Positions 1-64,000 of a DNA stretch of 64,000 bases are shown here, piece after piece (position 1 is the first letter of the stretch; each line of letters opens with the position of its first letter). Position numbers and translations under genes: made by a program. This stretch comes from Prorocentrum cordatum (taxonomy: Eukaryota; Sar; Dinophyceae; Prorocentrales; Prorocentraceae). Location: assembly GCA_963575745.1 (NCBI GenBank), contig CAUYUJ010000348.1, positions 112,710 to 176,709 on the forward strand. The letters run 5' to 3'. The notes beneath the pieces are model-generated. The model ran no database searches and was not told where the DNA came from. It was given only the letters and a program-made list of their open reading frames with translations.

Positions 1-45
1 GGACCCCAGTGGGCCCGCACCGAAGGTCACTCCGGCGAGTCGATA
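1..45 (+). repeat. R1 introner-like repeat, right end only
   Basis: The window opens inside a copy of repeat family R1. The stretch with GTGGGCCCGCACC, AAGGTCACT and CCGGCGA matches the right part of the R1 copies at 27350-27498 and 28023-28171. The terminal GGTCACTCTTAC is degraded here, and the left half lies outside the window. Confidence 0.6.
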
Positions 46-371
46 GGAATGCCGCGTACGCGACGCTCCCGAAATAACCCCTGGGACTCAGTCGGGGCTC
101 TCGGGGAGCTCAGGAGGACTTCATGTGGGCGGCTTCCCCTGAAAAGCGCGGGGTAACTCGCCGGACGTGAATTCCCTGTGCATGTTTCGGCTTCGTGCGA
201 ATTTGTTCTTTGCAAGATGATCCAGGATGCTCCCTGATGGTCCTCGCCGAGATAGAAGCGCACACGTCCGAGCGATGCCAAAGTGAAACCCAGGCCCCCG
301 GCCTGGTTGGGGCGGTGCTGCACTCCTCCGTGAGGCCTCTACGTATGAGGTGCCCGCCCTCCTCCTGCTTT

Positions 372-572
372 GCCGCCGCCTCCTCCTCCTCCTCCTCCTC
401 CTCCTCCTCCTCCTCCTCCTCCTCCTCCTCCTCCTCCCCCTCCTCCTCCTCCTCCTCCTCCTCCTCCTCCTCCTCCTCCTGCTTCTCCTCCTCCTCCTGC
501 TTCTCCTCCTCCTCCTCATCCTCCTCCTCAGGAGGAGGATGAGGAGGAGGAGGAGGAGGAGAAGGAGGAAGA
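372..572. repeat. (TCC)n tract turning into (GGA)n
   Basis: A nearly pure TCC microsatellite runs to about 520, followed by CAGGAGGAGGATGAGG and GGA repeats, so the tract is a microsatellite inverted repeat. Leu, Ser, Pro and Arg homopolymer reading frames over it are artefacts of the triplet repeat. Confidence 0.95.
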
Positions 573-639
573 TTAGCCCCTAACGTTCACAGCGTATACA
601 ATAGCCCCGTCGATGCCGATGACGACGGTGATGAGTATG

Positions 640-840
640 CGTGGGAGGGAACGACACGGGGGGACCGGCTCAGAGGGAGTCGGCGATTTATCGGCGATGA
701 GCCCCCGACAACGAACCTGAACGTTCCTAGGCGGGGCGAGCTATCAGGCCCATGTCCGTGATTCATGGGCGATTGGGGGTCGATGCATCTCCCCCCCCAC
801 CCAAGCCGATCTCCCCCGCCCCTTCCCCAACGTTGCCCCT
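640..840. repeat. R4 repeat, diverged copy
   Basis: It shares GTCGGCGAT, the TCCTAGGCGGGG block, ATGGGCGATTGGGGGTCGAT and the terminal ACGTTGCCCC with the R4 copies at 1464-1663 and 24101-24308. The left terminal repeat is poorly preserved. Confidence 0.6.
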
Positions 841-939
841 GAGGCAGGGGGGGGCTTCTCTGAAGGGATCGGCCCCCTCTTGGGGGCGTCTGGGATACTG
901 CTGTTCGAATTCTTTCTTTGTAAAGGTCGTTACCCAGGG

Positions 940-995
940 ACACACACACACACACACACACTGGAGGGCGTGTATTTTCGGGGGGGGGGGGGGGC
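940..995. repeat. (CA)n microsatellite and G-run
   Basis: About ten CA dinucleotides at 940-960 are followed, after a short spacer, by a run of about 14 G near 979-994. Confidence 0.9.
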
Positions 996-1149
996 AGGAG
1001 GGCCTATCTCGGGAGCGGGGCGCCCTCATGCAGCAGGCCGCGCTACTGGACCCCCTCCCCTCCTGAGCTGCTCGCGGGCAGCGGCGGTAAGGCCCTCCAG
1101 AGCGAACGCGGCTCTACATTCCCAGAGTCCCTCACGTCAAGGAAACATC

Positions 1150-1235
1150 ACCACGGAAGGCTTATCTCGCCCACCCCGAGACCGTCCAAAACAGCTCAGG
1201 ATGGAAAGCCGGTCCTGGGGCATGGGTCGAGACCT
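1150..1235 (-). repeat. R5 repeat, partial, reversed
   Basis: CCGAGACCGTCCAAAACAGC followed by GGTCGAGACCTCAGGGGG is the reverse orientation of the R5 core, which elsewhere reads GAGGTCTCGACC ... GACGGTCCCGAGG. Confidence 0.5.
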
Positions 1236-1290
1236 CAGGGGGTGCACGTTGCAAAAGAAATCACCATGGCGGGGGGCTGGGCCTCTGCTC

Positions 1291-1380
1291 CTGGCAAGTA
1301 CTGGAGGAACTGGACAGGGCAGCCGCCTCGTCCTGGTGTTGCCGCCAGCGCCGCTGCTCTTCTTGAGCGGCGCAGCTGCG
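1291..1380 (-). CDS. Candidate coiled-coil exon (30 codons)
   Basis: On the minus strand a pyrimidine-rich stretch ends in TGCAG at 1381. It is followed by exactly 90 nt, 30 codons in phase 0, ending CAG before GAGCAG, a GA-type donor. The peptide is charged and glutamine-rich (CAAQEEQRRWRQHQDEAAA), as expected for a coiled coil. No full domain is recognisable. It reads in the same direction as the exons at 4.5, 7.4 and 13.6 kb and could be a 3'-ward exon of that gene. The boundaries are inferred from sequence only. Confidence 0.45.
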
Positions 1381-1463
1381 CTGCAGCGCCAGAACAAGGA
1401 CAGCCGAAAAACAGGCCACCGTGGCATGGCTGACAGCCAGACCTTCCAATCATAGGGAGTGAG

Positions 1464-1663
1464 GGGCAACGATAAGGGAGGACTGGCATAGGGGGGGAAT
1501 GCACCTGGAATCGGCGATACATCGCCGATAGATCGGCGATAGGACCCCGGCAGTGAATCCGCACCTTGCTGTGAAGGTTGGGGCTATCGGGCCCCCATCG
1601 GCGATCAATGGGCGATTGGGGGTCGATGCATCCCCCCCATGGCTATCCCCCCTATCGTTGCCC
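1464..1663. repeat. R4 repeat, 200 bp with terminal inverted repeats
   Basis: It begins GGGCAACGATA and ends TATCGTTGCCC, giving 11-bp terminal inverted repeats. Inside are palindromic GGCGATACATCGCCGAT motifs and ATGGGCGATTGGGGGTCGAT. The length and ends match the 24101-24308 copy, so this is a small non-autonomous inverted-repeat element. Confidence 0.8.
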
Positions 1664-2099
1664 CCGAGGGAGGGGCGTGAAGGGCGGTTGTTGGACAGAA
1701 TCCTGCACCACCCGCGCGACTGAGGCGCCGGCGCAAACTTCATCGCGCCACCCTGCCCCCGAATCAATGTCGGTTGGCATCGCCAGCGGGGCGCAGGATT
1801 TCGGCCAGCCGACAAATCGACACATCGCGGCGTAGCCCGCCAGTACAGTGGAGGCCAGTCCACACGAAACCTTCCACAAGAAGCCCAACCCTGAGACCCC
1901 AGGACTTCCATTGATTTTTGGTGTGGGAACGTCACGCTTTCCATGGCATGGGTCTCCACTGTACTCACTGTGGAACGTGGGGGCGTTCACAAAGAAACAT
2001 CAGAACATGTTGCAGGATGTTGTCTATCAACAGGAGGACACCCTGGAAGTGACGAAGCCGGAGGCCGAATCTCAGTCGTCGCCCTGCTTCGGGCCGCCC

Positions 2100-2230
2100 T
2101 GTGCGGGGGCTGCGCCGCGGCTGCGCGCCTCGGGATGCGGCCCGCGTTGCGACTGCGGCTGCGGCTCGGCCTCCCGACCGGCGCCACGCGCGGCCGGCGG
2201 CGCCTGGCTCCGCTGGCGGCCTGTGCGAGG
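2100..2230 (-). CDS. Possible GC-rich exon
   Basis: This is an island of about 130 bp of very GC-rich, non-repetitive sequence. On the minus strand it starts after GCACAG and ends near GCACAG|GG, and it reads as a Gln/Glu/Pro/Ala-rich peptide (for example REAEPQPQSQRG). Other frames are also open, so coding status and strand are uncertain. Confidence 0.25.
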
Positions 2231-2550
2231 CGGGGATGCACGGTATCCACATCCACCGCCTGTGGAACCGACGTTCTGGGACCCTAGCGGGCGGTGGATC
2301 TGGACATACCTGGGCCCCAGAGGGCCGAATATGTCCGTATCCACCGCCTCCCTGGAGGGGCAGCAGGGGCACGAAACCTGAGAAACAGTAGGGTACTCCG
2401 ATACCCTCCTCGCTCTGGGTGGGAGGGGCACGAAACCTGATGAATAATATGGTGCTCCGATACCCTCCTGCCTCTGGCGGGGACTCCGAAAATCGATCCC
2501 CTAGGCGGTCGAGATGTACAAATCCCTGCCTCCCAGACCCCCGACGTCAT
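2228..2550. repeat. R11 repeat (GCGGTGGAT / ATCCACCGCC), composite
   Basis: It contains ACCGACGTTCTGGGACCC, GCGGGCGGTGGAT ... ATCCACCGCC inverted arms, and further on CTCCGAAAATCGATCC. The same blocks occur in the same order at 32645-32830, so the two stretches are copies of one dispersed repeat. Confidence 0.65.
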
Positions 2551-2784
2551 CTTTTTTTCATAACGTCGACCCCCAGAGGTCTGGACCCCTTCCCCAAGAC
2601 TGGTTTCTTATCCTGCGTAGTTTTTTTGACAGCCCCGAGGCCTGGTAATTAGGGCCCCCCCGAGGCCGAAAGTAGCGAATAGGCAAGCCGTCGTAACTCT
2701 TTCATGCCTCGGGGGGCACCCACGAGTCATCCCGGGGCCCCGTAGGGGCCCCCGGAGGCCGAGAGTAGCGAAAAACCTCTCGTC

Positions 2785-2785
<1 letters not shown>
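2530..2785 (+). repeat. R5 repeat, two tandem copies
   Basis: The first copy has the GACGTCAT ... ATAACGTCGAC hairpin, CCCCCAGAGGTCTGGACC, and GCCCCGAGGCCT with GAGGCCGAAAGTAGCGA. A second partial copy contains GGCCCCCGGAGGCCGAGA and GTAGCGAAAAACC. It ends CGTCGTGACG, and the (ACG)n microsatellite starts directly from that end. Confidence 0.75.
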
Positions 2786-2869
<84 letters not shown>

Positions 2870-2992
2870 ACGACGACGACGGACGACGGACGACGGACGA
2901 CGGACGACGGACGACGGACGACGGACGACGGACGACGGACGACGGACGACTGGCGGCGCGGCGGCCACGGCCACGGCCACGGCCACGGCCAC
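2785..2992. repeat. (ACG)n, (GGACGAC)n and (CCACGG)n tracts
   Basis: Pure ACG repeats grade into a 7-bp GGACGAC repeat, then short CCACGG repeats. No coding role is supported. Confidence 0.95.
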
Positions 2993-3126
2993 GGCAGGGC
3001 TCTCGGCTCGGAGCCTGCTCCTTCCCAGCGCTCCCCGGCCGCCCCCCTCGCTGGCGGCGGGAGCGGCGGCCGAGCGCGCCCGCTGCCGCCGGACGGCGCG
3101 CTCCCCGCGCTCTCGCAGCCGCTCAC

Positions 3127-3219
3127 AGCTCCACGCGCGGCTGGCGACGCAGGGGCCCGCTGGTGGCCTGCTCCCTCCGGCGCTCCCTGGCCTCCTCCTC
3201 CTCGGGACGCCAACATGCG
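3127..3219 (-). CDS. Candidate coiled-coil exon
   Basis: On the minus strand GGTCAG precedes the exon and GTGAGC, a canonical GT donor, follows it, giving 93 nt. One frame encodes an Arg/Glu-rich helix (RPEEEEARERRREQ) typical of coiled coils. In another frame the same DNA is Gly-rich, so the frame is inferred from helix character. R5 repeats flank it on both sides. It is probably one exon of the dispersed minus-strand coiled-coil gene. Confidence 0.45.
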
Positions 3220-3231
3220 CTGACCCCATCG

Positions 3232-3395
3232 AGCCATGAAACGCATCGCGACGAGAGGCCTCTCGCTACTTCAGGCCTCCGAGGGCCCTCACCCGGCCTC
3301 GGGACCGTCAAAAAACTGCCCAGGCAGACCTCGGGGGGTCGACGTCATGACAAAATCATGACGTCGGGGGTCTGGGAGGGCTGTCATAGTTGCGA
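3232..3395 (-). repeat. R5 repeat, reversed
   Basis: It reads on the minus strand as GACGTCATG ... CATGACGTCGACC, then GAGGTCTGCC, GACGGTCCCGAGGCCGGGTGAGGG and GAGGCCTGAAGTAGCGAGAG. This matches R5 at 60140-60415 in the opposite orientation. Confidence 0.75.
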
Positions 3396-3699
3396 CGGTT
3401 GGCCCAAGAAGATGCGTTCCAGAACTTCCGGAGCGTCTGGCGGCCCTCGCTTCTGCAGCCCATGCGTGACATTGGGAGGCCCTGGAGAGCGGGGCGGTCT
3501 GGAAACGCATCCTTACCGTGACTTCCTCCTTGACCCTGGGGAACATGGGAAATCAGACACGTCTGGGGAATCTAGGAACACATCATTTTGATCTGAAGCC
3601 CGTCCTCCGCCCAGGGGCTGGAGGCAAAAACGCTCGGGGACTGAGAGGATGACACGAGGAGGCGGCGAGGGCGGAGAAGGAGGAACGCACCATTACGGT

Positions 3700-3895
3700 C
3701 GGGAACCCTTACTTAGCGTGTCGCCACAGCGGCCCCGACCACACGCCATGCCTTGCGAAATGATCGCGTGTCGCTCCGCTCCGCGGGCCGGGAGGCTCGG
3801 CAAGGCAACCGCTGGGGCCCAGGGAAGCGGACGGCGTGTCGCGCCGAAGCGCAGTGGGCCAGAACCGGCGGAGCGACTCGCTAATTATCCAAAAG
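3700..3895. repeat. R10 repeat (GCGTGTCGC family)
   Basis: TTAGCGTGTCGCCACAGCGG and CCACACGCCATGCCTTGCGA occur on the left and GCGACTCGCTAAT on the right. The pattern matches 6768-6908, with inverted ends TAGCGTGTCGC / GCGACACGCTA. Confidence 0.65.
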
Positions 3896-4164
3896 ATCCC
3901 TACCGTATTGCGATGTCTCCTTCCCTGAGATCCGACGCGCGAGACATCCTTGAAAAATCACGACTGGGGCCCCAGCCCCCACCCTTCCGCGCCATTTTTC
4001 GAGCCAGAGCGATCTGTGCGGGCTCTGGGGCCCGAAACCGAGCGAAAACGCCCGTCGTGAAAGAAAGCGCGGCGCCAACGCATCACGCTCGTCCTCCACG
4101 CTGAGTGTATCCTTACCACGACTTTTTGCCCCATCTGGTTCGGCGGCGAGCGAGGGGGAAAAGT

Positions 4165-4335
4165 GAGAAGGGGCGGGCCTTCTCAGAAAGCTCGGAAGTC
4201 CCCGGGCATTCTGAAAAGTGTTCTGAGCCTTCCTGGAAGACGCCAACAACTTCTCGGAGGGCGCGGGGGCTTCTGAGAAGTCCCACCGCCTTCTGAGAAG
4301 GTCTTCTCCTTCTCACCTACCACCCTGGGCGCGCC
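4165..4335. repeat. R8 repeat (TTCTGAGAAGGCCTTCTCC family)
   Basis: A run of short palindromes (CTTCTCAGAAAG, CTTCTGAGAAG, CTTCTGAGAAGGTCTTCTCC) ends with CACCCTGGGCGCGCCGCCG. The same organisation occurs at 22170-22345 and 28600-28755. Confidence 0.65.
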
Positions 4336-4339
4336 GCCG

Positions 4340-4490
4340 AATATCGGTCAAAATGGTTCCCCGGACCCCTCCCGGGGTCCATCCGACACGGCTTTTCACC
4401 CCGGATCGAGCTTCGGGGGTCCCGGGACCCGACAACGGCCCCCAGAGGCCGAAAACCGAAAACTACGAGAAACCTTCTGGAAGTTCGAAC
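4340..4490 (+). repeat. R5 repeat
   Basis: CGGGGTCCCGGGACCCGACA followed by CGGCCCCCAGAGGCCGAAAA is the R5 core. The 5' hairpin part is replaced by CCCCTCCCGGGGTCC. Confidence 0.65.
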
Positions 4491-4546
4491 CTCGGAGTTC
4501 GAACCTCGCAGTTCCGCCCCCCCCGTCGCTCGCCGCCGACTGGCTC

Positions 4547-4657
4547 CTGGCGCTGGGCGAGCGCCCGCCTCTGCTCGCGCTCCTGCTGCAGCTCCCGCAG
4601 CAGCTCGCCGAGGCGCGCTCGCTCCCGAGCGAGCTCCTCGCGGAGGCCGCCCTCTTC
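4547..4657 (-). CDS. Candidate coiled-coil exon (37 codons)
   Basis: On the minus strand the exon lies exactly between CGCAG and a GAGCCA (GA-type) donor. It is 111 nt, 37 codons in phase 0. It encodes a strong amphipathic coiled coil with LREELARERARLGELLRELQ and QQEREQRRALAQRQ. The heptad-like spacing of Leu with Glu/Arg is clear, and other frames lose it. It is probably an exon of the long minus-strand coiled-coil gene also seen at 1.3, 7.4 and 13.6 kb. Confidence 0.6.
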
Positions 4658-4693
4658 CTGCGCAGGGCGGGAGCGCTGCGCGCAAGAGCGACC

Positions 4694-4927
4694 CTTGATG
4701 GGCCTGTTTTCCACCACCACCACCACCACCACCACCATAAGTTGGAGGGGCAGGGGGTCCTTCTCCTCCTCCTCCTCCTCGTCCTCCTCCTCCTCCTCCT
4801 CCTCCTCGTCTCCTCCTCCTCCTCCTCCTCCTCCTCCTCCCTCCTCCTCCCTCCTCCTCCTCCTCCTCCTCCTCCTTCCCCCCTCCAACTGATGGTGGTG
4901 GTGGTGGTGGATAACAGGCCCATCAAG
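4694..4927. repeat. Inverted repeat with (TCC)n core
   Basis: The left arm, 4694-4750, runs from CTTGATGGGCCTGTTTTCC through (ACC)n to ATAAGTTGGAGGGG. The right arm, 4878-4927, is its reverse complement: CCCCTCCAACTGAT, (GGT)n, then GGATAACAGGCCCATCAAG. About 125 bp of (TCC)n lies between. The arms are about 50 bp with a few mismatches. Confidence 0.85.
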
Positions 4928-5299
4928 CCTGGCTCGGGAGCCCACAGAGAGGACGTGCCCCACTAGTGAGCGGCCCCCTTCTGGGGTGACCAGGGTAGTC
5001 ACGAACCGCAGCTGGACAGCAGAGCTATGGCCGGAAAGCCACCTGGCCATTGGCAAGAGCGACGCTCCACTGCCCTGGCAAAGTAATGCAGCTTTAATCG
5101 TCGCTTTGTTTGCTTTCGTCGCCTTCGGCTTTTCGTAGCTCTTGGTCTCCGGGGGCTGTTTCCGAGCCCCAGGAATGTCAGAAACGAGCCAGAGATGAAA
5201 AACTACCCCTGGGGAACTCCCTTAGACGATTCTTCGAGACGACCTGCAAATTTGCATTGCCTTTCCAGGAGGGGGGGCAGCAGGAGTGACCCTTGGCGC

Positions 5300-5440
5300 G
5301 CGGCTTTAGCTGGAGGAGGAAAAGCTATACCGATGCCGCTGCTCGTCCTGGAGAGCTCCCGTCGCCCCGGCTGGGGTCTCCTGGAAATCCTGGTCAGAAC
5401 GCACCCTGGGAAGGGTCCAGGGAGCACGGGCACACGTCGG
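5300..5440 (+). repeat. R9 repeat
   Basis: AGCTATACCGATGCCG, CTCCTGGAAATCCTGGTCAG and AACGCACCCTGGGAAGG parallel the R9 copy at 56385-56545 (TACCCATACC ... TCTCGGTCAGAACGCGCCCC) and the reversed copy at 8845-8990. Confidence 0.55.
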
Positions 5441-5447
5441 TTGGAAT

Positions 5448-5610
5448 ATGTGAAAACATGCAGTAGGAAGACGGATAAAGTATGTTGGGTTTAGGCCCTC
5501 CCAGAGAAGAAGAACACGCAGCAAACGCATATCGATGATTGAAGTAAGAAGGCGCTTGAAGTAAATTTGGGATCAGGAAATATACAAAACACCTAATTTC
5601 AACAACCGGC
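5448..5610. repeat. R7 repeat (GAAGTAGGAAGGCG family)
   Basis: Contains CAGTAGGAAGACGGATAAAG, GTTTAGGCCC, AACACGCAGCAAACGCATAT, then GAAGTAAGAAGGCGCTTGAA. Other copies are at 22682-22835, 24575-24735 and 55680-55835. Confidence 0.7.
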
Positions 5611-5619
5611 GTGTCAACT

Positions 5620-5775
5620 TTCGAATGTCCGCGCGAACTTCTTCAACCCGTGATGAACACCCCTCCATGGCGTGCGGAGCACGCCAGGGGCGGCGCCGCA
5701 GCAGCGCGCCAGGGGGGGCCCAGCGCCGACCCCCAAAAAAAATCCGCGGGCCGCGTGGAAAGCTTTGGTGTATGC
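5620..5775. repeat. R3 inverted-repeat element, diverged
   Basis: Left TTTCGAATGTCCGCGCGAA and right AAATCCGCGGGCCGCG with GGAAAG correspond to the R3 termini. The centre carries the paired GGCGTGCGGAGCACGCCAGG and GCGCCAGGGGGGG blocks. Confidence 0.65.
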
Positions 5776-5934
5776 CGCTTGTCTTCCTCGGCCAAAGGTC
5801 ACCATGGCGAGGGGTCCCTATTCCCTGTGCTCCGACGGCGCGAAACACAAACACCGTGAGCAATCACGACCAGAGTCCCAGATCCCATCTTCCTGCGCCA
5901 TGTTTCGAGCCAGATTGATGTGTGAGGGTCCCGG

Positions 5935-7015
5935 GCCCGAAACCAGTCGAAAACGCCTGGCTCGAAACAATGAGCGCACGTCCCCAGGGGGACGCGCGCG
6001 CGCAGATCAGCAATCCGAGGGCGCGCGCGCGCGGGGCATCGTGGAGCTAAGCGCGCGGGGCCCCGAGAATGCACGCTTAGAGGCCTCCCAGCTGGGGCCA
6101 AAGAAGATGGTAAGACGAAGCCGGGACGAGGATGACATCGGCTCCGAATAGATAAATCAGGAATCTCTGATATCTGGCGGCTCTGGAGGATGCCTCGGGC
6201 GCTGCGGCCTTATCAGAGCGTTCCGGAACGTTCTGAGAGCGTTCCGGAACGGTCTGGAAAGGATCTATCCTCGTCCAAGCCCCGTCCGAGATGGGGTTAG
6301 AGGCTCGCGACGCGTCGCCGATGCATCGCCGATGCATCGGCGGCGCCGGCGATGCATCGGCGCCGTCGGAGCGGAGAAGACTGGGCTCCACATCGAGGCG
6401 CATCCCCGATGCCTCGGGGAGGAGTGGAGCGCGACCCAGCAAATCGCGCGCGCGCGCCCAGATCAGCAATCGGAGGGCGCGCGCGCGAGACGGAGCGAGC
6501 GCGCGTTCCAGAGGCGCACGCGCGCCCCCAGATCTAGGGAGCCCACCAAAGACGGTCGAGCCCAGCCACTTGCTGGAACACGATCCCCCCAGTCCGCGAA
6601 GCCAGCCTCGTGTCGCGAACGCTCGCGCAACGCACGCCCTCGAAACCCACGACGGATCCATGTACACGTACGTCTTCGCTCCTGAGGGTCAGCAATCCGA
6701 GGGCTCGCGCGCGCGACACCATGAAGCTGGCGCGCGGGGTCCCGAGGGTGCCTACAGTCGCCTACAGTCGGGGACTGTTGCTCAGCGTGTCGCCACAGCG
6801 GCCCTGGCCACACGCTGTGCCTTGCGAGGTGATGGCGTGTCGCGCCGAGTCGTGGTGGGCCAGGACCGATGAAGCGACACGCTAGTCCAAAGCTCCCGAC
6901 TGTACATTTTTTCTGAAAACGACCTCCCTTTACGCGCGCGCGCGCGAGCGACATCATGGAGCTTGCGCGCGGGGCCCCGAGGGTGCAGACTTAGAGGCCT
7001 TCCAAGTAGGGTTCG
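5935..7015. repeat. R12 repeat cluster (GCGCGCGCG / GCGCGGGGCCCCGAG)
   Basis: AATCCGAGGGCGCGCGCGCG and GAGCTAAGCGCGCGGGGCCC recur at about 5995-6070, 6465-6560, 6690-6745 and 6935-6985. Within the cluster, 6285-6415 and 7018-7145 are a duplicated pair of about 125 bp rich in GCCGATGCATCGGC palindromes and ending GCATCCCCGATG. Confidence 0.7.
6768..6908. repeat. R10 repeat with terminal inverted repeats
   Basis: Outer ends GTCGGGACTGT... and ...CCCGACTGTAC enclose CAGCGTGTCGCCACAGCGG and GAAGCGACACGCTAG. This is an imperfect inverted-repeat element of about 140 bp, with relatives at 3700-3895 and 34750-34915. Confidence 0.65.
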
Positions 7016-7240
7016 AGTGGATGGGGTCGGTGAATCGCGCCGCGTCACCAGTGCATCGCCGAGCGATGCACCGTCTCCGTCGCAGTGGAGAACATCGGAC
7101 TCTACGTGGAGCCGCATCCCCGATGTATTGGCGATGCAGCGCGATCCTCCGACCCCATCTACTCGGACCCTATATGGGAGGCCTGGACAAACGCGCAGCT
7201 GAGGTCCCAGGGCTACGCGCAGCCAAGGCTCGAACACCTT

Positions 7241-7242
7241 GA

Positions 7243-7322
<80 letters not shown>

Positions 7323-7325
7323 TAA
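7241..7325. repeat. (GAC)n microsatellite
   Basis: About 27 GAC units follow ACACCTT directly. Confidence 0.97.
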
Positions 7326-7383
7326 AGGCGGCGGCGACGAGGACGAGCACGAGGACGACAACCACGACGATGCAGCCGAGGTC

Positions 7384-7539
7384 CTGCCTCGCCTCGTCGC
7401 GCTCGCGCGAGGCCGCGGCCAAGAGGCCGCGCTCCTCGGCCAGTGCCGCGGGCGTGGCGGACTCCCTCTCCAGCCGGGCGGCCTGCCGCTCGAGCCCCTG
7501 CGCGTGCCGGGCCCCATGCTCGATCGCCCGCTCGGCGGC
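7384..7539 (-). CDS. Candidate coiled-coil exon (52 codons)
   Basis: On the minus strand the exon lies between CGCCAAG and a GACCTC (GA-type) donor. It is 156 nt, exactly 52 codons in phase 0. It encodes an Ala/Glu/Arg-rich helix (AAERAIEHGARHAQGLERQA then LAEERGLLAAASRERDEARQ). It resembles the exons at 4.5 and 13.6 kb in composition and splice-site style, and no catalytic domain is seen. A shorter similar beginning (AAERANEFTQ) after CCCCTGAG lies near 7699-7730 and runs straight into triplet repeats. That could be a duplicated, broken exon. Confidence 0.6.
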
Positions 7540-7544
7540 CTTGG

Positions 7545-7692
7545 CGCACGACGATGGCGGCGGCGGCGGCGGCGACGCCGACGCCGACGACGACGACGAC
7601 GACAACGACGACGACGGCGTCGGCGACGACGACGCCGACGACGACGACGACGGCGGCGGCGGCGGCGGCGTCGGCAACGACGACGCCGACGA
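7545..7692. repeat. (GGC/GAC)n imperfect triplet repeats
   Basis: GGC, GAC and GCC triplets without a conserved higher-order unit. Very Arg-rich, Asp-rich or Ser-rich frames over it are compositional. Confidence 0.9.
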
Positions 7693-8095
7693 CTGCGTGA
7701 ACTCGTTCGCCCGCTCGGCAGCCTCAGGGGAAGAGAACTCTGCAGAAGCATAGACGGCATAACAATCGACGGCGAGGTTTCGGGCGTTTTCGCAAATTCT
7801 CTGGGGCTTTCCAGCCTCTGGAGGCTCCCCAGTGGCTCCGCCTCGCCGAGGGCGTTCCAGGGATGCGCCCGAACGGCCGCCAGAGAGCCGAGGCATGACC
7901 CGAAAGCCAAAAGACGTGAAAGCTCAGCATAAACGCGTTTGGCCTGCGGCGAGTTGGGTCCAACAAGAGGCCAAGCAAACGGCGGCACGCATCCGTTGCG
8001 AATTGAAGCACAGGGGCGCAGATGGGCGACGGGCGGAGAGAAGGAAGACCGCGGAACGGCGCGAGAACCCTCTCGTGTAGACGGCACTGCCTAAA

Positions 8096-8246
8096 CATAA
8101 ACTTTCGGAGGTCCGCGCGGATTTCTTGGATCGTCCCTCGGCCCCCCTGGCGGCGCCTGCGGCGCCGCCCCTGGTGCGTTCCGCGCGCCAGGGGAAAGGA
8201 ATCCAGCGCCGATACGAGAATTCCGCGCGGATCTCCGAAAGCATAA
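8096..8246. repeat. R3 inverted-repeat element with CATAA target duplication
   Basis: The left end CTTTCGGAGGTCCGCGCGG and the right end CCGCGCGGATCTCCGAAAG form terminal inverted repeats of about 19 bp with one mismatch. CATAA is present at both flanks (8096-8100 and 8242-8246), a likely 5-bp target-site duplication. The element is about 140 bp, with GGCGGCGCC and CGCGCGCCAGGGG palindromes inside. This is the best-preserved R3 copy. Confidence 0.85.
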
Positions 8247-8844
8247 CTTTAGGCAGACTTTCTCCTTCCATGGACAGCCTTGAGGCTGGCTGCTCCGTTT
8301 GAGGGGCGAAGGGCTCGCCCTTCTTCAGCACCCCACTGGGCCATGGCATGTCAGCCCCATCAGCCCACCCTCCTAGGTGGGAGCAGGCCCCGCGAAATCC
8401 GAAGAAACAGGGATCTATCTCCAACTAGGAGCAGAGGCCACGCCAACTGGGATAGGGATCGAATCAACGATGCTCACGTCCCGCACTGGTGCCCGAAGGC
8501 CCTCGTTGGATAGTGGGCACGGCGCCATCAGTCTGCCCTCCGAGAAACCCGCGCGGACCACCGGAAGTCTAGGAGATCTGTTTTTTTGATTCGGCGATAG
8601 CCTGGGTTATCCGTGGGGGGGTAGATGCCGGTGGATAACCTAACATCGTCGCTCTGGGCATCCCCACGCGTGCCCGCGCACACCAGCACTGCACACCCCC
8701 GTCAGACATGCACAACCTAGAAAGGTCAGGCTACATCTGGGGGGGGGGAGGGGGGCGGGAGGGCCCCATAGTCCGAGTTATCGCCAGACCCTGAAAAAAA
8801 CAACAATCTTTGTGGAAGCCAGAGTGCACCGATGCTACAACTTC

Positions 8845-8990
8845 CCAGACCTCTCCCGGGGTGCGCTCTGACGAGGATTTCGACGCGAATGCACCGGTGG
8901 CGATGAGGGCTTCCCAGGAGGCCCCAGCGGGGAAAAACGGGCGGAGGGTAGCGGTATGGGTAACTCTTCCTCCCCCGCAGGTTATAGCCT
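8845..8990 (-). repeat. R9 repeat, reversed
   Basis: GGGGTGCGCTCTGACGAGGA ... GGCTTCCCAGGAGGCCCC ... AGGGTAGCGGTATGGGTAAC is the reverse complement of the order seen at 56385-56545. Confidence 0.6.
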
Positions 8991-9056
8991 GGACCCTTCA
9001 CGAAAACAGTCTCTAGGCTTGTGCAGCGATTGGCTCCTGAGCATCGTTTAACCGAC

Positions 9057-9116
9057 CCCATGTCCCTATCCCCATCCCCATCTGGATGCGGATGGGGATG
9101 GGGATAAAGACGTCGA
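9057..9116. repeat. Short palindrome
   Basis: TATCCCCATCCCCATCTGGA is followed by TGCGGATGGGGATGGGGATA, giving arms of about 18 bp with almost no loop. Confidence 0.8.
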
Positions 9117-9177
9117 TGAGTATTGAAACCGGGAGGCGACATCAATAATCTCGCGACTTCACTGATTTTCGCCCGCC

Positions 9178-9180
9178 TCG

Positions 9181-9220
<40 letters not shown>

Positions 9221-9270
9221 CCTCCTCCTCCTCCTCCTCCTCCTCCTCGTCCTCCTCCTCCTCCTCTCCC
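9178..9270. repeat. (CTGCTC)n to (TCC)n tract
   Basis: CTCCTG hexamers pass into TCC repeats. The tract forms the left border of LINE-3, and (TCC)n reappears at 12103, its right border. Confidence 0.95.
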
Positions 9271-9514
9271 AGTTTCTGCCCGAGGGCTTGGGGGCAGACG
9301 GGCCGCCGCAAGTTCCCCTCGGGCGGGGACCATCGCGCTGCCATCGGAGGCACTGTGGCACCAGCGCCTCCGCCGCGAGCGCGCTTCTGCTCGCGCACTC
9401 CTGCGCGCGTGGCGGGGGCCGCCTTCGCCCCGCCAGCGCTGCCACCTGGAGGCCGCTGCGGCGCTTCTGGACAGCCACCACGGCTCGGCGGCGACGTCCC
9501 CCACGCGCCGCGGC

Positions 9515-10678
9515 ATGGCCGCCGCGGGTGGAGGCGCGCGCCTGGCCTGTACGCACTGTGGCTGCCGCAAGAACGAGACGTGGTGGAGCTGGTGCGGCCA
9601 CTGCAAGAGGCCACTGGTTTGGGGCCACCCTGGCTGCGCTGGCGCTGGCGGCGCTGGGGGCAGCTCTCGCAGGGCCTCCAGCCGCGGCCGCGCGGCCCGC
9701 GCGCCGCCCTGGCGCTTCGCGGCGGTCGCCCCCGACGGCGCCGACGCCGCCCAGCAGCCTGCGCCCAGAGGCCGCCCCTCCCCAGGCGCGGGGGCAGCAG
9801 GGGCCGCCGCAGGTGGTGCTCACGGCGCGGGAGGGCGCCCACACAGCAGCAGCCTGGGCGCCCGCATCTCTGGCGAGGCGCAGGTCCTGGAAGCCGACGT
9901 GGACCCCGATGAGGCCAAGTACAAGCGAGAGCTGGACGAGCACAGGGCCAAGCGCTTGGCCAAGCCGCTGTCCGTCGCCGAGGCTGGCGCAACGCGGGGC
10001 GCGGCTGCTGCAGCCCTGGACGCAGCCCTCGCCGTGGCCGACGGGCTCCAGCAGCGCGTCGCCCAGGCCACGGAGACCGTCGCCGAGTGCACTGCGGCCC
10101 TCGACGGCGCCACCGCGGCATACGCCAGCGCGGTGCAGGCCCTGGCCACCACGGCGACGCCCGCCCGCGAGGTCGCGGCCCCCGCCCTCAGCATCTCGGC
10201 GGTCTGGAGGAAAGGCGGCTTGGGCGCTGATCGACGAAGGCCCGTTCGGCCTGGAGGCCCTCGAGGATTGCGGCGCCGCGAGGAGCTCCAGGACAAGTTC
10301 GCCACCATGGCCAAGGAAGCGTCCTGCCAGGTCCAATCGGAGGCGCAGGCGCTGGACAGGGCACGCCGCGAGCAGCGGGGGCGCCTCAAGTCCAAGAGGA
10401 ATCGCACGGCGGAGAGCGCGCCCCCGCCCGCCAAGGACGCTGAGGAGGAACAGCCCGGGGCCGCCTCTGGCGGCGCGGGCGCTGCCGAGCCTGCAGGCAC
10501 CGCTTCCGTTGTTGCCCCGAAGGCCGCGGGCGCCGCCGCCGCTCCCGGCGCGCGCGACGGTGCAGGGGCCCTTGGCACTGTTGCTGCCGCGGTCGACGGC
10601 GCTAGGGCCAGACAGGAACTCGCGGCATTGGGTGACCCTCCGTGCGATCGTAGCCAATGGAACTTGGGAGCAGGCTAG
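9515..10678 (+). CDS. LINE ORF1-like protein: zinc finger plus coiled coil
   Basis: A 387-residue open frame from ATG. Residues about 11-30 fit a RanBP2-type finger (C-x2-C-x4-N-x6-C-x2-C, read as CTHCGCRKNETWWSWCGHC). A Gly/Ala/Arg-rich linker follows. Residues about 130-215 form an Ala-rich helix with Leu/Val spacing (EAKYKRELDEHRAKRLAK, then DGLQQRVAQATETVAECTAA). Later parts include a basic RARREQRGRLKSKRN stretch and a low-complexity Ala/Gly tail. This combination is typical of the first part of dinoflagellate LINEs and probably binds the element RNA. It is disconnected from EN and RT by a deletion. Confidence 0.6.
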   Translation: MAAAGGGARLACTHCGCRKNETWWSWCGHCKRPLVWGHPGCAGAGGAGGSSRRASSRGRAARAPPWRFAAVAPDGADAAQQPAPRGRPSPGAGAAGAAAGGAHGAGGRPHSSSLGARISGEAQVLEADVDPDEAKYKRELDEHRAKRLAKPLSVAEAGATRGAAAAALDAALAVADGLQQRVAQATETVAECTAALDGATAAYASAVQALATTATPAREVAAPALSISAVWRKGGLGADRRRPVRPGGPRGLRRREELQDKFATMAKEASCQVQSEAQALDRARREQRGRLKSKRNRTAESAPPPAKDAEEEQPGAASGGAGAAEPAGTASVVAPKAAGAAAAPGARDGAGALGTVAAAVDGARARQELAALGDPPCDRSQWNLGAG

Positions 10679-10889
10679 GAAACACCGCCATGTCATTGCG
10701 AGTGCCCATGGACCTTTTCGGCCTGGGTCCCGGGCCAGTGTTCGGCGACCCGGGCTCGTGCGAGGTTACGACCTCCCCCCTTCTCTTCGGGCTGAAAAGG
10801 AGGCTCACTCGGCCTGGACCCTCTGGAGGCACGCCCTGGTCCCTGATCCTCGGCTCTCTGTGCCTGGTTCCGCGCCCTCCCTCCTCGTC

Positions 10890-11430
10890 AAATGGCGCAA
10901 GCGTCCTGTGCAAGGTAACATCGAAGGCGAGGCCTTCGGTGACGGCTCGTGCACGTCTCCTGTGCAAGGCGACCCCCGACTCGCTAGAGCGGGCTGCATG
11001 GTCGGTGGTCCAGGTTGATGCCACTTGCTCCCTGGTCGCATCCTTGTGCGGCCTGCTTCCAGGCCCGCGCCAGGCGTCGGACCTCGCGGAGGCCGTCGCC
11101 CTCCTCATGTACTTGATGCATGCGGCGCTGGGACCTTTCCGCTTCCACTCGGACTGTGCGTGGGTCGTATCGAGCTTTGCGCGTGGGCGTGCCGAGACGA
11201 CGGGCGCACAGTGCGAGGTCGCGAACCTCTGGTCACGGATTTGAGATCGGGTGGACGACCTTGGTGGTGGGGTGGAGGTGCTGAAAATTAAAGGCCATGC
11301 TCGCCTCAGCCAGGACGGCGACGTCGAGCGAGGCATGGTCAAGCGCTGGGGCAATCCCTTTGCTGACCGTGGCGTTCGGGAGGGCGCTTCCCTCCAACCC
11401 GTCGACGAGGCGGCGACGGAGCGCGTGAAG
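10890..11430 (+). pseudogene. RNase H domain of LINE-3, broken
   Basis: RNase H landmarks are in order: FGDGSC (first Asp) near 10930, AEAVALL (Glu) near 11085, FHSDCAWVV (third acidic residue) near 11145, then LKIKGHA (His) and GNPFAD (last Asp) near 11290-11370. The first motif is in a different frame from the rest, so a frameshift lies near 10980. A TGA at 11242-11244 interrupts the second frame where family members usually have Trp, consistent with TGG to TGA. The domain would remove RNA after reverse transcription, but this copy cannot make it. Confidence 0.65.
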
Positions 11431-11439
11431 CGCACCCTC

Positions 11440-11970
11440 CGCCTCGTGACTCTCGTAACTGAGTTCCTGGCTCGGGTCATGCTGACAACGGGCCCGAGCC
11501 AGCAGGATGCACCGCAGCACGGCCTCGTGCGGCGTGCGCAGCAGCGAGGTCGCACCCCCGAGCTGACGGCAGACACGGCGCCGCCCGACGGCTCCCACGA
11601 GCCCGTGCCGTGCGCCAGGGGCTTCCGATGCGCTCGTTGCTACCGCGTCGTGAGGGCGCGCGACGCCTTCTCCCCCGCGGTGTGTGCCCCAGGAGGAGGC
11701 CATGGCGTACGGAGCGTGGGTTCCTTCCTTCTCTGCGCATGTTGCGAGGCGCACTCGAGCGCGAACGCCCAGCTCCTCGCGCAGCTTTGCTTCGGGGCTT
11801 TCCCCCCGCAGACCGCGGCCCCGCTTGGGGCGCCTGTGGGCTGGGCAGCACCCGCGCACTGGTCTGCCGCTGCTGCCCTCGGCCAGCAGCCAGGTTCGGC
11901 CACAGCCGTTCGCGGACTTCGTCCGCGACGCCCTGGTCGGAGACCTGGTCGTCGTGGGAGAAGACGCTGA
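11440..11970 (+). pseudogene. LINE-3 3' coding tail with Cys pairs
   Basis: The frame that carries the RNase H end stays open to 11970. It contains FRCARCYRVV and, about 30 residues on, LLCACCEAH, two Cys pairs that could form a terminal zinc-binding module like the one in the LINE-1 3' ORF. It then becomes Pro/Arg/Gly-rich. The tail probably belongs to the element, and (TCC)n begins about 130 bp later. Confidence 0.4.
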
Positions 11971-12102
11971 CGGCGTGCAGGCCCCTGGCTGCGCCTGCTG
12001 ACACTCCCGCGTCGGGAGGTGCTCGGGCAATCTTCCCCTTGTCGGGCGCGCGCCCGAGTCGCCTAATCGTGCCTGCACGCTAGTCGCCGAGCCTGTGAAA
12101 AC

Positions 12103-12186
12103 TCCTCCTCCTCCTCCTCCTCCTCCTCCTCCTCCTCCTCCTCCTCCTCCTCCTCCTCCTCCTCCTCCTCCTCCTCCTCCTCTCCT
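12103..12186. repeat. (TCC)n microsatellite
   Basis: About 27 TCC units, forming the right border of LINE-3. Confidence 0.97.
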
Positions 12187-12297
12187 CCTACCGGGAAACG
12201 AGATGAATGAACTCGGAAGCCCACGGGTCTTAACTTCTGGATTCGCTGACATTCCCGTTACGCGATGTGGATGACTGTTATGTTCCTCCTTCAAGGC

Positions 12298-12398
12298 CTG
12301 CAGGGAGGCCTCCAGCTGCTCCACCCTGCCGACCGCGGCGGCCAGCAGCCGCGGGCCCTCGCCCAGCATCCCGCGCACCCGCGACAGCTCCACCTCCG
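12298..12398 (-). CDS. Candidate coiled-coil exon
   Basis: On the minus strand CTGCATGCAG precedes the exon and CTGCAG|GCCTTG (GC-type donor) ends it, giving 101 nt. The frame encodes EVELSRVRGMLGEGPRLLAA then AVGRVEQLEASLQ, a clear Leu/Val heptad pattern. An alternative end 9-12 nt further on is possible because the frame continues ALKEEHN. It is probably part of the same minus-strand coiled-coil gene. Confidence 0.55.
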
Positions 12399-12497
12399 CT
12401 GCATGCAGGAATGACACGGGGTACACCCTTGACTAGAGTTAAAGCGAGTCGGTGTTACGTTAAGAAACTGGTCTCCGCTCCAATGTGTTTCCTTAAA

Positions 12498-12595
12498 CAA
12501 CTGTCCAGGTCCAGATGAACGTAAGTTCTACGATGAAGAAAGTTCCAAGAAAACGCCCAGGGCCCAGCCCAGATGCTGGATTTGCTTACGCGAAT
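12498..12595. repeat. R13 repeat
   Basis: TGTCCAGGTCCAGATGAACG, AGTTCTACGA and GCCCAGGGCCCAGCCCAGAT match 23480-23580 (TCCAGGTCCAGGTGTACGAA ... GCCCAGGGTCCAGTCCAGAT). Confidence 0.65.
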
Positions 12596-12643
12596 TCTAG
12601 GGCCCATGAAGGTGGACGCTTAAGATGCCTTCTGGGTGTACAG

Positions 12644-12809
12644 TCAAAACTGATAGCAAGGAAACGCGATAAGAATGCCAGCCCCTTGTCAGCCTCTGTG
12701 GACACTTTTCGAGCGGAATGCGGCCATCGAACGTGGTTCAGGATGGACCGAGAATACAGGGATGCAAGGATACCCCTGGAAGGCGATCCATCCTTACCAT
12801 CGGTTTCGA
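12644..12809. repeat. R2 introner-like element
   Basis: The left end reads TCAAAACTGATAGCAAGGA and the right end CATCCTTACCATCGGTTTCG, an imperfect terminal inverted repeat of about 20 bp. Its consensus contains GTAAGGATG, a good 5' splice site on either strand. Inside are GATAAGAATGCC, TTTTCGAGCGG and CAGGATGGACCGAGAATACA. The 57866-58042 copy has the same order. Confidence 0.75.
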
Positions 12810-12811
12810 AA

Positions 12812-12890
12812 GTAAGAGTGACCTTTGGTGCGCGGGTGTTTGGGGGCCGCGGGGAACCAGGCACAGGCGCGCGGGATGCTACTACAGCCA
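12812..12890 (+). repeat. R1 introner-like element, right-truncated
   Basis: It starts GTAAGAGTGACCTTTGGTGC with a GGGGGCCGCGGGGAACCAGG block, exactly as in R1 copies. The second half is replaced by an R2 element starting at 12900. It directly abuts another R2 element on its left, so three introner-like units lie head to tail. Confidence 0.75.
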
Positions 12891-12899
12891 ACCCGTACA

Positions 12900-13043
12900 G
12901 CAAGGATGCGCAGTAAGAACGCAAGGGCCTCGGAGGGCTATGCTAGCCTTTTTTTTCGAACGAGGCTGGCCAGGGAAAGTCGCTAAGAATGGTCCGAGAG
13001 GGCAAGGATGCAAGGGTAACCTTGGAACGTCGTTCATCCTTCC
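12900..13043. repeat. R2 introner-like element
   Basis: GCAAGGATGCGCAGTAAGAA lies on the left and GGATGCAAGGGTAACC with CGTTCATCCTTCC on the right. The order is the same as in the 12644 and 57866 copies. Confidence 0.7.
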
Positions 13044-13046
13044 CCC

Positions 13047-13290
13047 GGGCGAGGTCGTCGGTCGTCGGTCGTGGGTCGTCGGTCGGTCGGTCGGTTGGTC
13101 GGTCGGTCGGTCGGTCGGCCGCCGTCGTCGTCGTCGCCGTCGCCGTCGTCGTCGCCAGCCTCGGTGTTCGTCGTCGTCGTCTTCGTCGGTGTTCGTCGCC
13201 GTCGTCGTCGTCGTCGTCGTTGTCGTCGCCGTCGTCGGTCGTCGTGGGTCGTCGTGGGTCGTCGTCGCCATTGTCGTCGTCGTCGTCCTC
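13047..13290. repeat. (GTC)n and (GGTC)n tracts
   Basis: GGTCGTCGGTCGTGGG and GGTCGGTCGG repeats grade into GTCGTCGTC and GCCGTC triplets. Confidence 0.93.
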
Positions 13291-13324
13291 CTATCGCATC
13301 GCGCTGGGCCCGCACCATTCGGGG

Positions 13325-13560
13325 ACCTGCTGACCGGGTTCAATCCAAACCCAGGTCAGTCAGGCCTTGCAGAGTCCCGCAAAATCCTGCAAAATCCTGC
13401 ACCCAAACCCGGGTCAATGCGAAGGATCCTGCAGGATCCTGCAGGATCCTGCACCCAAACCCGGGTCAATGCGACCCTGGCCCTGCAGGATCCTGCAAGG
13501 TCGGGGCGCTCTGGCTGACCCCCGTTTGCACTGACCCCCGTCTCGAGGCTCCCGAACCAT
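13325..13560. repeat. R6 repeat (CCTGCAGGATCCTGC family)
   Basis: Several CCTGCAGGATCCTGCAGG palindromes are interleaved with CACCCAAACCCGGGTCAATG. It ends TGACCCCCGTTTGCACTGAC and CCCCGTCTCGAGGCTCCCG. It is close in order to 28425-28600 and 59740-59905. Confidence 0.8.
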
Positions 13561-13615
13561 GAGCAAAAAGGCCACTCCGGCGGAGGGACCCCGCTTTGCG
13601 TGGTAGGTCGGCCGC

Positions 13616-13693
13616 CTCGCGCTGCCGGAACTCCCCGTCCCGGGCGCGCAGGGCCCGCTCCGCGCTCTGCTGCCGCTCCAGCCGCACGAGCAC
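13616..13693 (-). CDS. Candidate coiled-coil exon (26 codons)
   Basis: On the minus strand the exon starts after GGCCAG and ends GAG before GCGGCC (GC-type donor). It is 78 nt, exactly 26 codons in phase 0. It reads VLVRLERQQSAERALRARDG followed by EFRQRE, a classic Glu/Arg/Leu coiled-coil segment. The first residues echo KVLVRLELEEQQ in the candidate exon at 22.4 kb, so the two could be homologous repeats of one protein. Confidence 0.6.
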
Positions 13694-14529
13694 CTGGCCA
13701 CGAGCGGCGAGAGCTCATCCGCAATGTCGTTCGGATGGCGACCACTATATCGGGGATGGACAGAACCCCCGTTATCAAAACGTGGTCTTTCGAAAACGAC
13801 CTCGGGCCCAAACCTGGCGGGCGCGAGCCTGGAATATGACGGCCGCGGCGCCATCTCGAGAACCGAGAACGGACAATTCGCTTATCGACGTGTCAGGGAG
13901 GGTTTTCTGTCCACCCCCGAACACAAGACTGCGGGGTGAAAGAACAATAAAACAAAACAGTTGCCGAATCTTCGGCTTCCGCTTCGCTTCGGCTCCGTCT
14001 GGCCCTTCGTCTGTCCGGGCGCGCGCCCGACGAGGGCGGGAGGGAACGATGAAAAACAAATCCGGGCTGGGGGCTCGTTCTGCTAATCATCATCCGGGGG
14101 GGCCGCCGCGTGAACACGACCTCCAGCAGTCTCTTCATCATCATCCTGCAATATCCACGCCCCCGCGGTCTGGACTCGGGGGCGCGATCCCGCGGATACG
14201 CAATCGCATGGATACGTTCTGCGCGGGGCGTCCGCGAAAAAGAATGCCCCGTGTCGCGCTCGTCTGCCGCTCCTAGCGGGCCACAACATGGTCAGAATGA
14301 GGGGGCCGAGCGGTCAGTCATTGTCGCCCAGTCCGTGAATGAAGTGTCATTCCGCTGCGCTGAGTCTTGTTGTTGCGTTGCTGCTGTGCTGTTGAATGTC
14401 AACTACTCAGTAGGTATTGTTGTTGGACCCCCTAGAAGCGCTTTGGCGCTCTCGCCCCGGCGCTGGCTGCATCCCCTTTGAAAGTAAAGGTCATGCTCCA
14501 GCGTTTCGGGGTAGAGCCCAAGCCGCCCC

Positions 14530-14757
14530 CCCACCAAAACAACAACAACAACAACAACAACAACACCAACAACAACACCAACAACAACAACAACAACAAC
14601 AACAGCAACAACAACAACAACTACTACATCAACAACTACAACAACAACAACAACTACAACAGCAACTACAACAACAACTACAACAACAACACTAACAACA
14701 GCAACAGCAACAGCAATAGCAACAGCAACAGCAACAACAACAGCAACGCTCCCGTGC
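14530..14757. repeat. (CAA)n imperfect triplet repeats
   Basis: CAA units with interspersed CAC, CTA and CAG. Asn- or Gln-rich frames are compositional. Confidence 0.93.
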
Positions 14758-14839
14758 GGCACTTCCTCACAATTTACTCCGAGACGCCCTGGCCAGAGAG
14801 GGCACGACTTTCAGGAAGGGCGCTCGACTCCCTCGTAGT

Positions 14840-14945
14840 GTAGCACCACAAGAGGGTTCTTTAGAGCAGTATTGCCGCTTCTTGCGGATGCGAGAACGGC
14901 CGTTTCGACTGAGACTCCCTCGCAATTTAGCACTACAAACCCACA
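14840..14945. repeat. R14 repeat (GATGCGAGAACGGCC)
   Basis: TAGCACCACAAGAGGGTTCT, GCAGTATTGCCGC, TTGCGGATGCGAGAACGGCC and TGAGACTCCCTCGCAATTTA match two tandem copies at 19870-20060. Confidence 0.65.
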
Positions 14946-15159
14946 CCCTAACCAGCAAATCCCGAACCTAACCTGACCCAGCCCCTGTCGACACTGCGCC
15001 AAAACGAACCTGACCCATGAAAGCTAACGTGACCAACGGCTCGGCGACACCAGTGTTCACGCGTGCGCGCGCCAGAGTGGAGCGACACAGCAGCACGCAA
15101 TGCAAAAGTGCCAAGTGTAGCGCTGATCCCTCTTCGGTTCCAATGAAGAGTCTGGCCGG

Positions 15160-15680
15160 CGCTGTGGCGAGAGCAACCTTCGCAATGGTGGATGTGGCCG
15201 GCGCGTGTCTGGCGCTGAACCGAGAGCAACTTTCGCAACCGTGGATGTGGCCCGCGCTGAAGCGAGAGCATCTTTCGCAATCGTGGGTGTGGCCGGCGCT
15301 GAAACGAGGGCAACCTTCGCAATCATGGATGCGGCTGGCGCTGAGGCGAAGGCAGCGCTCGCAATCACGGAGGCTGGCGCGGAAGCGAGGGCAACGCTCA
15401 CAATCATGGATGCGGCTGTCGCTGAAGCGAAAGCACCTTCTGCAATAGTGGATGCGGCTGGCGCTGTGGCGAATGACGTTCGCAATCATGGATGTGGCCG
15501 GCGCTGCAGCGAAAACACCGTTCGCAATCATTGATGTGGCTGGCGCTGGGAAAATCGCAGTCGACGATGTGGCCGGCGCCGGGTCGACACCAACATTCGC
15601 AATCATGGATGCGGCCGGGATTGAAGCCGAAACGACAATCGTAATAGTGCATGTGGCCAACGGTGGGGCCAGAGCCTCCG
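15160..15680. repeat. Degenerate minisatellite, about 36 bp unit
   Basis: About a dozen units of the type GCAATCATGGATGCGGCTGG followed by CGCTGAAGCGAAAGC. The 3n period keeps frames open on both strands, but no gene feature supports translation. Confidence 0.85.
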
Positions 15681-15739
15681 TCGCTATCGTGGACGAAATG
15701 CCCCACTGCACGCGCACACCGGCTCTAGCGAAAAAACAG

Positions 15740-16480
15740 CACCACTGAAACGAGCACTATGAGGAGCAGCAGCACCATGCGCAGCAGCAGCAGCAGCACC
15801 ACCACCACCACCACCACCAACGCATCTAGAAGCTGTGGCGCAAGCAACATAAGCGGCACCACCAGTGCCCATATGACCAGCACGACGACAAATAGCACCA
15901 CCACGCGCGCCAACACAAGCGACACTAGCAGCACAAGTACGACAACCTCGGCGGGGACTAGCAGCGCTACTTTTTCGGTCGCGGCCACGAGCGAAGAGCG
16001 CACGCGGCGAACAGGGTGTCCGGGCCGACGGGCCCAGCAGCACTACGCGCAGCAAGAGTAGCACCAACACAGTCAGCAGCAGAAGCACAAGCGAAATAAG
16101 CGACACCAGCAATACCTCCTCGACCAGCACGACGGCAAACAGCACCAGCACGCGTACCAACACCAGCGACATTAGCAGCACAATTATGGCGACCACGACG
16201 GGAAGCAGCAGCACCACGCGACGCAGCAGAATCGTTAGCAACAACACCACTGTGACAATAACGGCATCAACCAGCAGCACCAAGCGCAGCAGCACCAGCG
16301 CCACCAGCAGCATCACTATGACAAGTACGACGCGGAGCAGCAGCACCTCGCGAAGCAGCACCAACGCCACCAGCAACGCCATTATAACCGGCACGACGGG
16401 AAGCAGCAACACCATGCGCAGCAACACAAAACCTACTAGCAGTTCCACAAGAACGACAGGCGATTCGAACTGGACTGCGC
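15740..16480. repeat. 66-bp ACC/AGC-rich minisatellite, array 1
   Basis: The unit is close to AGCAGCACCACGCGCAGCAG then CACCAGCGCCACCAGCAGCA then a CACTRTGACAAGYACGACGG part. Because 66 bp is 22 codons, Ser/Thr-rich plus-strand and Val/Leu-rich minus-strand frames stay open for hundreds of bases. Confidence 0.85.
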
Positions 16481-16589
16481 GAGAGCCCTCACATCCCAGC
16501 TGGCCAGAGACGCAAACATCCCAATGTGTCGCATTATTCACACGCCAAGAAAGGACTTGAGCTGTGTACACCGTAGTGAGAGGATCTGA

Positions 16590-17040
16590 TGCGGCAGCGA
16601 TATTCGAAGTCAGGACGAAACGTTCAGATACTTTGTAAATTCGGCTAGCTGTGAAAAAGGCTGATGCCGGGAATCTACCGTCTGCTGGATTACGACTGGC
16701 CGCCTCTACATCGGAAGATTGTCCACGCTGTTTGTTCCACCATGTCCACTGTCACATAAGCATTAGGTATCGGTGCTGTTGCATACGAACAATCTTACAT
16801 TGGAAGGTGTGTGCTGAATCCGAATGTCCCGCTTTGGGAATGAGAAATACATTGCAGACGACTTAAACGAATCCAGGTTTTGCGAATGCTGAAAGAAGCC
16901 TTTTGGCTACGACCAACTGAGGCTCACCCTGTGTATTTTGTTTTGTTCCATTCCGCAAACCAATTCTCAACCAAGCCTTAGCGCGCAGGCGCCACCAGGT
17001 AATGCACTTGGACAGGAAGGGGGCGGGAGGGTGGCCAGCG
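16590..17040. other. Non-repetitive stretch with no recognised gene
   Basis: About 450 bp of lower-GC sequence between minisatellite arrays. No frame with protein-like character and no repeat family was seen. Confidence 0.5.
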
Positions 17041-17044
17041 GGGG

Positions 17045-17160
17045 GCTTGTTCCGGCAGTCCAGCACAACGCGTCACGTCCCAGTTCGCTCGATTGCGCGC
17101 TGGACACCAGGGTCGCCCCAGGGCAGAGCCCACAGCGTGCCCCACACGCGCTAACTGCTC
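17045..17160. repeat. Duplicated spacer block, copy 1
   Basis: GCGTCACGTCCCAGTTCGCTCGATTGCGCGCTGGACACC is repeated with changes at 18335-18440 (CGTCACGGCCCAGATCGTTC ...). The 66-bp arrays and their spacers were therefore duplicated together. Confidence 0.65.
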
Positions 17161-17249
17161 ACCCCTCGCACCAGAGCTCCCGCGGCCTGGCGGAGATGCG
17201 CCCGACGACCCGCACCGCGTCGGTCGTGAAGCAACAGCCGCACGAGCAA

Positions 17250-18830
17250 AACGAGCACTTCAATTGTGATCAGCCCGACAGAAAGCAGCAGTACTTCAGG
17301 CAGCAGCACCACCAGCGCCATCAGCAGCCTAACTGCGAATACCAAGACAAAGACTAGTGACTAGCACCACTACGCGCAGCACCAGTGCCACCAACACTAC
17401 CACTGCGCCGAGGACTGCTGGAAGCAGAAGCACTACGCGCAGCAGCATCACCGCCGCCAGCAGCAATAGCGCGAGCAACGCAATCACCATCACCAGTACC
17501 TCTGTGACAGCAATCAGCAGGAACACGCGCAGCAACACCAGCGTCACCAGCAACACCACCGTAACAAGCACAACGGGAAGCAGCACGACACGCAGAAGCA
17601 CCAGCGCAACCAGCAATAACACGTTGGCCAGCACAGCGGGAACCAGTAGTACCACGCGCACCGGCTCTAGCGCAACAAGAAGAACCACTGTGACGAGCAC
17701 TACACCTTCATCGACGCCACCACTAGCAGTAGTTCGAGCAGTATAAGCGACATCTGTAATAGCTCTGCGGATTAGCACGGAAGCAGGCAACACAACCGCG
17801 CACACCAGTACTAGCGGCATTGACAGCACAAGCATGACGACCGCGACGGGGATTCAGGAACATCACGCGAAACAACATCAACGCCACCAGTAATACCATT
17901 GTAACGAGCACGATAGTAAGCAGCAAGCGCAGCAGTTCCAGCGCCACCAGCAACATCAGTGCGACGAGCACGACAAAAAGGAGCAGCGCCACGCAAAGCA
18001 ACACCAGCGACGCCAGCAACTGCAGTGTGACCTGCAAGACAGGGAGCAGCAGCGCTACGCGCATCAGCGCAAGCGCAACGAGCAGCAGCACTGCGACGAG
18101 CACGACAGGATCCAGCAGCGATGCGCACAAAAAGCACCCGCGCCACCAAAAACATCACTGTGACCGACACGACGGGAGCAGCAGCACCTCGCGAAGCAAC
18201 ACAAACGATACCAACAGTTCGCCAGAACGGTCGCGGCGGGCACCGGCAGAGCCAGGCTATTCGCGCTGAACTGCGCGAGCACTCCCATCCCCTCGCTGGC
18301 CGGATCGGCGGGGGAGGAGGCGCGCCCGTGCTCCAGCGTAAAGCGTCACGGCCCAGATCGTTCGATTCTGCGCTGGGCATCCGGGGCGCACCAGAGCAGA
18401 GATGCGCAATCCATCCGCGCGAAGCTTGGCTGTGAGCCGGTGCGAACCCCACCCCCCGAGCAACTACTGCTCGGCCCAAGCCCAGGGGCCGGTCGCTCCC
18501 AGCGGGAAGGGTTGCGCCAGCGGGGGCCTTTAGTAACAACGCTACCCAGGCCGCCGGCGTCGCCAGTGCCCGATGCGGCGGCTGCGGGCCGCCACGCGTC
18601 GGGCCTGCAGTAAAAGCAGCACGAGCGCAACAAGCAATTCCACTTTGACCAGCACGACAAGAAACATCAGCACCACTCGCAGCAGTACCAGCGCCACCAG
18701 CACCGCCTCTGTGAGTAGCTCGACAGAGACTTGCACCACGACGCGCAGCAGCACCAGCGCCACCAGCAGCAACTCGCAGCACCACCAGCAGAACCACCAG
18801 CAGAACCACGAGCGTCACCAGCAGCCAGCA
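17250..18830. repeat. 66-bp ACC/AGC-rich minisatellite, arrays 2-4
   Basis: The same degenerate 66-bp unit as array 1 recurs in three blocks, about 17250-17740, 17840-18200 and 18610-18830. They are separated by unique spacers, and the spacer at 18260-18600 holds the second copy of the 17045 block. Repeats such as CACCAGCGCCACCAGCAACA recur throughout. Confidence 0.8.
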
Positions 18831-18929
18831 CTAGCGCCACTGGTAGCACCTCACTTTGGTGCCAAACTGGCCGCGGATGGGGCCGCGATCCGGAAGCTTG
18901 CGCAGCCCACAGGCTTGTGAGGCTGCGTC

Positions 18930-19735
18930 TTCCCCTGTGGCGAGAACGGTGCTCGCAATCAAGATGTGGCGGGCGCCCCAGCGATGGTGTAATCTATAAT
19001 CAAGGTGGGAGCGGCATTCCTAATCAAGGGTGCGGCCGGGGCCGAAGCAGCAGAGACGATATCATTCGCTGTCATGTTTTCGACCGGCTCTTGGCGAGAG
19101 CAGCAATCCGAATCGAGACCGCGATCCGCGCTGAGGCGAGACAACAATCGCAATCATGCACGCGGCTGGCGCCTAGGTGGAAGCGCAATTTTCAATCTGA
19201 GATGTGGCTGGCGCCAGGGCGAGGACAACACGCTCAATGAAGGATGTCGCCGGCGCCTAGGCAGCATCACCATTTTCAATCAGAGATGCGGCCGGCGCCG
19301 AGGCGAGAACGACATACTCAATGAAGGATGTCGCCGGCGCCTGGGCAACAGTAACATTGTCAATCACACACGTGGCCCACGCATAGGCGAGATCGACATG
19401 CTCGATGAAGGATGTAGCCAGCGCCTAGGCGACAGCAACACTCTCAATCAGAGATGTGCCTGACGCCAAGGCGAGAAAGACATGCTCAACGAAGGATGCC
19501 GCAAGCGCCTGGGCAACAGCACCATTTTCGATCAGAGATGCGGCCAGCGCCAAGGCGAGATCGACATGTTCAATGAAGGAAGTCGCTGGCACCTAAACAA
19601 CAGCACAACTTTCCATCTGAGATTTGAATGGCGCCAAGGCGAGAGCGGCATGCTCAATGAAGGATGTCGCTGGCGCCCAGGCGACAGCAACATGTTTGAT
19701 CAGAGATATGGCCCACGCACAGGCCGTAGCATGAC
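18930..19735. repeat. 90-bp minisatellite
   Basis: About eight units built from CGAGATCGACATGCTCAATG, AAGGATGTCGCCGGCGCCTA, GGCAACAGCA and TCAATCAGAGATGCGGCC. The period of about 30 codons keeps one plus-strand frame open over long stretches. The peptide unit (NEGCRRRLG ... NQRCGRRRGE) carries no known domain. Confidence 0.85.
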
Positions 19736-19869
19736 TCCGAGACAAGCGTGTCGCCAGAATGCAAGTGACACGCCCATTCCGCGCGGGCCAGGCTCGGTGT
19801 CACCGAGGTCCCGGTGACGTTGGGTGGGTAGTCCACGTTTGGGGGGGTGTACAGACGGGGCCCTTCAGA

Positions 19870-20060
19870 ACCAGATTGCTGCAACTCCCGGATGCCAGAA
19901 CGGCCTTTTCGCGCAAGACTTCCTGACATTTCAGCACCACAAGGGCGTCTTTCAAAGCAATATTGCTGCCACTCGCGGATGCCAGAACGGCCGCTTCGCT
20001 TGAGATTTCCTCACAATTCAGCAGCACACGGGAATCCATCAGAGCAGTCTTGCCCAGACT
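19870..20060. repeat. R14 repeat, two tandem copies
   Basis: GGATGCCAGAACGGCC occurs twice about 115 bp apart, with CTTCCTGACATTTCAGCACC and ATTTCCTCACAATTCAGCAG after each. Confidence 0.75.
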
Positions 20061-20094
20061 TGCGACTTGCGGAGGCTCAGAAAGCCCCAAGACG

Positions 20095-20450
20095 CTCCCG
20101 AGATATCTGTTCGGGGAGCGCTTTTCGGCCCTCCCGTCCCTGGGAGGCCTAAGGAGGCCCCAGGAGAGACTCTGTATTGGGATACGTATTCGGGGAGCGC
20201 TTTGCGGCCACCCCGCCCCAAGGAGGCGCCAGGAGGCCCCCGAGACGCTTTACTGGATTGGGGTATGTGTTCGGGGAGCGCTGTTCGGCCCTCCCGCCCC
20301 AAGGAGGCCCCAGGAGACGCTCTACTGTCTTGGGATATGTGTTTGGAGAGCCCTTTTCGGCCACCCCGCCCCCAGGAGACCCCAGGAGGCCCCAGGAGGC
20401 ATTCGTCTGCATTGGGATCTATGTTCGGGGAGTGCTTTTCGGCCCCCCGT
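20095..20450. repeat. About 80-bp minisatellite
   Basis: Five units combine GTGTTCGGGGAGCGCTTTTC, GGCCCTCCCGCCCCAAGGAG and GCCCCAGGAGACGCTCTACT. The unit length varies because the GGAGGCCCCA part expands. Confidence 0.85.
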
Positions 20451-20514
20451 AGGCTTCGCCCCCATGAGCTTCGCCGTCCCTTTCCAGGGGCTCCTCGAGT
20501 CCTCCGTGCTGCAC

Positions 20515-20645
20515 GTATGTTACAATGGATTGCCATGCTCTTGGAGCTCGAACCCTTTGTGTTTGACGTATGTTCCTATATATTGCCCCTCAAGTGGGGC
20601 TCGAAACCTCTGTGTGTACGTATGTTCTTATATATCGGAGGTTGG
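20515..20645. repeat. Two-copy tandem repeat, about 60 bp
   Basis: GGAGCTCGAACCCTTTGTGT, GACGTATGTTCCTATATATT and then GGGGCTCGAAACCTCTGTGT, TACGTATGTTCTTATATATC. Confidence 0.75.
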
Positions 20646-20754
20646 GGGTGAGATCGCAATGGAACGGAGACCCAGGGAAATCGTTTCGTTTCGTTTGTGT
20701 CGTGCGTGCGGGCGAGGCGAAGCTGCGTGTGCGCGCGAGAGGCATGAACCCGCC

Positions 20755-21375
20755 GTTGTTAAGGCGAAGTCAAGACAAATGATTCTCCTCCGTCCGTCCG
20801 TCCGTCCGGCGGTGGCTCGCGGTGTCCCACGGTGTCCCGTTGTGTCCCGTGGTGTCCTGTGATGTCCGCCGTTGCTAGGGCGAAGTCAAGACAAAAGATT
20901 CTCCTCCGTCCGTCCGTCCGTCCGGCGGTGGCTCGCGGTGTCCCACGGTGTCCCGTTGAGTGAGATCGATCGTGAGATCGATAGTGAGGTCGATAGTGAG
21001 ATCGATACTGAGATCGATGTGGTGCCCCGAGATGTCCCGTGGTGTCCCAAAAAGTGAAATCGATAGTGAGATCGATAGTGAGATCGACAGGTGTCCCGTG
21101 GTGTCCAGTGGTGTCCCGTTGAGTGAGATCGACAGTGAGATCGATTGTGAGATTGATAGTGAGGTCGATGAGGTGTCCCGAGGTGTCCCGTTGAGTGAGA
21201 TCGATAGCGAGATGAATAGTGAGACCGATAATGAGATCGAGAGGTGTCCCGCGGTGTCCCGTGGTGTCCCGTTGAGTGAGATCGATAGCGGGATTGATAG
21301 TGAAATCGACAAGTGTCCCGTGGTGTCCCGTGGTGTCCCGCTGAGTGAGATCGATAGTGAGATCGATTGAGTCAG
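20755..21375. repeat. GGTGTCCCGT and GAGATCGATAGT tandem arrays
   Basis: A block of about 100 bp (AAGTCAAGACAAATGATTCTCC, (GTCC)n, CGGCGGTGGCTCGCGGTGTC) is duplicated at 20765-20845 and 20882-20957. It is followed by short-period arrays of GTGAGATCGATA (12 bp) separated by GGTGTCCCGT units. The Ser-Glu-Ile-Asp repeat frame is an artefact of the 12-bp period. Confidence 0.9.
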
Positions 21376-21449
21376 ATGTTGGTTCCCCCCCTCGCCCCCC
21401 TGCCCACAACCTCCTTAGCACCCGAAGGGTGGTCGTAAAGGTATAAGTG

Positions 21450-21535
21450 TATATATATATACATACAAATACAAATACAAATACACATACAAATACACAT
21501 ATATATATATTTATAAATAGATTATATATTATACA
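21450..21535. repeat. AT-rich (TA)n / (ACAAAT)n stretch
   Basis: TATATATATACATACAAATA repeats and TATATATATATTTATAAATA make the most AT-rich part of the window. Confidence 0.85.
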
Positions 21536-21544
21536 CATGGATTG

Positions 21545-21955
21545 CCTCTCGGTTGGGGGCTCGATTTGTTTGGTGGTTTGCGTGCGCTCCTAAAGAATGT
21601 CCCTCTCCTGGGGCCGGAACCTCTAATGGTTGGAATCCTCACCGCTCCCCGAAGTCGCACTCAAATTTGATGTGCCGCGCAAGCTGAGAGTGGGAAACCG
21701 CCTCGGTAGAAGGTGTTGGCGAGATCTCCTTGGGCGAGAGATCTGGGTGTGGGAATATCGCCCCCTTTGCATATAGTTCCCCAAAGAAGGGGTGTCATCA
21801 TGGTGGACGCATGTGGCATGTAAAAGCATGGCGCGTGAAGGTAAACTGATTGCTATTGCTGGTCTCGTCCCCCCCGCGACCCACCCCCAACCCATCCCGC
21901 GACCCACCCACCCGCCGCGCCCCCCCACTCTCTCATCCGCCATTGCGGGGTGCTG
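21545..21955. other. Stretch with no recognised gene
   Basis: About 400 bp with no repeat family or coding signal I can support. CCCACCCACCCGCCGC runs occur near its end. Confidence 0.4.
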
Positions 21956-21959
21956 CGTA

Positions 21960-22012
21960 AAAAAATCACTTTCGGAGGTCCGCGTGGCTTTCTTGGATCT
22001 GCGCTGGACAGC
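21960..22012. repeat. R3 left-end fragment
   Basis: ATCACTTTCGGAGGTCCGCG followed by TGGCTTTCTTGGATCTGCGC matches the left terminal region of R3. The rest is replaced by (GAC)n starting at 22019. Confidence 0.7.
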
Positions 22013-22017
22013 GACAA

Positions 22018-22021
22018 GAAC

Positions 22022-22099
<78 letters not shown>

Positions 22100-22105
22100 T
22101 GCCGA
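22018..22105. repeat. (GAC)n microsatellite
   Basis: About 26 GAC units with minor interruptions. It is fused to the truncated R3 end on its left; CCGAGAAATCCGCGAGGAGC follows, resembling the right end of R3. Confidence 0.95.
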
Positions 22106-22169
22106 GAAATCCGCGAGGAGCTCCGAGAACCGGCGGCGCGCCCAGCGGGGGGGGGGGGCTGCCGAGGGG

Positions 22170-22345
22170 GGAGGCCCTCTCGGAAGGCGGTGGGGCTGCC
22201 GAGCAAGCTCGGAAGGCCCAGGGCCTTCTCAGAAGTGCCGTGGGCCTTCGCCGAAGACGCGGGAAACCGATCAGAGGGCGCGAGGGCCTCTGAGGAGTCC
22301 CGCCCCGCCTTGGGAGAAGGCCTTCCCCCCTGGCTGTCCCCCCCC
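22170..22345. repeat. R8 repeat
   Basis: GCTCGGAAGGCCCAGGGCCT, TCTCAGAAGTGCCGTGGGCC and GGGAGAAGGCCTTCCCCCCT follow the R8 order seen at 28600-28755. Confidence 0.65.
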
Positions 22346-22389
22346 CCCCCTGGCCTCGCCGCGGAGAGAGATCGTGTCCATGCCGTGGT

Positions 22390-22470
22390 TTGTCTTGCTG
22401 CTCTTCGAGCTCCAGCCGCACGAGCACCTTCCACTCGAGGAAGTGCCTGCTGGCCGTGGACTTCTGGGCC
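22390..22470 (-). CDS. Candidate exon with FLEWKVLVRLE motif
   Basis: The minus strand reads KSTASRHFLEWKVLVRLELE then EQQDK. AG acceptors are available at GGCCCAG|AAG and GCCAGCAG|GCAC. The donor is unclear. The Phe-Leu-x-Trp start plus charged helix resembles a single Sfi1-like repeat, and VLVRLE is shared with the exon at 13616-13693. Confidence 0.45.
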
Positions 22471-22681
22471 TGGGCCATGTTCCTCGTGGCGACTCCGAAG
22501 GGTTTGGTCTGCACAGGGCGAGGTCTGCAACCCGCAACCTGAGGGAGCCGGGCGAGGACCTCGGCAGAGATCGCTGCCGCGCCCCGAGGAGGCACCACGA
22601 GGGCAGCGCCGTCCCTCCCCAGCCCCAGCGGCGCAGATCGCAGACCACGCTCTGGCGTACCCGCCAGTCGGAAGAAGTACG

Positions 22682-22835
22682 TGGAAGCATGAAGTAGGAA
22701 GGCGGATGGAGTAGGACTATAGGGTTCGGGCCGCCCAATCAGTTACCAAACACAGCAACAACATATCGATTCTTGAAGTAGGAAGGCGCTTGAAGTATAT
22801 TGGGACCTGGATGCCCCAAATTCGGTTACACGCAA
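22682..22835. repeat. R7 repeat
   Basis: GAAGCATGAAGTAGGAAGGC, GGGTTCGGGCC, AACAACATATCGATTC and GAAGTAGGAAGGCGCTTGAA occur in the usual R7 order. Confidence 0.75.
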
Positions 22836-22847
22836 GAGTGAACCTGG

Positions 22848-22996
22848 GCAAGAATGACCTTTGGTACGCGGCTCAACGGAGGGCACGGGGTGGCCAAATC
22901 TGGGCGCGCAAGCCGCTGTTTCCACTTCGCGCTCAACGATCGGGGGGGCCCATTGCGCCCGCGCCAAAGGACACTCCGTCGAAAGGTCACTCTCAC
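22848..22996. repeat. R1 introner-like element, 149 bp
   Basis: Left GCAAGAATGACCTTTGGTAC and right AAAGGTCACTCTCAC give a 12-bp terminal inverted repeat with three mismatches. The right end read on the minus strand begins GTGAG, a usable 5' splice site. The length is identical to the copies at 27350 and 28023. Confidence 0.8.
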
Positions 22997-23026
22997 GACT
23001 AATGGACTCTTTATAATCGTCGAACC

Positions 23027-23095
23027 TGGCCAGGAACCACACCCTTTGTGGTTGACCAGTCGACTACAAAGGGTGCGGTTCCTGGCGAGTACCAT
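23027..23095. repeat. Inverted repeat (hairpin)
   Basis: CCAGGAACCACACCCTTTGT and its near-perfect reverse complement ACAAAGGGTGCGGTTCCTGG are separated by about 20 nt. Confidence 0.85.
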
Positions 23096-23238
23096 TGACG
23101 ACCCTTACGCCTAGGCGACTCTTACGTCTCGTCGACTCTTGCGCGGGAGGGCCCCTCGTAGACTCGTACGTCCACTCAGTCGACTCTCTGCAGCCTCACG
23201 ACCGGCGTGTCACCGCACCCTATGTGCAGCCGCCGATC

Positions 23239-23363
23239 CTCGCCAGGAACCGCCTCCGGCCGCGCTCCTGCCGCCGCGCCGCGGCCCAGGCCCGGAAGCA
23301 CAGCGCGAGGCGCGGGCCGCTGGAGGTCTCCCGGACCAGCCACAGCGCGGTGCGCACGCCCTC
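23239..23363 (-). CDS. Candidate Sfi1-like exon
   Basis: On the minus strand TTCGCCCAG precedes the exon, and it can end GGCGAG before GATCGG (GA-type donor), 125 nt. It encodes EGVRTALWLVRETSSGPRLA followed by LCFRAWAAARRQERGRRRFL. The Phe-x-x-Trp core within a basic helix is typical of Sfi1/centrin-binding repeats and is also seen at 25963-26221 and 24770-25215. Confidence 0.55.
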
Positions 23364-23479
23364 CTGGGCGAAGGAACACCACACACATATCCGTACCCAT
23401 CGACCCCTGCGCACAATCAGGAGATTTCGAGGCCAAGATGGGGTGGGCACCACTCGAAGCGATCTCTTGCTGCGTAGTC

Positions 23480-23580
23480 CAGGTCCAGGTGTACGAAAGT
23501 TCTGCACAAGAGAAACAGCCCCAAGAGAGCGCCCAGGGTCCAGTCCAGATTCCGAACTTTCTTCAGCGAAATCTGGAGTC
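23480..23580. repeat. R13 repeat
   Basis: Second copy of the TCCAGGTCCAGGTG ... GCCCAGGGTCCAGTCCAG repeat described at 12498-12595. Confidence 0.65.
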
Positions 23581-23834
23581 CATGAGAAATCATGTTTTTG
23601 ATATGAAGATTCCGATGGATGTAGGGTGGTCGGAGGGAGGACTGGCTATGGGTATGGGTGCGGGTTGTCGGACCTCGGAGGAGGCTCCCGTTCGAGCGGA
23701 CACCCCCATCCGACAGCACGCACCCACAGCTCTTTCCGTCACCCCAGCGGGTATGGGTGCGTGTTGATCGCTCGCCACTCCTGTCGGAGCCCGCGCGCGG
23801 TCCTCAGGATGCTGGCCTGGTACTGCCACGCCTC

Positions 23835-23965
23835 AACGAAGGATTGCAAAAAAACCCTTCGTTTTTTTGCACGAAGGATTGCAATCCTCGTGCAAAAAAT
23901 TCTTCGTTTTTTGCAATCCTTCGTTTTTTTGCAATCCTGGGTTTTTTTTGCAATCCTTCGTGGAA
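23835..23965. repeat. Inverted and tandem CGAAGGATTGCAA repeats
   Basis: Six alternating-orientation copies of CGAAGGATTGCAA(A)n are present, so the stretch can fold into several nested hairpins. T and A runs of 6-8 separate them. Confidence 0.9.
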
Positions 23966-24100
23966 ATAATTGTTGTCTAAGTCAGCGGGCGCGAGCGAGC
24001 CGGACCAGGTGCAGGCGTCGGTCGGGCGACGGGCGGGACGACGCGCCGGAAGCGGATTGGGAGACGTCGGGGGAGAAGAAGCAGCACAAGAACATAAACT

Positions 24101-24308
24101 GGGCAACGATAGGGAAGGACTGGCATAGGGGGGGGGATGCCGCGGCCTGGAATCGGCGATACGTCGCCGATGGATCGGCGACAGGCCTCCGATAGCCAAA
24201 CCGCACAGTCCTAGGCGGGTTGGGGCTGGCGGGCCCGCATCGGTGATCAATGGGCGATGGGGGGTGCCGATGCACACCCCGTATGCCCATTCCCCCCTAC
24301 CGTTGCCC
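24101..24308. repeat. R4 repeat, 208 bp with terminal inverted repeats
   Basis: It begins GGGCAACGATAGGG and ends CCCCTACCGTTGCCC. The internal GGCGATACGTCGCCGATGGA palindrome and TCAATGGGCGATGGGGGGTG match 1464-1663. Confidence 0.8.
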
Positions 24309-24403
24309 CGAAACATGCAGTGACATAGACAAAAACTGTGGGAGCTCCGCGCGGATCTCTCGGAGCGGCTCTGGAGCCCCCTCACTGGCCAGAACCCTCA
24401 GAT

Positions 24404-24552
24404 CGCGTAGACGGCACTGCGCAAACAGAAACAGAAACCTAAACTCTGGAGGCCCTCAGCGGCGCCTCTGGCGCCGCCCCTGGAGGCGCCCTGCGCGCCA
24501 GGGAGGGGGGCCCACCGCCGATCCGAGAAATCCGCGCGGAGCTCCGAAAGCT
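24404..24552. repeat. R3 inverted-repeat element plus shared left flank
   Basis: The right end ATCCGAGAAATCCGCGCGGA with GCTCCGAAAG is intact. The left end is degraded to CTCTGGAGGCCC. The sequence before it (GTAGACGGCACTGC) also precedes the R3 copy at 8096, so the two loci share more than the element itself. Confidence 0.7.
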
Positions 24553-24574
24553 TATCCGCCAGCAAGAAAAAGCA

Positions 24575-24735
24575 GGTAGAAGCATGAAGTAGAACGGCGG
24601 ATAAAGTAGATAGGGTTCGGGCCCGCTCAACGAAGAACACACAATACCAACAGCATATCTGTCCTTGACGTAGGAAGGCGCTTGCAGATTGGGATTTGGG
24701 AAGGCAAGGCAAATGCCTACTTTCAGCGACTGGCG
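24575..24735. repeat. R7 repeat
   Basis: AGCATGAAGTAGAACGGCGG, GGGTTCGGGCCC, CCAACAGCATATCTGTCC and ACGTAGGAAGGCGCTTGC match R7. Confidence 0.75.
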
Positions 24736-24769
24736 CTGACATTCCATTTGTGACACCGTCTGCTGCTCT

Positions 24770-25215
24770 GCGCCTGGAGGACCCAGCTGCTCCAGAACTG
24801 GCCCTGCAGGCTGCCGATCTCGGCCAGCTTCCTCTCGAGGAGCTCGTGGCGGCGGGTCTGGCGCGCCACGGCCAGGCGCGCGGCCCCGAACTCCCGCGTC
24901 ATGCCCTCGAAGTGCGCCTTCGCCGCCGCGTGGCGCGCCTGCGCCAGCGCCCCGCGCCACGCGGCCCAGGCCTCCGCCAGCACGGCACGCTGCGAGGCCC
25001 GTGCGGCTCTGCAGGCCGCGGCCCAGGCCTCGAAGAAGACGCGGCGCCCCACGGCCGCGTCCTCCGAGGCGGCCGCCAGCCGCGCCAGGGGGCGGGCACC
25101 GCTGCCGCCGCCCGTCAGCATCCTCTGGCGCAGCTGCGCCAGGTGGCGCTCGCCCCGCTGGCGCGTGGCCAGGGCCCAGGCGAGCAGGCAGAGGCCACCG
25201 ACGAAGGGGTGCGGA
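24770..25215 (-). CDS. Sfi1-like tryptophan-repeat / coiled-coil exon(s)
   Basis: This is the best coding island of the region, a long minus-strand frame over high-GC unique DNA. It contains LLAWALATRQRGERHLAQLR, then RVFFEAWAAACRAARASQRA, VLAEAWAAWRGALAQARHAA, HFEGMTREFGAARLAVARQT and finally QGQFWSSWVLQAQ. The recurring aromatic-x-x-Trp helices, about 20-25 residues apart, fit Sfi1-type centrin-binding repeats, which would place the protein at basal bodies or other centrin structures. The boundaries are uncertain: an acceptor could be CGCCAG near 25155, and CAG|GCGCAG near 24770 is a GC donor. The frame stays open to 25448 but loses helix character. Confidence 0.6.
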
Positions 25216-25259
25216 CCCGAGCGCCGCCAAACCAGCCGCCCCGCAGGCATCAGCTCGAC

Positions 25260-25930
25260 GTGATCGCCGAAGCGAACCTTGCACACGCCCGCGTCGGTGG
25301 CCGAGAGAAACGTGCCCGTGCGCTCTCTGGCGGTATCTCTGACCAGCTCGTCCCTCGGGAGGTCGCGCGGTATTGCATGCTCGGACGTGAAGGGCAATGC
25401 CTTGAGCAGCTGCCTCAGCGCAATCGCCCGCGAGCGCGTTCCCAACAACCTGTGTCATTCAGCAAGCGGGTCCTGAAGAAAATGCGCGACAAGACGAACT
25501 GGGCTTTACGCACGATGACGATGACGTAGCGACCTTTCGCAGTTGCTTACGCGGGCCGCCAGCGCGGCACGCTACATTGGAAACGAGGGGACTTTCGCGC
25601 GACCTTCCGCGGGTAGTCTACGCGCAAATGTCCGCGCAATCGAAACCGCTTCTCTGCGTCGTTCAAATGGATCCTGGACCCCAGGGTCTTCCCCCAAGAC
25701 AGGCTTGTCGTCCCGAATCGTTTTCGAACATTCCTGGGGCCAGAGGTTCCGTCGTCCTCCAAGGCGCGGGTTTAGCCTCGGACCTGTATCAATAACACAC
25801 CGTAGTCAGAGATAACGGACGCCAGTAGCATACATCAAGACAGACACGACGGGCATGCCTGGCTGACTCGGCCATCGCCGAAACTCACCGGGGAGGGCCC
25901 AGGGAGGCCAGAAACGGCGAAGGGCCCTCT
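25260..25930. other. Intronic stretch, weak R5-like remnant
   Basis: GGACCCCAGGGTCTTCCCCC and ATTCCTGGGGCCAGAGGTTC near 25670-25760 resemble a decayed R5 copy. Otherwise no feature is supported. Confidence 0.4.
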
Positions 25931-25962
25931 TCCCTCAAGACCCGCTTGCTCCACGGCGAAAC

Positions 25963-26221
25963 CTCGAGGCGGCGTCGCGGCGGGTCGCGCGCCAGAGGTC
26001 GCGGCGCTCGTCGGCCGCCGCCAGCCACGCCTGGAAATACCTCTCGGCCGCCGCAGCGGACAGCTGTGGCGCCGCCGCCCGCGCAGCACGCGCCCGCGGC
26101 GGCGCCGCCAGCGAGCCGGCGGCGGGCACCAGCGGCGGCGGCCCCGGCGAGGAGTCGCGCCGCTCGCCCTGGCGCTGCAGCCTGGCCCGCAGGGCGCGAG
26201 GGGTCGAGGGGGCGCCCTCGT
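25963..26221 (-). CDS. Candidate Sfi1-like exon
   Basis: The minus-strand end is CTCGAG before GTTTCG (GT donor). The start lies near CGCCCGAG at about 26221. The peptide has an Arg/Gln-rich part (STPRALRARLQRQGERRDS), an Ala/Pro linker, and then AAAERYFQAWLAAADERRDL followed by WRATRRDAASR. YFQAW is the same aromatic-x-x-Trp motif as in the neighbouring exons. Confidence 0.55.
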
Positions 26222-26254
26222 CCTCGGGCGTGCAGTATTGGGGAGGCGAGGAAT

Positions 26255-26530
26255 GGGGTGGTGGAAAGGTGCACCGTTGGGGCCCTCAGGACTCCCTTTT
26301 GGGCCCAGCGGGGCCCCTTTGGAGGGCCCCAGAGGGCCCCTTTTCTGCAGGCCTCGCTGCCCCCCCCATTCCCAGAGATCCGATGTCGCGTTTTTTTCAT
26401 GCGGAGCCGCTGGAAGTCTCGACCCAGGACCGATTTGTCATCCTCAATCGGCTTTGGTCGGTCCCGAGGCCCGGCGAGGGCCCCTGTATAGAGGCCGAAA
26501 ATTGCGAGAAACCTCCGTCTTGATTTGTGC
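26255..26530 (+). repeat. R5 repeat, long form
   Basis: The extended left part GGAAAGGTGCACCGTTGGGG and GGGCCCCTTTGGAGGGCCCC precedes the usual GGAAGTCTCGACCCAGGACC, GTCCCGAGGCCCGGCGAGGG and GAGGCCGAAAATTGCGAGAA. The same long form occurs at 60140-60415. Confidence 0.75.
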
Positions 26531-26574
26531 TGTATACGCTGGATCTCTGGGTCGCCCCTCCCCTTCCATGTTAC

Positions 26575-26893
26575 GCGGCGCCGAACGTCCAGCGTCTCGG
26601 CGGCCAACCGGCCCCAGAGCTCCGCGTTGAGCGCCGCGAGCGCGCCCACCTGCCGCTCGCCTGGGCCCGGGGCGAGGCGCCCCGCCGACCCGCCGTCGGC
26701 CGCCAGGGCCAGCCACGCGGCGGGCGCCGCCGCCGCCCGCCCGGCGCGGTCGCGAAGGCTCGCCACGGCGGGCGCGTCCGCGGGCTCCTCGGCGCAGGCG
26801 GCCAGCTGCTCGTGCGCCAGCACGGCCCCGCGCAGCTCCTCCCGCGCCCGCAGCGCCCCCGTGAGGGCCCGCAGGAGGGCCTGGCGCTCCTGG
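26575..26893 (-). CDS. Candidate coiled-coil exon (106 codons)
   Basis: The minus strand has a pyrimidine tract CTCTGCCTCCCCAG as acceptor and GTAACA as canonical donor, with 319 nt between (1 + 106 codons). The peptide starts QERQALLRALTGALRAREEL, continues RGAVLAHEQLAACAEEPADA and ends VGALAALNAELWGRLAAETL then DVRRR. It is Ala/Leu/Glu/Arg-rich throughout. This is the longest exon here with both splice sites clear, and it anchors the minus-strand gene model. Confidence 0.65.
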
Positions 26894-27084
26894 CTGGGGA
26901 GGCAGAGCCGAGGGTGGGCCCCGACGTCGAGGCCCTCGGAGAGCCCCTGGGGGCAGGCCCTCCCCGAGGCCCCAGATAGGGGAGCAACCGAGGGCCCGGG
27001 AGTGGCCCAGGGTTAGGCCCTGCCCGGGGAAGGAACCCAGACATCCGCCGGTATGACTCTTGCAATCCGCGGCCCGACAGGTCC

Positions 27085-27215
27085 CGACCCCTCCTCGGGG
27101 GTGGTCTTTCGTTGTGGATCTATGGTTGATGGCCCTCGGGCCCGAGAACAGTCCCCAGAGGCCGAAACACAGGAAAAACCGCAGGATTACAAACATCAGA
27201 TCCTCGGATCTCTGG
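27085..27215 (+). repeat. R5 repeat
   Basis: CCTCGGGCCCGAGAACAGTC and CCCAGAGGCCGAAACACAGG form the R5 core. The left half is diverged. Confidence 0.6.
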
Positions 27216-27239
27216 GAAGGCCCGGGCGAGGCCCAGGCA

Positions 27240-27326
27240 CGGCCTGGATGGCGTCCACCAGCGCCAGCGCGGCGTCGGCGGTGCCGCACCTCGCGAGGCC
27301 GGGCTCCCAGAACGGGTTGGCCTCGG
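27240..27326 (-). CDS. Candidate exon next to an R1 element
   Basis: On the minus strand GGCGTAG precedes CCGAGGCCAACCCGTTCTGG. The peptide reads EANPFWEPGLARCGTADAAL then ALVDAIQ, ending near ATCCAG|GCC (GC donor). It is compact and protein-like, with no family recognised. An R1 element lies immediately upstream; an intron starting GTGAG at its terminus (27498) and ending TAG at 27327 would be 172 nt. Confidence 0.55.
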
Positions 27327-27349
27327 CTACGCCGCAAGAGTGATCCTGG

Positions 27350-27498
27350 GCCAGAGTGACCTTTGGTGCGCGGCCCGACGGGGGCCGCGGCGAGGCCAAA
27401 CCTGGGCGCGCAAGCCGCTGCTACCGCATTGCGTTCAGCCATCGAGGGACCCCATTGGGCCCGAACCAAAGGTCCCTCCGGCGAAAGGTCACTCTCAC
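27350..27498. repeat. R1 introner-like element, 149 bp
   Basis: The left end GCCAGAGTGACCTTTGGTGC and right end CGAAAGGTCACTCTCAC form the R1 terminal inverted repeats. On the minus strand its terminus reads GTGAGAGTGACC, a good donor, directly upstream of the candidate exon at 27240-27326. CCCATTGGGCCCGAACCAAA and CGGCCCGACGGGGGCCGCGG are internal landmarks. Confidence 0.85.
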
Positions 27499-27684
27499 GT
27501 CTAGTCTTAGGTCGGGCACGCCCCCCTACAGGCGAACTTGGGACGACAAATAAGACATGTCCATCACATGTCCCAAAATAGTCCAGAAATAGCTGGAGCA
27601 AACCGTCCCCAGACTGTGTTTGGAGTATTTCGCAATTTCCCCCCCCTGTAGAGCGACGGGACCGACTGAAGCCTAGTCGATGGC

Positions 27685-27832
27685 CTCCGCCGCGCGGAGC
27701 TGCGTCAGCGCGCGCTCCAACGCGCCCGCGGCGCCCAGGTCGCCGCCGCAGGCCTGCTGCACCGCGAGGCGCCGCTGCGCCTCCGCCCCGCGCGCGCGGG
27801 CCAGCGCGGCGCGTGCGGCGTCGAGGCCCAGC
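27685..27832 (-). CDS. Candidate coiled-coil exon
   Basis: A long C-run then CTCCCCAG precedes the exon on the minus strand. The exon can end GCGGAG before GCCATC (GC donor), 148 nt. It encodes LGLDAARAALARARGAEAQR then RLAVQQACGGDLGAAGALER and ALTQLRAAEA, with regular Ala/Leu/Arg heptads. If the GC donor is not used, the frame meets a TAG 11 nt later, so it could instead be a terminal exon. Confidence 0.55.
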
Positions 27833-28022
27833 CTGGGGAGGGGGGGGGGGGGGGGCAGCACACACAAGGGAGCCCAGGGACACACAGTAACAGACACGCA
27901 TCCCAGGGTTCCCCATTTTTCCCCCTATTCTGTGGTTGGTCGCTTCCCCCAGACTTCCCACATGTTCCAAATGTTCAGGGGGGCGGGGAACAAACATCGG
28001 CTGCACGCAGGAGCGACTTTGG

Positions 28023-28171
28023 GTAAGAGTGACCTTCGGTGCGCGGCTTTTGGGGGGCCGCGGGGGGACCAAAACCAGGCACGCGAGACGCTACTATCGC
28101 TTCCCGCTCGGCGATCGGAGGGCCCCAATGGGCCCGCACCAAAGGTCTCTCCGGCGAAGGGTCACTCTTAC
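28023..28171. repeat. R1 introner-like element, best copy
   Basis: A perfect 12-bp terminal inverted repeat: GTAAGAGTGACC at 28023-28034 and GGTCACTCTTAC at 28160-28171. The element is 149 bp. Both ends therefore present GTAAG outward-in on their own strand. On the plus strand GTGTAG follows at 28171-28176, so a GT-AG intron of 154 nt could be spliced out with the element. Confidence 0.9.
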
Positions 28172-28424
28172 GTGTAGTCGAAACACACACTTGAGATACT
28201 AGCGTCGCAGGTGTTTCGAGCCAGATGTTTTATCGCCTGGCTTCGGGCTCCGGGGCCCTCACATATCGATATCCGGCTCGAAGAGTGGCGCAGAAGCATG
28301 GGGTCCAGGGCTCAGGACGTGATTTGCACGAGGCTTATGTTTTTCGCGCCGTCGGGTCTTAGGAGCACCGATGCGCTGCACAGCCGACAGCCATCATGCT
28401 ACCATGAGAGGCGCTGAATTCGGG

Positions 28425-28600
28425 GACGCACTGACCCTGGTCGGTGTAAACCCAAGTCAGTCGGGCTCTGCAGGGTCCTGCATGATCCTGCATGATCCTG
28501 CAGGACCCTGCGCCCTGAGAGATCCGGCTCTGGCTCTGCAGGATCCTGCGAGATCGGACGTTCTGACTGACCCCCGTTTGCATTGACCCCCGTCTCTTCA
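28425..28600. repeat. R6 repeat
   Basis: CTGACCCTGGTCGGTGTAAA, several TCCTGCATGATCCTGCAGG units and TGACTGACCCCCGTTTGCAT with TGACCCCCGTCTC match 13325-13560. Confidence 0.8.
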
Positions 28601-28755
28601 GCCCCGACTCAGAAGGGTTGGAAGGCCTCGGGCCTTCTGAGACGTATCCTAGGCCTTCCCCGAAGATGCGGAACACGTCTCAGAAGCGCGGGGGCTTCTG
28701 AGCAGCCCTGACGCCTTCTGAGAAGGCCTTCTCCTTCTCTCCCCCCTGGGCCCGC
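28600..28755. repeat. R8 repeat
   Basis: GGAAGGCCTCGGGCCTTCTG, CGCGGGGGCTTCTGAGCAGC and CCTTCTGAGAAGGCCTTCTC, ending CCCCTGGGCCCGCCGCCG. Confidence 0.75.
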
Positions 28756-28894
28756 CGCCGACACTCCTGTCAGCGCCTTAAGCCTGTGCTGCCTGGAACC
28801 TCTCCTGGGGCGCCACGCCGAGGCACGACCGGCCGTGGCGACAACGGGCCCTCCGTGCGGCACCGGCAGCAGCGGCAGCGGCATCTCCGGCAGC

Positions 28895-29013
28895 CTGCGC
28901 CGCGCCGCGCGCAGCTCCGCCTCCGTCGGCCCGCCCAGGGCCGCGGGCAGCCCACTCCCGGCGCGATCCCGCGCGCGCTCGCGCCGCAGCGCCTCTGGTA
29001 GCTCCCGCCCCGC
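28895..29013 (-). CDS. Candidate coiled-coil exon
   Basis: The minus-strand acceptor is GCCGCCAAG. A GC donor is possible at CGCAG|GCTG. The frame reads AGRELPEALRRERARDRAGS then GLPAALGGPTEAELRAARRR, Arg/Glu/Ala-rich helix. The frame continues Pro-rich to about 28800 (PEMPLPLLPVPHGG) if the donor is not used. Confidence 0.5.
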
Positions 29014-29213
29014 CTTGGCGGCGCGCACAGGGGGGGTTAGAGTTAGAGGGAGGCAGGAAGGCTTCTTAGAGGGAGGCTGCTTCTTGGAAGCCGCCAGCCC
29101 CCGATCTACAGGGAAGGCCCGCGCCTTTCCAGAAGCAAGGCTGCCTCGAAGAAGCCTCCCCCCTCCCCTTACCCTACGTGTTCGACCGTGGACCCCTTGT
29201 TACCCATTGCTCC

Positions 29214-29325
29214 TGGGCCGTCTTCGGCGGTCTTCGGGCGGTCTTCGCCGGTCTTCGCCGGTCTTCGGCGGTCTTCTGACGGTCTTCTGACGGTCTTCGG
29301 CGGTCCTTGGCGGTCTCCAATGGCC
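29214..29325. repeat. GGTCTTCGGC short tandem repeat
   Basis: About ten imperfect copies of GGTCTTCGGC(G) or GGTCTTCTGAC in a row. Confidence 0.9.
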
Positions 29326-29449
29326 TCCGGCACGAAAGCTGGATGGCTGCGTTCAACAAGGGGTCCAGAATCGAACACCTAACCTATCCCCTCTGCGCGT
29401 GGCCGACCGCCGCCGGGAGTTCGCCGCAGCCGGGCCCCGCCGCGGCGCC

Positions 29450-29530
29450 GAGCGGGCCGCGGCCGGTGCTGCCCGCCGCCCGGCCTGCCGCCAGGTGCGA
29501 GAGGCGCGCGCCGATCTCGCGCAGCCGTGC
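29450..29530 (-). CDS. Candidate coiled-coil exon
   Basis: The minus-strand acceptor CTCCGAAG is followed by ARLREIGARLSHLAAGRAAG. The donor is not clear. It shares composition with neighbouring exons and borders the (ACG)n tract at 29578. Confidence 0.35.
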
Positions 29531-29577
29531 CTTCGGAGGGCGGCGGCCCAATCGCGGCGGGCGGCAGGCGGGCGGGC

Positions 29578-29622
29578 GGCGACGACGACGACGACCGCGA
29601 CGGCGGCCGCGCGACGACCACA

Positions 29623-29693
<71 letters not shown>

Positions 29694-29705
29694 AGCAACC
29701 ACCGA
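29578..29705. repeat. (ACG)n microsatellite
   Basis: About 30 ACG units with a few substitutions. Confidence 0.95.
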
Positions 29706-29840
29706 CAGCGACGACGACGACCACCGCGGCGGCCGTTTACCAGCCGTGGCCGGGCCGCGGCGAAGGCGACGACCACCACGACCACGACCCACGGATGGCG
29801 GCGACGGCGGCGACGGCGGATGGCGGCGAGTTCGCCGAGC

Positions 29841-29954
29841 CTGGAGGGCGCGACGAGCCTCGTCGGCGGGCGGCGGTCGGTCGGCCTCGGCGGCGTCCAG
29901 GCTGCCGGTGGCGGCGGCCCGGTGCCGCACCAGGGTGCCCCAGGCGTCCAGGTC
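29841..29954 (-). CDS. Candidate coiled-coil exon (38 codons)
   Basis: The minus-strand acceptor CACCCCCTCCTGCAG and end CTCCAG|GCTCGG (GC donor) bound exactly 114 nt, 38 codons in phase 0. The peptide is DLDAWGTLVRHRAAATGSLD followed by AAEADRPPPADEARRALQ. It fits the style of the exons at 13.6, 7.4 and 4.5 kb. It is the most 5' exon I can support for the minus-strand coiled-coil gene, although the chain of exons is not proven. Confidence 0.55.
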
Positions 29955-29994
29955 CTGCAGGAGGGGGTGCGATGCGCTGCGATGCGACCACCCC

Positions 29995-30195
29995 AGACAT
30001 CGGGCGTCTCGAAAAAATCGAGACGGAAGTTATTTGTCATTTTTGGCCTCTCGCGGGGCCCTCGCCGGGCCTCGGGACCGTCAAAGAACGACTCGGAACG
30101 AAAAACTGGTCCTGGCGAAGTGGTCGGGAGGTTGGGAGCCCGCGTCTTGAAACAATTGAGACGTCGGAGGTCTGGGACCGTTGCGGACAGTGTCC
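29995..30195 (-). repeat. R5 repeat, reversed
   Basis: TTTTTGGCCTCTCGCGGGGC, CTCGCCGGGCCTCGGGACCG, TCAAAGAACGACTCGG and GAGACGTCGGAGGTCTGGGA are the R5 core on the minus strand. Confidence 0.75.
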
Positions 30196-30283
30196 GGGCC
30201 TGGCTCAGACCAGATGGGTGAGGCCGTGGCCTCGAGAATCTGGCTTGTCTGGATACATGCTATGTGAAAAGCATAAGCAGTTA

Positions 30284-30378
30284 GGAGGAGAGGAGAGGAG
30301 AGGAGAGGAGAGGAGAGGAGAGGAGAGGAGAGGAGAGAAGAGGAGAGAAGAGGAGACGAGAGAAGAGGAGAGGTGGAG
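30284..30378. repeat. (GAGAG)n microsatellite
   Basis: About 15 GAGAG units followed by GGAGGAGGAGG. Confidence 0.95.
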
Positions 30379-30389
30379 GAGGAGGAGGA

Positions 30390-31630
30390 GGACAAAGAAG
30401 AAGACGAATAATAAGCAGAAGCAGCAGAAGAAGAAGGCGAAGTCCTTGGTGTCGGTGTCAGCGCGGGCTGGGCGTGTCCTCTCGACTCTCGCTGGGCGTT
30501 CACTGTTGATGATGGGTCTTGGTTCTGGGTGTTTGCTGGTGCGAGGTCCGTGCAGTGATTCTCGAGCGCCGCCCATGTTTCGGTGTCTTGGGCTGTTTGC
30601 ATCCATGTGATGTAGCTCGTAGGGAGGGCGGAGGGGGAGCGGAGGATGAAGGAAAGGAATGGAAGAGCGGCGGAGAAGGGGGAGGGACGGAGGAGAGATG
30701 TGGAGGTGGAGGTGGCGGGTGCGAGGAAGGAAGGAGGCAGTGGGGAGGCAGGCGTGGTGAATACAAGCCTCGATTGGCGTGCCGCTGGTCCCGTGAAGCG
30801 GGAAGTAAAGGCCGACATCGCCCATTTGCACCCACGCACTCAGGCGTATGATTTGACTGACACAACCGTTGCCAAAACCGCGCGCCACCACTCCAAGAGC
30901 CGCGGGCCACACGAATGTGGGCGTAGGGTTGCGCTAACAGCCACGCCCAGCTTGCCACTCTCGCAAGGCAATCGGGCTACAGGATATGGAGACCAGTGGG
31001 ATGCCAGCCAGCATGCCCAGCCTCCAAACGCTGGAAGTTGTTGCCAATACGCGGTTCAAACCCTTCGGGGTATCCCTCGAACGCAATGTGCCAGCCCCAT
31101 ACGTGTAGACGACGATTGAGGTGGGCAGCCTGAAAAAATCCGTCTGCAAGATGATGGGAAGCAGACTGGCTTAACTCTGGTGCTCACACTATGACAAGTT
31201 CCAACCCGCCATCAACGCTCAAGCGAGACCACCATTCCGTTTTCCAGCCCCGGAGCATGCGCACAAGGAAATGGGTGGCATCAGGCGTGGGCCAGTGACG
31301 CCTGCCAGACTTTAGCACATGGCGCTTGTTCAAGCTGGAGCAGTGGGTCTGGCGCGAGTGGGTCCGCGGGAAAACATGCAAGAGAACATGCACTGATTGG
31401 TGCCCCGATGCAACAGCTTGCGCGCTGGATACAATAGTTGCGTTTGGACGCGCTTGCGTAGGTGTTCGCACGCACCCTTTGTCGCCCGTGCCATATTTCG
31501 CGTCGCAACAGCTGCGCATTACTGCACGCAAAAAAACACTATGCATGAACGACTGCGTCTTTCGCCGCCGACCCGCCTGCGGCAAATCCACTGCACCAGC
31601 TAAGACTCTGACCTTGAAGGCAAAGGGAGG
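30390..31630. other. Stretch with no recognised gene
   Basis: About 1.2 kb of lower-GC sequence. Frames of about 130 codons at 31184-31591 (minus) and 31326-31721 (plus) overlap on opposite strands and have no domain or splice context, so neither is called. Short AAGAAG and GGAGGG runs occur at the left. Confidence 0.5.
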
Positions 31631-31639
31631 CCGGGACGA

Positions 31640-31838
31640 CAGGGAGGAAGAGGAGGAGGAGGAGGAGGACGAGGAGGAGGATGAGGAAGATGAGGGGAGG
31701 GAGGGTGACAGAGGAGGATGAGGAGAAAGAGGGAGGAGGAGAGGGAGGAGGAGAGGGCGGAGGAGGAGGAGGAGGAGGAGGAGGAGGAGGAGGAGGAGGA
31801 GGAGGAGGAGGAGGGACGACGACGACGACGACGAGGAG
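31640..31838. repeat. (GGA)n tract ending in (ACG)n
   Basis: GAGGAGGAGGA repeats with some GGAGGGAGGA, then eight ACG units. Confidence 0.95.
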
Positions 31839-31844
31839 CCCCGG

Positions 31845-31965
31845 GTCCTCGAGCTGAGCCTTCAGGATGTCCTTCTGCACGCCCAGGCTCTGCTCCTCGA
31901 GGAAGCCTCCCACGTCGGCGGTGAAGATGGACCCGGTGGGGCGGCTGCGCGTCATGAAGGGGCCC
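31845..31965 (-). CDS. Candidate exon, unknown family
   Basis: The minus strand encodes PTGSIFTADVGGFLEEQSLG followed by VQKDILKAQLEDPGLL, a balanced, soluble-looking peptide unlike the surrounding Arg/Gly-rich noise. A possible acceptor is GACGCGCAG|CCG near 31955. The right end merges into (GTC)n/(TCC)n. A second short stretch at 32010-32090 (LPEEEEQRLV-like, reading ALPEEEQRLVSQGLVG) may be the preceding exon. No family is recognised. Confidence 0.4.
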
Positions 31966-32644
31966 GCGGCGCGAGGATCGGGGGGTGGGGGGGGTCCCAC
32001 GGGGCAGCCGACGAGCCCCTGGGAGACAAGTCGCTGTTCCTCCTCCGGCAAGGCGACGGCGCCATCGCGAGCGCAGGAACGGGCCGCGCTCGAGCGTGCC
32101 AAGCTCAAGCATGGCGTTGCCAGGCGTGCAGGACCGCGCTCGGCGAATCCGCGTGCCAGGCAGGGCACCCAAACCCGAGGCGAGCGAGCAGGCAACGCTT
32201 GAAGACGGACAGAGGCGTGCAGACGCAGCCGACAAGCCCGTGAGAGACAGGACGCTCAACACACACACACACACATGTTTCAAACGTTCTCGTTGCACCC
32301 CTCCTCCTGGCCCAGGACGGGTCCGAACACCAGGCGCCAGCACGCTGAAGGTCTCGTGTGTTTCTGCTGTGCCGTGCACGAAGCCTTCAATTCCAGGCGC
32401 GTCCTGCCACATGCCAGTCCCGCTCTTACTGAGCATCTGAGCCTTGTGTCAGCGAGCTGGGCCGAAGATAGATCAAGAGTATATATAGATAATATATCGA
32501 CGAGGGACCCCCCCCAGGAGGCCCAAAAAGGCGACAACGAGGCAAGGGTATCGGTATGGGTACCCTTTCCTCCTTCCAGCACTGGTGCCGTTTTGGCACG
32601 ATCAGGGCGTGGTATGCACTGCTGCACGGAGATCCTTGCGAGGC

Positions 32645-32830
32645 GGGGCTTACCTATGTCAATCGCCTGGGAACCGACGTCCTGGGGACCCGGCGGGCGG
32701 TCGATGTGGATAGTTGGGCCCCTCGGGTCAAACTATATCCCTTATCCACCGCCCGCCCGCCGAGGGCTCCGAAAATCGATCCTCGAGGCGGTGGTTCTGT
32801 ATCAATCCCCGCCTCGGAATCCTCGTGACG
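32645..32830. repeat. R11 repeat
   Basis: ACCGACGTCCTGGGGACCCG, GCGGGCGGTCGATGTGGATA, CCTTATCCACCGCCCGCCCG and CTCCGAAAATCGATCCTCGA follow the order seen at 2228-2550. Confidence 0.7.
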
Positions 32831-32889
32831 ACGGTGCTGCTCGTGCGCTGGTCCGCGGGCGAAGGACGGTATAGAATGAACTGTTCCGT

Positions 32890-32990
32890 CACCGGGGGCG
32901 CTGCCCCATGGCGGCTGGAAAGTTTATACCTTAACGTGCCACCGTAAGGGTATAAACTTTCCAGCCGCCCTGGGACAGGCGCACCCGACA
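32890..32990. repeat. Long hairpin inverted repeat
   Basis: A 21-bp perfect arm GGCGGCTGGAAAGTTTATACC (32910-32930) pairs with 32949-32969. Pairing extends outward through GCGCTGCCCC / GGGACAGGCGC and inward through TTAACG. It is probably a foldback element or the two ends of a collapsed transposon. Confidence 0.9.
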
Positions 32991-33121
32991 GCGAAAAAGG
33001 TTGATTTATACCGTTATTCGCCCGTTAAGCTGGGGAGTGCGCTGTGAGGCCCCGTGGAGCAGACGCGCTGTTTCCGCGGAGATCGCCGTCTCAATTCAGC
33101 TGCTCGGCATCCGCGGCAGAG

Positions 33122-33180
33122 ATGGACAGAGGGAGAGAGAGAGAGAGAGAAGGATAGAGAGGTAGAGAGAGAGAGAGAGG
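33122..33180. repeat. (GA)n microsatellite
   Basis: GAGAGAGAGAGAGAGAGAGA with AGGATAGAGAGGTAGAG interruptions. Confidence 0.95.
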
Positions 33181-33194
33181 AGACCCAGGCCTCC

Positions 33195-33370
33195 CCGAGT
33201 TGTGAAACATATCACAACGCAAATGTCTCGCTATTTGGGGCCTCTGGGGGCCCTCGCCAGGCCCCAGGACCGTACAAACACGACTCAGGATGAGCATTCG
33301 GCCACGGGGAATGTGAGTCGAGACTCCTGGGGTCGACGTCATGCAAAAATCCTAGCATCGGGGGTCTGGG
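33195..33370 (-). repeat. R5 repeat, reversed
   Basis: TATTTGGGGCCTCTGGGGGC, CCTCGCCAGGCCCCAGGACC, TGGGGTCGACGTCATGCAAA and AATCCTAGCATCGGGGGTCT fit R5 on the minus strand. Confidence 0.75.
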
Positions 33371-33653
33371 GACACAGAACTGGCCGGATCCCAAAGGGGA
33401 GCGGCCCTCCTGGGCCGCGGGGGCTCTCCCTGGGACCGGCTCTGCACCCCCCGAAGCGCTGCTTTGCGGTCCTCGGGCCCGGGGAGGGCCGTCCCGGGAG
33501 GCCCAGCACAACCAAAAGCTTCAAGGCACCACGCCCTCGGGATCTGCCGTCTACGTCATGGCGGCGGAGAGATGCCCGCGGGAAGATACGATCAAGGCCT
33601 CAGCCGGAAGGAGACCGGAGGAGCCTCTGGTACAGAGGAGGGAGCGCATGCAA

Positions 33654-34563
33654 CTACCTCAGGCTCACGGACCCAGCAAAGGGTACCTCCCGTTCCTGGT
33701 CACATACGGCGACCAGTTTGACGCCCTGCGAAGAGTTCCGGGTGAAATACTCGACACTCTCTGCGTTCCCCAGATTGTTGTGTATGCCCTGCATGCCAGA
33801 AATCTCATACACGTACGTCTTCGATAATGATGCATTGACGACAGGAACGCAATGACTATCCAACATTTTCATCGTCCCTTTCGGTGGCACGGGCCAAAAC
33901 AGACTATCCAACTTGTCGTTAAACATCTCGAGTGTCTGCGAGAATGTGCTCCACGAGCCGACTGCTAGGTACTTCGCGTTCATGAGGGCACAGGCGTCCT
34001 CTTCGACTGAGCGATTGCGGAGATTAAAACTCACATTCATCGAGGGCAACCGGTCTCGTAATAAATGTATGCATGGGTGCGACTGGTCTGGTTCTGTTAC
34101 GATGCGAACAGCCTCGAACTTCCGTTCGGCGACAATCGTGTCGAAGAAATTGCACGAAGCGTAGGCAGTTTGTGTGGCGCTCGAGGTCCTCGCAGTTGAC
34201 TTTGCCGTGTCTCCACTGCGCAGGTGAATGGTTAGACCGTCGAAGGGTCGGGCGTGCTCTTTCTGGCAGGCTGTGATCGTCTTTTCGGTGAAATACGGCC
34301 GCAGATACTGCTTGATCGTCCTGTGGTAGAGCCTCTTGTTCACCGCAAAGCACCGACCGAAGAAATAATGTGTGGAGAGATGGTTCCAATTGCAATCGAG
34401 CTTGTTTCCGAGCGTGCGGTAGCTGATATTCATGTTCTCGGGGAGGTCGAATATCCTAACATGGCTCCTATCTGGAGGCAGTATCAGCTTCGAGTAGCCC
34501 CACTGCTGGCAGAAGAGGATCGCGTTTACCATCTGTATGATGTTGTTGCCGAGGCGCCCGTAC
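33654..34563 (-). CDS. Putative glycosyltransferase (HxRxGD, fucosyltransferase-like), terminal exon
   Basis: About 302 codons are open on the minus strand after a good acceptor, GTCTTTTCTGTAG, and end at TAG (33654-33656). The exon begins YGRLGNNIIQMVNAILFCQQ, like the nucleotide-sugar-binding start of GT11/O-fucosyltransferase-type enzymes. It has LTIHLRSGD (HxRxGD) near residue 130, RIVTEPDQSHPC near 180 and VGSWSTFSQTLEMF near 230. GT11-type enzymes transfer sugar from a nucleotide donor, usually in the Golgi. The upstream exon with any signal anchor is not identified. Base composition is less GC-rich than the neighbouring exons and codon use looks like a normal gene. The family level is fairly secure, the donor sugar is not. 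Confidence 0.75.
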
Positions 34564-34604
34564 CTACAGAAAAGACAACACAAACATACGCGTAAACGTT
34601 CTTA

Positions 34605-34735
34605 GACCCGAGCGGATCTCTTGGATCGGTGACCACCCTGGCGGCGCCTCTGCCGCCCATGGCGCGTTACGCGCGCCTGGAAGGGAGGTCCACCGCCGAT
34701 CCAAGGAATCTGCGCGGACCTCCAACAATTTACGG
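34605..34735. repeat. R3 inverted-repeat element
   Basis: CGGATCTCTTGGATCGG on the left and CGATCCAAGGAATCTGCGCG with GACCTCC on the right. It lies about 45 bp upstream (minus sense) of the glycosyltransferase exon, within its intron. Confidence 0.75.
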
Positions 34736-34744
34736 TCAGGAGCG

Positions 34745-34925
34745 GTTGCTTAGCATGTCGCGCCGCCGGCTGGCCTGGCATGCTGAGCACTCTTCGGTCT
34801 CCACGTATCATAATTCCGCGCTTTTCCCAGCCGCCCGCCTGGCACAGCAGAGCGACAAGCTATCAGTTTGTAAGACATCCCGTTTCGCACAGGCCGCCGC
34901 CGCGACACGCTGGGTCAACAAAAGA
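34745..34925. repeat. R10 repeat
   Basis: TTGCTTAGCATGTCGCGCCG on the left and GCCGCCGCGACACGCTGGGT on the right, directly next to the R3 copy. Confidence 0.65.
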
Positions 34926-34929
34926 TGCT

Positions 34930-35165
34930 GACCGTAAGAGCGTCTGGGAGACCCCAGAGAGGTTCAGAGACCCTCACGAGCACGCCCTCACATTGCACAG
35001 GGTTAGTGTGGAGAGCTAGTGTCGTCTATCTATCTGGACACTTGGGGAGCCTCTGGTGGGAGCGGATTCGGAAAGCAGATAGTGGCTACAGCAGCCTATT
35101 GAGGCTTTTGGCAGTGCGGGGCATCCAGAGGAGCAAGTGCATCAAGAGTTGGAGGACGGCGGGGA
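34930..35165. other. Stretch with no recognised feature
   Basis: About 235 bp. Left of the (GGA)n tract I see no repeat family and no coding signal I can support. Confidence 0.4.
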
Positions 35166-35169
35166 AGAG

Positions 35170-35430
35170 GGTCAAGAGGAGGAGGAGGAGGAGGAGGAGA
35201 AGGAGGAGGGGCATAGGAGGAGGAGGAGGGAAGGAGGAGGAGGAGGAGGAGGAGGAGGAGGAGGAGGAGGAGGAGGAGGGGGAAGAGGAGAAGGTGGAGA
35301 AGGAGAAGGAGAAGGAGAAAGAGGAGGAGGAGGAGAAGGAAGAGGAGGAGGTACAGGAGGAGGCAAAGGAGGATACGGAAGAGAATGAGGAGGAGGATGA
35401 GGATGAGGATGAGGATGAGGAGGACCGTTC
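35170..35430. repeat. (GGA)n tract
   Basis: GGA/GAG repeats with AAGGAGAAGGAG and GATGAGGATGAGG variants. Confidence 0.95.
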
Positions 35431-35454
35431 AGGAGGACGAGGGAGAGCAGTAAG

Positions 35455-35700
35455 CCCTCGCCGCATGCTCGTGCCGCTCTGCTGCACCTTCGGGCACCAC
35501 TGCGAAATCGTGACGGAGCGGTCTGTGTCGTTCGTCGACTCGAAGGGTGGGCCAACGCCTGGCGAACGGATCTCCCCGAGGGCCTCGCTGCGCCCGAGCC
35601 GCCTCCTGAGGGGGGGCGCGCCGGATCCCTCCCGCGCACCCACCGCACGCCCTGGGTGTGCTCAGGTGCCCCCGCCTGGAGCAGCCGAGATACTGGAGCA
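35455..35700. other. Unique island, possible exon, strand unclear
   Basis: About 245 bp of non-repeat sequence between (GGA)n and (TCC)n. The plus strand reads MLVPLCCTFGHHCEIVTERS and VSFVDSKGGPTPGERISPRA, and the minus strand is open in two frames. Splice sites are not convincing on either strand. Confidence 0.3.
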
Positions 35701-35704
35701 CGCT

Positions 35705-35852
35705 GCTGCCATTCTCCTCCTCGTCCTCCTGCTCCTCGATCCTCCTCCCATTCCTCCTCCTCCTCCTCCTCCTCCTCCTCTTCCTCCTCCTCCTCCTCCT
35801 CCGCCTCCCGTTCCTCCTCCCGTTCCTCCTCCCATTCCTCCTCCTCCTCCTC

Positions 35853-35883
<31 letters not shown>

Positions 35884-35975
35884 ATCCTCCCGATTCCTCC
35901 TCCTCCGCGTCTTCCTCCTCCTCCTCCTCCTCCTCCTCCTCCTCCTCCTCCTCCTCCTCCTCCTCCTCCTCCCGG
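35705..35975. repeat. (TCC)n tract
   Basis: TCC repeats with TTCCTCC and CGTTCCTCCTCC variants. With the (GGA)n at 35170 it forms a giant inverted microsatellite around the unique island. Confidence 0.95.
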
Positions 35976-35979
35976 GGGG

Positions 35980-36590
35980 GTCCAGAGTCTGCTTGACCGC
36001 GCTGGGCCGAGCAGCGGGAGGAAGGGGGGAGGTCGAGGTGCAACGGCGCGGAGGGTGGCGGGGACGAGGATCGGGTTGGTCGCGGAAGGACGTACCAGCG
36101 CGGAGGAGGGAGAGGCAGCCCGAAGGCCTTCGGAGAATTCTGGGGGGGCCTTCGCAGAAAGGCGCCTCGGCACACCACCGCCCTGCCTGGCCTCGCGGAC
36201 CCTGGCACGGTGTGCGGGCCCTGCCTGCCGAGGTGAAGGCGGCGGGGTGGGGGGACGGCGTCAGGGCGAGGACGAGGAGCACGGAGGTCGAGTGAGGACG
36301 TGTCGGCGTGTCAGCGCGGAGGAGGGAGAAAGAGGTGGGGGCGGCAAGGGGGGGGGGGGGGGCGCACGGCTTCAGGAAGCCGCAGCGGCACGAGGAGCAG
36401 CGGCGAGGAGGGCGAGAACGAGGAGCAGTGATGCGGAAGGCGGGCTTCGTGGAGATATAGAGATGGCGGCGGCAGGGGGGCACGGCGTCAGGGACTCAAT
36501 GGGGCCCTACCGCCCACCCCGTGGGCACCGCCGCCGCCCCGAAGGCAGCCCCCTATGCTCCGCGCGCGTCGCTGCCCGCCGCTGCGCCCT
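35980..36590. other. GC-rich stretch with no confident gene
   Basis: About 600 bp containing repeated GCGCGGAGGAGGGAGA and GGGGGGGGGG runs. One plus-strand frame is open throughout but is Arg/Gly/Ala-rich with no conserved motif. Confidence 0.4.
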
Positions 36591-36595
36591 CCTCC

Positions 36596-36812
36596 CCTCC
36601 TCCTCCTCCTCCTCCTCCTCCTCCTCCTCCTCCTCCTGCTCCTCCTGCTCCTCTCCTCTCTCCTCCTCCTCCTCCTCCTCCTCCTCCTCCTCCTCCTCCG
36701 CCTCCTCCTCTATCCTCCTGGTTTCTCCTCCTCCTCATCCTGCTCCTCCTCTCCTCCTCCTCCTCCTCCACCTCCTCCTCCTCCTCCTCCTCCTCCTCCT
36801 CCTCCTCCTATT
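36596..36812. repeat. (TCC)n tract
   Basis: TCC repeats with occasional TGCTCC and TCTCC. Confidence 0.97.
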
Positions 36813-36814
36813 TC

Positions 36815-36821
36815 TCCCCAC

Positions 36822-36874
<53 letters not shown>

Positions 36875-37352
36875 GCAGCATCAGCATCAGCATCAGCATC
36901 AGCATCAGCATCAACAGCATCATAATCAGCATCAGCATCAGCATCATCATCAGCAGCAGCAGCAGCATCAGCATCAGCATCATCATGAACATCATCATCA
37001 GCAGCAGCATCATCATCAGCAGCATCGTCAGCATCATCATCACCATCACCATCATCAGCAGCAATAGCCTCATCATCGTCGTCGACATCATCTCCATCAT
37101 CGTCGTCGTCGCCATCATGATCACCACCACCACAAACATCCGCATCATCATCTCCACCACCTGCATCATAATCAGCATCATCGGCACCAGCACAATCACC
37201 ACCGACATCGGCATCGCCATCACAGTCACCATCACCATAATCAGCACCACAACCCAAACCACCAGCACAATCATCATCACCATCATTATCACCATCAGCA
37301 TAATCATCATCATCATCAGCATGATGACCATCATCATCATCATGAGCATCAG

Positions 37353-37398
<46 letters not shown>

Positions 37399-38114
37399 GC
37401 CATCATCGTCACCAACAACATAGACATCACCATCATCATCATCAGCATCATCAGCAACTCAGCATCGCCAGCATCATCATAATCACCATTATCATTACAC
37501 TCAACATCACCATCGCCATTGTCATCAGCATCGTAGTCGTTATCAGCATCAGCACCTTCCATCACAATCATCATCAACAGCATCGCCCTCATCATCAGAT
37601 CACCATGACAATTATCGTCAACCTCACCATCATCATCCTCACAACCGCCATTCCCATCTTCATCATCATCGTCGTCGCCATCATCCGCATCACCATCATC
37701 GACATGATCAGCAGCAGCACCAGGATAAGCACAATCACCATCAGCATCATGATCACCACCATCATCACCATCATCATCATCAACACCATCATTATCCGCA
37801 TCAGCAGCATCACCACCAGCATCACCACCGCCGCCATCATCAGCATCATCAGCGTCAGCATCATCATCATCATCATCATTCTCATCATCATCGTCGTCAC
37901 CATCATAATCGTCATCATCGCACTAAGCATCAGCATCGCCGTCGCCAGCAGCGGCAGCATCATCAGCAGCATCACCATTGGCATAATCCTCAGTACCATC
38001 AGCATCATTATCAGCATCGTCATCACCATCATCGTAGCTATCCCCATCATCATCGTCAACGTCAGCGCCATCATCATTATCACCATCGTCGTCATCATCA
38101 ACAGCGTCATACTG

Positions 38115-38151
<37 letters not shown>

Positions 38152-38275
38152 CCATCATCATCGTCAACCTCATCATCATCACCACCATCATCACCATCAT
38201 CAGCATTATCGTCACCACCATCGGCATCATCATCAGCAGCGCCCTCATCCTCCTCCTGCTGCTCCTCCACCTCTT
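36815..38275. repeat. (ATC)n megasatellite-like microsatellite
   Basis: About 1.45 kb of CAT/ATC triplets with frequent CAG, GTC and ACC variants. Ile, Met, His or Asp-rich frames are open on both strands because of composition. Confidence 0.95.
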
Positions 38276-38432
38276 CCTCCTCCTCGTCCTCCTCTTGGCC
38301 CCTCTTCCATCGATCGGTCTATCGTCCGTCCTCCCTCCCTCCCTCCCTCCCCTCCTTCCTTCTTCCCTCCCTCCGTCCCTCATCCTTCATCCTTCTCCCC
38401 TCCTCCTCCTCCTGCTCCTCAGTATCAGCATG

Positions 38433-38487
<55 letters not shown>

Positions 38488-38728
38488 ACAGCAACATCAT
38501 CTTCCTCCTCCTCCGCATCATCCACATCATCATCAACATCACCATCACCATCACCAGCATCATCAGCAGCAGCAGTATAAGCATCAGCGTCATCCTCATC
38601 ATCATTTGCAACAGCATCACCACCATGATCATCATCATAAACAGTCTGAGCATCATCATTATCAGCACCATCTCATCAGCATCATCAGCAGCACCATCAT
38701 CATCATCATCATCATCACCACCACCACC

Positions 38729-38774
<46 letters not shown>

Positions 38775-38775
38775 T

Positions 38776-38832
<57 letters not shown>

Positions 38833-38935
38833 TCCATCTCCATCATCATCATCATCATCAGCATCATCATCACCATCATCATCATCATCTGCATCATCAT
38901 CATCAGCAGCAGCAACACTATCACCATCCTCTCGG
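38276..38935. repeat. (TCC)n and (CCCT)n spacer, then second (ATC)n block
   Basis: CTCCTCCTC and CCTCCCTCCCTCC at 38250-38415, then about 500 bp of ATC triplets. Confidence 0.93.
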
Positions 38936-38939
38936 GGCA

Positions 38940-39090
38940 AGGCGCATTGAGACAGCAGCAGCTCAAAATCGGTCACCGGACCCCTCGCAGGATCCAAACG
39001 CCCGCCTCCCGAGCTAGGTCCAGCAATGGTGTCGAGGGGGCCCCCAAAGGCCAACTACCGTTGTCTCAACTCGTATTATTGTGGTAGTTT
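38940..39090. other. Unique spacer
   Basis: About 150 bp of non-repeat sequence with no supported feature. Confidence 0.4.
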
Positions 39091-39212
39091 AATGATCCTC
39101 CTCCTCCTCTCCTCATCCTCCTCATCCTCCTCCTGATCCGCATCCTCCTCCTCCTGATCCGCATCCTCCCTCCTCCTCCTCCTCCTCCTCCTCCTCCTCC
39201 GCCTCTTCGGGC
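39091..39212. repeat. (TCC)n tract
   Basis: TCC repeats containing two GATCCGCATCCTCCTCCTCC units. Confidence 0.93.
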
Positions 39213-39239
39213 ATCCTCCTCCTCCCCTCACTCGACTTT

Positions 39240-39760
39240 CGCTGCTGCCCTCGTCTCTCAACATGCGGCTAGCGATTCATCCGTGTTGGCAAGTCCAAGA
39301 GAGAGTGGCAGCGGCAGGTAGCGAGAACGCCCAGATGATGTTAGCAGGCTCTTGCAGGTTGCTACGCCGTCCTCCTCTCTGCCGATGGTCCACCAGCGCC
39401 AGAGCGCTGTGGAGTCTCTCACGCTGGCGGGCCAGGCTGCGGTTAGCAATTCTAGCCCCTCCAAAGTCACACAGGAGGCACTTCATTTTCAGGCTGGCAG
39501 CGCACTTAGCTATCGAAAGCCGTGGCTCTGAGACGCACCGCCCCCCCCAGCGTTCCATCCTTTGGAACTCTGAAACTCGAGAAGTCTTGACCCGTGCAAA
39601 CACAGATCGCTGGGTGATAGCATCGCGATGACTTGGCGGTATATGCTGATACAGTCGAGGTACGACCTGAAGGACCGCCAAATAAGGAACAAAGGGGCTT
39701 TCTGGCCACAGTGGGCCTAGGCCACAAGCAAATCCCGCGACATAAATCTAAGAAACGACC
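39240..39760. other. Unique island with a 134-codon minus-strand frame
   Basis: About 520 bp of balanced composition. A minus-strand frame (39277-39681) reads, in part, LKMKCLLCDFGGARIANRSL then ARQRERLHSALALVDHRQRG. No domain is recognised, the start is not an ATG in good context, and other frames overlap. It may be an exon or an old element fragment. Confidence 0.3.
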
Positions 39761-39864
39761 CCAATCCCCGATCCCCTTCCGAACCCAAAGCGGTCCTTAT
39801 TTCAGCGTCTTGGCTGTACTCCCCACCCCACCTTCCTCCCCAGACCACCGACTCGTGATTTGCT

Positions 39865-40230
39865 CAATACGTCGACACCCAGAGGTCTCGACCCGTTCCC
39901 TGGGATCGGTTCTTCCTCCTGAGCTGTTTTTTGACGGTCCCGAGGGCCCGGCGAGGGCCCCCAGAGGCCGAACGTAGCGACAAAAACCCGCCGTCGTGAT
40001 GTTTTCCAGGTGGTCTAGGTCCTCCTCTTCCCTCCTCCCAGGCATCCGGCTGCTCCAATGTTTCGATGCGTTGGCCACGGAGGTCTGGACCACTCCCCCA
40101 GGACGTTGTTTCGCCCCGAGTCGTTTTCTCACGGTTCCGAGGCCCAGCGAGGGCCCCCGGAGGCCGAAATCAGGCAAAAAACGCCGGCTCCAAATTTTTT
40201 GGAGCGTCGGATCTCTGGGCTCCTCCATCC
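39865..40230 (+). repeat. R5 repeat, two tandem copies
   Basis: Copy one (39865-39995) has CCCAGAGGTCTCGACCCGTT, GACGGTCCCGAGGGCCCGGC and CCCAGAGGCCGAACGTAGCG. Copy two (40045-40230) has GGAGGTCTGGACCACTCCCC, CACGGTTCCGAGGCCCAGCG and CCGGAGGCCGAAATCAGGCA. Copy two resembles the copy at 58050-58235. Confidence 0.8.
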
Positions 40231-40885
40231 TCCCTCCTCCTCTTCCTCCTGCTCCTCCTCCTCCTCCTCCTTCTCCTCCTCCTCCTCCTCCTCCTCCTCC
40301 TCCTCCTCCTCCTCCCTCCTCCTCCCCCCCTCCTCCTCCTCCTCCTCCGCCTCCTCCTTCCGCCTCCTCCTCCTCCTGTTCCTCCTCCCCGCTCCTATCT
40401 TATCCTATCCATCTCCTTGCATCATTATTAGCATTATCTTTATACTTATCCCCCCAACCTCCACCTCCTCCTCCTCCTCCTCCCCCTCCTCCTCCTCCTT
40501 ACCCTTATCCTTATCCTTTTATCCATATTCCTGATCCGTATCCTCATCAACCTCCTCCCTCCTCCTCCAGCACTTCTCCTCCTCCCCTCCTCCCCCTCCT
40601 CCTCCTGCCCTCCTCCTCCTCACTTATCATTATCATGATCCTTATCCTTATCCGTATCCTTATCTTCTCTTCCCCCTCTCATAATCCTCCTCCCTCCTCC
40701 TTCCTCCTCCTCCTCCTCCTCCCATCCTCCTCTGTTTGCCCTCCTCCCCCTCCTCCTCCCCGACTACTCCCCATCCTCTACCTCCTGGTTTCCTCCGTCT
40801 CCTCCTCCTCCTCATCATCATCCTCATCCTCATGCTCCCGCCTACTCTTTCTCCTCCTTCCCATCCTCTTCTTCCTCCTTCTCCT
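40225..40885. repeat. (TCC)n and (CCTTAT)n tracts
   Basis: TCC repeats are interspersed with the hexamer CCTTAT/ATCCTT. Confidence 0.93.
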
Positions 40886-41005
40886 CCATAGCCATGTTGG
40901 ATCAATATGTCTTTGTCCCTGGGGCAGAGAGTGGATACTCGAGTCCGAGACCAGAGCAGGAAGATTACGTGAGCTCCTGCTGGAGCAACGAGTCCTCATG
41001 GTCAT
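40886..41005. other. Short unique island with spliced-leader-like start
   Basis: CCATAGCCATGTTGGATCAA at the left matches the dinoflagellate spliced leader at 17 of 21 positions. About 100 bp of non-repeat sequence follows before (CCTTAT)n resumes. This may be a decayed retrocopy or chance. Confidence 0.25.
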
Positions 41006-41400
41006 TGTCCTTATCATTATACATATCACTATCCATAGCATTGTCCTTATCCTTATCCTTATCCTTATCCTCCTCAACCTCCTCATCCTTCTCCTCCCCC
41101 TCCTCCTCCTCCTCCTCCTCCTCCTCCTTCTCGTCCTCCCTATCAGCATCCTTATCCATATCCTTATCCTTTCCATTATGGTTATCCTCATCCTCTTCCT
41201 CCTCCTCATCATCATTTTCCTCCTCCTCCTCCGTATCCGTATCCTTGTCCGTACCCGTATCCTTAACCTTATCGTTATCCTTATCCTCCTCCTCCTCCTC
41301 CTCCCCCTCCTTATCCTTATCATCATCCTTATCCTCGTCCTTATCCTTGACCTTATCCTTATCATCCTCAACCTCCTCCTCCTCGTCCCCCTCCTCCTCC
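41006..41400. repeat. (CCTTAT)n and (TCC)n tracts
   Basis: TATCCTTATCCTTATCC blocks alternate with TCC runs up to the assembly gap. Confidence 0.93.
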
Positions 41401-41500
41401 NNNNNNNNNNNNNNNNNNNNNNNNNNNNNNNNNNNNNNNNNNNNNNNNNNNNNNNNNNNNNNNNNNNNNNNNNNNNNNNNNNNNNNNNNNNNNNNNNNNN
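41401..41500. other. Assembly gap (100 N)
   Basis: Exactly 100 N, the conventional size for a gap of unknown length. TCC repeats lie on the left and ATC repeats on the right, so the true repeat length is unknown. Confidence 0.99.
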
Positions 41501-41501
41501 C

Positions 41502-41536
<35 letters not shown>

Positions 41537-42002
41537 GCAGCATCAGCTTCATCAGCCCCTCCTCCTCCTCCTCCTCATCCTCCTCCTCCTCCTTAGCCTC
41601 ATCCTATCCTTATCCTCATCGTCATCAACCCCCTCCCCCTCCTCCTCCTCCTCCGCACCTCCTCCTCCTCCTCCTCCTCCTCCTCCTCCTCCTCCTCCTC
41701 CGCCCCTCCTCCCCCTCCTCCCCCCCCTCCTCCGCCTCCGCATCCTCTTCCTCCTCCTCCTTCTCCTTATCATTATCCTTATCAGTATCCTTATACATGT
41801 TCCCATCCTTATTCTTACCATTCTCCTCCTCGACCTCCTCCTCCTCCTCCTCCTCCTCCTCTTCTTCTTCTTCTTCTTCTTATTCTTATTCTTCTTATTA
41901 TTATGTTTCTTCTTCTTCTTCTTCTTCCTCCTCCTCCTCCTCCTCCTCCTCCTCCTCCTCCTCCTCCTCCTCCTCCTCCTCCTCCTCCTCCTCTTCCTCT
42001 TC
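41501..42002. repeat. (ATC)n, (TCC)n and (TTC)n tracts
   Basis: A short ATC block, then TCC, then TTCTTC and a final (TCC)n that forms the 3' border of LINE-1. Confidence 0.95.
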
Positions 42003-42322
42003 TGATGCACTGAAAGGTCCCGAGTCCACTCTAGGAGCAGAAAGAAACAAACGTTGGACGAAGGGCTGGGGCGGCGCCTACGGGGAAGAAGGAAGGCCGA
42101 GAGGAGGCGAGGAAAGAGGGAAGGAGAGCAGGCGCCACCGAAGCCCCCCCCCAAGCCCCCGCCGAGGCCCTTGTCTAGGGGCGTGGGTGTGTAGGAAAAG
42201 GGGGGGAGACCGCTGGCGCTGCCTTTGCCAGAAGATACAGACAACACGATATGTAACTGGTGTGAACCTTAACCCCAGCAGCCGTTCACTCCCTGTCTGG
42301 TTCGGAAGAAGAGGTCGCCCCC

Positions 42323-43309
42323 TTAGCACGCCTCTCTTTCCTCCTCTGGACGTGGGCGTGGGCCCAGCGGACCGCCTTCCATGAGTGCGAAGCGCGCTCT
42401 CTGAAGTGGCGCTCTCGCCCCTTCAGAGCGCGGTTCGTCGACTTGGGGATTGCAACCCTTATGCGCAGCCGCGACTCCGCAGTCTGCTGGGAGTGGTGCG
42501 GGCGCGGGCGCTTGACGCGCCCCCCCCTTCCCCTTCGCTGCCACCTTGAGCAGCCTGGGGGGCGGCGGCTTGGCGGGCTGCTGCGGCCTCCATGAGGACC
42601 ACTTCGCCGTCCCCGTGCCCTGCCACGGCGCCTTAGCCACCCTGCCCTGGGGCCGAGACTTGGGAGGGCCCTGCAGCCCACGGGGCTCCAGCGCCTGAAC
42701 AACCAACTCCTGCGCGCGGGGCAAGGAGGGTGGAAAATGAATAGGAGGACCCGAGAGCTTGGGGTCAGGAAGAGGAGGCGGTGCCGACCCTTTGGACGAC
42801 GGCTGCAGCACAGGCTTAGGGCTGGCTGAAGGGTTCGGGGCTGGCGGCCTCACAAGTCCTGGAAGTGCGGGGCCAGGGGGAACTGGGCCAGGAGAGGTAG
42901 GAAGAGGGCAGGCACGACGCTCGGCACGGGCCTCACGCGTGGCCCCCAAAGCCTCCTGCGGTGGGTCGAAGAGCTGACCACAGATGCTGCAAGACAGAAC
43001 GTCGCCCTCCTCCTCCTTGAACCTAGAGAGGTCGACCCAACCTCGGTCGGCAGCCCTAAATTGCGCGCGCCTGGCACGGGCTCGCCTGCCTGCTCTTCCC
43101 CATCGCACGCAGCGGCACTGTCGCGGCGCAGAGGGCCGGCAAGAGCTGGGAGCATGCCATGCCACGGCATCCCTGCGCCGTGACCCCTGCACTGGTGCAG
43201 GGGCCCTTCGGCGCAAACGCCTTACCTGGCATGGTGGGATGCAACGAGAGACCCTCCCTCCTGACTGCCCCACTGCTGCCCCGCTGCACCCCCCACCCCC
43301 CCACCCCAC
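42323..43309 (-). pseudogene. LINE-1 3' coding region with Cys pair
   Basis: A minus-strand frame of about 328 codons. It contains RGWVDLSRFKEEEGDVLSCS with SICGQLF (C-x2-C) and further Cys/His (EARAERRACPL), then a Pro-rich tail (PPGPALPGLVRPPAPNPSAS). It follows the RNase H domain as in LINE-3, whose tail also has Cys pairs. Probably the C-terminal nucleic-acid-binding part of the polyprotein, but this is inference. Confidence 0.4.
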
Positions 43310-43884
43310 ACGCTGCGGACGCTGCCCTGCCCAGGCGAACTAAACGGCCAGATCCTGCTAATCTTGGAAACCGTTCCTGGGAGGATACCCTTCCTACGCT
43401 TCCTGAGCGCACTGCTTATCTTCCTGGTGCAACCCCTGGGGTCAGTTAGCTTCTTGGAAGCCTCCACCGTGATTACAAAAGATACTAGGGGGCCCTGCAT
43501 CAAGCCAGCCGACGTATAAGGAATGATGAAGCCTTTTGTGCTGCTTGAGGACCTCCTCCATGGCTGGCAACATCGCCTGACGGCCAAACCTGGGCTTGCG
43601 GGAGACGATCCTCAGGCAGCTGATGCGGCGATACCTCTGATCATCCCAGACTGGCTGATGCTCCTCTACGAACGGCCTGGGCGCTGCTGGCCTTGGGTCC
43701 TTGGGTAGCTCTTGCAACTTCCCCCAGACATCCTCGGACATTGGCCAGGATCCCCAAATCTTACCGGCCCCGACCACGGCCTCCAGATGCAACTCATGCG
43801 CGGCAACATGCCCATCAACGACGTCAGGTGCTAGGCGGTGGATGCCTGCCCCCTGTCCTGAAAAGTAGTCCTCCGCTTTGTTCC
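43310..43884 (-). pseudogene. LINE-1 region between RNase H and 3' ORF
   Basis: The minus-strand frame 43442-43792 reads SEDVWGKLQELPKDPRPAAP and RFGRQAMLPAMEEVLKQHKR, protein-like but unassigned. It is in element order and therefore probably LINE coding sequence. Confidence 0.4.
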
Positions 43885-44372
43885 CTAAGATGTACCTCCG
43901 ACCTGCTCATCGATGCTGCCCTCCTCCTTCCTGTGGCCCTTGGTCTCAACTAGGCGTCGCCATTCCCCTCCTAGAGGCGCGCGACTGATGCGACGCCATG
44001 CTCTCGAGAAACGGGACCTCCCATCGATGTAGGTCTGGATGGATTTGCGGGTAAGCGCCGCGCAGTCCACAACATACTTGTTTGTAGAAGCTGCTCTTGC
44101 ATGGAGGACCGCCATCCGAAGAACCCCATGTTCGCCGTCAACGGCCGTCTGGTCTCCGAAAGACGGTAATCCACCGAGGATGGCGCGTTTGAGTGAGTTG
44201 TCGTCGAACCCGCTCTGGCTCGGCGGTGGATGTCGGGGTCAAGGCAGGAGCCATCCGCGAAGATCTCGCTATCCGGTCCGAACTCGAAAGGGGCACATGG
44301 CCCATTAGAATCAACGCAGCGGGTATCCCATGCTTCCAATCGAAGATCTAATTGGATTCTGGGCGGCCACAA
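43885..44372 (-). pseudogene. LINE-1 RNase H domain, frameshifted
   Basis: The minus-strand frame 43971-44372 has SEIFADGSCLDPD with the first catalytic Asp in the DGS motif. The frame 43885-44115 continues with KYVVDCAALTRKSIQTYIDG, SRFSRAWRRI and KGHRKEEGS, matching the third acidic residue and the His region. The two halves are in different frames, so a frameshift lies near 44100. Confidence 0.65.
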
Positions 44373-44439
44373 GTGCGAAAATTATCCAAGTGCGACCCTG
44401 CCTAGGAGTTGGAGCCCCTAGGCACGCAGCATTCGTAGC

Positions 44440-44975
44440 AACAGTAAAGCTGAGCTAAAGCTAAGCTAAAGCTAAAGCTAAGCTACAGTTAAGCTAAAGC
44501 TAAGCTAAAGCTAAGCTAACGCTAAGCTAAAGCTAAGCTGAAGCAAAGCTAAGGCTGCTAAGCAAATCTGAGCTAAAGCTAAGCTACATCTAAGCTAAAG
44601 CGCAGCTAAAGCTAAGCTAAAGCTAAGCTAAAGCTAAGCTAAAGCTAAGCTAAAGCTGAGCAGAAGCTTAGCTTTAGCTTTAGCTAAAGCTAAGCTAAAA
44701 CTAAGCTCAAGCTGAGAAAAAGCTAAGCTACAGACAAGCTAAAGCTAAGCCAAAGCTAAGCTCAAGCTAAGCTCAAGCAAAGCTAAAACTAAATCTAAAG
44801 CTAAAGCTAAAGCTACAGCTAAGCTACAGCTAAGCTAAAGGCTAAGCTAAAGGCTAAGCAAAAGGCTAAGCTAAAGCGTAAGCTAAACGCTAAGCTAAAC
44901 GCTAAGCTAAACGCTAAGCTAAAGCTAAGCTAAAGCTGAAGCTAAAACTAAAGCTACAGCTAACGCTAAAGCTCC
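44440..44975. repeat. AAGCTAAGCTA satellite
   Basis: About 530 bp of AGCTAA/AAGCTAAGCT units, period 5-11, including one internal inversion near 44668 (CTTAGCTTTAGCTTTAGCTA). It lies between the LINE-1 RNase H and connection regions and is unlike any other repeat in the window. Confidence 0.95.
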
Positions 44976-45070
44976 CAAGGGACAGGGGGAACCGCTCCCA
45001 GGGGACTGGGGGAACCGCCAGGGGCGCTTTCCACTGCCCGGCCCCTTTAAGCTAGAGAGTAAGGACCCTT

Positions 45071-45820
45071 CTAGGCAGAGCCTAGGTAGGGAACAAAAAG
45101 CTGAGTCTTCTGACGCATCTGCGACCATGTCCAATCCCATAGCCTTCTCCCTGAACTCCTTGCCACAAGAACAAGTCCATGATCGGTGATACTGGGCATC
45201 GGCTTCCTAGCAGTACGGGCATGTGGGTTGTAGATCATAGCCCCAGCCTGAGAGAACCTCACCTGAAATGAGAGAGCGTTCACGCCCCCTTCCTGGCCAT
45301 CTGGCAGAGGAAGGGCGGGGGAGGTGCACCCAGTTCGGTGCCGTCAACCTGGCGGGACTGCTGATCTTTCAAGTCGTCCGTAAAATGCTTGACGACGGTG
45401 ACTGGTGGAGTCTCCAGAATGTCAATGCTGGGGCCGGCTCTGGGGTGGAGAGTGGTCTGGTTGTCAAAGCACCAACCCGCTTCCTGAAGCCAGAGAAGCA
45501 TGTCGGATATGGGCCCTGCAGGGCGCCCTAGCCAAGAGGTGCTGGCCGACTCTTGGAACTTATGTTGCATTGCTCCGAACACAGACCTAAGCTCCTTAGC
45601 ATCTGGCCCATCTGCATGCATGCCGAGCTCTTCTCTCGCTGCCGTTGCTCCCCTCAAAAGTGCTGGATGCCAAGATGTTCGGGTCGGGAACTTCGTGCAC
45701 CTGCCACCAAATGTCCGCGCGATCCCCTTTCGATGGACACCCTGAAACAATCCTAGCCATTGAACGAAGCCTGTCTATCTCCGTGGGTGCGTAGCCATGG
45801 ACTTTGTCACCGTACATAAG
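45071..45820 (-). pseudogene. LINE-1 thumb/connection region
   Basis: In minus order are MYGDKVHGYAPTEIDRLRSM then ARIVSGC (45596-45817), typical of the post-palm segment of dinoflagellate LINEs. Next comes ATAAREELGMHADGPDAKEL (45280-45750) and RFSQAGAMIYNPHARTARKP (45071-45283). The frames differ, so it is broken. Confidence 0.55.
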
Positions 45821-45824
45821 TGCT

Positions 45825-46130
45825 GACCGAACACCAGGAGCAAAGAAACGGGCCCGATCCGAAGGTTTCTGACTTTCGATGCTCCGAAGTCGACAGAAGC
45901 GCGAGTAGGTCGTGACCCATCTGGCTTTCCCTGTCGAATTGCCTTCAGGGCGACGCTTGTGCTTTCCTGATCCGACGTCGATGCCTAGATGAGGCGCTGC
46001 AGGAACAGCGGCGCCTGCTACGTTGCCTTGAACTTCCTAAGCTCTCTTAAGCAACGGCCCTGAACTAGCTGTGATCGCAAGCTGATCAACTGCCAATTGG
46101 GAGGGGAAGAGCGGCCAGCGCCCACCTAAT
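45825..46130. other. LINE-1 interior, not resolved
   Basis: About 300 bp between the RT palm and the thumb. It should encode RT sequence by position, but no frame is readable. Confidence 0.4.
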
Positions 46131-46131
46131 C

Positions 46132-46941
46132 CTAGATCCAAACCACCAGAGAATATGAACACATTATTCTGGTGAAGGCCTCAGAGCTAAAAGTAATGCC
46201 ATCGATGTGGATGAATGCTGCAGCCTGCTCGTCAGTAGTTGACGAGACGCCCTCAAACATGGGCATGACATACATCTTAGCCGCTGTCGTAGCCGCCTCG
46301 GAACCGGCGACGGTGCCCTTGGAAGGATAGATACGTGGACCCACAACCCCATCCAGAAATATTCTTCGAGGGGTGGGATACTTGCGCAAAGCTAGGCGGG
46401 TGGCATGCAACGGGCACTGCAAGGCCTGGGAAACACGATGAAGCAAGTCGTGATCTAGGTTCTCATAGCACTGCTAAGTATCCCAGAGCATCGCCAGCGC
46501 GTTCATCCGATCTGCTACCCGTCCTTCTGCTCTGACTGCCGCTCGCCACGCGGTATCTTCCGCACTCCGCCCCCTGTTCACGCTGGACTGCGCCCCCCCC
46601 CCCCCCCCCCCATGCGTCCCCCCATTCCCTGGCGCCCCTGTTCCCCTCGCATCCTGGCAGACGCCGCAAAATGACCTATGGGTCGCCTGCCTGGCCCCTG
46701 GACCTCGCTTGCCAGAAGCGCGATAAGTTCCCGAACATGACGGGGCGGCGCGCTGACCATTTGAAAGATGCAAGAGCAGACGCATCATATACTGACCAGA
46801 TTCTGAGATGAGAGCGAAGAGTCGTGGATGAAACCCATCCGGGGTGCACGTCCTTTTTTTGAAAGCCTTGGAGGCCTCTGGATCGCGCCCGCGGTCGGCG
46901 GGGGGGGCGCTGGGGCGGGGGCTTGATTGACGAACCAACAA
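46132..46941 (-). pseudogene. LINE-1 reverse transcriptase palm
   Basis: One minus-strand frame, interrupted by TAG at 46474-46476, carries TCTPDGFHPRLFALISESGQ, then (after a local shift into 46578-46760) ELIALLASEVQGPGRRPIGH. It then has SAEDTAWRAAVRAEG, CYENLDHDLLHRV, LDGVVGPRIYPSKGTVAGSE and FIHIDGIT. The last is the catalytic Y/F-x-D-D box with the second Asp changed to Gly. The order matches the RT fingers and palm of non-LTR elements. The domain is inactive. Confidence 0.7.
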
Positions 46942-46944
46942 TAT

Positions 46945-47490
46945 TCCCCATCGTGTTCCTCCTTACCTTCCCAAGCTCCATTCCACTTCTTCAACTCATG
47001 CTCCCTCTTGGCGGTGAGGGGCGACGAGAAGCCGTGGCCCACTGGGTAGACGCTTGCTTCCCATTGCTTGCCTCCCTTGAGATGTGCGAAAACTTGCCTT
47101 CCAGAGTCTCGACGCGCATCTGAAGGTCGACTCTCCGGGAAGCCCCCCATCATGGATCGGGCGCAGACTGTCAGGCCTGCGTAGTAAGAAGGGAGGCCTC
47201 ACGAGAAGACGTCTTGAGAAAAGTCCCATGTTCCTTAAGAGCGCGTGCCAGAAGTCCTGCACCTCTTTTCAAAACTGCCGAAAGGGCCCTCCGCGCCTAG
47301 GTAGCATCGAAAGATGATGTGCCATATTGAAGCCCTCCGCCGACAGCCGCCCGCCGCTCTTGGCGATGCGACTACGAGGCTCGCCGCGCCTATTGATGGC
47401 CCGTGTCAAGGCTCTGTGAGGCACTACCTTGCTGTAGTGCTTAGCGGTGAAGAGTTGGACTAGGGGCTTCGTCTCGAATTTCACCGGGGT
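46945..47490 (-). pseudogene. LINE-1 EN-RT linker
   Basis: Minus frames give TKPLVQLFTAKHYSKVVPHR, ESTFRCASRLWK and KREHELKKWNGAWEGKEEHD in element order. The frame changes between pieces show decay. Confidence 0.45.
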
Positions 47491-47599
47491 GCCAGGCTGG
47501 AGCCCTCCGGGAGCTGACTGAGTGGCTTCCAGGATCTCGCCCCAGGCTCTGGCAGCCCAAGCCCCGTAGGAGTCAGTCAGAATCTGCGAACCCTGAAGC

Positions 47600-48505
47600 C
47601 GATGCTCCCCGGCTGCCGTCTACGTCGCCCCTGCGTCGCCCGCGCGGGTGGCCAAGAAGGCCTCGATAGGGCCGGCTATGTCTGGGCAATCGGGCGGCTC
47701 TCTGGGCGGCCCGACTGCAGCATTGCAATGAGCCACCTGGCATGGCCCTGGCACCGAGGGCAAGACATCCCTGATGGCTCGCTGCGCTGCGAGAGTGACT
47801 GCAGAGCGTGGGTGAGAGGCCGCATAGAGGTCAACCCCGATCGTGGGCGCCACTCTGTCGGGCTGGGCATAAACCAGGAAGCAGTCGATCTCGGTCCCGG
47901 CGTCCTGAACGCGGTAAGCGTGGGACTCTGGGGCACTGATGACCAGGTCCGAATCGTGAAGAGGAACGTGCTCTGACAGCACCGCGGGGTTCATATAGAA
48001 ATCCCCGCCAACGATACAAGGAAACCCGCGTCTCTTGATGTCGCCCCCAAGAGCCTTCAATATCCTGATGCTCTTCAGGCCCAATCCTACGCCGTCGTGC
48101 ATGTAGATAGCGCACAGTGCTAGTACCCCAAGCAGACGTTCTGAGAAAGCGTCTGACTAACCTAGCAGAGACCAGGGCAGGCGACGTGGTGGGCGAGTTC
48201 CAGATATCAAGATGCCGCTGAGCCAGAATAAAAAACTCCGCCTGAGGCATTGCCTGTATCTGGCTCGGTCGCAGTGACCCCGTAATGCTTCCAGCCTTTA
48301 GCTAGGAGTGTAGAGGCCACTGCAGCATAACTACCTTCTAACAGATTGTGCTCCTGAGTGTACACTATATCCCCTGGAACCTGCGGAACCAGCTCTGCAC
48401 TGGTGGCCCAGGAGTTCAGGTTGAGGGTGGCGCAGAGAAGAGAACGAATGCTACCCACGCTGCCGCAGCGCCCCTTCACCCACTGCAACTGCTGCGCCTG
48501 CTGCT
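47600..48505 (-). pseudogene. LINE-1 apurinic-like endonuclease, frameshifted
   Basis: The N-terminal half is at the end of the frame 48207-49499 (CATLNLNSWATSAELVPQVP, then DIVYTQEHNL with the catalytic Glu, and GGVFYSG). The C-terminal half is at 47620-48102 (IVGGDFYMNP for the GDFN motif, then GTEIDCFLVYAQP). The domain nicks target DNA to prime reverse transcription. A frameshift near 48150-48210 separates the halves. Confidence 0.65.
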
Positions 48506-48506
48506 C

Positions 48507-49499
48507 CCCCTCCTCCTGCACCTTTCCCATTGGCACCGCCGCCGAGCCCCCCGGCGCCTGCTGGATCAGCTCTACGATGGCTGGACGCCTGGCCTGTCTC
48601 TGCGGGACCTGATGCTGCTGCTGGTGCTGCTGCAGATGGCCCCTTCCTAAGACCAGGCTCTTTCTTGATATAGAGCTTCTGGGCCCCCTGTCGCGCTCCA
48701 GAGGCCAGGCAGATTTTTCGGATTTGCGCCAGGGGCTCTTTTCAATTCCCCTTCCATTGGTTCCCGAGGATCCCCTGGATCTCCTGGCCGCACTCCTCAT
48801 CAAGCTCCAGTTCCTCGTCCGAGTCCTCCACAGACCCTCCATCTGCGGCGATAGCTGCTGCTGCTGGGGAAGGTGCTGTTGAGACTGCCTCTGGCACTGC
48901 TGCTCCTCCTCCTGGACCTCCTCCCTCTGGAAGCTGGGGTGAGAGCGCGCCGAGGATCGAGAATAACTGCTGCTCACTCTGCCCTCTGAGACTCGGATCA
49001 TATACAAATTGCCCACTGCTTGCCTGAGGGCCCCCGCATAAGTGTCCCCCGTGGCCATAACTGGAGAGATAGCTGGACCCATCGATTCTTGACGCTTAGA
49101 GTGCACCTTGGAACGCGCCTCTGTGAGCTGGACCTGGGCTGCCTGCAGATCCTTACCCAATTTCGAACGCCACTCCGAATATACAGTGATAGCGCTTTCT
49201 GCTTCAATGATCTGGTCCTGAATCGTCTCAACCTCCCCTGCGAATTTCTTGACCTGCTTCTCAAACTTCTGGAGGATCGACGATGCCGAGGCCTGGGGCT
49301 CCTGGTGGGCCTTGTGGGCGGCCCAAGCCTGTACGAGAAGCCCTGAAGTTGCCTCGTCAAAACTGTGTCCTCCACTCCCCAACTGGAAGAGGTGGTGGAG
49401 GGAGTCGTGTGGGGAAGGGTTGGGGCGGTCGCAACGCCCACCACCCTTGGACCCACTCTCCTTTGGACGCCCCCCCTCGGGGGCCACGTGGCCCCCCAA
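48507..49499 (-). pseudogene. LINE-1 ORF1-like coiled-coil region
   Basis: A minus-strand frame encodes a clear coiled coil (ILQKFEKQVKKFAGEVETIQ, QIIEAESAITVYSEWRSKLG, KDLQAAQVQLTEARSKVHSK). A Gln-rich stretch follows before the endonuclease. LINE-3 has a comparable helix after its zinc finger. It probably mediates RNA packaging or multimerisation. Confidence 0.55.
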
Positions 49500-49873
49500 A
49501 GCAGACGGTGCTCGGTCATTCCGTCCCTTGCCTTTCCCGCGGCCCTTGGCCCAGGGAGGTGGTTTCTCGCGTCAATCCCCTCCATCTGCTGCTGGCTGGG
49601 GTGGACGAGCAGGACGGCCATAAAGAGCACCACAATGATACCAGAACTTGTTGTGCTCCTGGTTTTTGTTTGCAGCCGGAGCGGCCGCATGGATGACCGA
49701 ACGCTTTTGGTTGGGGGCCCCACTGGGACCCACGGCCATTCCCCTTCCCCATTGGGACCTCGAGCCTCGGGTCCTGAGCACCCGCGGCAATGGCGCCACG
49801 GAGGCGCGAACGGCCGAAGGAAGCCATACCTTTTCGCTCCTGAGCCGAGGATGGGAAGTTAAGGAGAATGCCC
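49500..49873 (-). pseudogene. LINE-1 5' end coding start, decayed
   Basis: After the spliced leader (minus sense) the first ATG is at 49827 (MASFGRSRLRGAIAAGAQ). The reading continues in pieces with a GKGNGRGSQWG-like stretch, and another frame contains NKFWYHCGALYG, perhaps the remains of a zinc finger. No single intact frame joins the coiled-coil region. Confidence 0.45.
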
Positions 49874-49895
49874 CTTGAGCCACAATGGCTACGGA
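49874..49895 (-). other. Dinoflagellate spliced-leader relic
   Basis: The minus strand starts TCCGTAGCCATT and ends GGCTCAAG, matching the 22-nt dinoflagellate spliced leader at 21 positions. The only change is TTTTGG to TTGTGG. It is followed by GGGCATTC, not a GT donor, so this is a spliced mRNA end and not an SL RNA gene. It marks the 5' end of LINE-1, directly against (GGA)n. Confidence 0.92.
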
Positions 49896-49896
49896 T

Positions 49897-50400
49897 CCCC
49901 TCCTCCTCCTCCTCCTCCTCCTCCTCCTCATCCTCCTCCTCCTCTTGCTCCTCCTCCTCCTCCTCCTCCTCCTCCTCCTCCTCCTCCTCCTCCTGCTCCT
50001 CCCCCTCCTCCTCCTCCTCTTCCTCCTCCTCCTCCTCCTCCTCCTCCTCCTCTCCTCCTCCTCCTCCTCCTCCTCCTCCTTGTCCTTAACCGTATCATTA
50101 CCCTTATCCCTTATCCACCTCAACCTCCTCCTCCTCCTCCTCCTCCTCCTCCTGTTCCTCCTCCTGTTCCTCCTCCTGCTCCTCCTCCTTCTCCTCCCCT
50201 CCTCTTCTCTTTCTCCTCCTCCTCCCCCCCCTCCTCCTCCTGTTCCTCCTCCTGCTCCTCCTCTCCTCCCTCCTCCTCTCCTCCTCCTCCTCCTCCTCCT
50301 CCTCTTCCTCATCTTATCCTTATCCTTATCCTCCTCCTCCTCCTCCTCCTTCTCTCCTCCTCCTCCTCCTCCTCTTCCTCCTCCTCTTCCCTCCTCTCCT
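49897..50400. repeat. (TCC)n tract
   Basis: TCC repeats with TGTTCC, TGCTCC and CTTATCC variants. This is the 5' border of LINE-1. Confidence 0.95.
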
Positions 50401-50575
50401 GAGGGGCGCCCTGGCCGCCAGGAGCTGCCGGCCCTGCAGGGCCGAGGCGGCGGCTGCCCCAGACGCGCCCTCCTGTGGGAGAGGGGCGGCCCAGGACTCC
50501 GCTCGCAGAAGGCCGCGAGCCGCGGCGAGGGCCGCTGCCCCGGGGCAGGCAAAAGGGGGAGGAGATTAGGGAAGG
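50401..50575 (-). CDS. Possible GC-rich exon
   Basis: A unique island of about 175 bp between TCC tracts. On the minus strand it is Gly/Arg/Pro-rich. Candidate AG sites exist (GCCCTGCAGGGCC) but no frame is clearly better. It is listed because its composition resembles the coding islands at 1-30 kb. Confidence 0.2.
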
Positions 50576-50985
50576 TCCTCCTCCGCCTCCTCCTCCGCCT
50601 ATCCTCCTCCTCCTCCTCCAGCTCCTCCTCCTCCTCCTCATCCTCCCTCTGCTAGCTCTTACCTCATCCTTCCTCTCTCCTCTCCTCCTCCTTCCTCTTT
50701 TCTGCCAACTCCTCCTCCTCCTCCTTCATCTGACCTCCCTCCTCCTCCTCCTCCTCCTCCTCCTCCTCCTCCTCCTCCTCTTCCTATTCTTCCTCGTCCT
50801 CTTGTTCCTCCTCCTCCTCCTCATTCTCCTCCTCCTCCTCCTCCTCCCCCTCCGCCTCCTCCTCCTCCTCCTCCTCCTCCTCCTGCTCCTCCTCCTCCTC
50901 TTTTCCTCCTCCTCCTCTTTTCCTCCTCCTCCTCCTCCTCCTCCTCCTCCTCCTCCTCCTCCTCTCTCCTGCCACCTCCTCCTCC
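50576..50985. repeat. (TCC)n tract
   Basis: TCC repeats with TTTTCC, ATTCTTCC and CCGCCTCC variants. Confidence 0.95.
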
Positions 50986-50989
50986 TCTT

Positions 50990-51465
50990 CCTTCCCTTTT
51001 CCTCCCCACCTATGCTTCCTACTCCCCTTCCTCCTTCGTCCTCACCACTTTCCTTCAGTTGCGGCTCCGGTCGGAGGAGGCGAATGAGGAGGAAGAGGGG
51101 GAGGAGGCGGAGGAGGGGGAGGATCAGATCGGACGCCGATCGGGGCAGATACTAGAGTCGTGGACACGAGTGCGCCCTGGGACGAGGAGGATGGTGCTGA
51201 TGATGGACGGTGGATGCGGTCGGGGAGCTGTAAAACTCGAGTTCGGGAGACTCGGATTGGCCTGACGGGGCCTTCAAGAAAATGACGAGACCCAATCTGG
51301 ATGTTGACGCGAACGCACGCTGCCAAAATCTAACGCGCATTGGACCCGTCAAAATTCAGGACGGGCCCATCAAAAAGCGTCGGCAAACCCAAGTTGCGGC
51401 GAACTCAAGTCTTACGTTTCCCGGGATAGTGGATGGTGGGCGATGGCGTCGGGTGGAGATGGCAA
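50990..51465. other. Mixed stretch, no confident gene
   Basis: Pyrimidine-rich at the left, then GGAGGAGG, then about 280 bp of unique sequence. No repeat family or coding frame with support. Confidence 0.4.
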
Positions 51466-51469
51466 TGAT

Positions 51470-51913
51470 GACGACGGGGAAGACAGAGGTTGGGCGGTGG
51501 ATAATAAAGATGGTGCTGATACCTGTTCTTACGATTGTGATACCGATACTGCCGATGCTGATAACGGTGTGAAGAATGGTGGTGCTGACGATCGCGATCC
51601 TCATTGGAGCTGCTGATGGTGATGGTGATGCTGAGGACGATGCCCGCACTTGAAGAGTATGGTGATGATGCTCACGATGAACATGTTGATGCCAATGCTG
51701 ACGCTGGTGTATGATAACGATTGATGGTGATGATGACGGCGTGATGGTGTTGATGATGCTGATGCTGGTGATGATGATGCTGATGATGATGGTGCTGATG
51801 ATGCGGATCATGATGCTGATCATGCTGGTGATGAGGCTGATGATGATGATGCTGATGTTGATGATGATGCTGATGCTGATGATGCTGGTAAGGATGCTGA
51901 TGCGAATGATGAC

Positions 51914-51970
<57 letters not shown>

Positions 51971-52185
51971 GATGATCATGATGGTGGTGATGGTAATGAT
52001 GATGCTGCTGATGATGATGATGATGATAATGGTGGTGATGGCGGCTTTTCTAATGGTGCTGGCTAGTAGGATGACGACGATGATGATGCGGATGCTGGTG
52101 CTGGTGCTGGTGCTGCTGATGATGAGGATAACGATGATGGTGAAGTTGCTCTTGATGGTGAGGAGGAGGATGATAATGATGGTGG
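51470..52185. repeat. (GAT)n imperfect microsatellite
   Basis: About 700 bp of GAT/ATG triplets with GCTGATGATGATGCTG variants. It is the reverse complement type of the (ATC)n block at 36815-38935. Confidence 0.93.
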
Positions 52186-52189
52186 GAGC

Positions 52190-52340
52190 GGGCCTTGGAG
52201 GGACGGGGCCCTGGAATTGTCCCCCCGCTTCCTGGCCCCCCGGGGACCTCCAGGGGCCTTCGACGCCGTCGACGGAACGACTCGGGAGGGAGACCCAGCT
52301 CTGAGGCGAGCCCCTGGGTCTAGGACCAGCTTCCGCTACA
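52190..52340. other. Unique spacer, possible decayed R5
   Basis: GACGGAACGACTCGGGAGGG resembles part of R5, but the core GGCCCCCAGAGGCCG is absent. No gene is supported. Confidence 0.35.
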
Positions 52341-52341
52341 T

Positions 52342-52480
52342 CACGGGGCGGAGGAGGAGGCGAAGGAGGAGGAGGAGGAGGAGGAGGAGGAGCAGGAGAA
52401 GGAGGAGGAGGAGGAGAAGGAGGAGGAGGGGAAGGAGGAGAAGGATGAGGAGGAGGAGGAGGAGGAGAAGGAGGGACGAG
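52342..52480. repeat. (GGA)n tract
   Basis: GGA/GAAGGAGGAGG repeats. Confidence 0.95.
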
Positions 52481-52489
52481 GCCCCCTGA

Positions 52490-52650
52490 AGAAGGGCCGA
52501 GGGCGAGTTGGCTTCGAGGATCGAGGGCCGAAGCTTCTGGGACGTGTTCTTGAAGCGAAGCGTTTCGGCCCCAGCCGTGAGGAAGGGGGACCGAAAGGAG
52601 AAGTACAAGCCGCCCCCCTCCGTGCCCAGGGCGGCTCGGGCCAGTCCCGC
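52490..52650. other. Unique island, possible exon
   Basis: The plus strand reads ASRIEGRSFWDVFLKRSVSA followed by PAVRKGDRKEKYK, and the minus strand is also open. No splice boundaries are convincing. Confidence 0.25.
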
Positions 52651-52659
52651 TGGCTCGGC

Positions 52660-52905
52660 CCTTACGTCCCCCTCTCCTCCTCCTCCGCCCCCCTCTCTCC
52701 CTCTCGCTCGGCCTCCTCGCCCCTCTCCATCCCTCCCTCCTCGTCCTGATCCTCCCCCCTCTCCCCATCTCCCCGCTCCCCCGTCCCTCTCCCCCACTCT
52801 CCCCTCTCCCGCCCCCTTCGCATGCCCTCTCTCTCTATCACTCTCTCTCTCTCTCTCTCTGTCTCTCTGTCTCTCTCTCTCTCTCACTCTCTCCCCCCTC
52901 GGTTC
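52660..52905. repeat. C/T-rich low complexity and (CT)n
   Basis: CCTCTCCCTC-rich sequence leading into CTCTCTCTCTCTCTCTGTCT at 52818-52895. Confidence 0.93.
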
Positions 52906-53079
52906 TCTGGTGAGGACGACCGGCCCCCATCCCTGTCGCGCTGGCCTGGAGGCCTACGAGCGGTGTGCGCACGTGACGGGACGTCTCCGCGGCCCGATCG
53001 GGCCACACCCCGCTGTCACAGCCGAGCGCTATCACAGCCGATCGCTGTCTCCTGGGCCCCTGGGCCCCTCGGGCGCGAA

Positions 53080-53158
53080 GCCGAGCCCGCTCCTGCTGGA
53101 GCCCGGATGCGGCGGCGGCGAGGGCGAGAAGCGCCGCCAGGGCGCGGAGGGCGGCCAT
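53080..53158 (-). CDS. Candidate first exon with signal peptide
   Basis: The minus strand has TCAAATGCTTAG, a possible splice or trans-splice acceptor, 7 nt before ATG at 53158. The peptide MAALRALAALLALAAAASGL is a textbook signal sequence (Ala/Leu core, small residues before Gly), followed by QQERARLRARGAQGPRR. A GA donor is possible at CAG|GAGCGG near 53098. If real, it starts a secreted or plastid-targeted protein whose other exons are not seen. Confidence 0.4.
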
Positions 53159-53244
53159 CGGGGAGCTAAGCATTTGAGAGCATGTGAGTGTCCGACGGCC
53201 CCCCCCCGCCTCGGGGAGCTCCCTTCTCGTTTTCCTTGTCGTCC

Positions 53245-53378
53245 TCTTCCTCCTCCTCCCGCCTCCTCCTCTTCCTCCTCCTCCTCTTCCCTCTCTTCCT
53301 CCTCCTCCTCCTGCTCCTCTTCCTTCTCCTCCTCCTCCTCCTCCTCCTCCTCCTCCTCCTCCTCCTCCTCTTGCATTC
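53245..53378. repeat. (TCC)n tract
   Basis: TCC/TTCCTCC repeats ending TTGCATTCC. Confidence 0.95.
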
Positions 53379-53514
53379 CATTTCCTAATAAATACGGGAT
53401 TCCTCCCTGTCGCGCCCCGAGGCCAGTCGAAAGGGCGGGCCAGGCGTGTCGCCTGAGACGTCCCCACCTCTTACGACTTGATGCTTAAGCAGTACCAGCA
53501 CCTTCCCAGATGGA

Positions 53515-54095
53515 GGGGGTCGTTTTCAAAGTGTGGCTCTCGCCTGAGCGACGTACATATTTTCCTTCCAGCAGTTGCAAGAGTTTCACGGCATGTGGGC
53601 ATATCGTTTCCAACATATGGCTCTCGCCGTAAGAGCGCGCTCATTCGTCTGAAACTCTTGCAAGAGCTTCACGGATTGGGGTTGAGGGCGAGTCGTTTTC
53701 AAAATGTGGCTCCCACTTGAGCGCTGCGCACATCAGTCTTAAACTTGTGCAAAAGCTTCGCGGATTGAGGGCGGGTCGTTTTGAACATGTGGCGCTCGCC
53801 TTATCGCCGCGGACATTCGGCCTCAACTCTTGCAAGAGCTTCACAGATTGAGGGCGGTTCGTGTTCAATATGTGGCTCTCGCGCTAGCGCCGCGCACATT
53901 CGTTTATTTCTAACTTGCTAAGCTTCACGGATTGAGGGCGGGCCGTTTTCAAAATGCGGCTCTCGCCTCGGCGCCGCGCAAATTCGCTTTAGACATTTGC
54001 AAGGGTTCCACGGACTGAAAGCGGCTCCGTTTCAGAATGTGGATCTCGCCTTATCACCGCGCCCATCCTTTCGTTTCACTGGTTCTCACGGTTAA
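53515..54095. repeat. About 85-bp minisatellite, seven copies
   Basis: GTTTTCAAAATGTGGCTCTC recurs near 53523, 53606, 53693, 53780, 53861, 53946 and 54030. CGCCGCGCACATTCGTCTTA and CTTGCAAGAGCTTCACGGATTG lie between. Confidence 0.9.
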
Positions 54096-54415
54096 CGTAC
54101 CGGAAAATATGTTTTGGAACGACTCAGGACTGTCAAGGCGCAAAGGTTACGTTGCGTCGCGGTGCTGAAGTCTCCAGAATGGTGTGTTGGCACGGTTAAG
54201 GATCACTCAGAGGCAACAGTCAGATTAACTCGTGGCTTGGAAGTCCTGAGAGTGGTGTTTGGGCACGCATCAAGATGTTCACACGGTTGTCCCCGCACGG
54301 GGCAATTCTCTCAGTGGACATGACCCCTTGTGTTGGGCCTCTGGAGAAGGATCTTGGAGGGGGGCTGTACATATCTCAAAATGTAACATCGTTAATGAGC
54401 CCTGGGGTTACATTG
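54096..54415. other. Stretch with no recognised feature
   Basis: About 320 bp of balanced composition. No coding signal or repeat family was seen. Confidence 0.4.
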
Positions 54416-54725
54416 GTCCTCCTCCTCCTCTTCCTCCTGCCGTGCCCCACCTCCCCCTATGTGCGGTCCCTTCTCCTCTGATCCCTCCGCCTACCCCGCC
54501 GGCACGCCCGTGCCTCCCCCTGCCCCAGCCCCTCTTCATCCTGCACGGTCATCTCATCCCTGCGCTCCCCCCCTGCCCTCGTCTGCTACCTCTGCTCTCC
54601 CTCATCTACCTCCGTCTCCCGCTCCTCCTCCGCTCCAGACCTCCCGCCCACCCTCCCCCCTCCCGTCCTGCCCCTCCCCCTCCTCTCATCCAACTCCCGC
54701 ACCCCTCTCCCTTACTCCCAGATGG
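54416..54725. repeat. C/T-rich low-complexity stretch
   Basis: CCTCCTCC, CCCCTGCCC and CTCCCGCTCC sequence without a fixed unit. Confidence 0.8.
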
Positions 54726-54844
54726 CGCCTACGGGTCTGGCCACGCCCTGGGCCACGACACCAGCTCGATCTTAGCTGCGAGCAGGCAGAGGTTGCCCAG
54801 AGCACGACCCGTGCAGCACCGGGGCCACGGAAAGATGCCGGAGG

Positions 54845-55020
54845 CCGTGGGATAGGCTGTGAAATATGGAGCTAATCGGCCGCAGAGTTTGGCCTGGTTG
54901 GCAAACGGCAAGGAGGCGAAGGAAGAGGACCGAGGGATAGGGAATGAAATGTGGAGCTGATCGGCCGCAGAGTTTGACCTGCTCGGAGAAAGGCAAGGAG
55001 GCGAAGGAGGATGAGACGCG
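54845..55020. repeat. Two-copy tandem repeat, about 90 bp
   Basis: TGGAGCTAATCGGCCGCAGA with GGCAAGGAGGCGAAGGAAGA is followed by TGGAGCTGATCGGCCGCAGA with GGCAAGGAGGCGAAGGAGGA. Confidence 0.85.
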
Positions 55021-55180
55021 AGGGAGGGCGCCGAGAGGAGGTCGAGGCGGAGGAGGGAGGCTGCCCGGAGCTTTCCTCCCAAGGGGCAGCAACCCGCGGG
55101 GCCTTCCTGGCTGCGAAGGCCCGTATGGCCGGAGGCGCTCGCAGAAGGGAGGAGCGCCGCGTATACAGTCGACCCGTATA

Positions 55181-55301
55181 ACAAGGATGCGCGATAAGGA
55201 TGCAAGGGCCTATTCGGTCGGGGCGCGGCCAGCGAGAGCAGCCAAGGATGGGCCGAAGGGGAAGGATGCAAGGGTAACTTTGGAAAGTCGCTCATCCTTT
55301 A
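55181..55301. repeat. R2 introner-like element, shortened
   Basis: ACAAGGATGCGCGATAAGGA with TGCAAGGGCC on the left and GGATGCAAGGGTAACTTTGG with CGCTCATCCTTTA on the right. About 30 bp are lost from the middle. Confidence 0.7.
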
Positions 55302-55675
55302 TGCGGGTTGAGACTGCACGTGGGAACCAACCCAATAGGGCGCACAGCCCAATGGACCCACACACACACACACCCTCTGCCCCTCCAGTGACCAAGTTGG
55401 CAGGCAGCTTTCCCTTCGAGTCCCAGAGGAAGGGAGAGGAGATTGTTGGAAGGAGCGGGAAGAGAGGAGTGGAGGGAGGCATGGAAGGACGGAGGTGGGG
55501 AGGAGTGGGGAGGACACCGATACCGCTCCTCCCTGGATTTCCCTGGACTCTCTCGGATGAAAGCTTTCACCGCTGCGAGCTACTACCACGAGGCTTTACA
55601 GATCGCCGAAGTCTAAGACGTGGGCGTGCAAAATCAGCCTCAGGGGAGGAGGAGTAAACGTCGGTCGGAAGAAGT
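55302..55675. other. Stretch with a (CA)n run, no recognised gene
   Basis: CACACACACACACACC at 55359-55374. Otherwise GGAGGGAGG-like purine-rich sequence and no confident coding frame. Confidence 0.4.
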
Positions 55676-55679
55676 TGCT

Positions 55680-55835
55680 AAAAAAAGCATGAAGTGGGAA
55701 GGCGGACGAGGCAGATTGGGCTCAGGCCCATCCAGAAGATCACAAAACAAAGCAAAAGCACATCGGGTCTTGAAGCAGGGAGGCGCTCGAAGTAGACTGG
55801 GATTTGGGCATCAATCAAACGTACCGAGTCTCAAC
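55680..55835. repeat. R7 repeat
   Basis: AGCATGAAGTGGGAAGGCGG, GGGCTCAGGCCC, AAGCACATCGGGTCTTGAAG and CAGGGAGGCGCTCGAAGTAG in R7 order. Confidence 0.75.
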
Positions 55836-55893
55836 AACGGGCGAGTAGTACGCGGGGCGATTAGCAGCGGGGGGGGTGCGGTGCCGCTCGAAC

Positions 55894-55944
55894 CTGCGCC
55901 CTCTCGGCGGCCCGGGCCACGGCCGCGCGGGACTCCCTGCCACC
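55894..55944 (-). CDS. Candidate micro-exon (17 codons)
   Basis: On the minus strand GGGGGCAG precedes and GTTCGAG (GT donor) follows exactly 51 nt, 17 codons, reading GGRESRAAVARAAERAQ. The composition matches the coiled-coil exons at 1-30 kb. Short length makes it uncertain. Confidence 0.4.
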
Positions 55945-55949
55945 CTGCC

Positions 55950-56380
55950 CCCGGCCACGGGCCGTATGCGCACCACTGCTGGCGCCGTCGGCAGGGGGCC
56001 TTCCGGGGTGAACCTCCAGGACGCCCCAAGAGGCCTCCCAAGAGTGCCCCAAGAGGCCAAAATCATCGATTGCCCTAAGGTTTTCACAGGTTGGGGGGGC
56101 TCTCTATATAGCCTTTTCGGCTTCCCGACGCTCCCAGACGGCCCTCGAGGCCCCCAAGACCGCCCTACGATGGCCCAAGGAGGCAACTACTGGGCGGTCT
56201 TCGCCGGGATGGTTCAGAAGGATTAAGCGCCATTTGGAAGCTACTACGCTGAATTAGGCCGCGGATTCAGCGGGATAGAGCTTGATGAAGCGGGACTAGG
56301 TCGGACCAGGCGGGCTTAAGCCAAATGCTAAGCCGGATTTCGGACCAGGGCAAAGTCAGAATTTGACCTCCCAGGAGTTG
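55950..56380. other. Stretch with no recognised gene
   Basis: About 430 bp. GCCCCAAGAGGCC and CCCCAAGACCGCCC motifs recur loosely, and TCTATATAG occurs near 56103. No coding frame is supported. Confidence 0.4.
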
Positions 56381-56384
56381 CATG

Positions 56385-56545
56385 CGAGATTCTCCACACG
56401 TACTCCTGAGAGGAGGAAGAGGTACCCATACCACTCCCTTTGCCTTGTTTTCGCCTTTGGGGGCCTCCTGGGAAGACCTCGTCGCCACCGCTGGGTTCGC
56501 CTCGAAGTCTCGGTCAGAACGCGCCCCGAGAGAGGATATCGGCAT
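56385..56545 (+). repeat. R9 repeat
   Basis: GGTACCCATACCACTCCC, GGGGGCCTCCTGGGAAG, TCGCCTCGAAGTCTCGGTCA and GAACGCGCCCCGAGAG. The reversed copy at 8845-8990 has the same blocks in opposite order. Confidence 0.65.
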
Positions 56546-56639
56546 CAGAACCTTTTGGTTTCCCAGCTCCTCAAACAAGGGAAAGTCTGAGGGGGGTGAA
56601 GATCAGCGTTCGAGGTTTGTTCCCGACGGGCTTCCAGCC

Positions 56640-56800
56640 TTGGGGTGCGTTCCAAAAGCTGCGCCGTGCCGAGAGCGTTCCGGGGGCGCCCGGATCGTCC
56701 CGAACGGCCGCTCGATGCCCCGGTTACTGGCTCGAGAACCAAGGCCAACGCTCGTACGAATAATGATATGATGAGGAAATCCTGGAGGCCTCGCGCGGTA
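56640..56800. other. Spacer with no recognised feature
   Basis: GGCGCCCGGATCGTCCCGAACGGCC near the left recalls a weak R5-like core. Nothing else is supported. Confidence 0.35.
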
Positions 56801-56804
56801 TCTC

Positions 56805-56935
56805 GAGACCCGATCCACGTCGGATCCACGTCGGGTCTACGTCGGGTTTGCGTCGGATTGCGTCGGCTTTACGTCGGGTCCACGTCGGAATCACGTCGGA
56901 CGTGCGTCGGAGCATCGCCGCGCGAACGTCGACCC
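56805..56935. repeat. CGTCGGGTCTA short tandem repeat
   Basis: About ten units of 10-13 bp, each ending CGTCGG (for example GTCTACGTCGGGTTTGCGTC). Confidence 0.9.
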
Positions 56936-57149
56936 AGATTTTACGGAGCGGACGTGCAGAGTAGATGGTACAACTGTTGCGTGGCGCGCGGGGCCTCCAG
57001 GATTTCCCCCATATACGATCAGCAATGGAGGGGGCCCTAAGACTTTGGGAGGGGCCCTAAGCTAAGAGGCCCGAAACACTAGCGATAGGGGGTGTCTCAG
57101 CAGATGTATCAAGCCAAACCAACCACATGAAATATCGCGACTGTAAAGA

Positions 57150-57640
57150 CGGGGACCTGAGGGGTGTGCCAAAATGAGGGGGGGGGGCCTGCGAACGCAG
57201 CCACAGGCCCCTTCAGTGGAGCTCCCTATGGGGCCGCGAGACGTGTAAGGGGTGTGCCAAAGTGAGGGGGGTGGCGGCATGCGAACGCAGCCACTGGCGC
57301 CTTCGGTGGAGCTCCCTATGGGGCCACGAGACGTGTGAGGGGTGTGCCAAAGTGAGGGGGGTTGGCGGCATGCGAACGCAGCCACTGGAGCCTTCGGTGG
57401 AGCTCCCTATGGGGCCGCGAGACGTGTGAGGGGTGTGCCAAAGTGAGGGGGGTTGGCGGCATGCGAACGCAGCCACTGGAGCCTTCGGTGGAGCTCCCTA
57501 TGGGGCCGCGAGACGTGTGAGGGGTGTGCCAAAGTGAGGGGGTGGCGGCATGCGAACGCAGCCACTGGCGCCTTCGGTGTAGCTCCTAATGGGGCCACGA
57601 AACGTTTGAGGGGTGTGTCAAAGTGAAGGGGGTGACGGGA
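57150..57640. repeat. 90-bp minisatellite, five copies
   Basis: GCGAACGCAGCCACTGG recurs at 57191, 57281, 57372, 57463 and 57552, a spacing of 89-91 bp. Between are GGAGCTCCCTATGGGGCC, ACGTGTGAGGGGTGTGCC and AAAGTGAGGGGG. The copies are over 90% alike, so the array is young. Confidence 0.95.
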
Positions 57641-57654
57641 GGAGGGAGGATGGG

Positions 57655-57718
57655 GCGGAGGAGGGGCGGAGGAGGAGGAGGAGGAGGAGGAGGAGGAGGA
57701 GGAGGAGGAGGAGAAGGG
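57655..57718. repeat. (GGA)n tract
   Basis: GGAGGAGGAGGAGGAGGAGG, 15-20 units. Confidence 0.95.
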
Positions 57719-57724
57719 CGCGGG

Positions 57725-57850
57725 GACTGTCACTTCAAAACGAGGACCCAACTCAACACAGGTTGGTTGGGACAAGAAATATGTCGTCTGCTGGAATAGG
57801 AAAGCGATTGAAAGACAGCGGGACCTGGAAATACTAACGACCGGCGGGTA
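57725..57850. repeat. R7-like repeat, right half
   Basis: GGAATAGGAAAGCGATTGAA and ACTAACGACCGGCGGGTAGC resemble the right half of R7. The left half is not recognisable. Confidence 0.45.
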
Positions 57851-57865
57851 GCGGTATCGCTACAA

Positions 57866-58042
57866 TCAAAACTGATAGTAAGGATGCGCGATAAGGATGC
57901 AAGGGCATTGGACGCCCATGTCGAAGCTTTGCGAGCGGGGCTGGCCTTCAATAGCGGTTGAGGATGGACAGAAGATGACCGAAGAGGTAAGGATGCATGG
58001 GTACCCTTGGGAAGGTTACCAATCCTTAACATCAGTTTCGAC
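57866..58042. repeat. R2 introner-like element, best copy
   Basis: Left TCAAAACTGATAGTAAGGAT and right ATCCTTAACATCAGTTTCGA form a terminal inverted repeat of about 20 bp with two or three differences. GTAAGGATG at 57878 is a strong 5' splice-site match. Internal: GATAAGGATGCAAGGGCA, TTTGCGAGCGGGGCTGGCC and AGGTAAGGATGCATGGGTAC. Confidence 0.85.
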
Positions 58043-58049
58043 CCTAAAC

Positions 58050-58235
58050 ATCTGGCTGCTCCAATTTTGTTCGATGCGTGGGCCCCGCAAGCCTGGACCA
58101 CTTCCCCAGGGCCAGCTTTTCATCCTGAACCGTTGAGTGGACGGTTCCGAGGCCCAGCGAGGTCCCCTGGAGGACGAGATCAGCCCAAAACCGCCCGCTC
58201 CGATTGTTTGGAGCGTCGGATCTCTGGGACTGTAC
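58050..58235 (+). repeat. R5 repeat
   Basis: AAGCCTGGACCACTTCCCCA, GACGGTTCCGAGGCCCAGCG and ending GCTCCGATTGTTTGGAGCGT with CGGATCTCTGGG. It matches 40045-40230 closely, including the inverted GCTCCAAATT/TTGGAGC end. Confidence 0.8.
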
Positions 58236-58239
58236 CTCT

Positions 58240-58560
58240 TCCTCCTCTCATCTTTGCTCCTCTCGGTTCGCCCGCCGCGGTGCCACTGGTCGCAGCAACG
58301 GCGCCGCAGGCGCAGCAGCGGCACGGGCGGCGGTGCACCGTGCGTGCAAGCCAAGGCGCAGGCTCTCTCGGAGAGGCGCCCGCAGACCTCTGTGGGCAGG
58401 GCCCCGGGCCCCGCTGGGCCTGCTGGCGCATCGGGCAGCCGCGGGCTTCGAGCAGGAGGTCTGCGATCAACTATAGTTTTGTCCTTGCAATGCACCCCAC
58501 GCAAGCACAACTTATGAGCCCTCAGGTCCGGTATGCGTCAGGTCTGCATCTACTATAGAA
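58240..58560. other. GC-rich island, possible exon, strand unclear
   Basis: About 300 bp of unique GC-rich sequence. Minus frames read LLLEARGCPMRQQAQRGPGP or CGRLSERACALACTHGAPPP, and a plus frame is also open. No pair of splice sites stands out. Confidence 0.3.
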
Positions 58561-58689
58561 TTGATGTGCGGCCGCGATGCTTCCGAAACGGCCCCAGGAT
58601 AGCCCAGCAAAGCCCGTCGGGAGAAGCTGGCAAGCAGAAGTGCTGTATGCTTCGACTTTGGTAGGGAAACAATCAGCAGCACGAAGGTG

Positions 58690-58830
58690 ACTTCTCGAAG
58701 GGCGGGGCGGATGTCTGGGATCGGCGCTGGAACCCTCTGCCTGGCGCGCGGAGCGCGCCAGGGGCGGCGCCGGAGGGGTGCCCCAGCTTCGATCCAAGAA
58801 GCCCGCGGGGACCTCCGAGATATTCCGTTC
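58690..58830. repeat. R3 inverted-repeat element, diverged
   Basis: GGCGGATGTCTGGGATCGGC on the left and CGATCCAAGAAGCCCGCGGG with GACCTCCGAG on the right. The centre has CTGGCGCGCGGAGCGCGCCA. Confidence 0.65.
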
Positions 58831-58834
58831 ACGG

Positions 58835-59350
58835 CCAGACTTAGGACAGAATAACAACCTTCAAGAACATGAGACCCTCTGCCGGCCAAGCTGAAGAACA
58901 GTCGAGGGTACCCTCCCCCAGGAAGCACAAGAACACCCAACAAACGCGAAGAACACGAGGGTACCCTCCCAGAACCGACATCGATCTGATACCTCAGTCC
59001 GAGCGTACCCCAGAATTAAAATCTTCGTCGAATCTGTGACAATACGTCGAAATTTCGCTGATCGACTGGCACTCAATGCACTTCTGGTAGAGTCGGCGAA
59101 ACAAAGACCACAAGTCTGGGATACATCAATGCTGTAGTCGATCTCCTGCCCGAATGCTGCCACTCCATGTCCAGAGCCCCTCGCGCCGTGAAAACATCAG
59201 GACGCAAGGTTGTTGGCTAACCGATGGAACGCATGATCGATTCCCCCGATTTCCGTAGCACCAAGCTTGATATATTGATTACCTGGGGGGGAAGCCACAT
59301 AGTGACATCCTATGAGTACCAAATTAATTTACTGATTCCCGGGAAGGGAA
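58835..59350. other. Lower-GC stretch with a 100-codon minus-strand frame
   Basis: A minus-strand ATG frame (58861-59163) reads MAAFGQEIDYSIDVSQTCGL then FADSTRSALSASRSAKFRRI. It has no domain, no splice or neighbour support, and ends in a hydrophobic stretch. Possible but unproven. Confidence 0.3.
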
Positions 59351-59357
59351 CCTACAG

Positions 59358-59530
59358 AAGTCCTCAGGAATCCTTTAAATTCCAAAGGAATCCTGCAGGC
59401 ACCCTGCAGGAATGTTCAGGGCCTGCAGGAATCCTCAGGAGTGCTTCAGGAATGAGATTGAGATCATCAGGAATTTGGGGGAATCCTCAGGAGCCCTCAC
59501 AGGCCCTCAAGGATCCTTCAGGAATCCCAC
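59358..59530. repeat. CAGGAATCCT-type short repeats
   Basis: TCAGGAATCC, GCAGGAATC and CAGGAGCCCTC units every 9-15 bp. Confidence 0.8.
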
Positions 59531-59569
59531 AAGAATGCGATTGTAGTCCGATTGGGGGTTGTTGTGATC

Positions 59570-59730
59570 ATCGGAATCTCACTTCCAAGGACTGGACATT
59601 GATCGATTTCCGCCGAAAACAGGAAGGGGCGATAATGCGTCCCAGCGATTATTCTCGGCCTCTCAGGGCCCTCGCTGGGCCCCGGGACCGTCAACAGCAC
59701 GACTCGGGAGGAGAAGCTGGTCCCGGGTCG
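59570..59730 (-). repeat. R5 repeat, reversed
   Basis: CTCGGCCTCTCAGGGCCCTC, GCTGGGCCCCGGGACCGTCA and ACGACTCGGGAGGAGAAGCT form the R5 core on the minus strand. Confidence 0.7.
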
Positions 59731-59739
59731 GGCTTCTAC

Positions 59740-59905
59740 TCGCCCGGGTCAGCGCAAACCTGGGTCAGTCAGTCTTTGTAGGGCCCTGCAGGATCCTGCG
59801 CGCTAGCCCAGGTCAGTGCAACCCTGGCTTTTTGCAAGATCCTGCAAGATCCGGCGCTCTTGCTGAACCCCGTTTGCATTGACACCCGTCTCAGGGCTCC
59901 CGACA
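59740..59905. repeat. R6 repeat
   Basis: CAAACCTGGGTCAGTCAGTC, GGGCCCTGCAGGATCCTGCG, GCAAGATCCTGCAAGATCCG and CCCCGTTTGCATTGACACCC with GTCTCAGGGCTCCCGAC. Confidence 0.8.
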
Positions 59906-59960
59906 GGGGAACGGTGGACCAGAAAACAAACGACACCACCCCACCTACGGCCCCACGCAC

Positions 59961-60036
59961 CTTAGCATACACCATGAAATCTGGCTCAGGCTTTTGCGTG
60001 GTGTACGCTACGGACCCCGATGGGCCGTAGCGCAAC
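59961..60036 (-). CDS. Candidate exon with canonical splice sites, unknown family
   Basis: On the minus strand GCGGTCCTCCAG precedes the exon and GTGCGTGGGG follows it, a canonical AG/GT pair with 76 nt between. The peptide LRYGPSGSVAYTTQKPEPDF then MVYAK is compact, of normal composition and free of repeat. No family is recognised. It belongs to a gene whose neighbouring exons are not identified here. Confidence 0.55.
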
Positions 60037-60139
60037 CTGGAGGACCGCAGGTGGGGTGGTGACGTTTGGCGTTTTGTCGAAATGAGCCGCGACTTCCCTT
60101 CCAGGGGCCCGCGCCGCTTGGGCGTCGCTTCATGTGGGG

Positions 60140-60415
60140 GGCGAGTAATGGAGTGGGGGGAAGAAAGGTGCACTTTTCGGATCCTCAAGGCCCCCTTTGG
60201 GGCCCTTTAGGGCCTCCCCAACCCCCGACGTCATGATTTTTCATGACGTCGACTCCCAGAGGTCTCGACCCATTGCCAGGGACCCGTTTTTCATATCCTG
60301 GGTGGCCTGTTGACGTTCCCGAGGCCTGGCGAGGGCTCCCAGAGGCTGAAAATAAGAAAAAACCTTACGTCGCGACGTTTCGCTATTTTCGCCGCCACAT
60401 TTCGGGGGGGGGGCT
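60140..60415 (+). repeat. R5 repeat, long form
   Basis: GAAAGGTGCACTTTTCGGAT and GGCCCCCTTTGGGGCCCTTT precede GACGTCATGATTTTTCATGA (a hairpin), then CCCAGAGGTCTCGACCC, GACGTTCCCGAGGCCTGGCG and CAGAGGCTGAAAATAAGAAA. This is the most complete R5 copy together with 26255-26530. Confidence 0.85.
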
Positions 60416-60428
60416 TCGTCGGCAAGCT

Positions 60429-60470
60429 GACGACGACGACGACGAAGAAGACGACGACGACGAGGACTCG
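60429..60470. repeat. (GAC)n microsatellite
   Basis: GACGACGACGACGACGAAGA repeats a few bases past the R5 end. Confidence 0.93.
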
Positions 60471-60474
60471 ACTC

Positions 60475-60680
60475 ATGACTCGAGGGGGTCTGGGTCCATC
60501 ACCCCCCCGTTGCTCGACGCCCGCGCCGTGCACGGCTCACGGCGTCCCGGGGGGTCTCGACCGTCTGCCGCCGTCGCTCTTGCAAAAACGCATCGCGCAG
60601 GAGGGGCGTCAAGCACGCTCCCGCCCCGCGCGCCGTGGCGGCAGGCAGACACAGCAGGGCGCGCGGCACCCCTTCTCCCT
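60475..60680. other. GC-rich spacer
   Basis: About 200 bp of unique sequence. Frames are open on both strands without convincing peptide character. Confidence 0.35.
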
Positions 60681-60683
60681 CCC

Positions 60684-60815
60684 CCTCCTCCTCCTCCTCC
60701 TCCTCCTCCTCCTCCTCCTCCTCCTCCTCCTCCTCCGCCTCCTCCTCCGCCTCCTCTCACTCCTCCTCCTCCTCCTCTTCCTCCTCCTCCTCCTCCTCCT
60801 CCTCCTCCTCCTCCT
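60684..60815. repeat. (TCC)n tract
   Basis: About 44 TCC units. On the minus strand this (GGA)n lies directly 3' of LINE-2. Confidence 0.97.
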
Positions 60816-60824
60816 TTTTCTTCC

Positions 60825-63800
60825 TCACGACGATCGAGGGCTGACCACATAGAGTCAGCGATCGTCATTCAGGAGCCGTCTGGCCCGCGACTTCTCCGCG
60901 CCCCTCTTGACCCAACGTGAAAGCAATGTCCGCGTCGACGCTCCCGTGTCCGTCGTCTCAAACCGGAGGTAATTGGTGGCGCGGTACACGCCGTAATTGA
61001 GTAGAGCCAATCGCAGCACATCTTCTTCGGAAGTTCCCGGGTCCAGGAGGAAGAATGAAAGCATGGCCGGCGGCATTTTCACGCCCAGCCCAACAGGTCT
61101 GTCGCGCTGCAGATGGCCCCACACAGCCGGACATACACTGTAGTGCTCGATGCTGTCGTCGCCGCTCTCGCAGCCGAGAAAGCACTGGCACGGCTTGTCG
61201 ACGCCGTTTTTCTCGGCGTGCTTCATGCGACGCCGGGTGACCCAGCCGTTGAACAACGTGCGGAGGTATGCTGACGCCACCCTGGGCGGGCACCACCTAT
61301 GCAGAATGTCGAAAACCTCCTAGACACGCGCCACCAATGCCGCCGCGTCACCTGCTAAATTCCACCGGGCGAGCTTGTGAGCAGTGCGATGTAGATGGTC
61401 AGGTCGGCAATGTCGACTGATCAGATCGACTGCAACAGACTGGAAGCTGGCTGAGCCGTGCCCGGCAGGGCCTTTCAGCACCCTCCGGATCCGGCTGCGG
61501 CAGATCCCGTCGTTCTCCAATTGCTGCTCTGTGCGGTGCAGGACAGCGAAGAAAGAGTTGGCGTGCCAGCTCCCGAACGGGCCTTGCAGCACTCCTTCAT
61601 CCAGCATGCGCAGTTCTTCGACGCGTTCTTTGCAATCCGGGGCGACAGTTTCAATCACTCGCAGCTTAGCGGCCCGCGCAACGCAGCGGGGTTGAGCGAA
61701 GGAAAGCTTGAACCCGAACGCCTCTCTTAAATTGCAGAAATCTTCAGGCATGATCCAATTTCCAGGGCCCGGAGCCAGACGACGTAGCGCCCAGGAGAAA
61801 ATGTCATCCATGTCCTCGGGCAAGTCCTCAAGCTGCATCACGAAGCTCAATACCGATATAATAAGAGTGTTGAAAACAATGATGTTCAAAAAAAATCCGA
61901 GGTGCCTCTGCGCCCAGATCAGCACCCGCTTCGTGAATTTCTCGATTGGCTTCTCCCATGTCATGTTGCCGGCGCCGGGCCCCGCCCAGTAACCGAGGTA
62001 TTTCCCGCGAAGGGAAATCAGAATGTCCCTCCATTGAGGCGCCAACTCGCGAATGAGAGACCTCACGTTGGACTCCGACTGAAAGCGCCGCAATGGGATA
62101 AACACTGTCTTCTTGATACTGAGAGCCAACCGGGATCTCTTTTCAAATTCTGAGAATAGCTTGTTGATAACTGGAACCGCCACCGAATAGTCTGCGATTA
62201 CTGCAGCTGTGTCATCTGCGAACGCTCTAACTACTTCGTGCCCAGACAGGTGCCGCGAAAGCTCGCGAAGCAAGATATCGGCGCAGATCGCGAACAGCAG
62301 CGGAGATAATGGGCAGCCCTGCCGGACTCCGCTCTCCACGGTGATGCTGTCGAAGAACTGGCCGCCCACTTTGATATTGTGCTTGTTCCGCACATAGAAC
62401 ATTTTCAACGCACGTATAAACTCTTGCGGAAGTCCAACAGCCCCCAGCGACTCCCACATGAAAGAGTGGTCCATGCTTGGGAACGCCGCGCGGAAGTCGA
62501 ACAGCAGAATGCATCCCCGGCGGGACGTCAGGGAAATCTTCTGCGCAGCGAAATCGATCTCCAGAACGTTCCTCAGCATCTGCCTGCCTGGAATGACCCC
62601 CTCTGAGACAAAGAAATTCGATGGGCCACTGCCTTCTCCAGCGCCCTCCGGAAGATAGATGCAAGAATGCGGTTGCTCGCGTCCACCACTGACAGCGGTC
62701 GCGTGTTCCCCGGCTCGTAGCACTCCGTGCCGCTGGGCAGAGCGGTGCCAGACCCCTTCGGCAAGCATATCAAGAAAGCTAGGTTGAAGTCGTCCGGCGG
62801 CTCGATCACCCCCTGCAGCATTCCCAACACAATGTCATACAATAAAGGGGATATGATATGTTTGAACAGTGTGAAGACAACGAATGGCACGCCATCCGGG
62901 CCAGGAGCAGAAGATGGAATATCATTTAATATAGCATCCACGTCTTCGATGGAGGGCGTAAGGTCCGCGAGGCTTGTGGTCAAAATGCCGCGACATCGTT
63001 CCAGCCATTTCCTCCGTAGCGTTTGATCCGTAGCCTGGATCTTGAAGGTACCCTGCCAGTGGTCAGATAAAACGCGTGCTATGAAAGATGGGTCGGATAC
63101 CACATCGCCGCTCTCGGGGTCCTTCACCGCTTGTATTGACCCGGAAGCTCCAGGAACCAGTTTGGACAGGTGTGCCAAGATGTTTGCCCTTCGCTGCCTG
63201 TATACCTCATCCGGGAGACTGTCCTGTCTAGCCCGGAGCTCCTCCAGTCTGTCAGCCGCTGCAGCGTGAGACAACTCTATGGCGTGATCCTGGAGCGCCG
63301 CGAAGCCCGGGTGCTCGGCTGCTCTAGGTGTAGGCGGCACCTCCTGCAAACGAGGGTAGATGCACTGCATTTGAGCGATGCCCTTCTCGTCGCCATGAAT
63401 CACAGCCCGCAGAAAACGTACAGTGGCAGCCAACTTCTCACTGGATGTTTGCGCCTCCTGTCCTGCCCGGGATTGCTTCACCTCCCTAGCAACGCGTTTG
63501 GCTGCCGTTTTCACCTGCTGCAGTTTTCGGAAAAATAGGACGCCAGCGGCCTCCAAACATGTGTTCGCGGACTCTTTCAAACGCTTTGAGAAGCCATCGT
63601 CATTCAAGATCCACGATGGAAATGGGGTCGGTTGTGTCCGCCCTTTCGGCCGGATGCCAAACGCCACAGGCTTGTGGTCTGATAGCTTCGACGGGCAATC
63701 CTTCAGAAAACAAAACGAATCGACGCATAGCAGACTGCCTGGATGAATGTTGGAGCACACGCGGTCCAGCCGGGAGAAGACGGAGGCGCTCTCGAACGTG

Positions 63801-64000
63801 AACTGGTCCTGCTCCCATTCTACTACACAACGTGGTCCCATGCATCTTTGCCACTCCGCCGCCGCATTGCGGTCTGCAGTAGACCAAGTGCCAGTGCGTT
63901 TCACAAACCGGTCCGTACAAGAGCAAACAAAATTGAAGTCCCCGAATATGATGCAAGGCGCTGACGGGTTGACGCTGTGAGCAATCAAGCGAGTCAGTTC
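60825..64000 (-). mobile_element. LINE-2, nearly intact non-LTR retrotransposon, 5' part beyond window
   Basis: Minus strand. The endonuclease C-terminal half starts at the window edge, followed by RT, thumb and a Cys/His terminal module. The stop at 60855 is followed by only about 30 nt before GAAGAAAAAGGAGGAGG, so the 3' end abuts (GGA)n as in LINE-1. The coding sequence has only two lesions, so the insertion is much younger than LINE-1. Confidence 0.85.
60855..64000 (-). pseudogene. LINE-2 EN-RT polyprotein, one frameshift and one stop
   Basis: It is open at the right window edge (5' partial). Endonuclease landmarks: APCIIFGDFNF near 63945, SRLDRVCSN and SDHKPVAFG near 63650. RT landmarks: SSAPGPDGVPFVVF near 62910, RPLSVVDASNRI near 62690, LFDFRAAFPSMDH near 62490, SGVRQGCPLSPLLF near 62310, FADDTAAV (catalytic Asp pair intact) near 62210, GKYLGYWAG near 61990. 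The tail has CQCFLGC, then SIEHYSVCP, a Cys/His knuckle. Lesions: a -1 shift in a five-C run (62597-62601) and TAG at 61320-61322. Both halves around each lesion remain well conserved. No RNase H is seen in this copy. Confidence 0.85.

What the first reader, a model, noticed from the sequence alone, without database searches (positions are those of the whole stretch)
49874..49895. Spliced leader fused to the 5' end of a LINE
The sequence shows a 21/22 match to the dinoflagellate spliced leader on the minus strand. It sits exactly at the 5' end of LINE-1 and directly against (GGA)n. It is followed by non-GT sequence. Trans-splicing of nuclear mRNAs with this leader is established for dinoflagellates, and leader relics are known in ordinary retrogenes. 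Here a retrotransposon itself seems to have been trans-spliced, then copied to its very 5' end. That would mean the LINE is expressed through host trans-splicing and can carry a leader to each new locus.
Basis: partly seen in the sequence, partly recalled or inferred. Interest (0 to 1): 0.88.

Follow-up and report, generated by a model that had tools for sequence, protein, structure and literature searches.

The report
LINE retrotransposons headed by spliced leader
In this dinoflagellate genome many jumping genes of the LINE type begin exactly with the host's 22-letter spliced leader, mostly inside GGA or TCC simple repeats, which suggests that they borrow the host's trans-splicing to make their message and copy the leader into each new site.

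Summary
A 21/22 DinoSL lies on the minus strand at 49895..49874, next to (GGA)n and followed by GGGG, not GT. The host assembly holds 14,218 exact leaders. The LINE-1 5' end has 40 further matches (40 of 319 candidates scored): 27 start within the leader, and all 27 carry it after a GGA-type array. Eighteen of these share 176 bases or more with LINE-1; nine share only about 60. Three have leader plus a truncated older leader. Of 11 internally starting matches read, 8 were readable; none runs further 5' without a leader, and one has the leader higher up. Among exact leaders sampled with about 6.8 kb downstream, 19 of 30 have a LINE reverse transcriptase, all in sense; controls 0 of 6. Six more 5' families start at the leader. 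Best explanation: LINE RNA is trans-spliced, copied to its end and inserted into GGA/TCC arrays, repeatedly. No RNA was seen. SL-tagged retrotransposons are suggested in print for flatworms; my searches showed no such report for dinoflagellate LINEs.

The parts
49874..49895 (-). spliced leader (21/22 DinoSL), 5' terminus of LINE-1
   Evidence: same junction in 27 of 27 genome copies that start within the leader
49899..50400 (.). (CCT)n array, read (GGA)n on the element's strand: insertion site
   Evidence: a GGA-type array stands before the leader in all 27 copies
48210..49571 (-). ORF1-like frame of LINE-1 (454 codons open); ends in the start of the endonuclease-like region
   Evidence: collinear tblastx match to the SL-headed LINE L021 at element positions 610-708
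47623..48156 (-). endonuclease-like frame
   Evidence: by eye; tblastx match to SL-headed L061 at element positions 1773-2012; no Pfam hit
45599..46473 (-). reverse transcriptase in two broken frames (46473-46135 and 46036-45599)
44445..44973 (.). TTAGCT-type tandem array between the RT and the RNase H-like part of LINE-1
43445..44381 (-). RNase H-like and C-terminal cysteine-rich stretches of LINE-1, broken
   Evidence: by eye only; no Pfam hit
40885..40906 (+). second leader relic (18/22), directly after (TCC)n, heading a 5' stub of another SL-headed LINE family
   Evidence: aligns with L030 and L032
61320..64000 (-). LINE-2: endonuclease and reverse transcriptase; 5' end beyond the window
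   Evidence: Pfam RVT_1 5e-19, Exo_endo_phos 7.6e-06
60678..60815 (.). (CCT)n array, (GGA)n on LINE-2's strand, directly at its 3' end

Best explanation
LINE-1 is an old member of a LINE family whose RNA receives the host spliced leader by trans-splicing. The leader is then the 5' end of the template, and reverse transcription runs to its first base, so a full-length new copy starts exactly with the leader. Insertion is into (GGA)n/(TCC)n arrays, in one orientation for this family. The resident leader offers AG acceptors (inside CCGTAG and at its AAG end), so a copy that is transcribed from upstream can be trans-spliced again: use of the inner AG leaves leader plus truncated leader, use of the end AG renews the leader without trace. 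Shown here from DNA: the junction, its recurrence, the 5' boundary, the array sites, leader stacks. Inferred: trans-splicing of the RNA, target-primed insertion, read-through transcription.
For: 27 of 27 copies that start within the leader have it before the family's 5' sequence and after a GGA-type array. Truncated relics behind the leader in 3 of the 27 (L074, L078, L080), the form known from dinoflagellate retrogenes (PMC3229502, passages). LINE RT downstream in sense at 13 of 20 and then 6 of 10 exact leaders, antisense 0, controls 0 of 6. Seven unrelated 5' sequences joined to the same exon end (LINE-1 family plus the six). In the L009/L021 family the new leader stands before the whole older leader in one copy and after that older leader's inner AG in the other. 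ATG directly after the leader at 9 of 40 places, with open frames of 410 to 2302 codons in six of them. Leader stacks at 9 of 30 places, p<0.01, among them RT-bearing L017, L021, L025.
Against: No RNA data. The LINE-1 relic behind its own leader is not significant (p 0.125). The 3' end of LINE-1 in the window is not flush with a GGA array. 11 of 40 sampled leaders have no TCC/GGA array before them, and 11 of 30 have no RT detected downstream. Controls are few (6).
Confidence: 0.88

Rival explanations
1. The leader was captured as DNA by ancestral LINEs and is now the element's own 5' end (perhaps a promoter or acceptor), inherited by ordinary copying without new trans-splicing at each round.
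For: Most family copies have a single leader at the same junction (24 of 27); PMC6050394 (passages) proposes that a retroposed leader acts as a promoter.
Against: Leader stacks in the LINE-1 family and in L017, L021, L025; two acceptor positions in one family (L009/L021); many unrelated 5' families and two RT groups with the same terminus. It may hold between rounds but does not explain these.
Confidence: 0.08
2. The reverse transcriptase switched template at the 5' end of the LINE RNA to free SL RNA, as mammalian L1 does with U6 RNA (recalled).
For: Would also give a leader at the 5' end.
Against: The junction is at the leader's exon end and no SL RNA intron part was noticed behind it; only 2 of 40 sampled leaders are followed by GT. 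Truncated relics begin right after the inner AG.
Confidence: 0.03
3. The leader is a chance match, or a separate insertion beside this LINE.
For: Leaders are frequent in this genome (14,218 exact).
Against: 0 of 100 shuffles; the same junction in 27 of 27 copies.
Confidence: 0.005

Closest known systems
Dinoflagellate retrogenes with DinoSL relics (Slamovits and Keeling 2008, not read; described in PMC6050394, PMC3229502, PMC12014239, PMC7245778, passages read)
   Same: Leader copied into DNA at the 5' end; truncated relic after the inner AG; repeated rounds.
   Different: Here the tagged RNA is the LINE itself, in multicopy families, with GGA/TCC arrays as sites.
SL-like loci on LTR and LINE elements of flatworms (PMC12582326, one passage)
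   Same: Suggested origin: retrotransposon transcripts that received the leader were integrated.
   Different: There a remark on 597 discarded loci with partial leaders in another phylum; here families with exact leader termini, stacks and array sites.
Leader relics near dinoRNAV insertions in Symbiodinium (PMC10235124, passages)
   Same: Leader near retroposed foreign sequence (6 of 26 RdRp ORFs within 500 bp).
   Different: A virus gene, not the LINE.
Trypanosomatid LINEs L1Tc and ingi with Pr77 (PMC8190864, abstract and passages)
   Same: LINEs in a host that trans-splices its mRNAs.
   Different: They carry their own promoter at the 5' end and make unspliced transcripts.
SymbioLINE-Dnmt and other Symbiodinium LINEs (PMC5890265, passages)
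   Same: Dinoflagellate LINEs with two ORFs.
   Different: The passages shown do not mention a leader on the element.
Microsatellite-targeting non-LTR retrotransposons (PMC4640811, abstract in listing; others recalled)
   Same: Insertion into simple repeats.
   Different: Here GGA/TCC arrays together with a leader at the 5' end; the endonuclease here is APE-like by Pfam, whereas that abstract speaks of restriction-like enzymes.

Membership tests
LINE (non-LTR retrotransposon) | Reverse transcriptase of LINE type | tested here: met
   SL-headed L031: RVT_1 1.1e-12 and human LINE-1 ORF2p 6.8e-10; LINE-1 of the window only by profile and below the Pfam cut-off
LINE (non-LTR retrotransposon) | APE-type endonuclease before the RT | tested here: met
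   Exo_endo_phos above cut-off in L031 and L014 and LINE-2; L022 below cut-off; LINE-1 of the window by eye only
LINE (non-LTR retrotransposon) | 5'-truncated copies | tested here: met
   L091, L092, L093, L095 begin inside the element directly after a GGA-type array
LINE (non-LTR retrotransposon) | Target-primed insertion with a target-site duplication | tested here: inconclusive
   Same-orientation arrays on both sides in 11 of 15 LINE-bearing places with an array (by eye); a duplication cannot be told within an array
DinoSL retrocopy | Leader at the 5' end of the copied sequence | tested here: met
   27 of 27
DinoSL retrocopy | Truncated leader relic (CCATTTTGGCTCAAG) behind a leader | tested here: met
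   3 of 27 family copies; among RT-bearing sampled places L017 exact, L025 one mismatch. Not met at the window locus itself
DinoSL retrocopy | Trans-spliced transcript | not testable with these tools
   No transcript data at hand
SL RNA gene | Leader followed by a GT donor and the SL RNA intron | tested here: not met
   GGGGCATTC follows
Trypanosomatid-type LINE with a conserved 5' promoter (Pr77) | A shared 5' hallmark that drives unspliced transcripts | not tested
   No search for a Pr77-like motif was made; at 9 of 40 leaders ATG follows at once, which leaves no 5' UTR in those

The most novel reading that the evidence does not exclude
In this dinoflagellate many LINE families have given up a 5' UTR and promoter of their own: host read-through transcription plus the host leader make their mRNA (in some, ATG directly after the leader), the leader is renewed at each round, and GGA/TCC arrays are the landing sites. 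Most DinoSL relics of this genome would then be LINE 5' ends and not host retrogenes, so relic-based retrogene counts need correction, and these LINEs would be the likely machine that also recycles host mRNAs.
Probability: 0.6. Interest if true: 0.88.

Novelty: new variant of a known kind. Interest (0 to 1): 0.8.

Why it matters
A retroelement usually has to carry its promoter inside the copied RNA. Here the 5' end seems to come from the host's trans-splicing, so any transcribed array could launch a copy. It leaves a fossil record of trans-splicing rounds for each LINE family, names a candidate source of the reverse transcription behind mRNA recycling in dinoflagellates (PMC6050394, passages, calls the type unknown and leans to Ty1/copia), and warns that a leader relic upstream of an ORF is not by itself a host retrogene. 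It can be tested at once with 5'-complete cDNA.

Tried and rejected
Protein database search with a single LINE-1 frame: 7993 candidates scored, none at 1e-3. Relatives in viral contigs by two LINE-1 frames: none confirmed. Copies of LINE-1 within the window: none. The idea that (TCC)n is needed as a polypyrimidine tract for re-splicing: not general, since the LINE-1 family sits after GGA-type arrays in all 27 copies and still has truncated relics. An older leader behind the LINE-1 leader at +20..+34: p 0.125 by shuffling, not claimed. LINE-2's 5' end beyond the window edge: 4391 of 4501 bases read N; left alone. Genome-wide counts of array-leader junctions and of the T13G variant did not complete.

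Rows left out of counts: the 19 of 30 count leaves out L004-L013, for which only about 1.5 kb downstream was held. Of these L008, L010, L012 have ORF1-like similarity to RT-bearing elements and L004, L009 share 5' ends with such elements or with one another; they are not counted as LINEs. The 10 test places L060-L069 skip five listed places (one on C16, four on C26) so as to take one per contig. Two of the 13 internally starting LINE-1 matches were not fetched because they are second pieces of copies already read. The binomial p for arrays used 29 of 40 at 0.45 or more against a background measured at 0.5 or more; at 0.5 it is 27 of 40.

Full report
Check of the observation. The 22 bases at 49874-49895 on the minus strand match the dinoflagellate spliced leader at 21 of 22 positions; no shuffled window has a match even with 3 mismatches. 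On the same strand a (GGA)n array ends 3 bases before it and GGGGCATTC follows, so it does not look like an SL RNA gene. Below it in sense lies a decayed LINE. The window holds no second copy of it, so the claim that the leader is the LINE's 5' end needed copies from elsewhere.

Host genome. The assembly (G000, 4,128,499,153 bp in 21,875 contigs, C1 3,562,531 bp) fits Prorocentrum cordatum CCMP1329 (4.15 Gb, largest scaffold 3.56 Mb, GC 59.7%; PMC10666404, passages); the number of pieces differs (22,724 scaffolds there), and the species is my inference. The exact 21-base leader occurs 7,201 + 7,017 times, the reversed control 0 times. A leader in a 64-kb window is therefore not rare here; its position is the finding.

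LINE-1 family. A search with the 646 bases from the leader inwards gave 40 matches besides the window itself (319 candidates, 40 scored). Twenty-seven begin at base 1, 2 or 6 of the query. All 27 were read with about 120 bases upstream (20, 7). All have the leader: 16 at 22/22, 6 at 21, 3 at 20, 1 at 19, and L088 with an indel (14/22 ungapped). In 24 it is followed directly by the family's 5' sequence, in three (L074, L078, L080) by a truncated older leader first. All have a GGA-type array directly before the leader or within about 10 bases, some of them degenerate; none has TCC. Eighteen of the 27 share 176 bases or more with LINE-1; nine (L089, L090, L102-L108) share only about 60 bases, and what lies further in these was read only in L089 and L090, where it differs from LINE-1. 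Whether the 18 are LINEs beyond the 646 bases was not tested. Of the 13 internally starting matches 11 were read: three run into N (L096, L099, L101); L094 has a 21/22 leader and the family 5' start about 70 bases further up, so it is an internally deleted copy; L091, L092, L093 and L095 start directly after a GGA-type array, L097 and L098 (alike) about 30 bases after one, as 5'-truncated LINEs would; L100 has an unlike C-rich flank. None of these 8 readable ones continues past the leader position without a leader.

Other LINEs. Forty exact-leader places were read: the first 30 listed and ten further ones, one per contig; this is not a random draw. Thirty of them have about 6.8 kb downstream. 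RT profiles find a LINE RT in sense in 13 of 20 (L014, L016, L017, L018, L020, L021, L022, L025, L026, L027, L030, L031, L032) and in 6 of the next 10 (L061, L062, L064, L065, L066, L067), in antisense in none; 6 control stretches give 0 (Fisher p 0.026 for the ten alone, 0.006 together). The profiles were trained on the first 20 and the window. They form two RT groups: LINE-1 falls with L016, L021, L022, L025, L027, and the window's LINE-2 with the rest; no tree was made. LINE-1 is also collinear with L021 and L061 from ORF1 or endonuclease to RT. L022 (2302 codons from an ATG directly after the leader, still open at the end of the stretch) has RNase H above the Pfam cut-off and RT and endonuclease below it; L031 (2292-codon frame) and L014 have RT and endonuclease above it. 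The RT of L031 matches human LINE-1 ORF2p among solved structures at 6.8e-10; L022 has no match there.

Exact boundary. Six further 5' families with two or three sampled copies (L030/L032/L062; L008/L020; L006/L066/L067; L018/L063/L064; L014/L060; L009/L021), each with at least one RT-bearing member, are alike from the leader on. In three of them the flanks before the leader are plainly unlike (L006 GGA array, L066 unique, L067 TCC array; L014 AT repeat, L060 unique; L009 unique, L021 GGA array); in the others both sides are arrays, and for L008/L020 a search of the longer upstream stretches found no similarity. The window's second relic (40885-40906, 18/22) is a 5' stub of the L030/L032 family. 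At 9 of 40 places ATG follows the leader directly, with frames of 410 to 2302 codons in L004, L008, L010, L020, L022, L061 and short ones in L030, L032, L062; in L014 the ATG is at +3 with 1438 codons. For those elements the leader is nearly the whole 5' UTR.

Arrays. A TCC or GGA array lies directly before the leader in 22 of 30 and 7 of 10 places (0.45 or more of the last 60 bases; 27 of 40 at 0.5 or more); in the window 5.6% of 60-base stretches reach 0.5. In 11 of the 15 LINE-bearing places with such an array, one of the same orientation is met again past the RT (L016, L017, L018, L020, L021, L026, L030, L061, L062, L064, L067, by eye); in L022, L031 and L065 none is met in the stretch held, and L032 has only the other strand. 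The 3' end of LINE-2 is flush with (GGA)n. I read the arrays as target sites. The 3' end of LINE-1 in the window is not flush with an array.

Mechanism. From DNA: leader as exact terminus, junction at the leader's exon end, recurrence, leader stacks at 9 of 30 places at p<0.01 including RT-bearing L017, L021, L025, and in the L009/L021 family a new leader placed at two different points of one older leader. This is what trans-splicing onto a resident leader would give. Inferred: upstream transcription through the element, spliced RNA as template, target-primed insertion. Inheritance of the leader as element DNA may occur between rounds but does not explain the stacks or the unrelated families.

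Known and new. Host retrogenes with leader relics are known (PMC6050394, PMC3229502, PMC12014239, PMC7245778; passages). Leader relics near viral insertions are reported (PMC10235124, passages). One passage on flatworms suggests that 597 discarded leader-like loci on LTR and LINE elements come from trans-spliced retrotransposon transcripts (PMC12582326). Trypanosomatid LINEs are described as having their own promoter and unspliced transcripts (PMC8190864, abstract and passages). Searches showed no paper on dinoflagellate LINEs that start with the leader; only listings and passages were seen, the library lacks most subscription papers, Slamovits and Keeling 2008 was not looked up, and Song et al. 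2017 is not held. I file it as a new variant of a known kind: LINEs whose 5' end is supplied by host trans-splicing, with GGA/TCC arrays as sites.

Noticed in passing
window 40885-40906 (+): A second leader relic (18/22) directly after (TCC)n; the roughly 100 bases behind it belong to the SL-headed family of L030 and L032.
   Followed up: yes
window 44445-44973: A TTAGCT-type tandem array lies between the RT and the RNase H-like part of LINE-1.
   Followed up: no
window 60816-61320 (-): LINE-2 ends in a predicted strong hairpin and an A-rich stretch flush with (GGA)n.
   Followed up: partly
L089, L090, L102-L108: Nine SL-headed copies share only about the first 60 bases with LINE-1; in L089 and L090 a different sequence follows, as if 5' ends were exchanged between elements.
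   Followed up: partly
L026, about 3.9 kb behind its leader: A further leader begins inside the next (TCC)n array.
   Followed up: no
L001 2746-2765 and 2893-2912; L002 9134-9153; L003 5863-5882: Leader sequences stand upstream of ORFs in contigs filed as viral; L002 and L003 (alike) have the same T13G change as the window.
   Followed up: partly
L083: A LINE-1 family copy has the T13G change together with other changes; whether T13G is a leader variant or decay is open.
   Followed up: no
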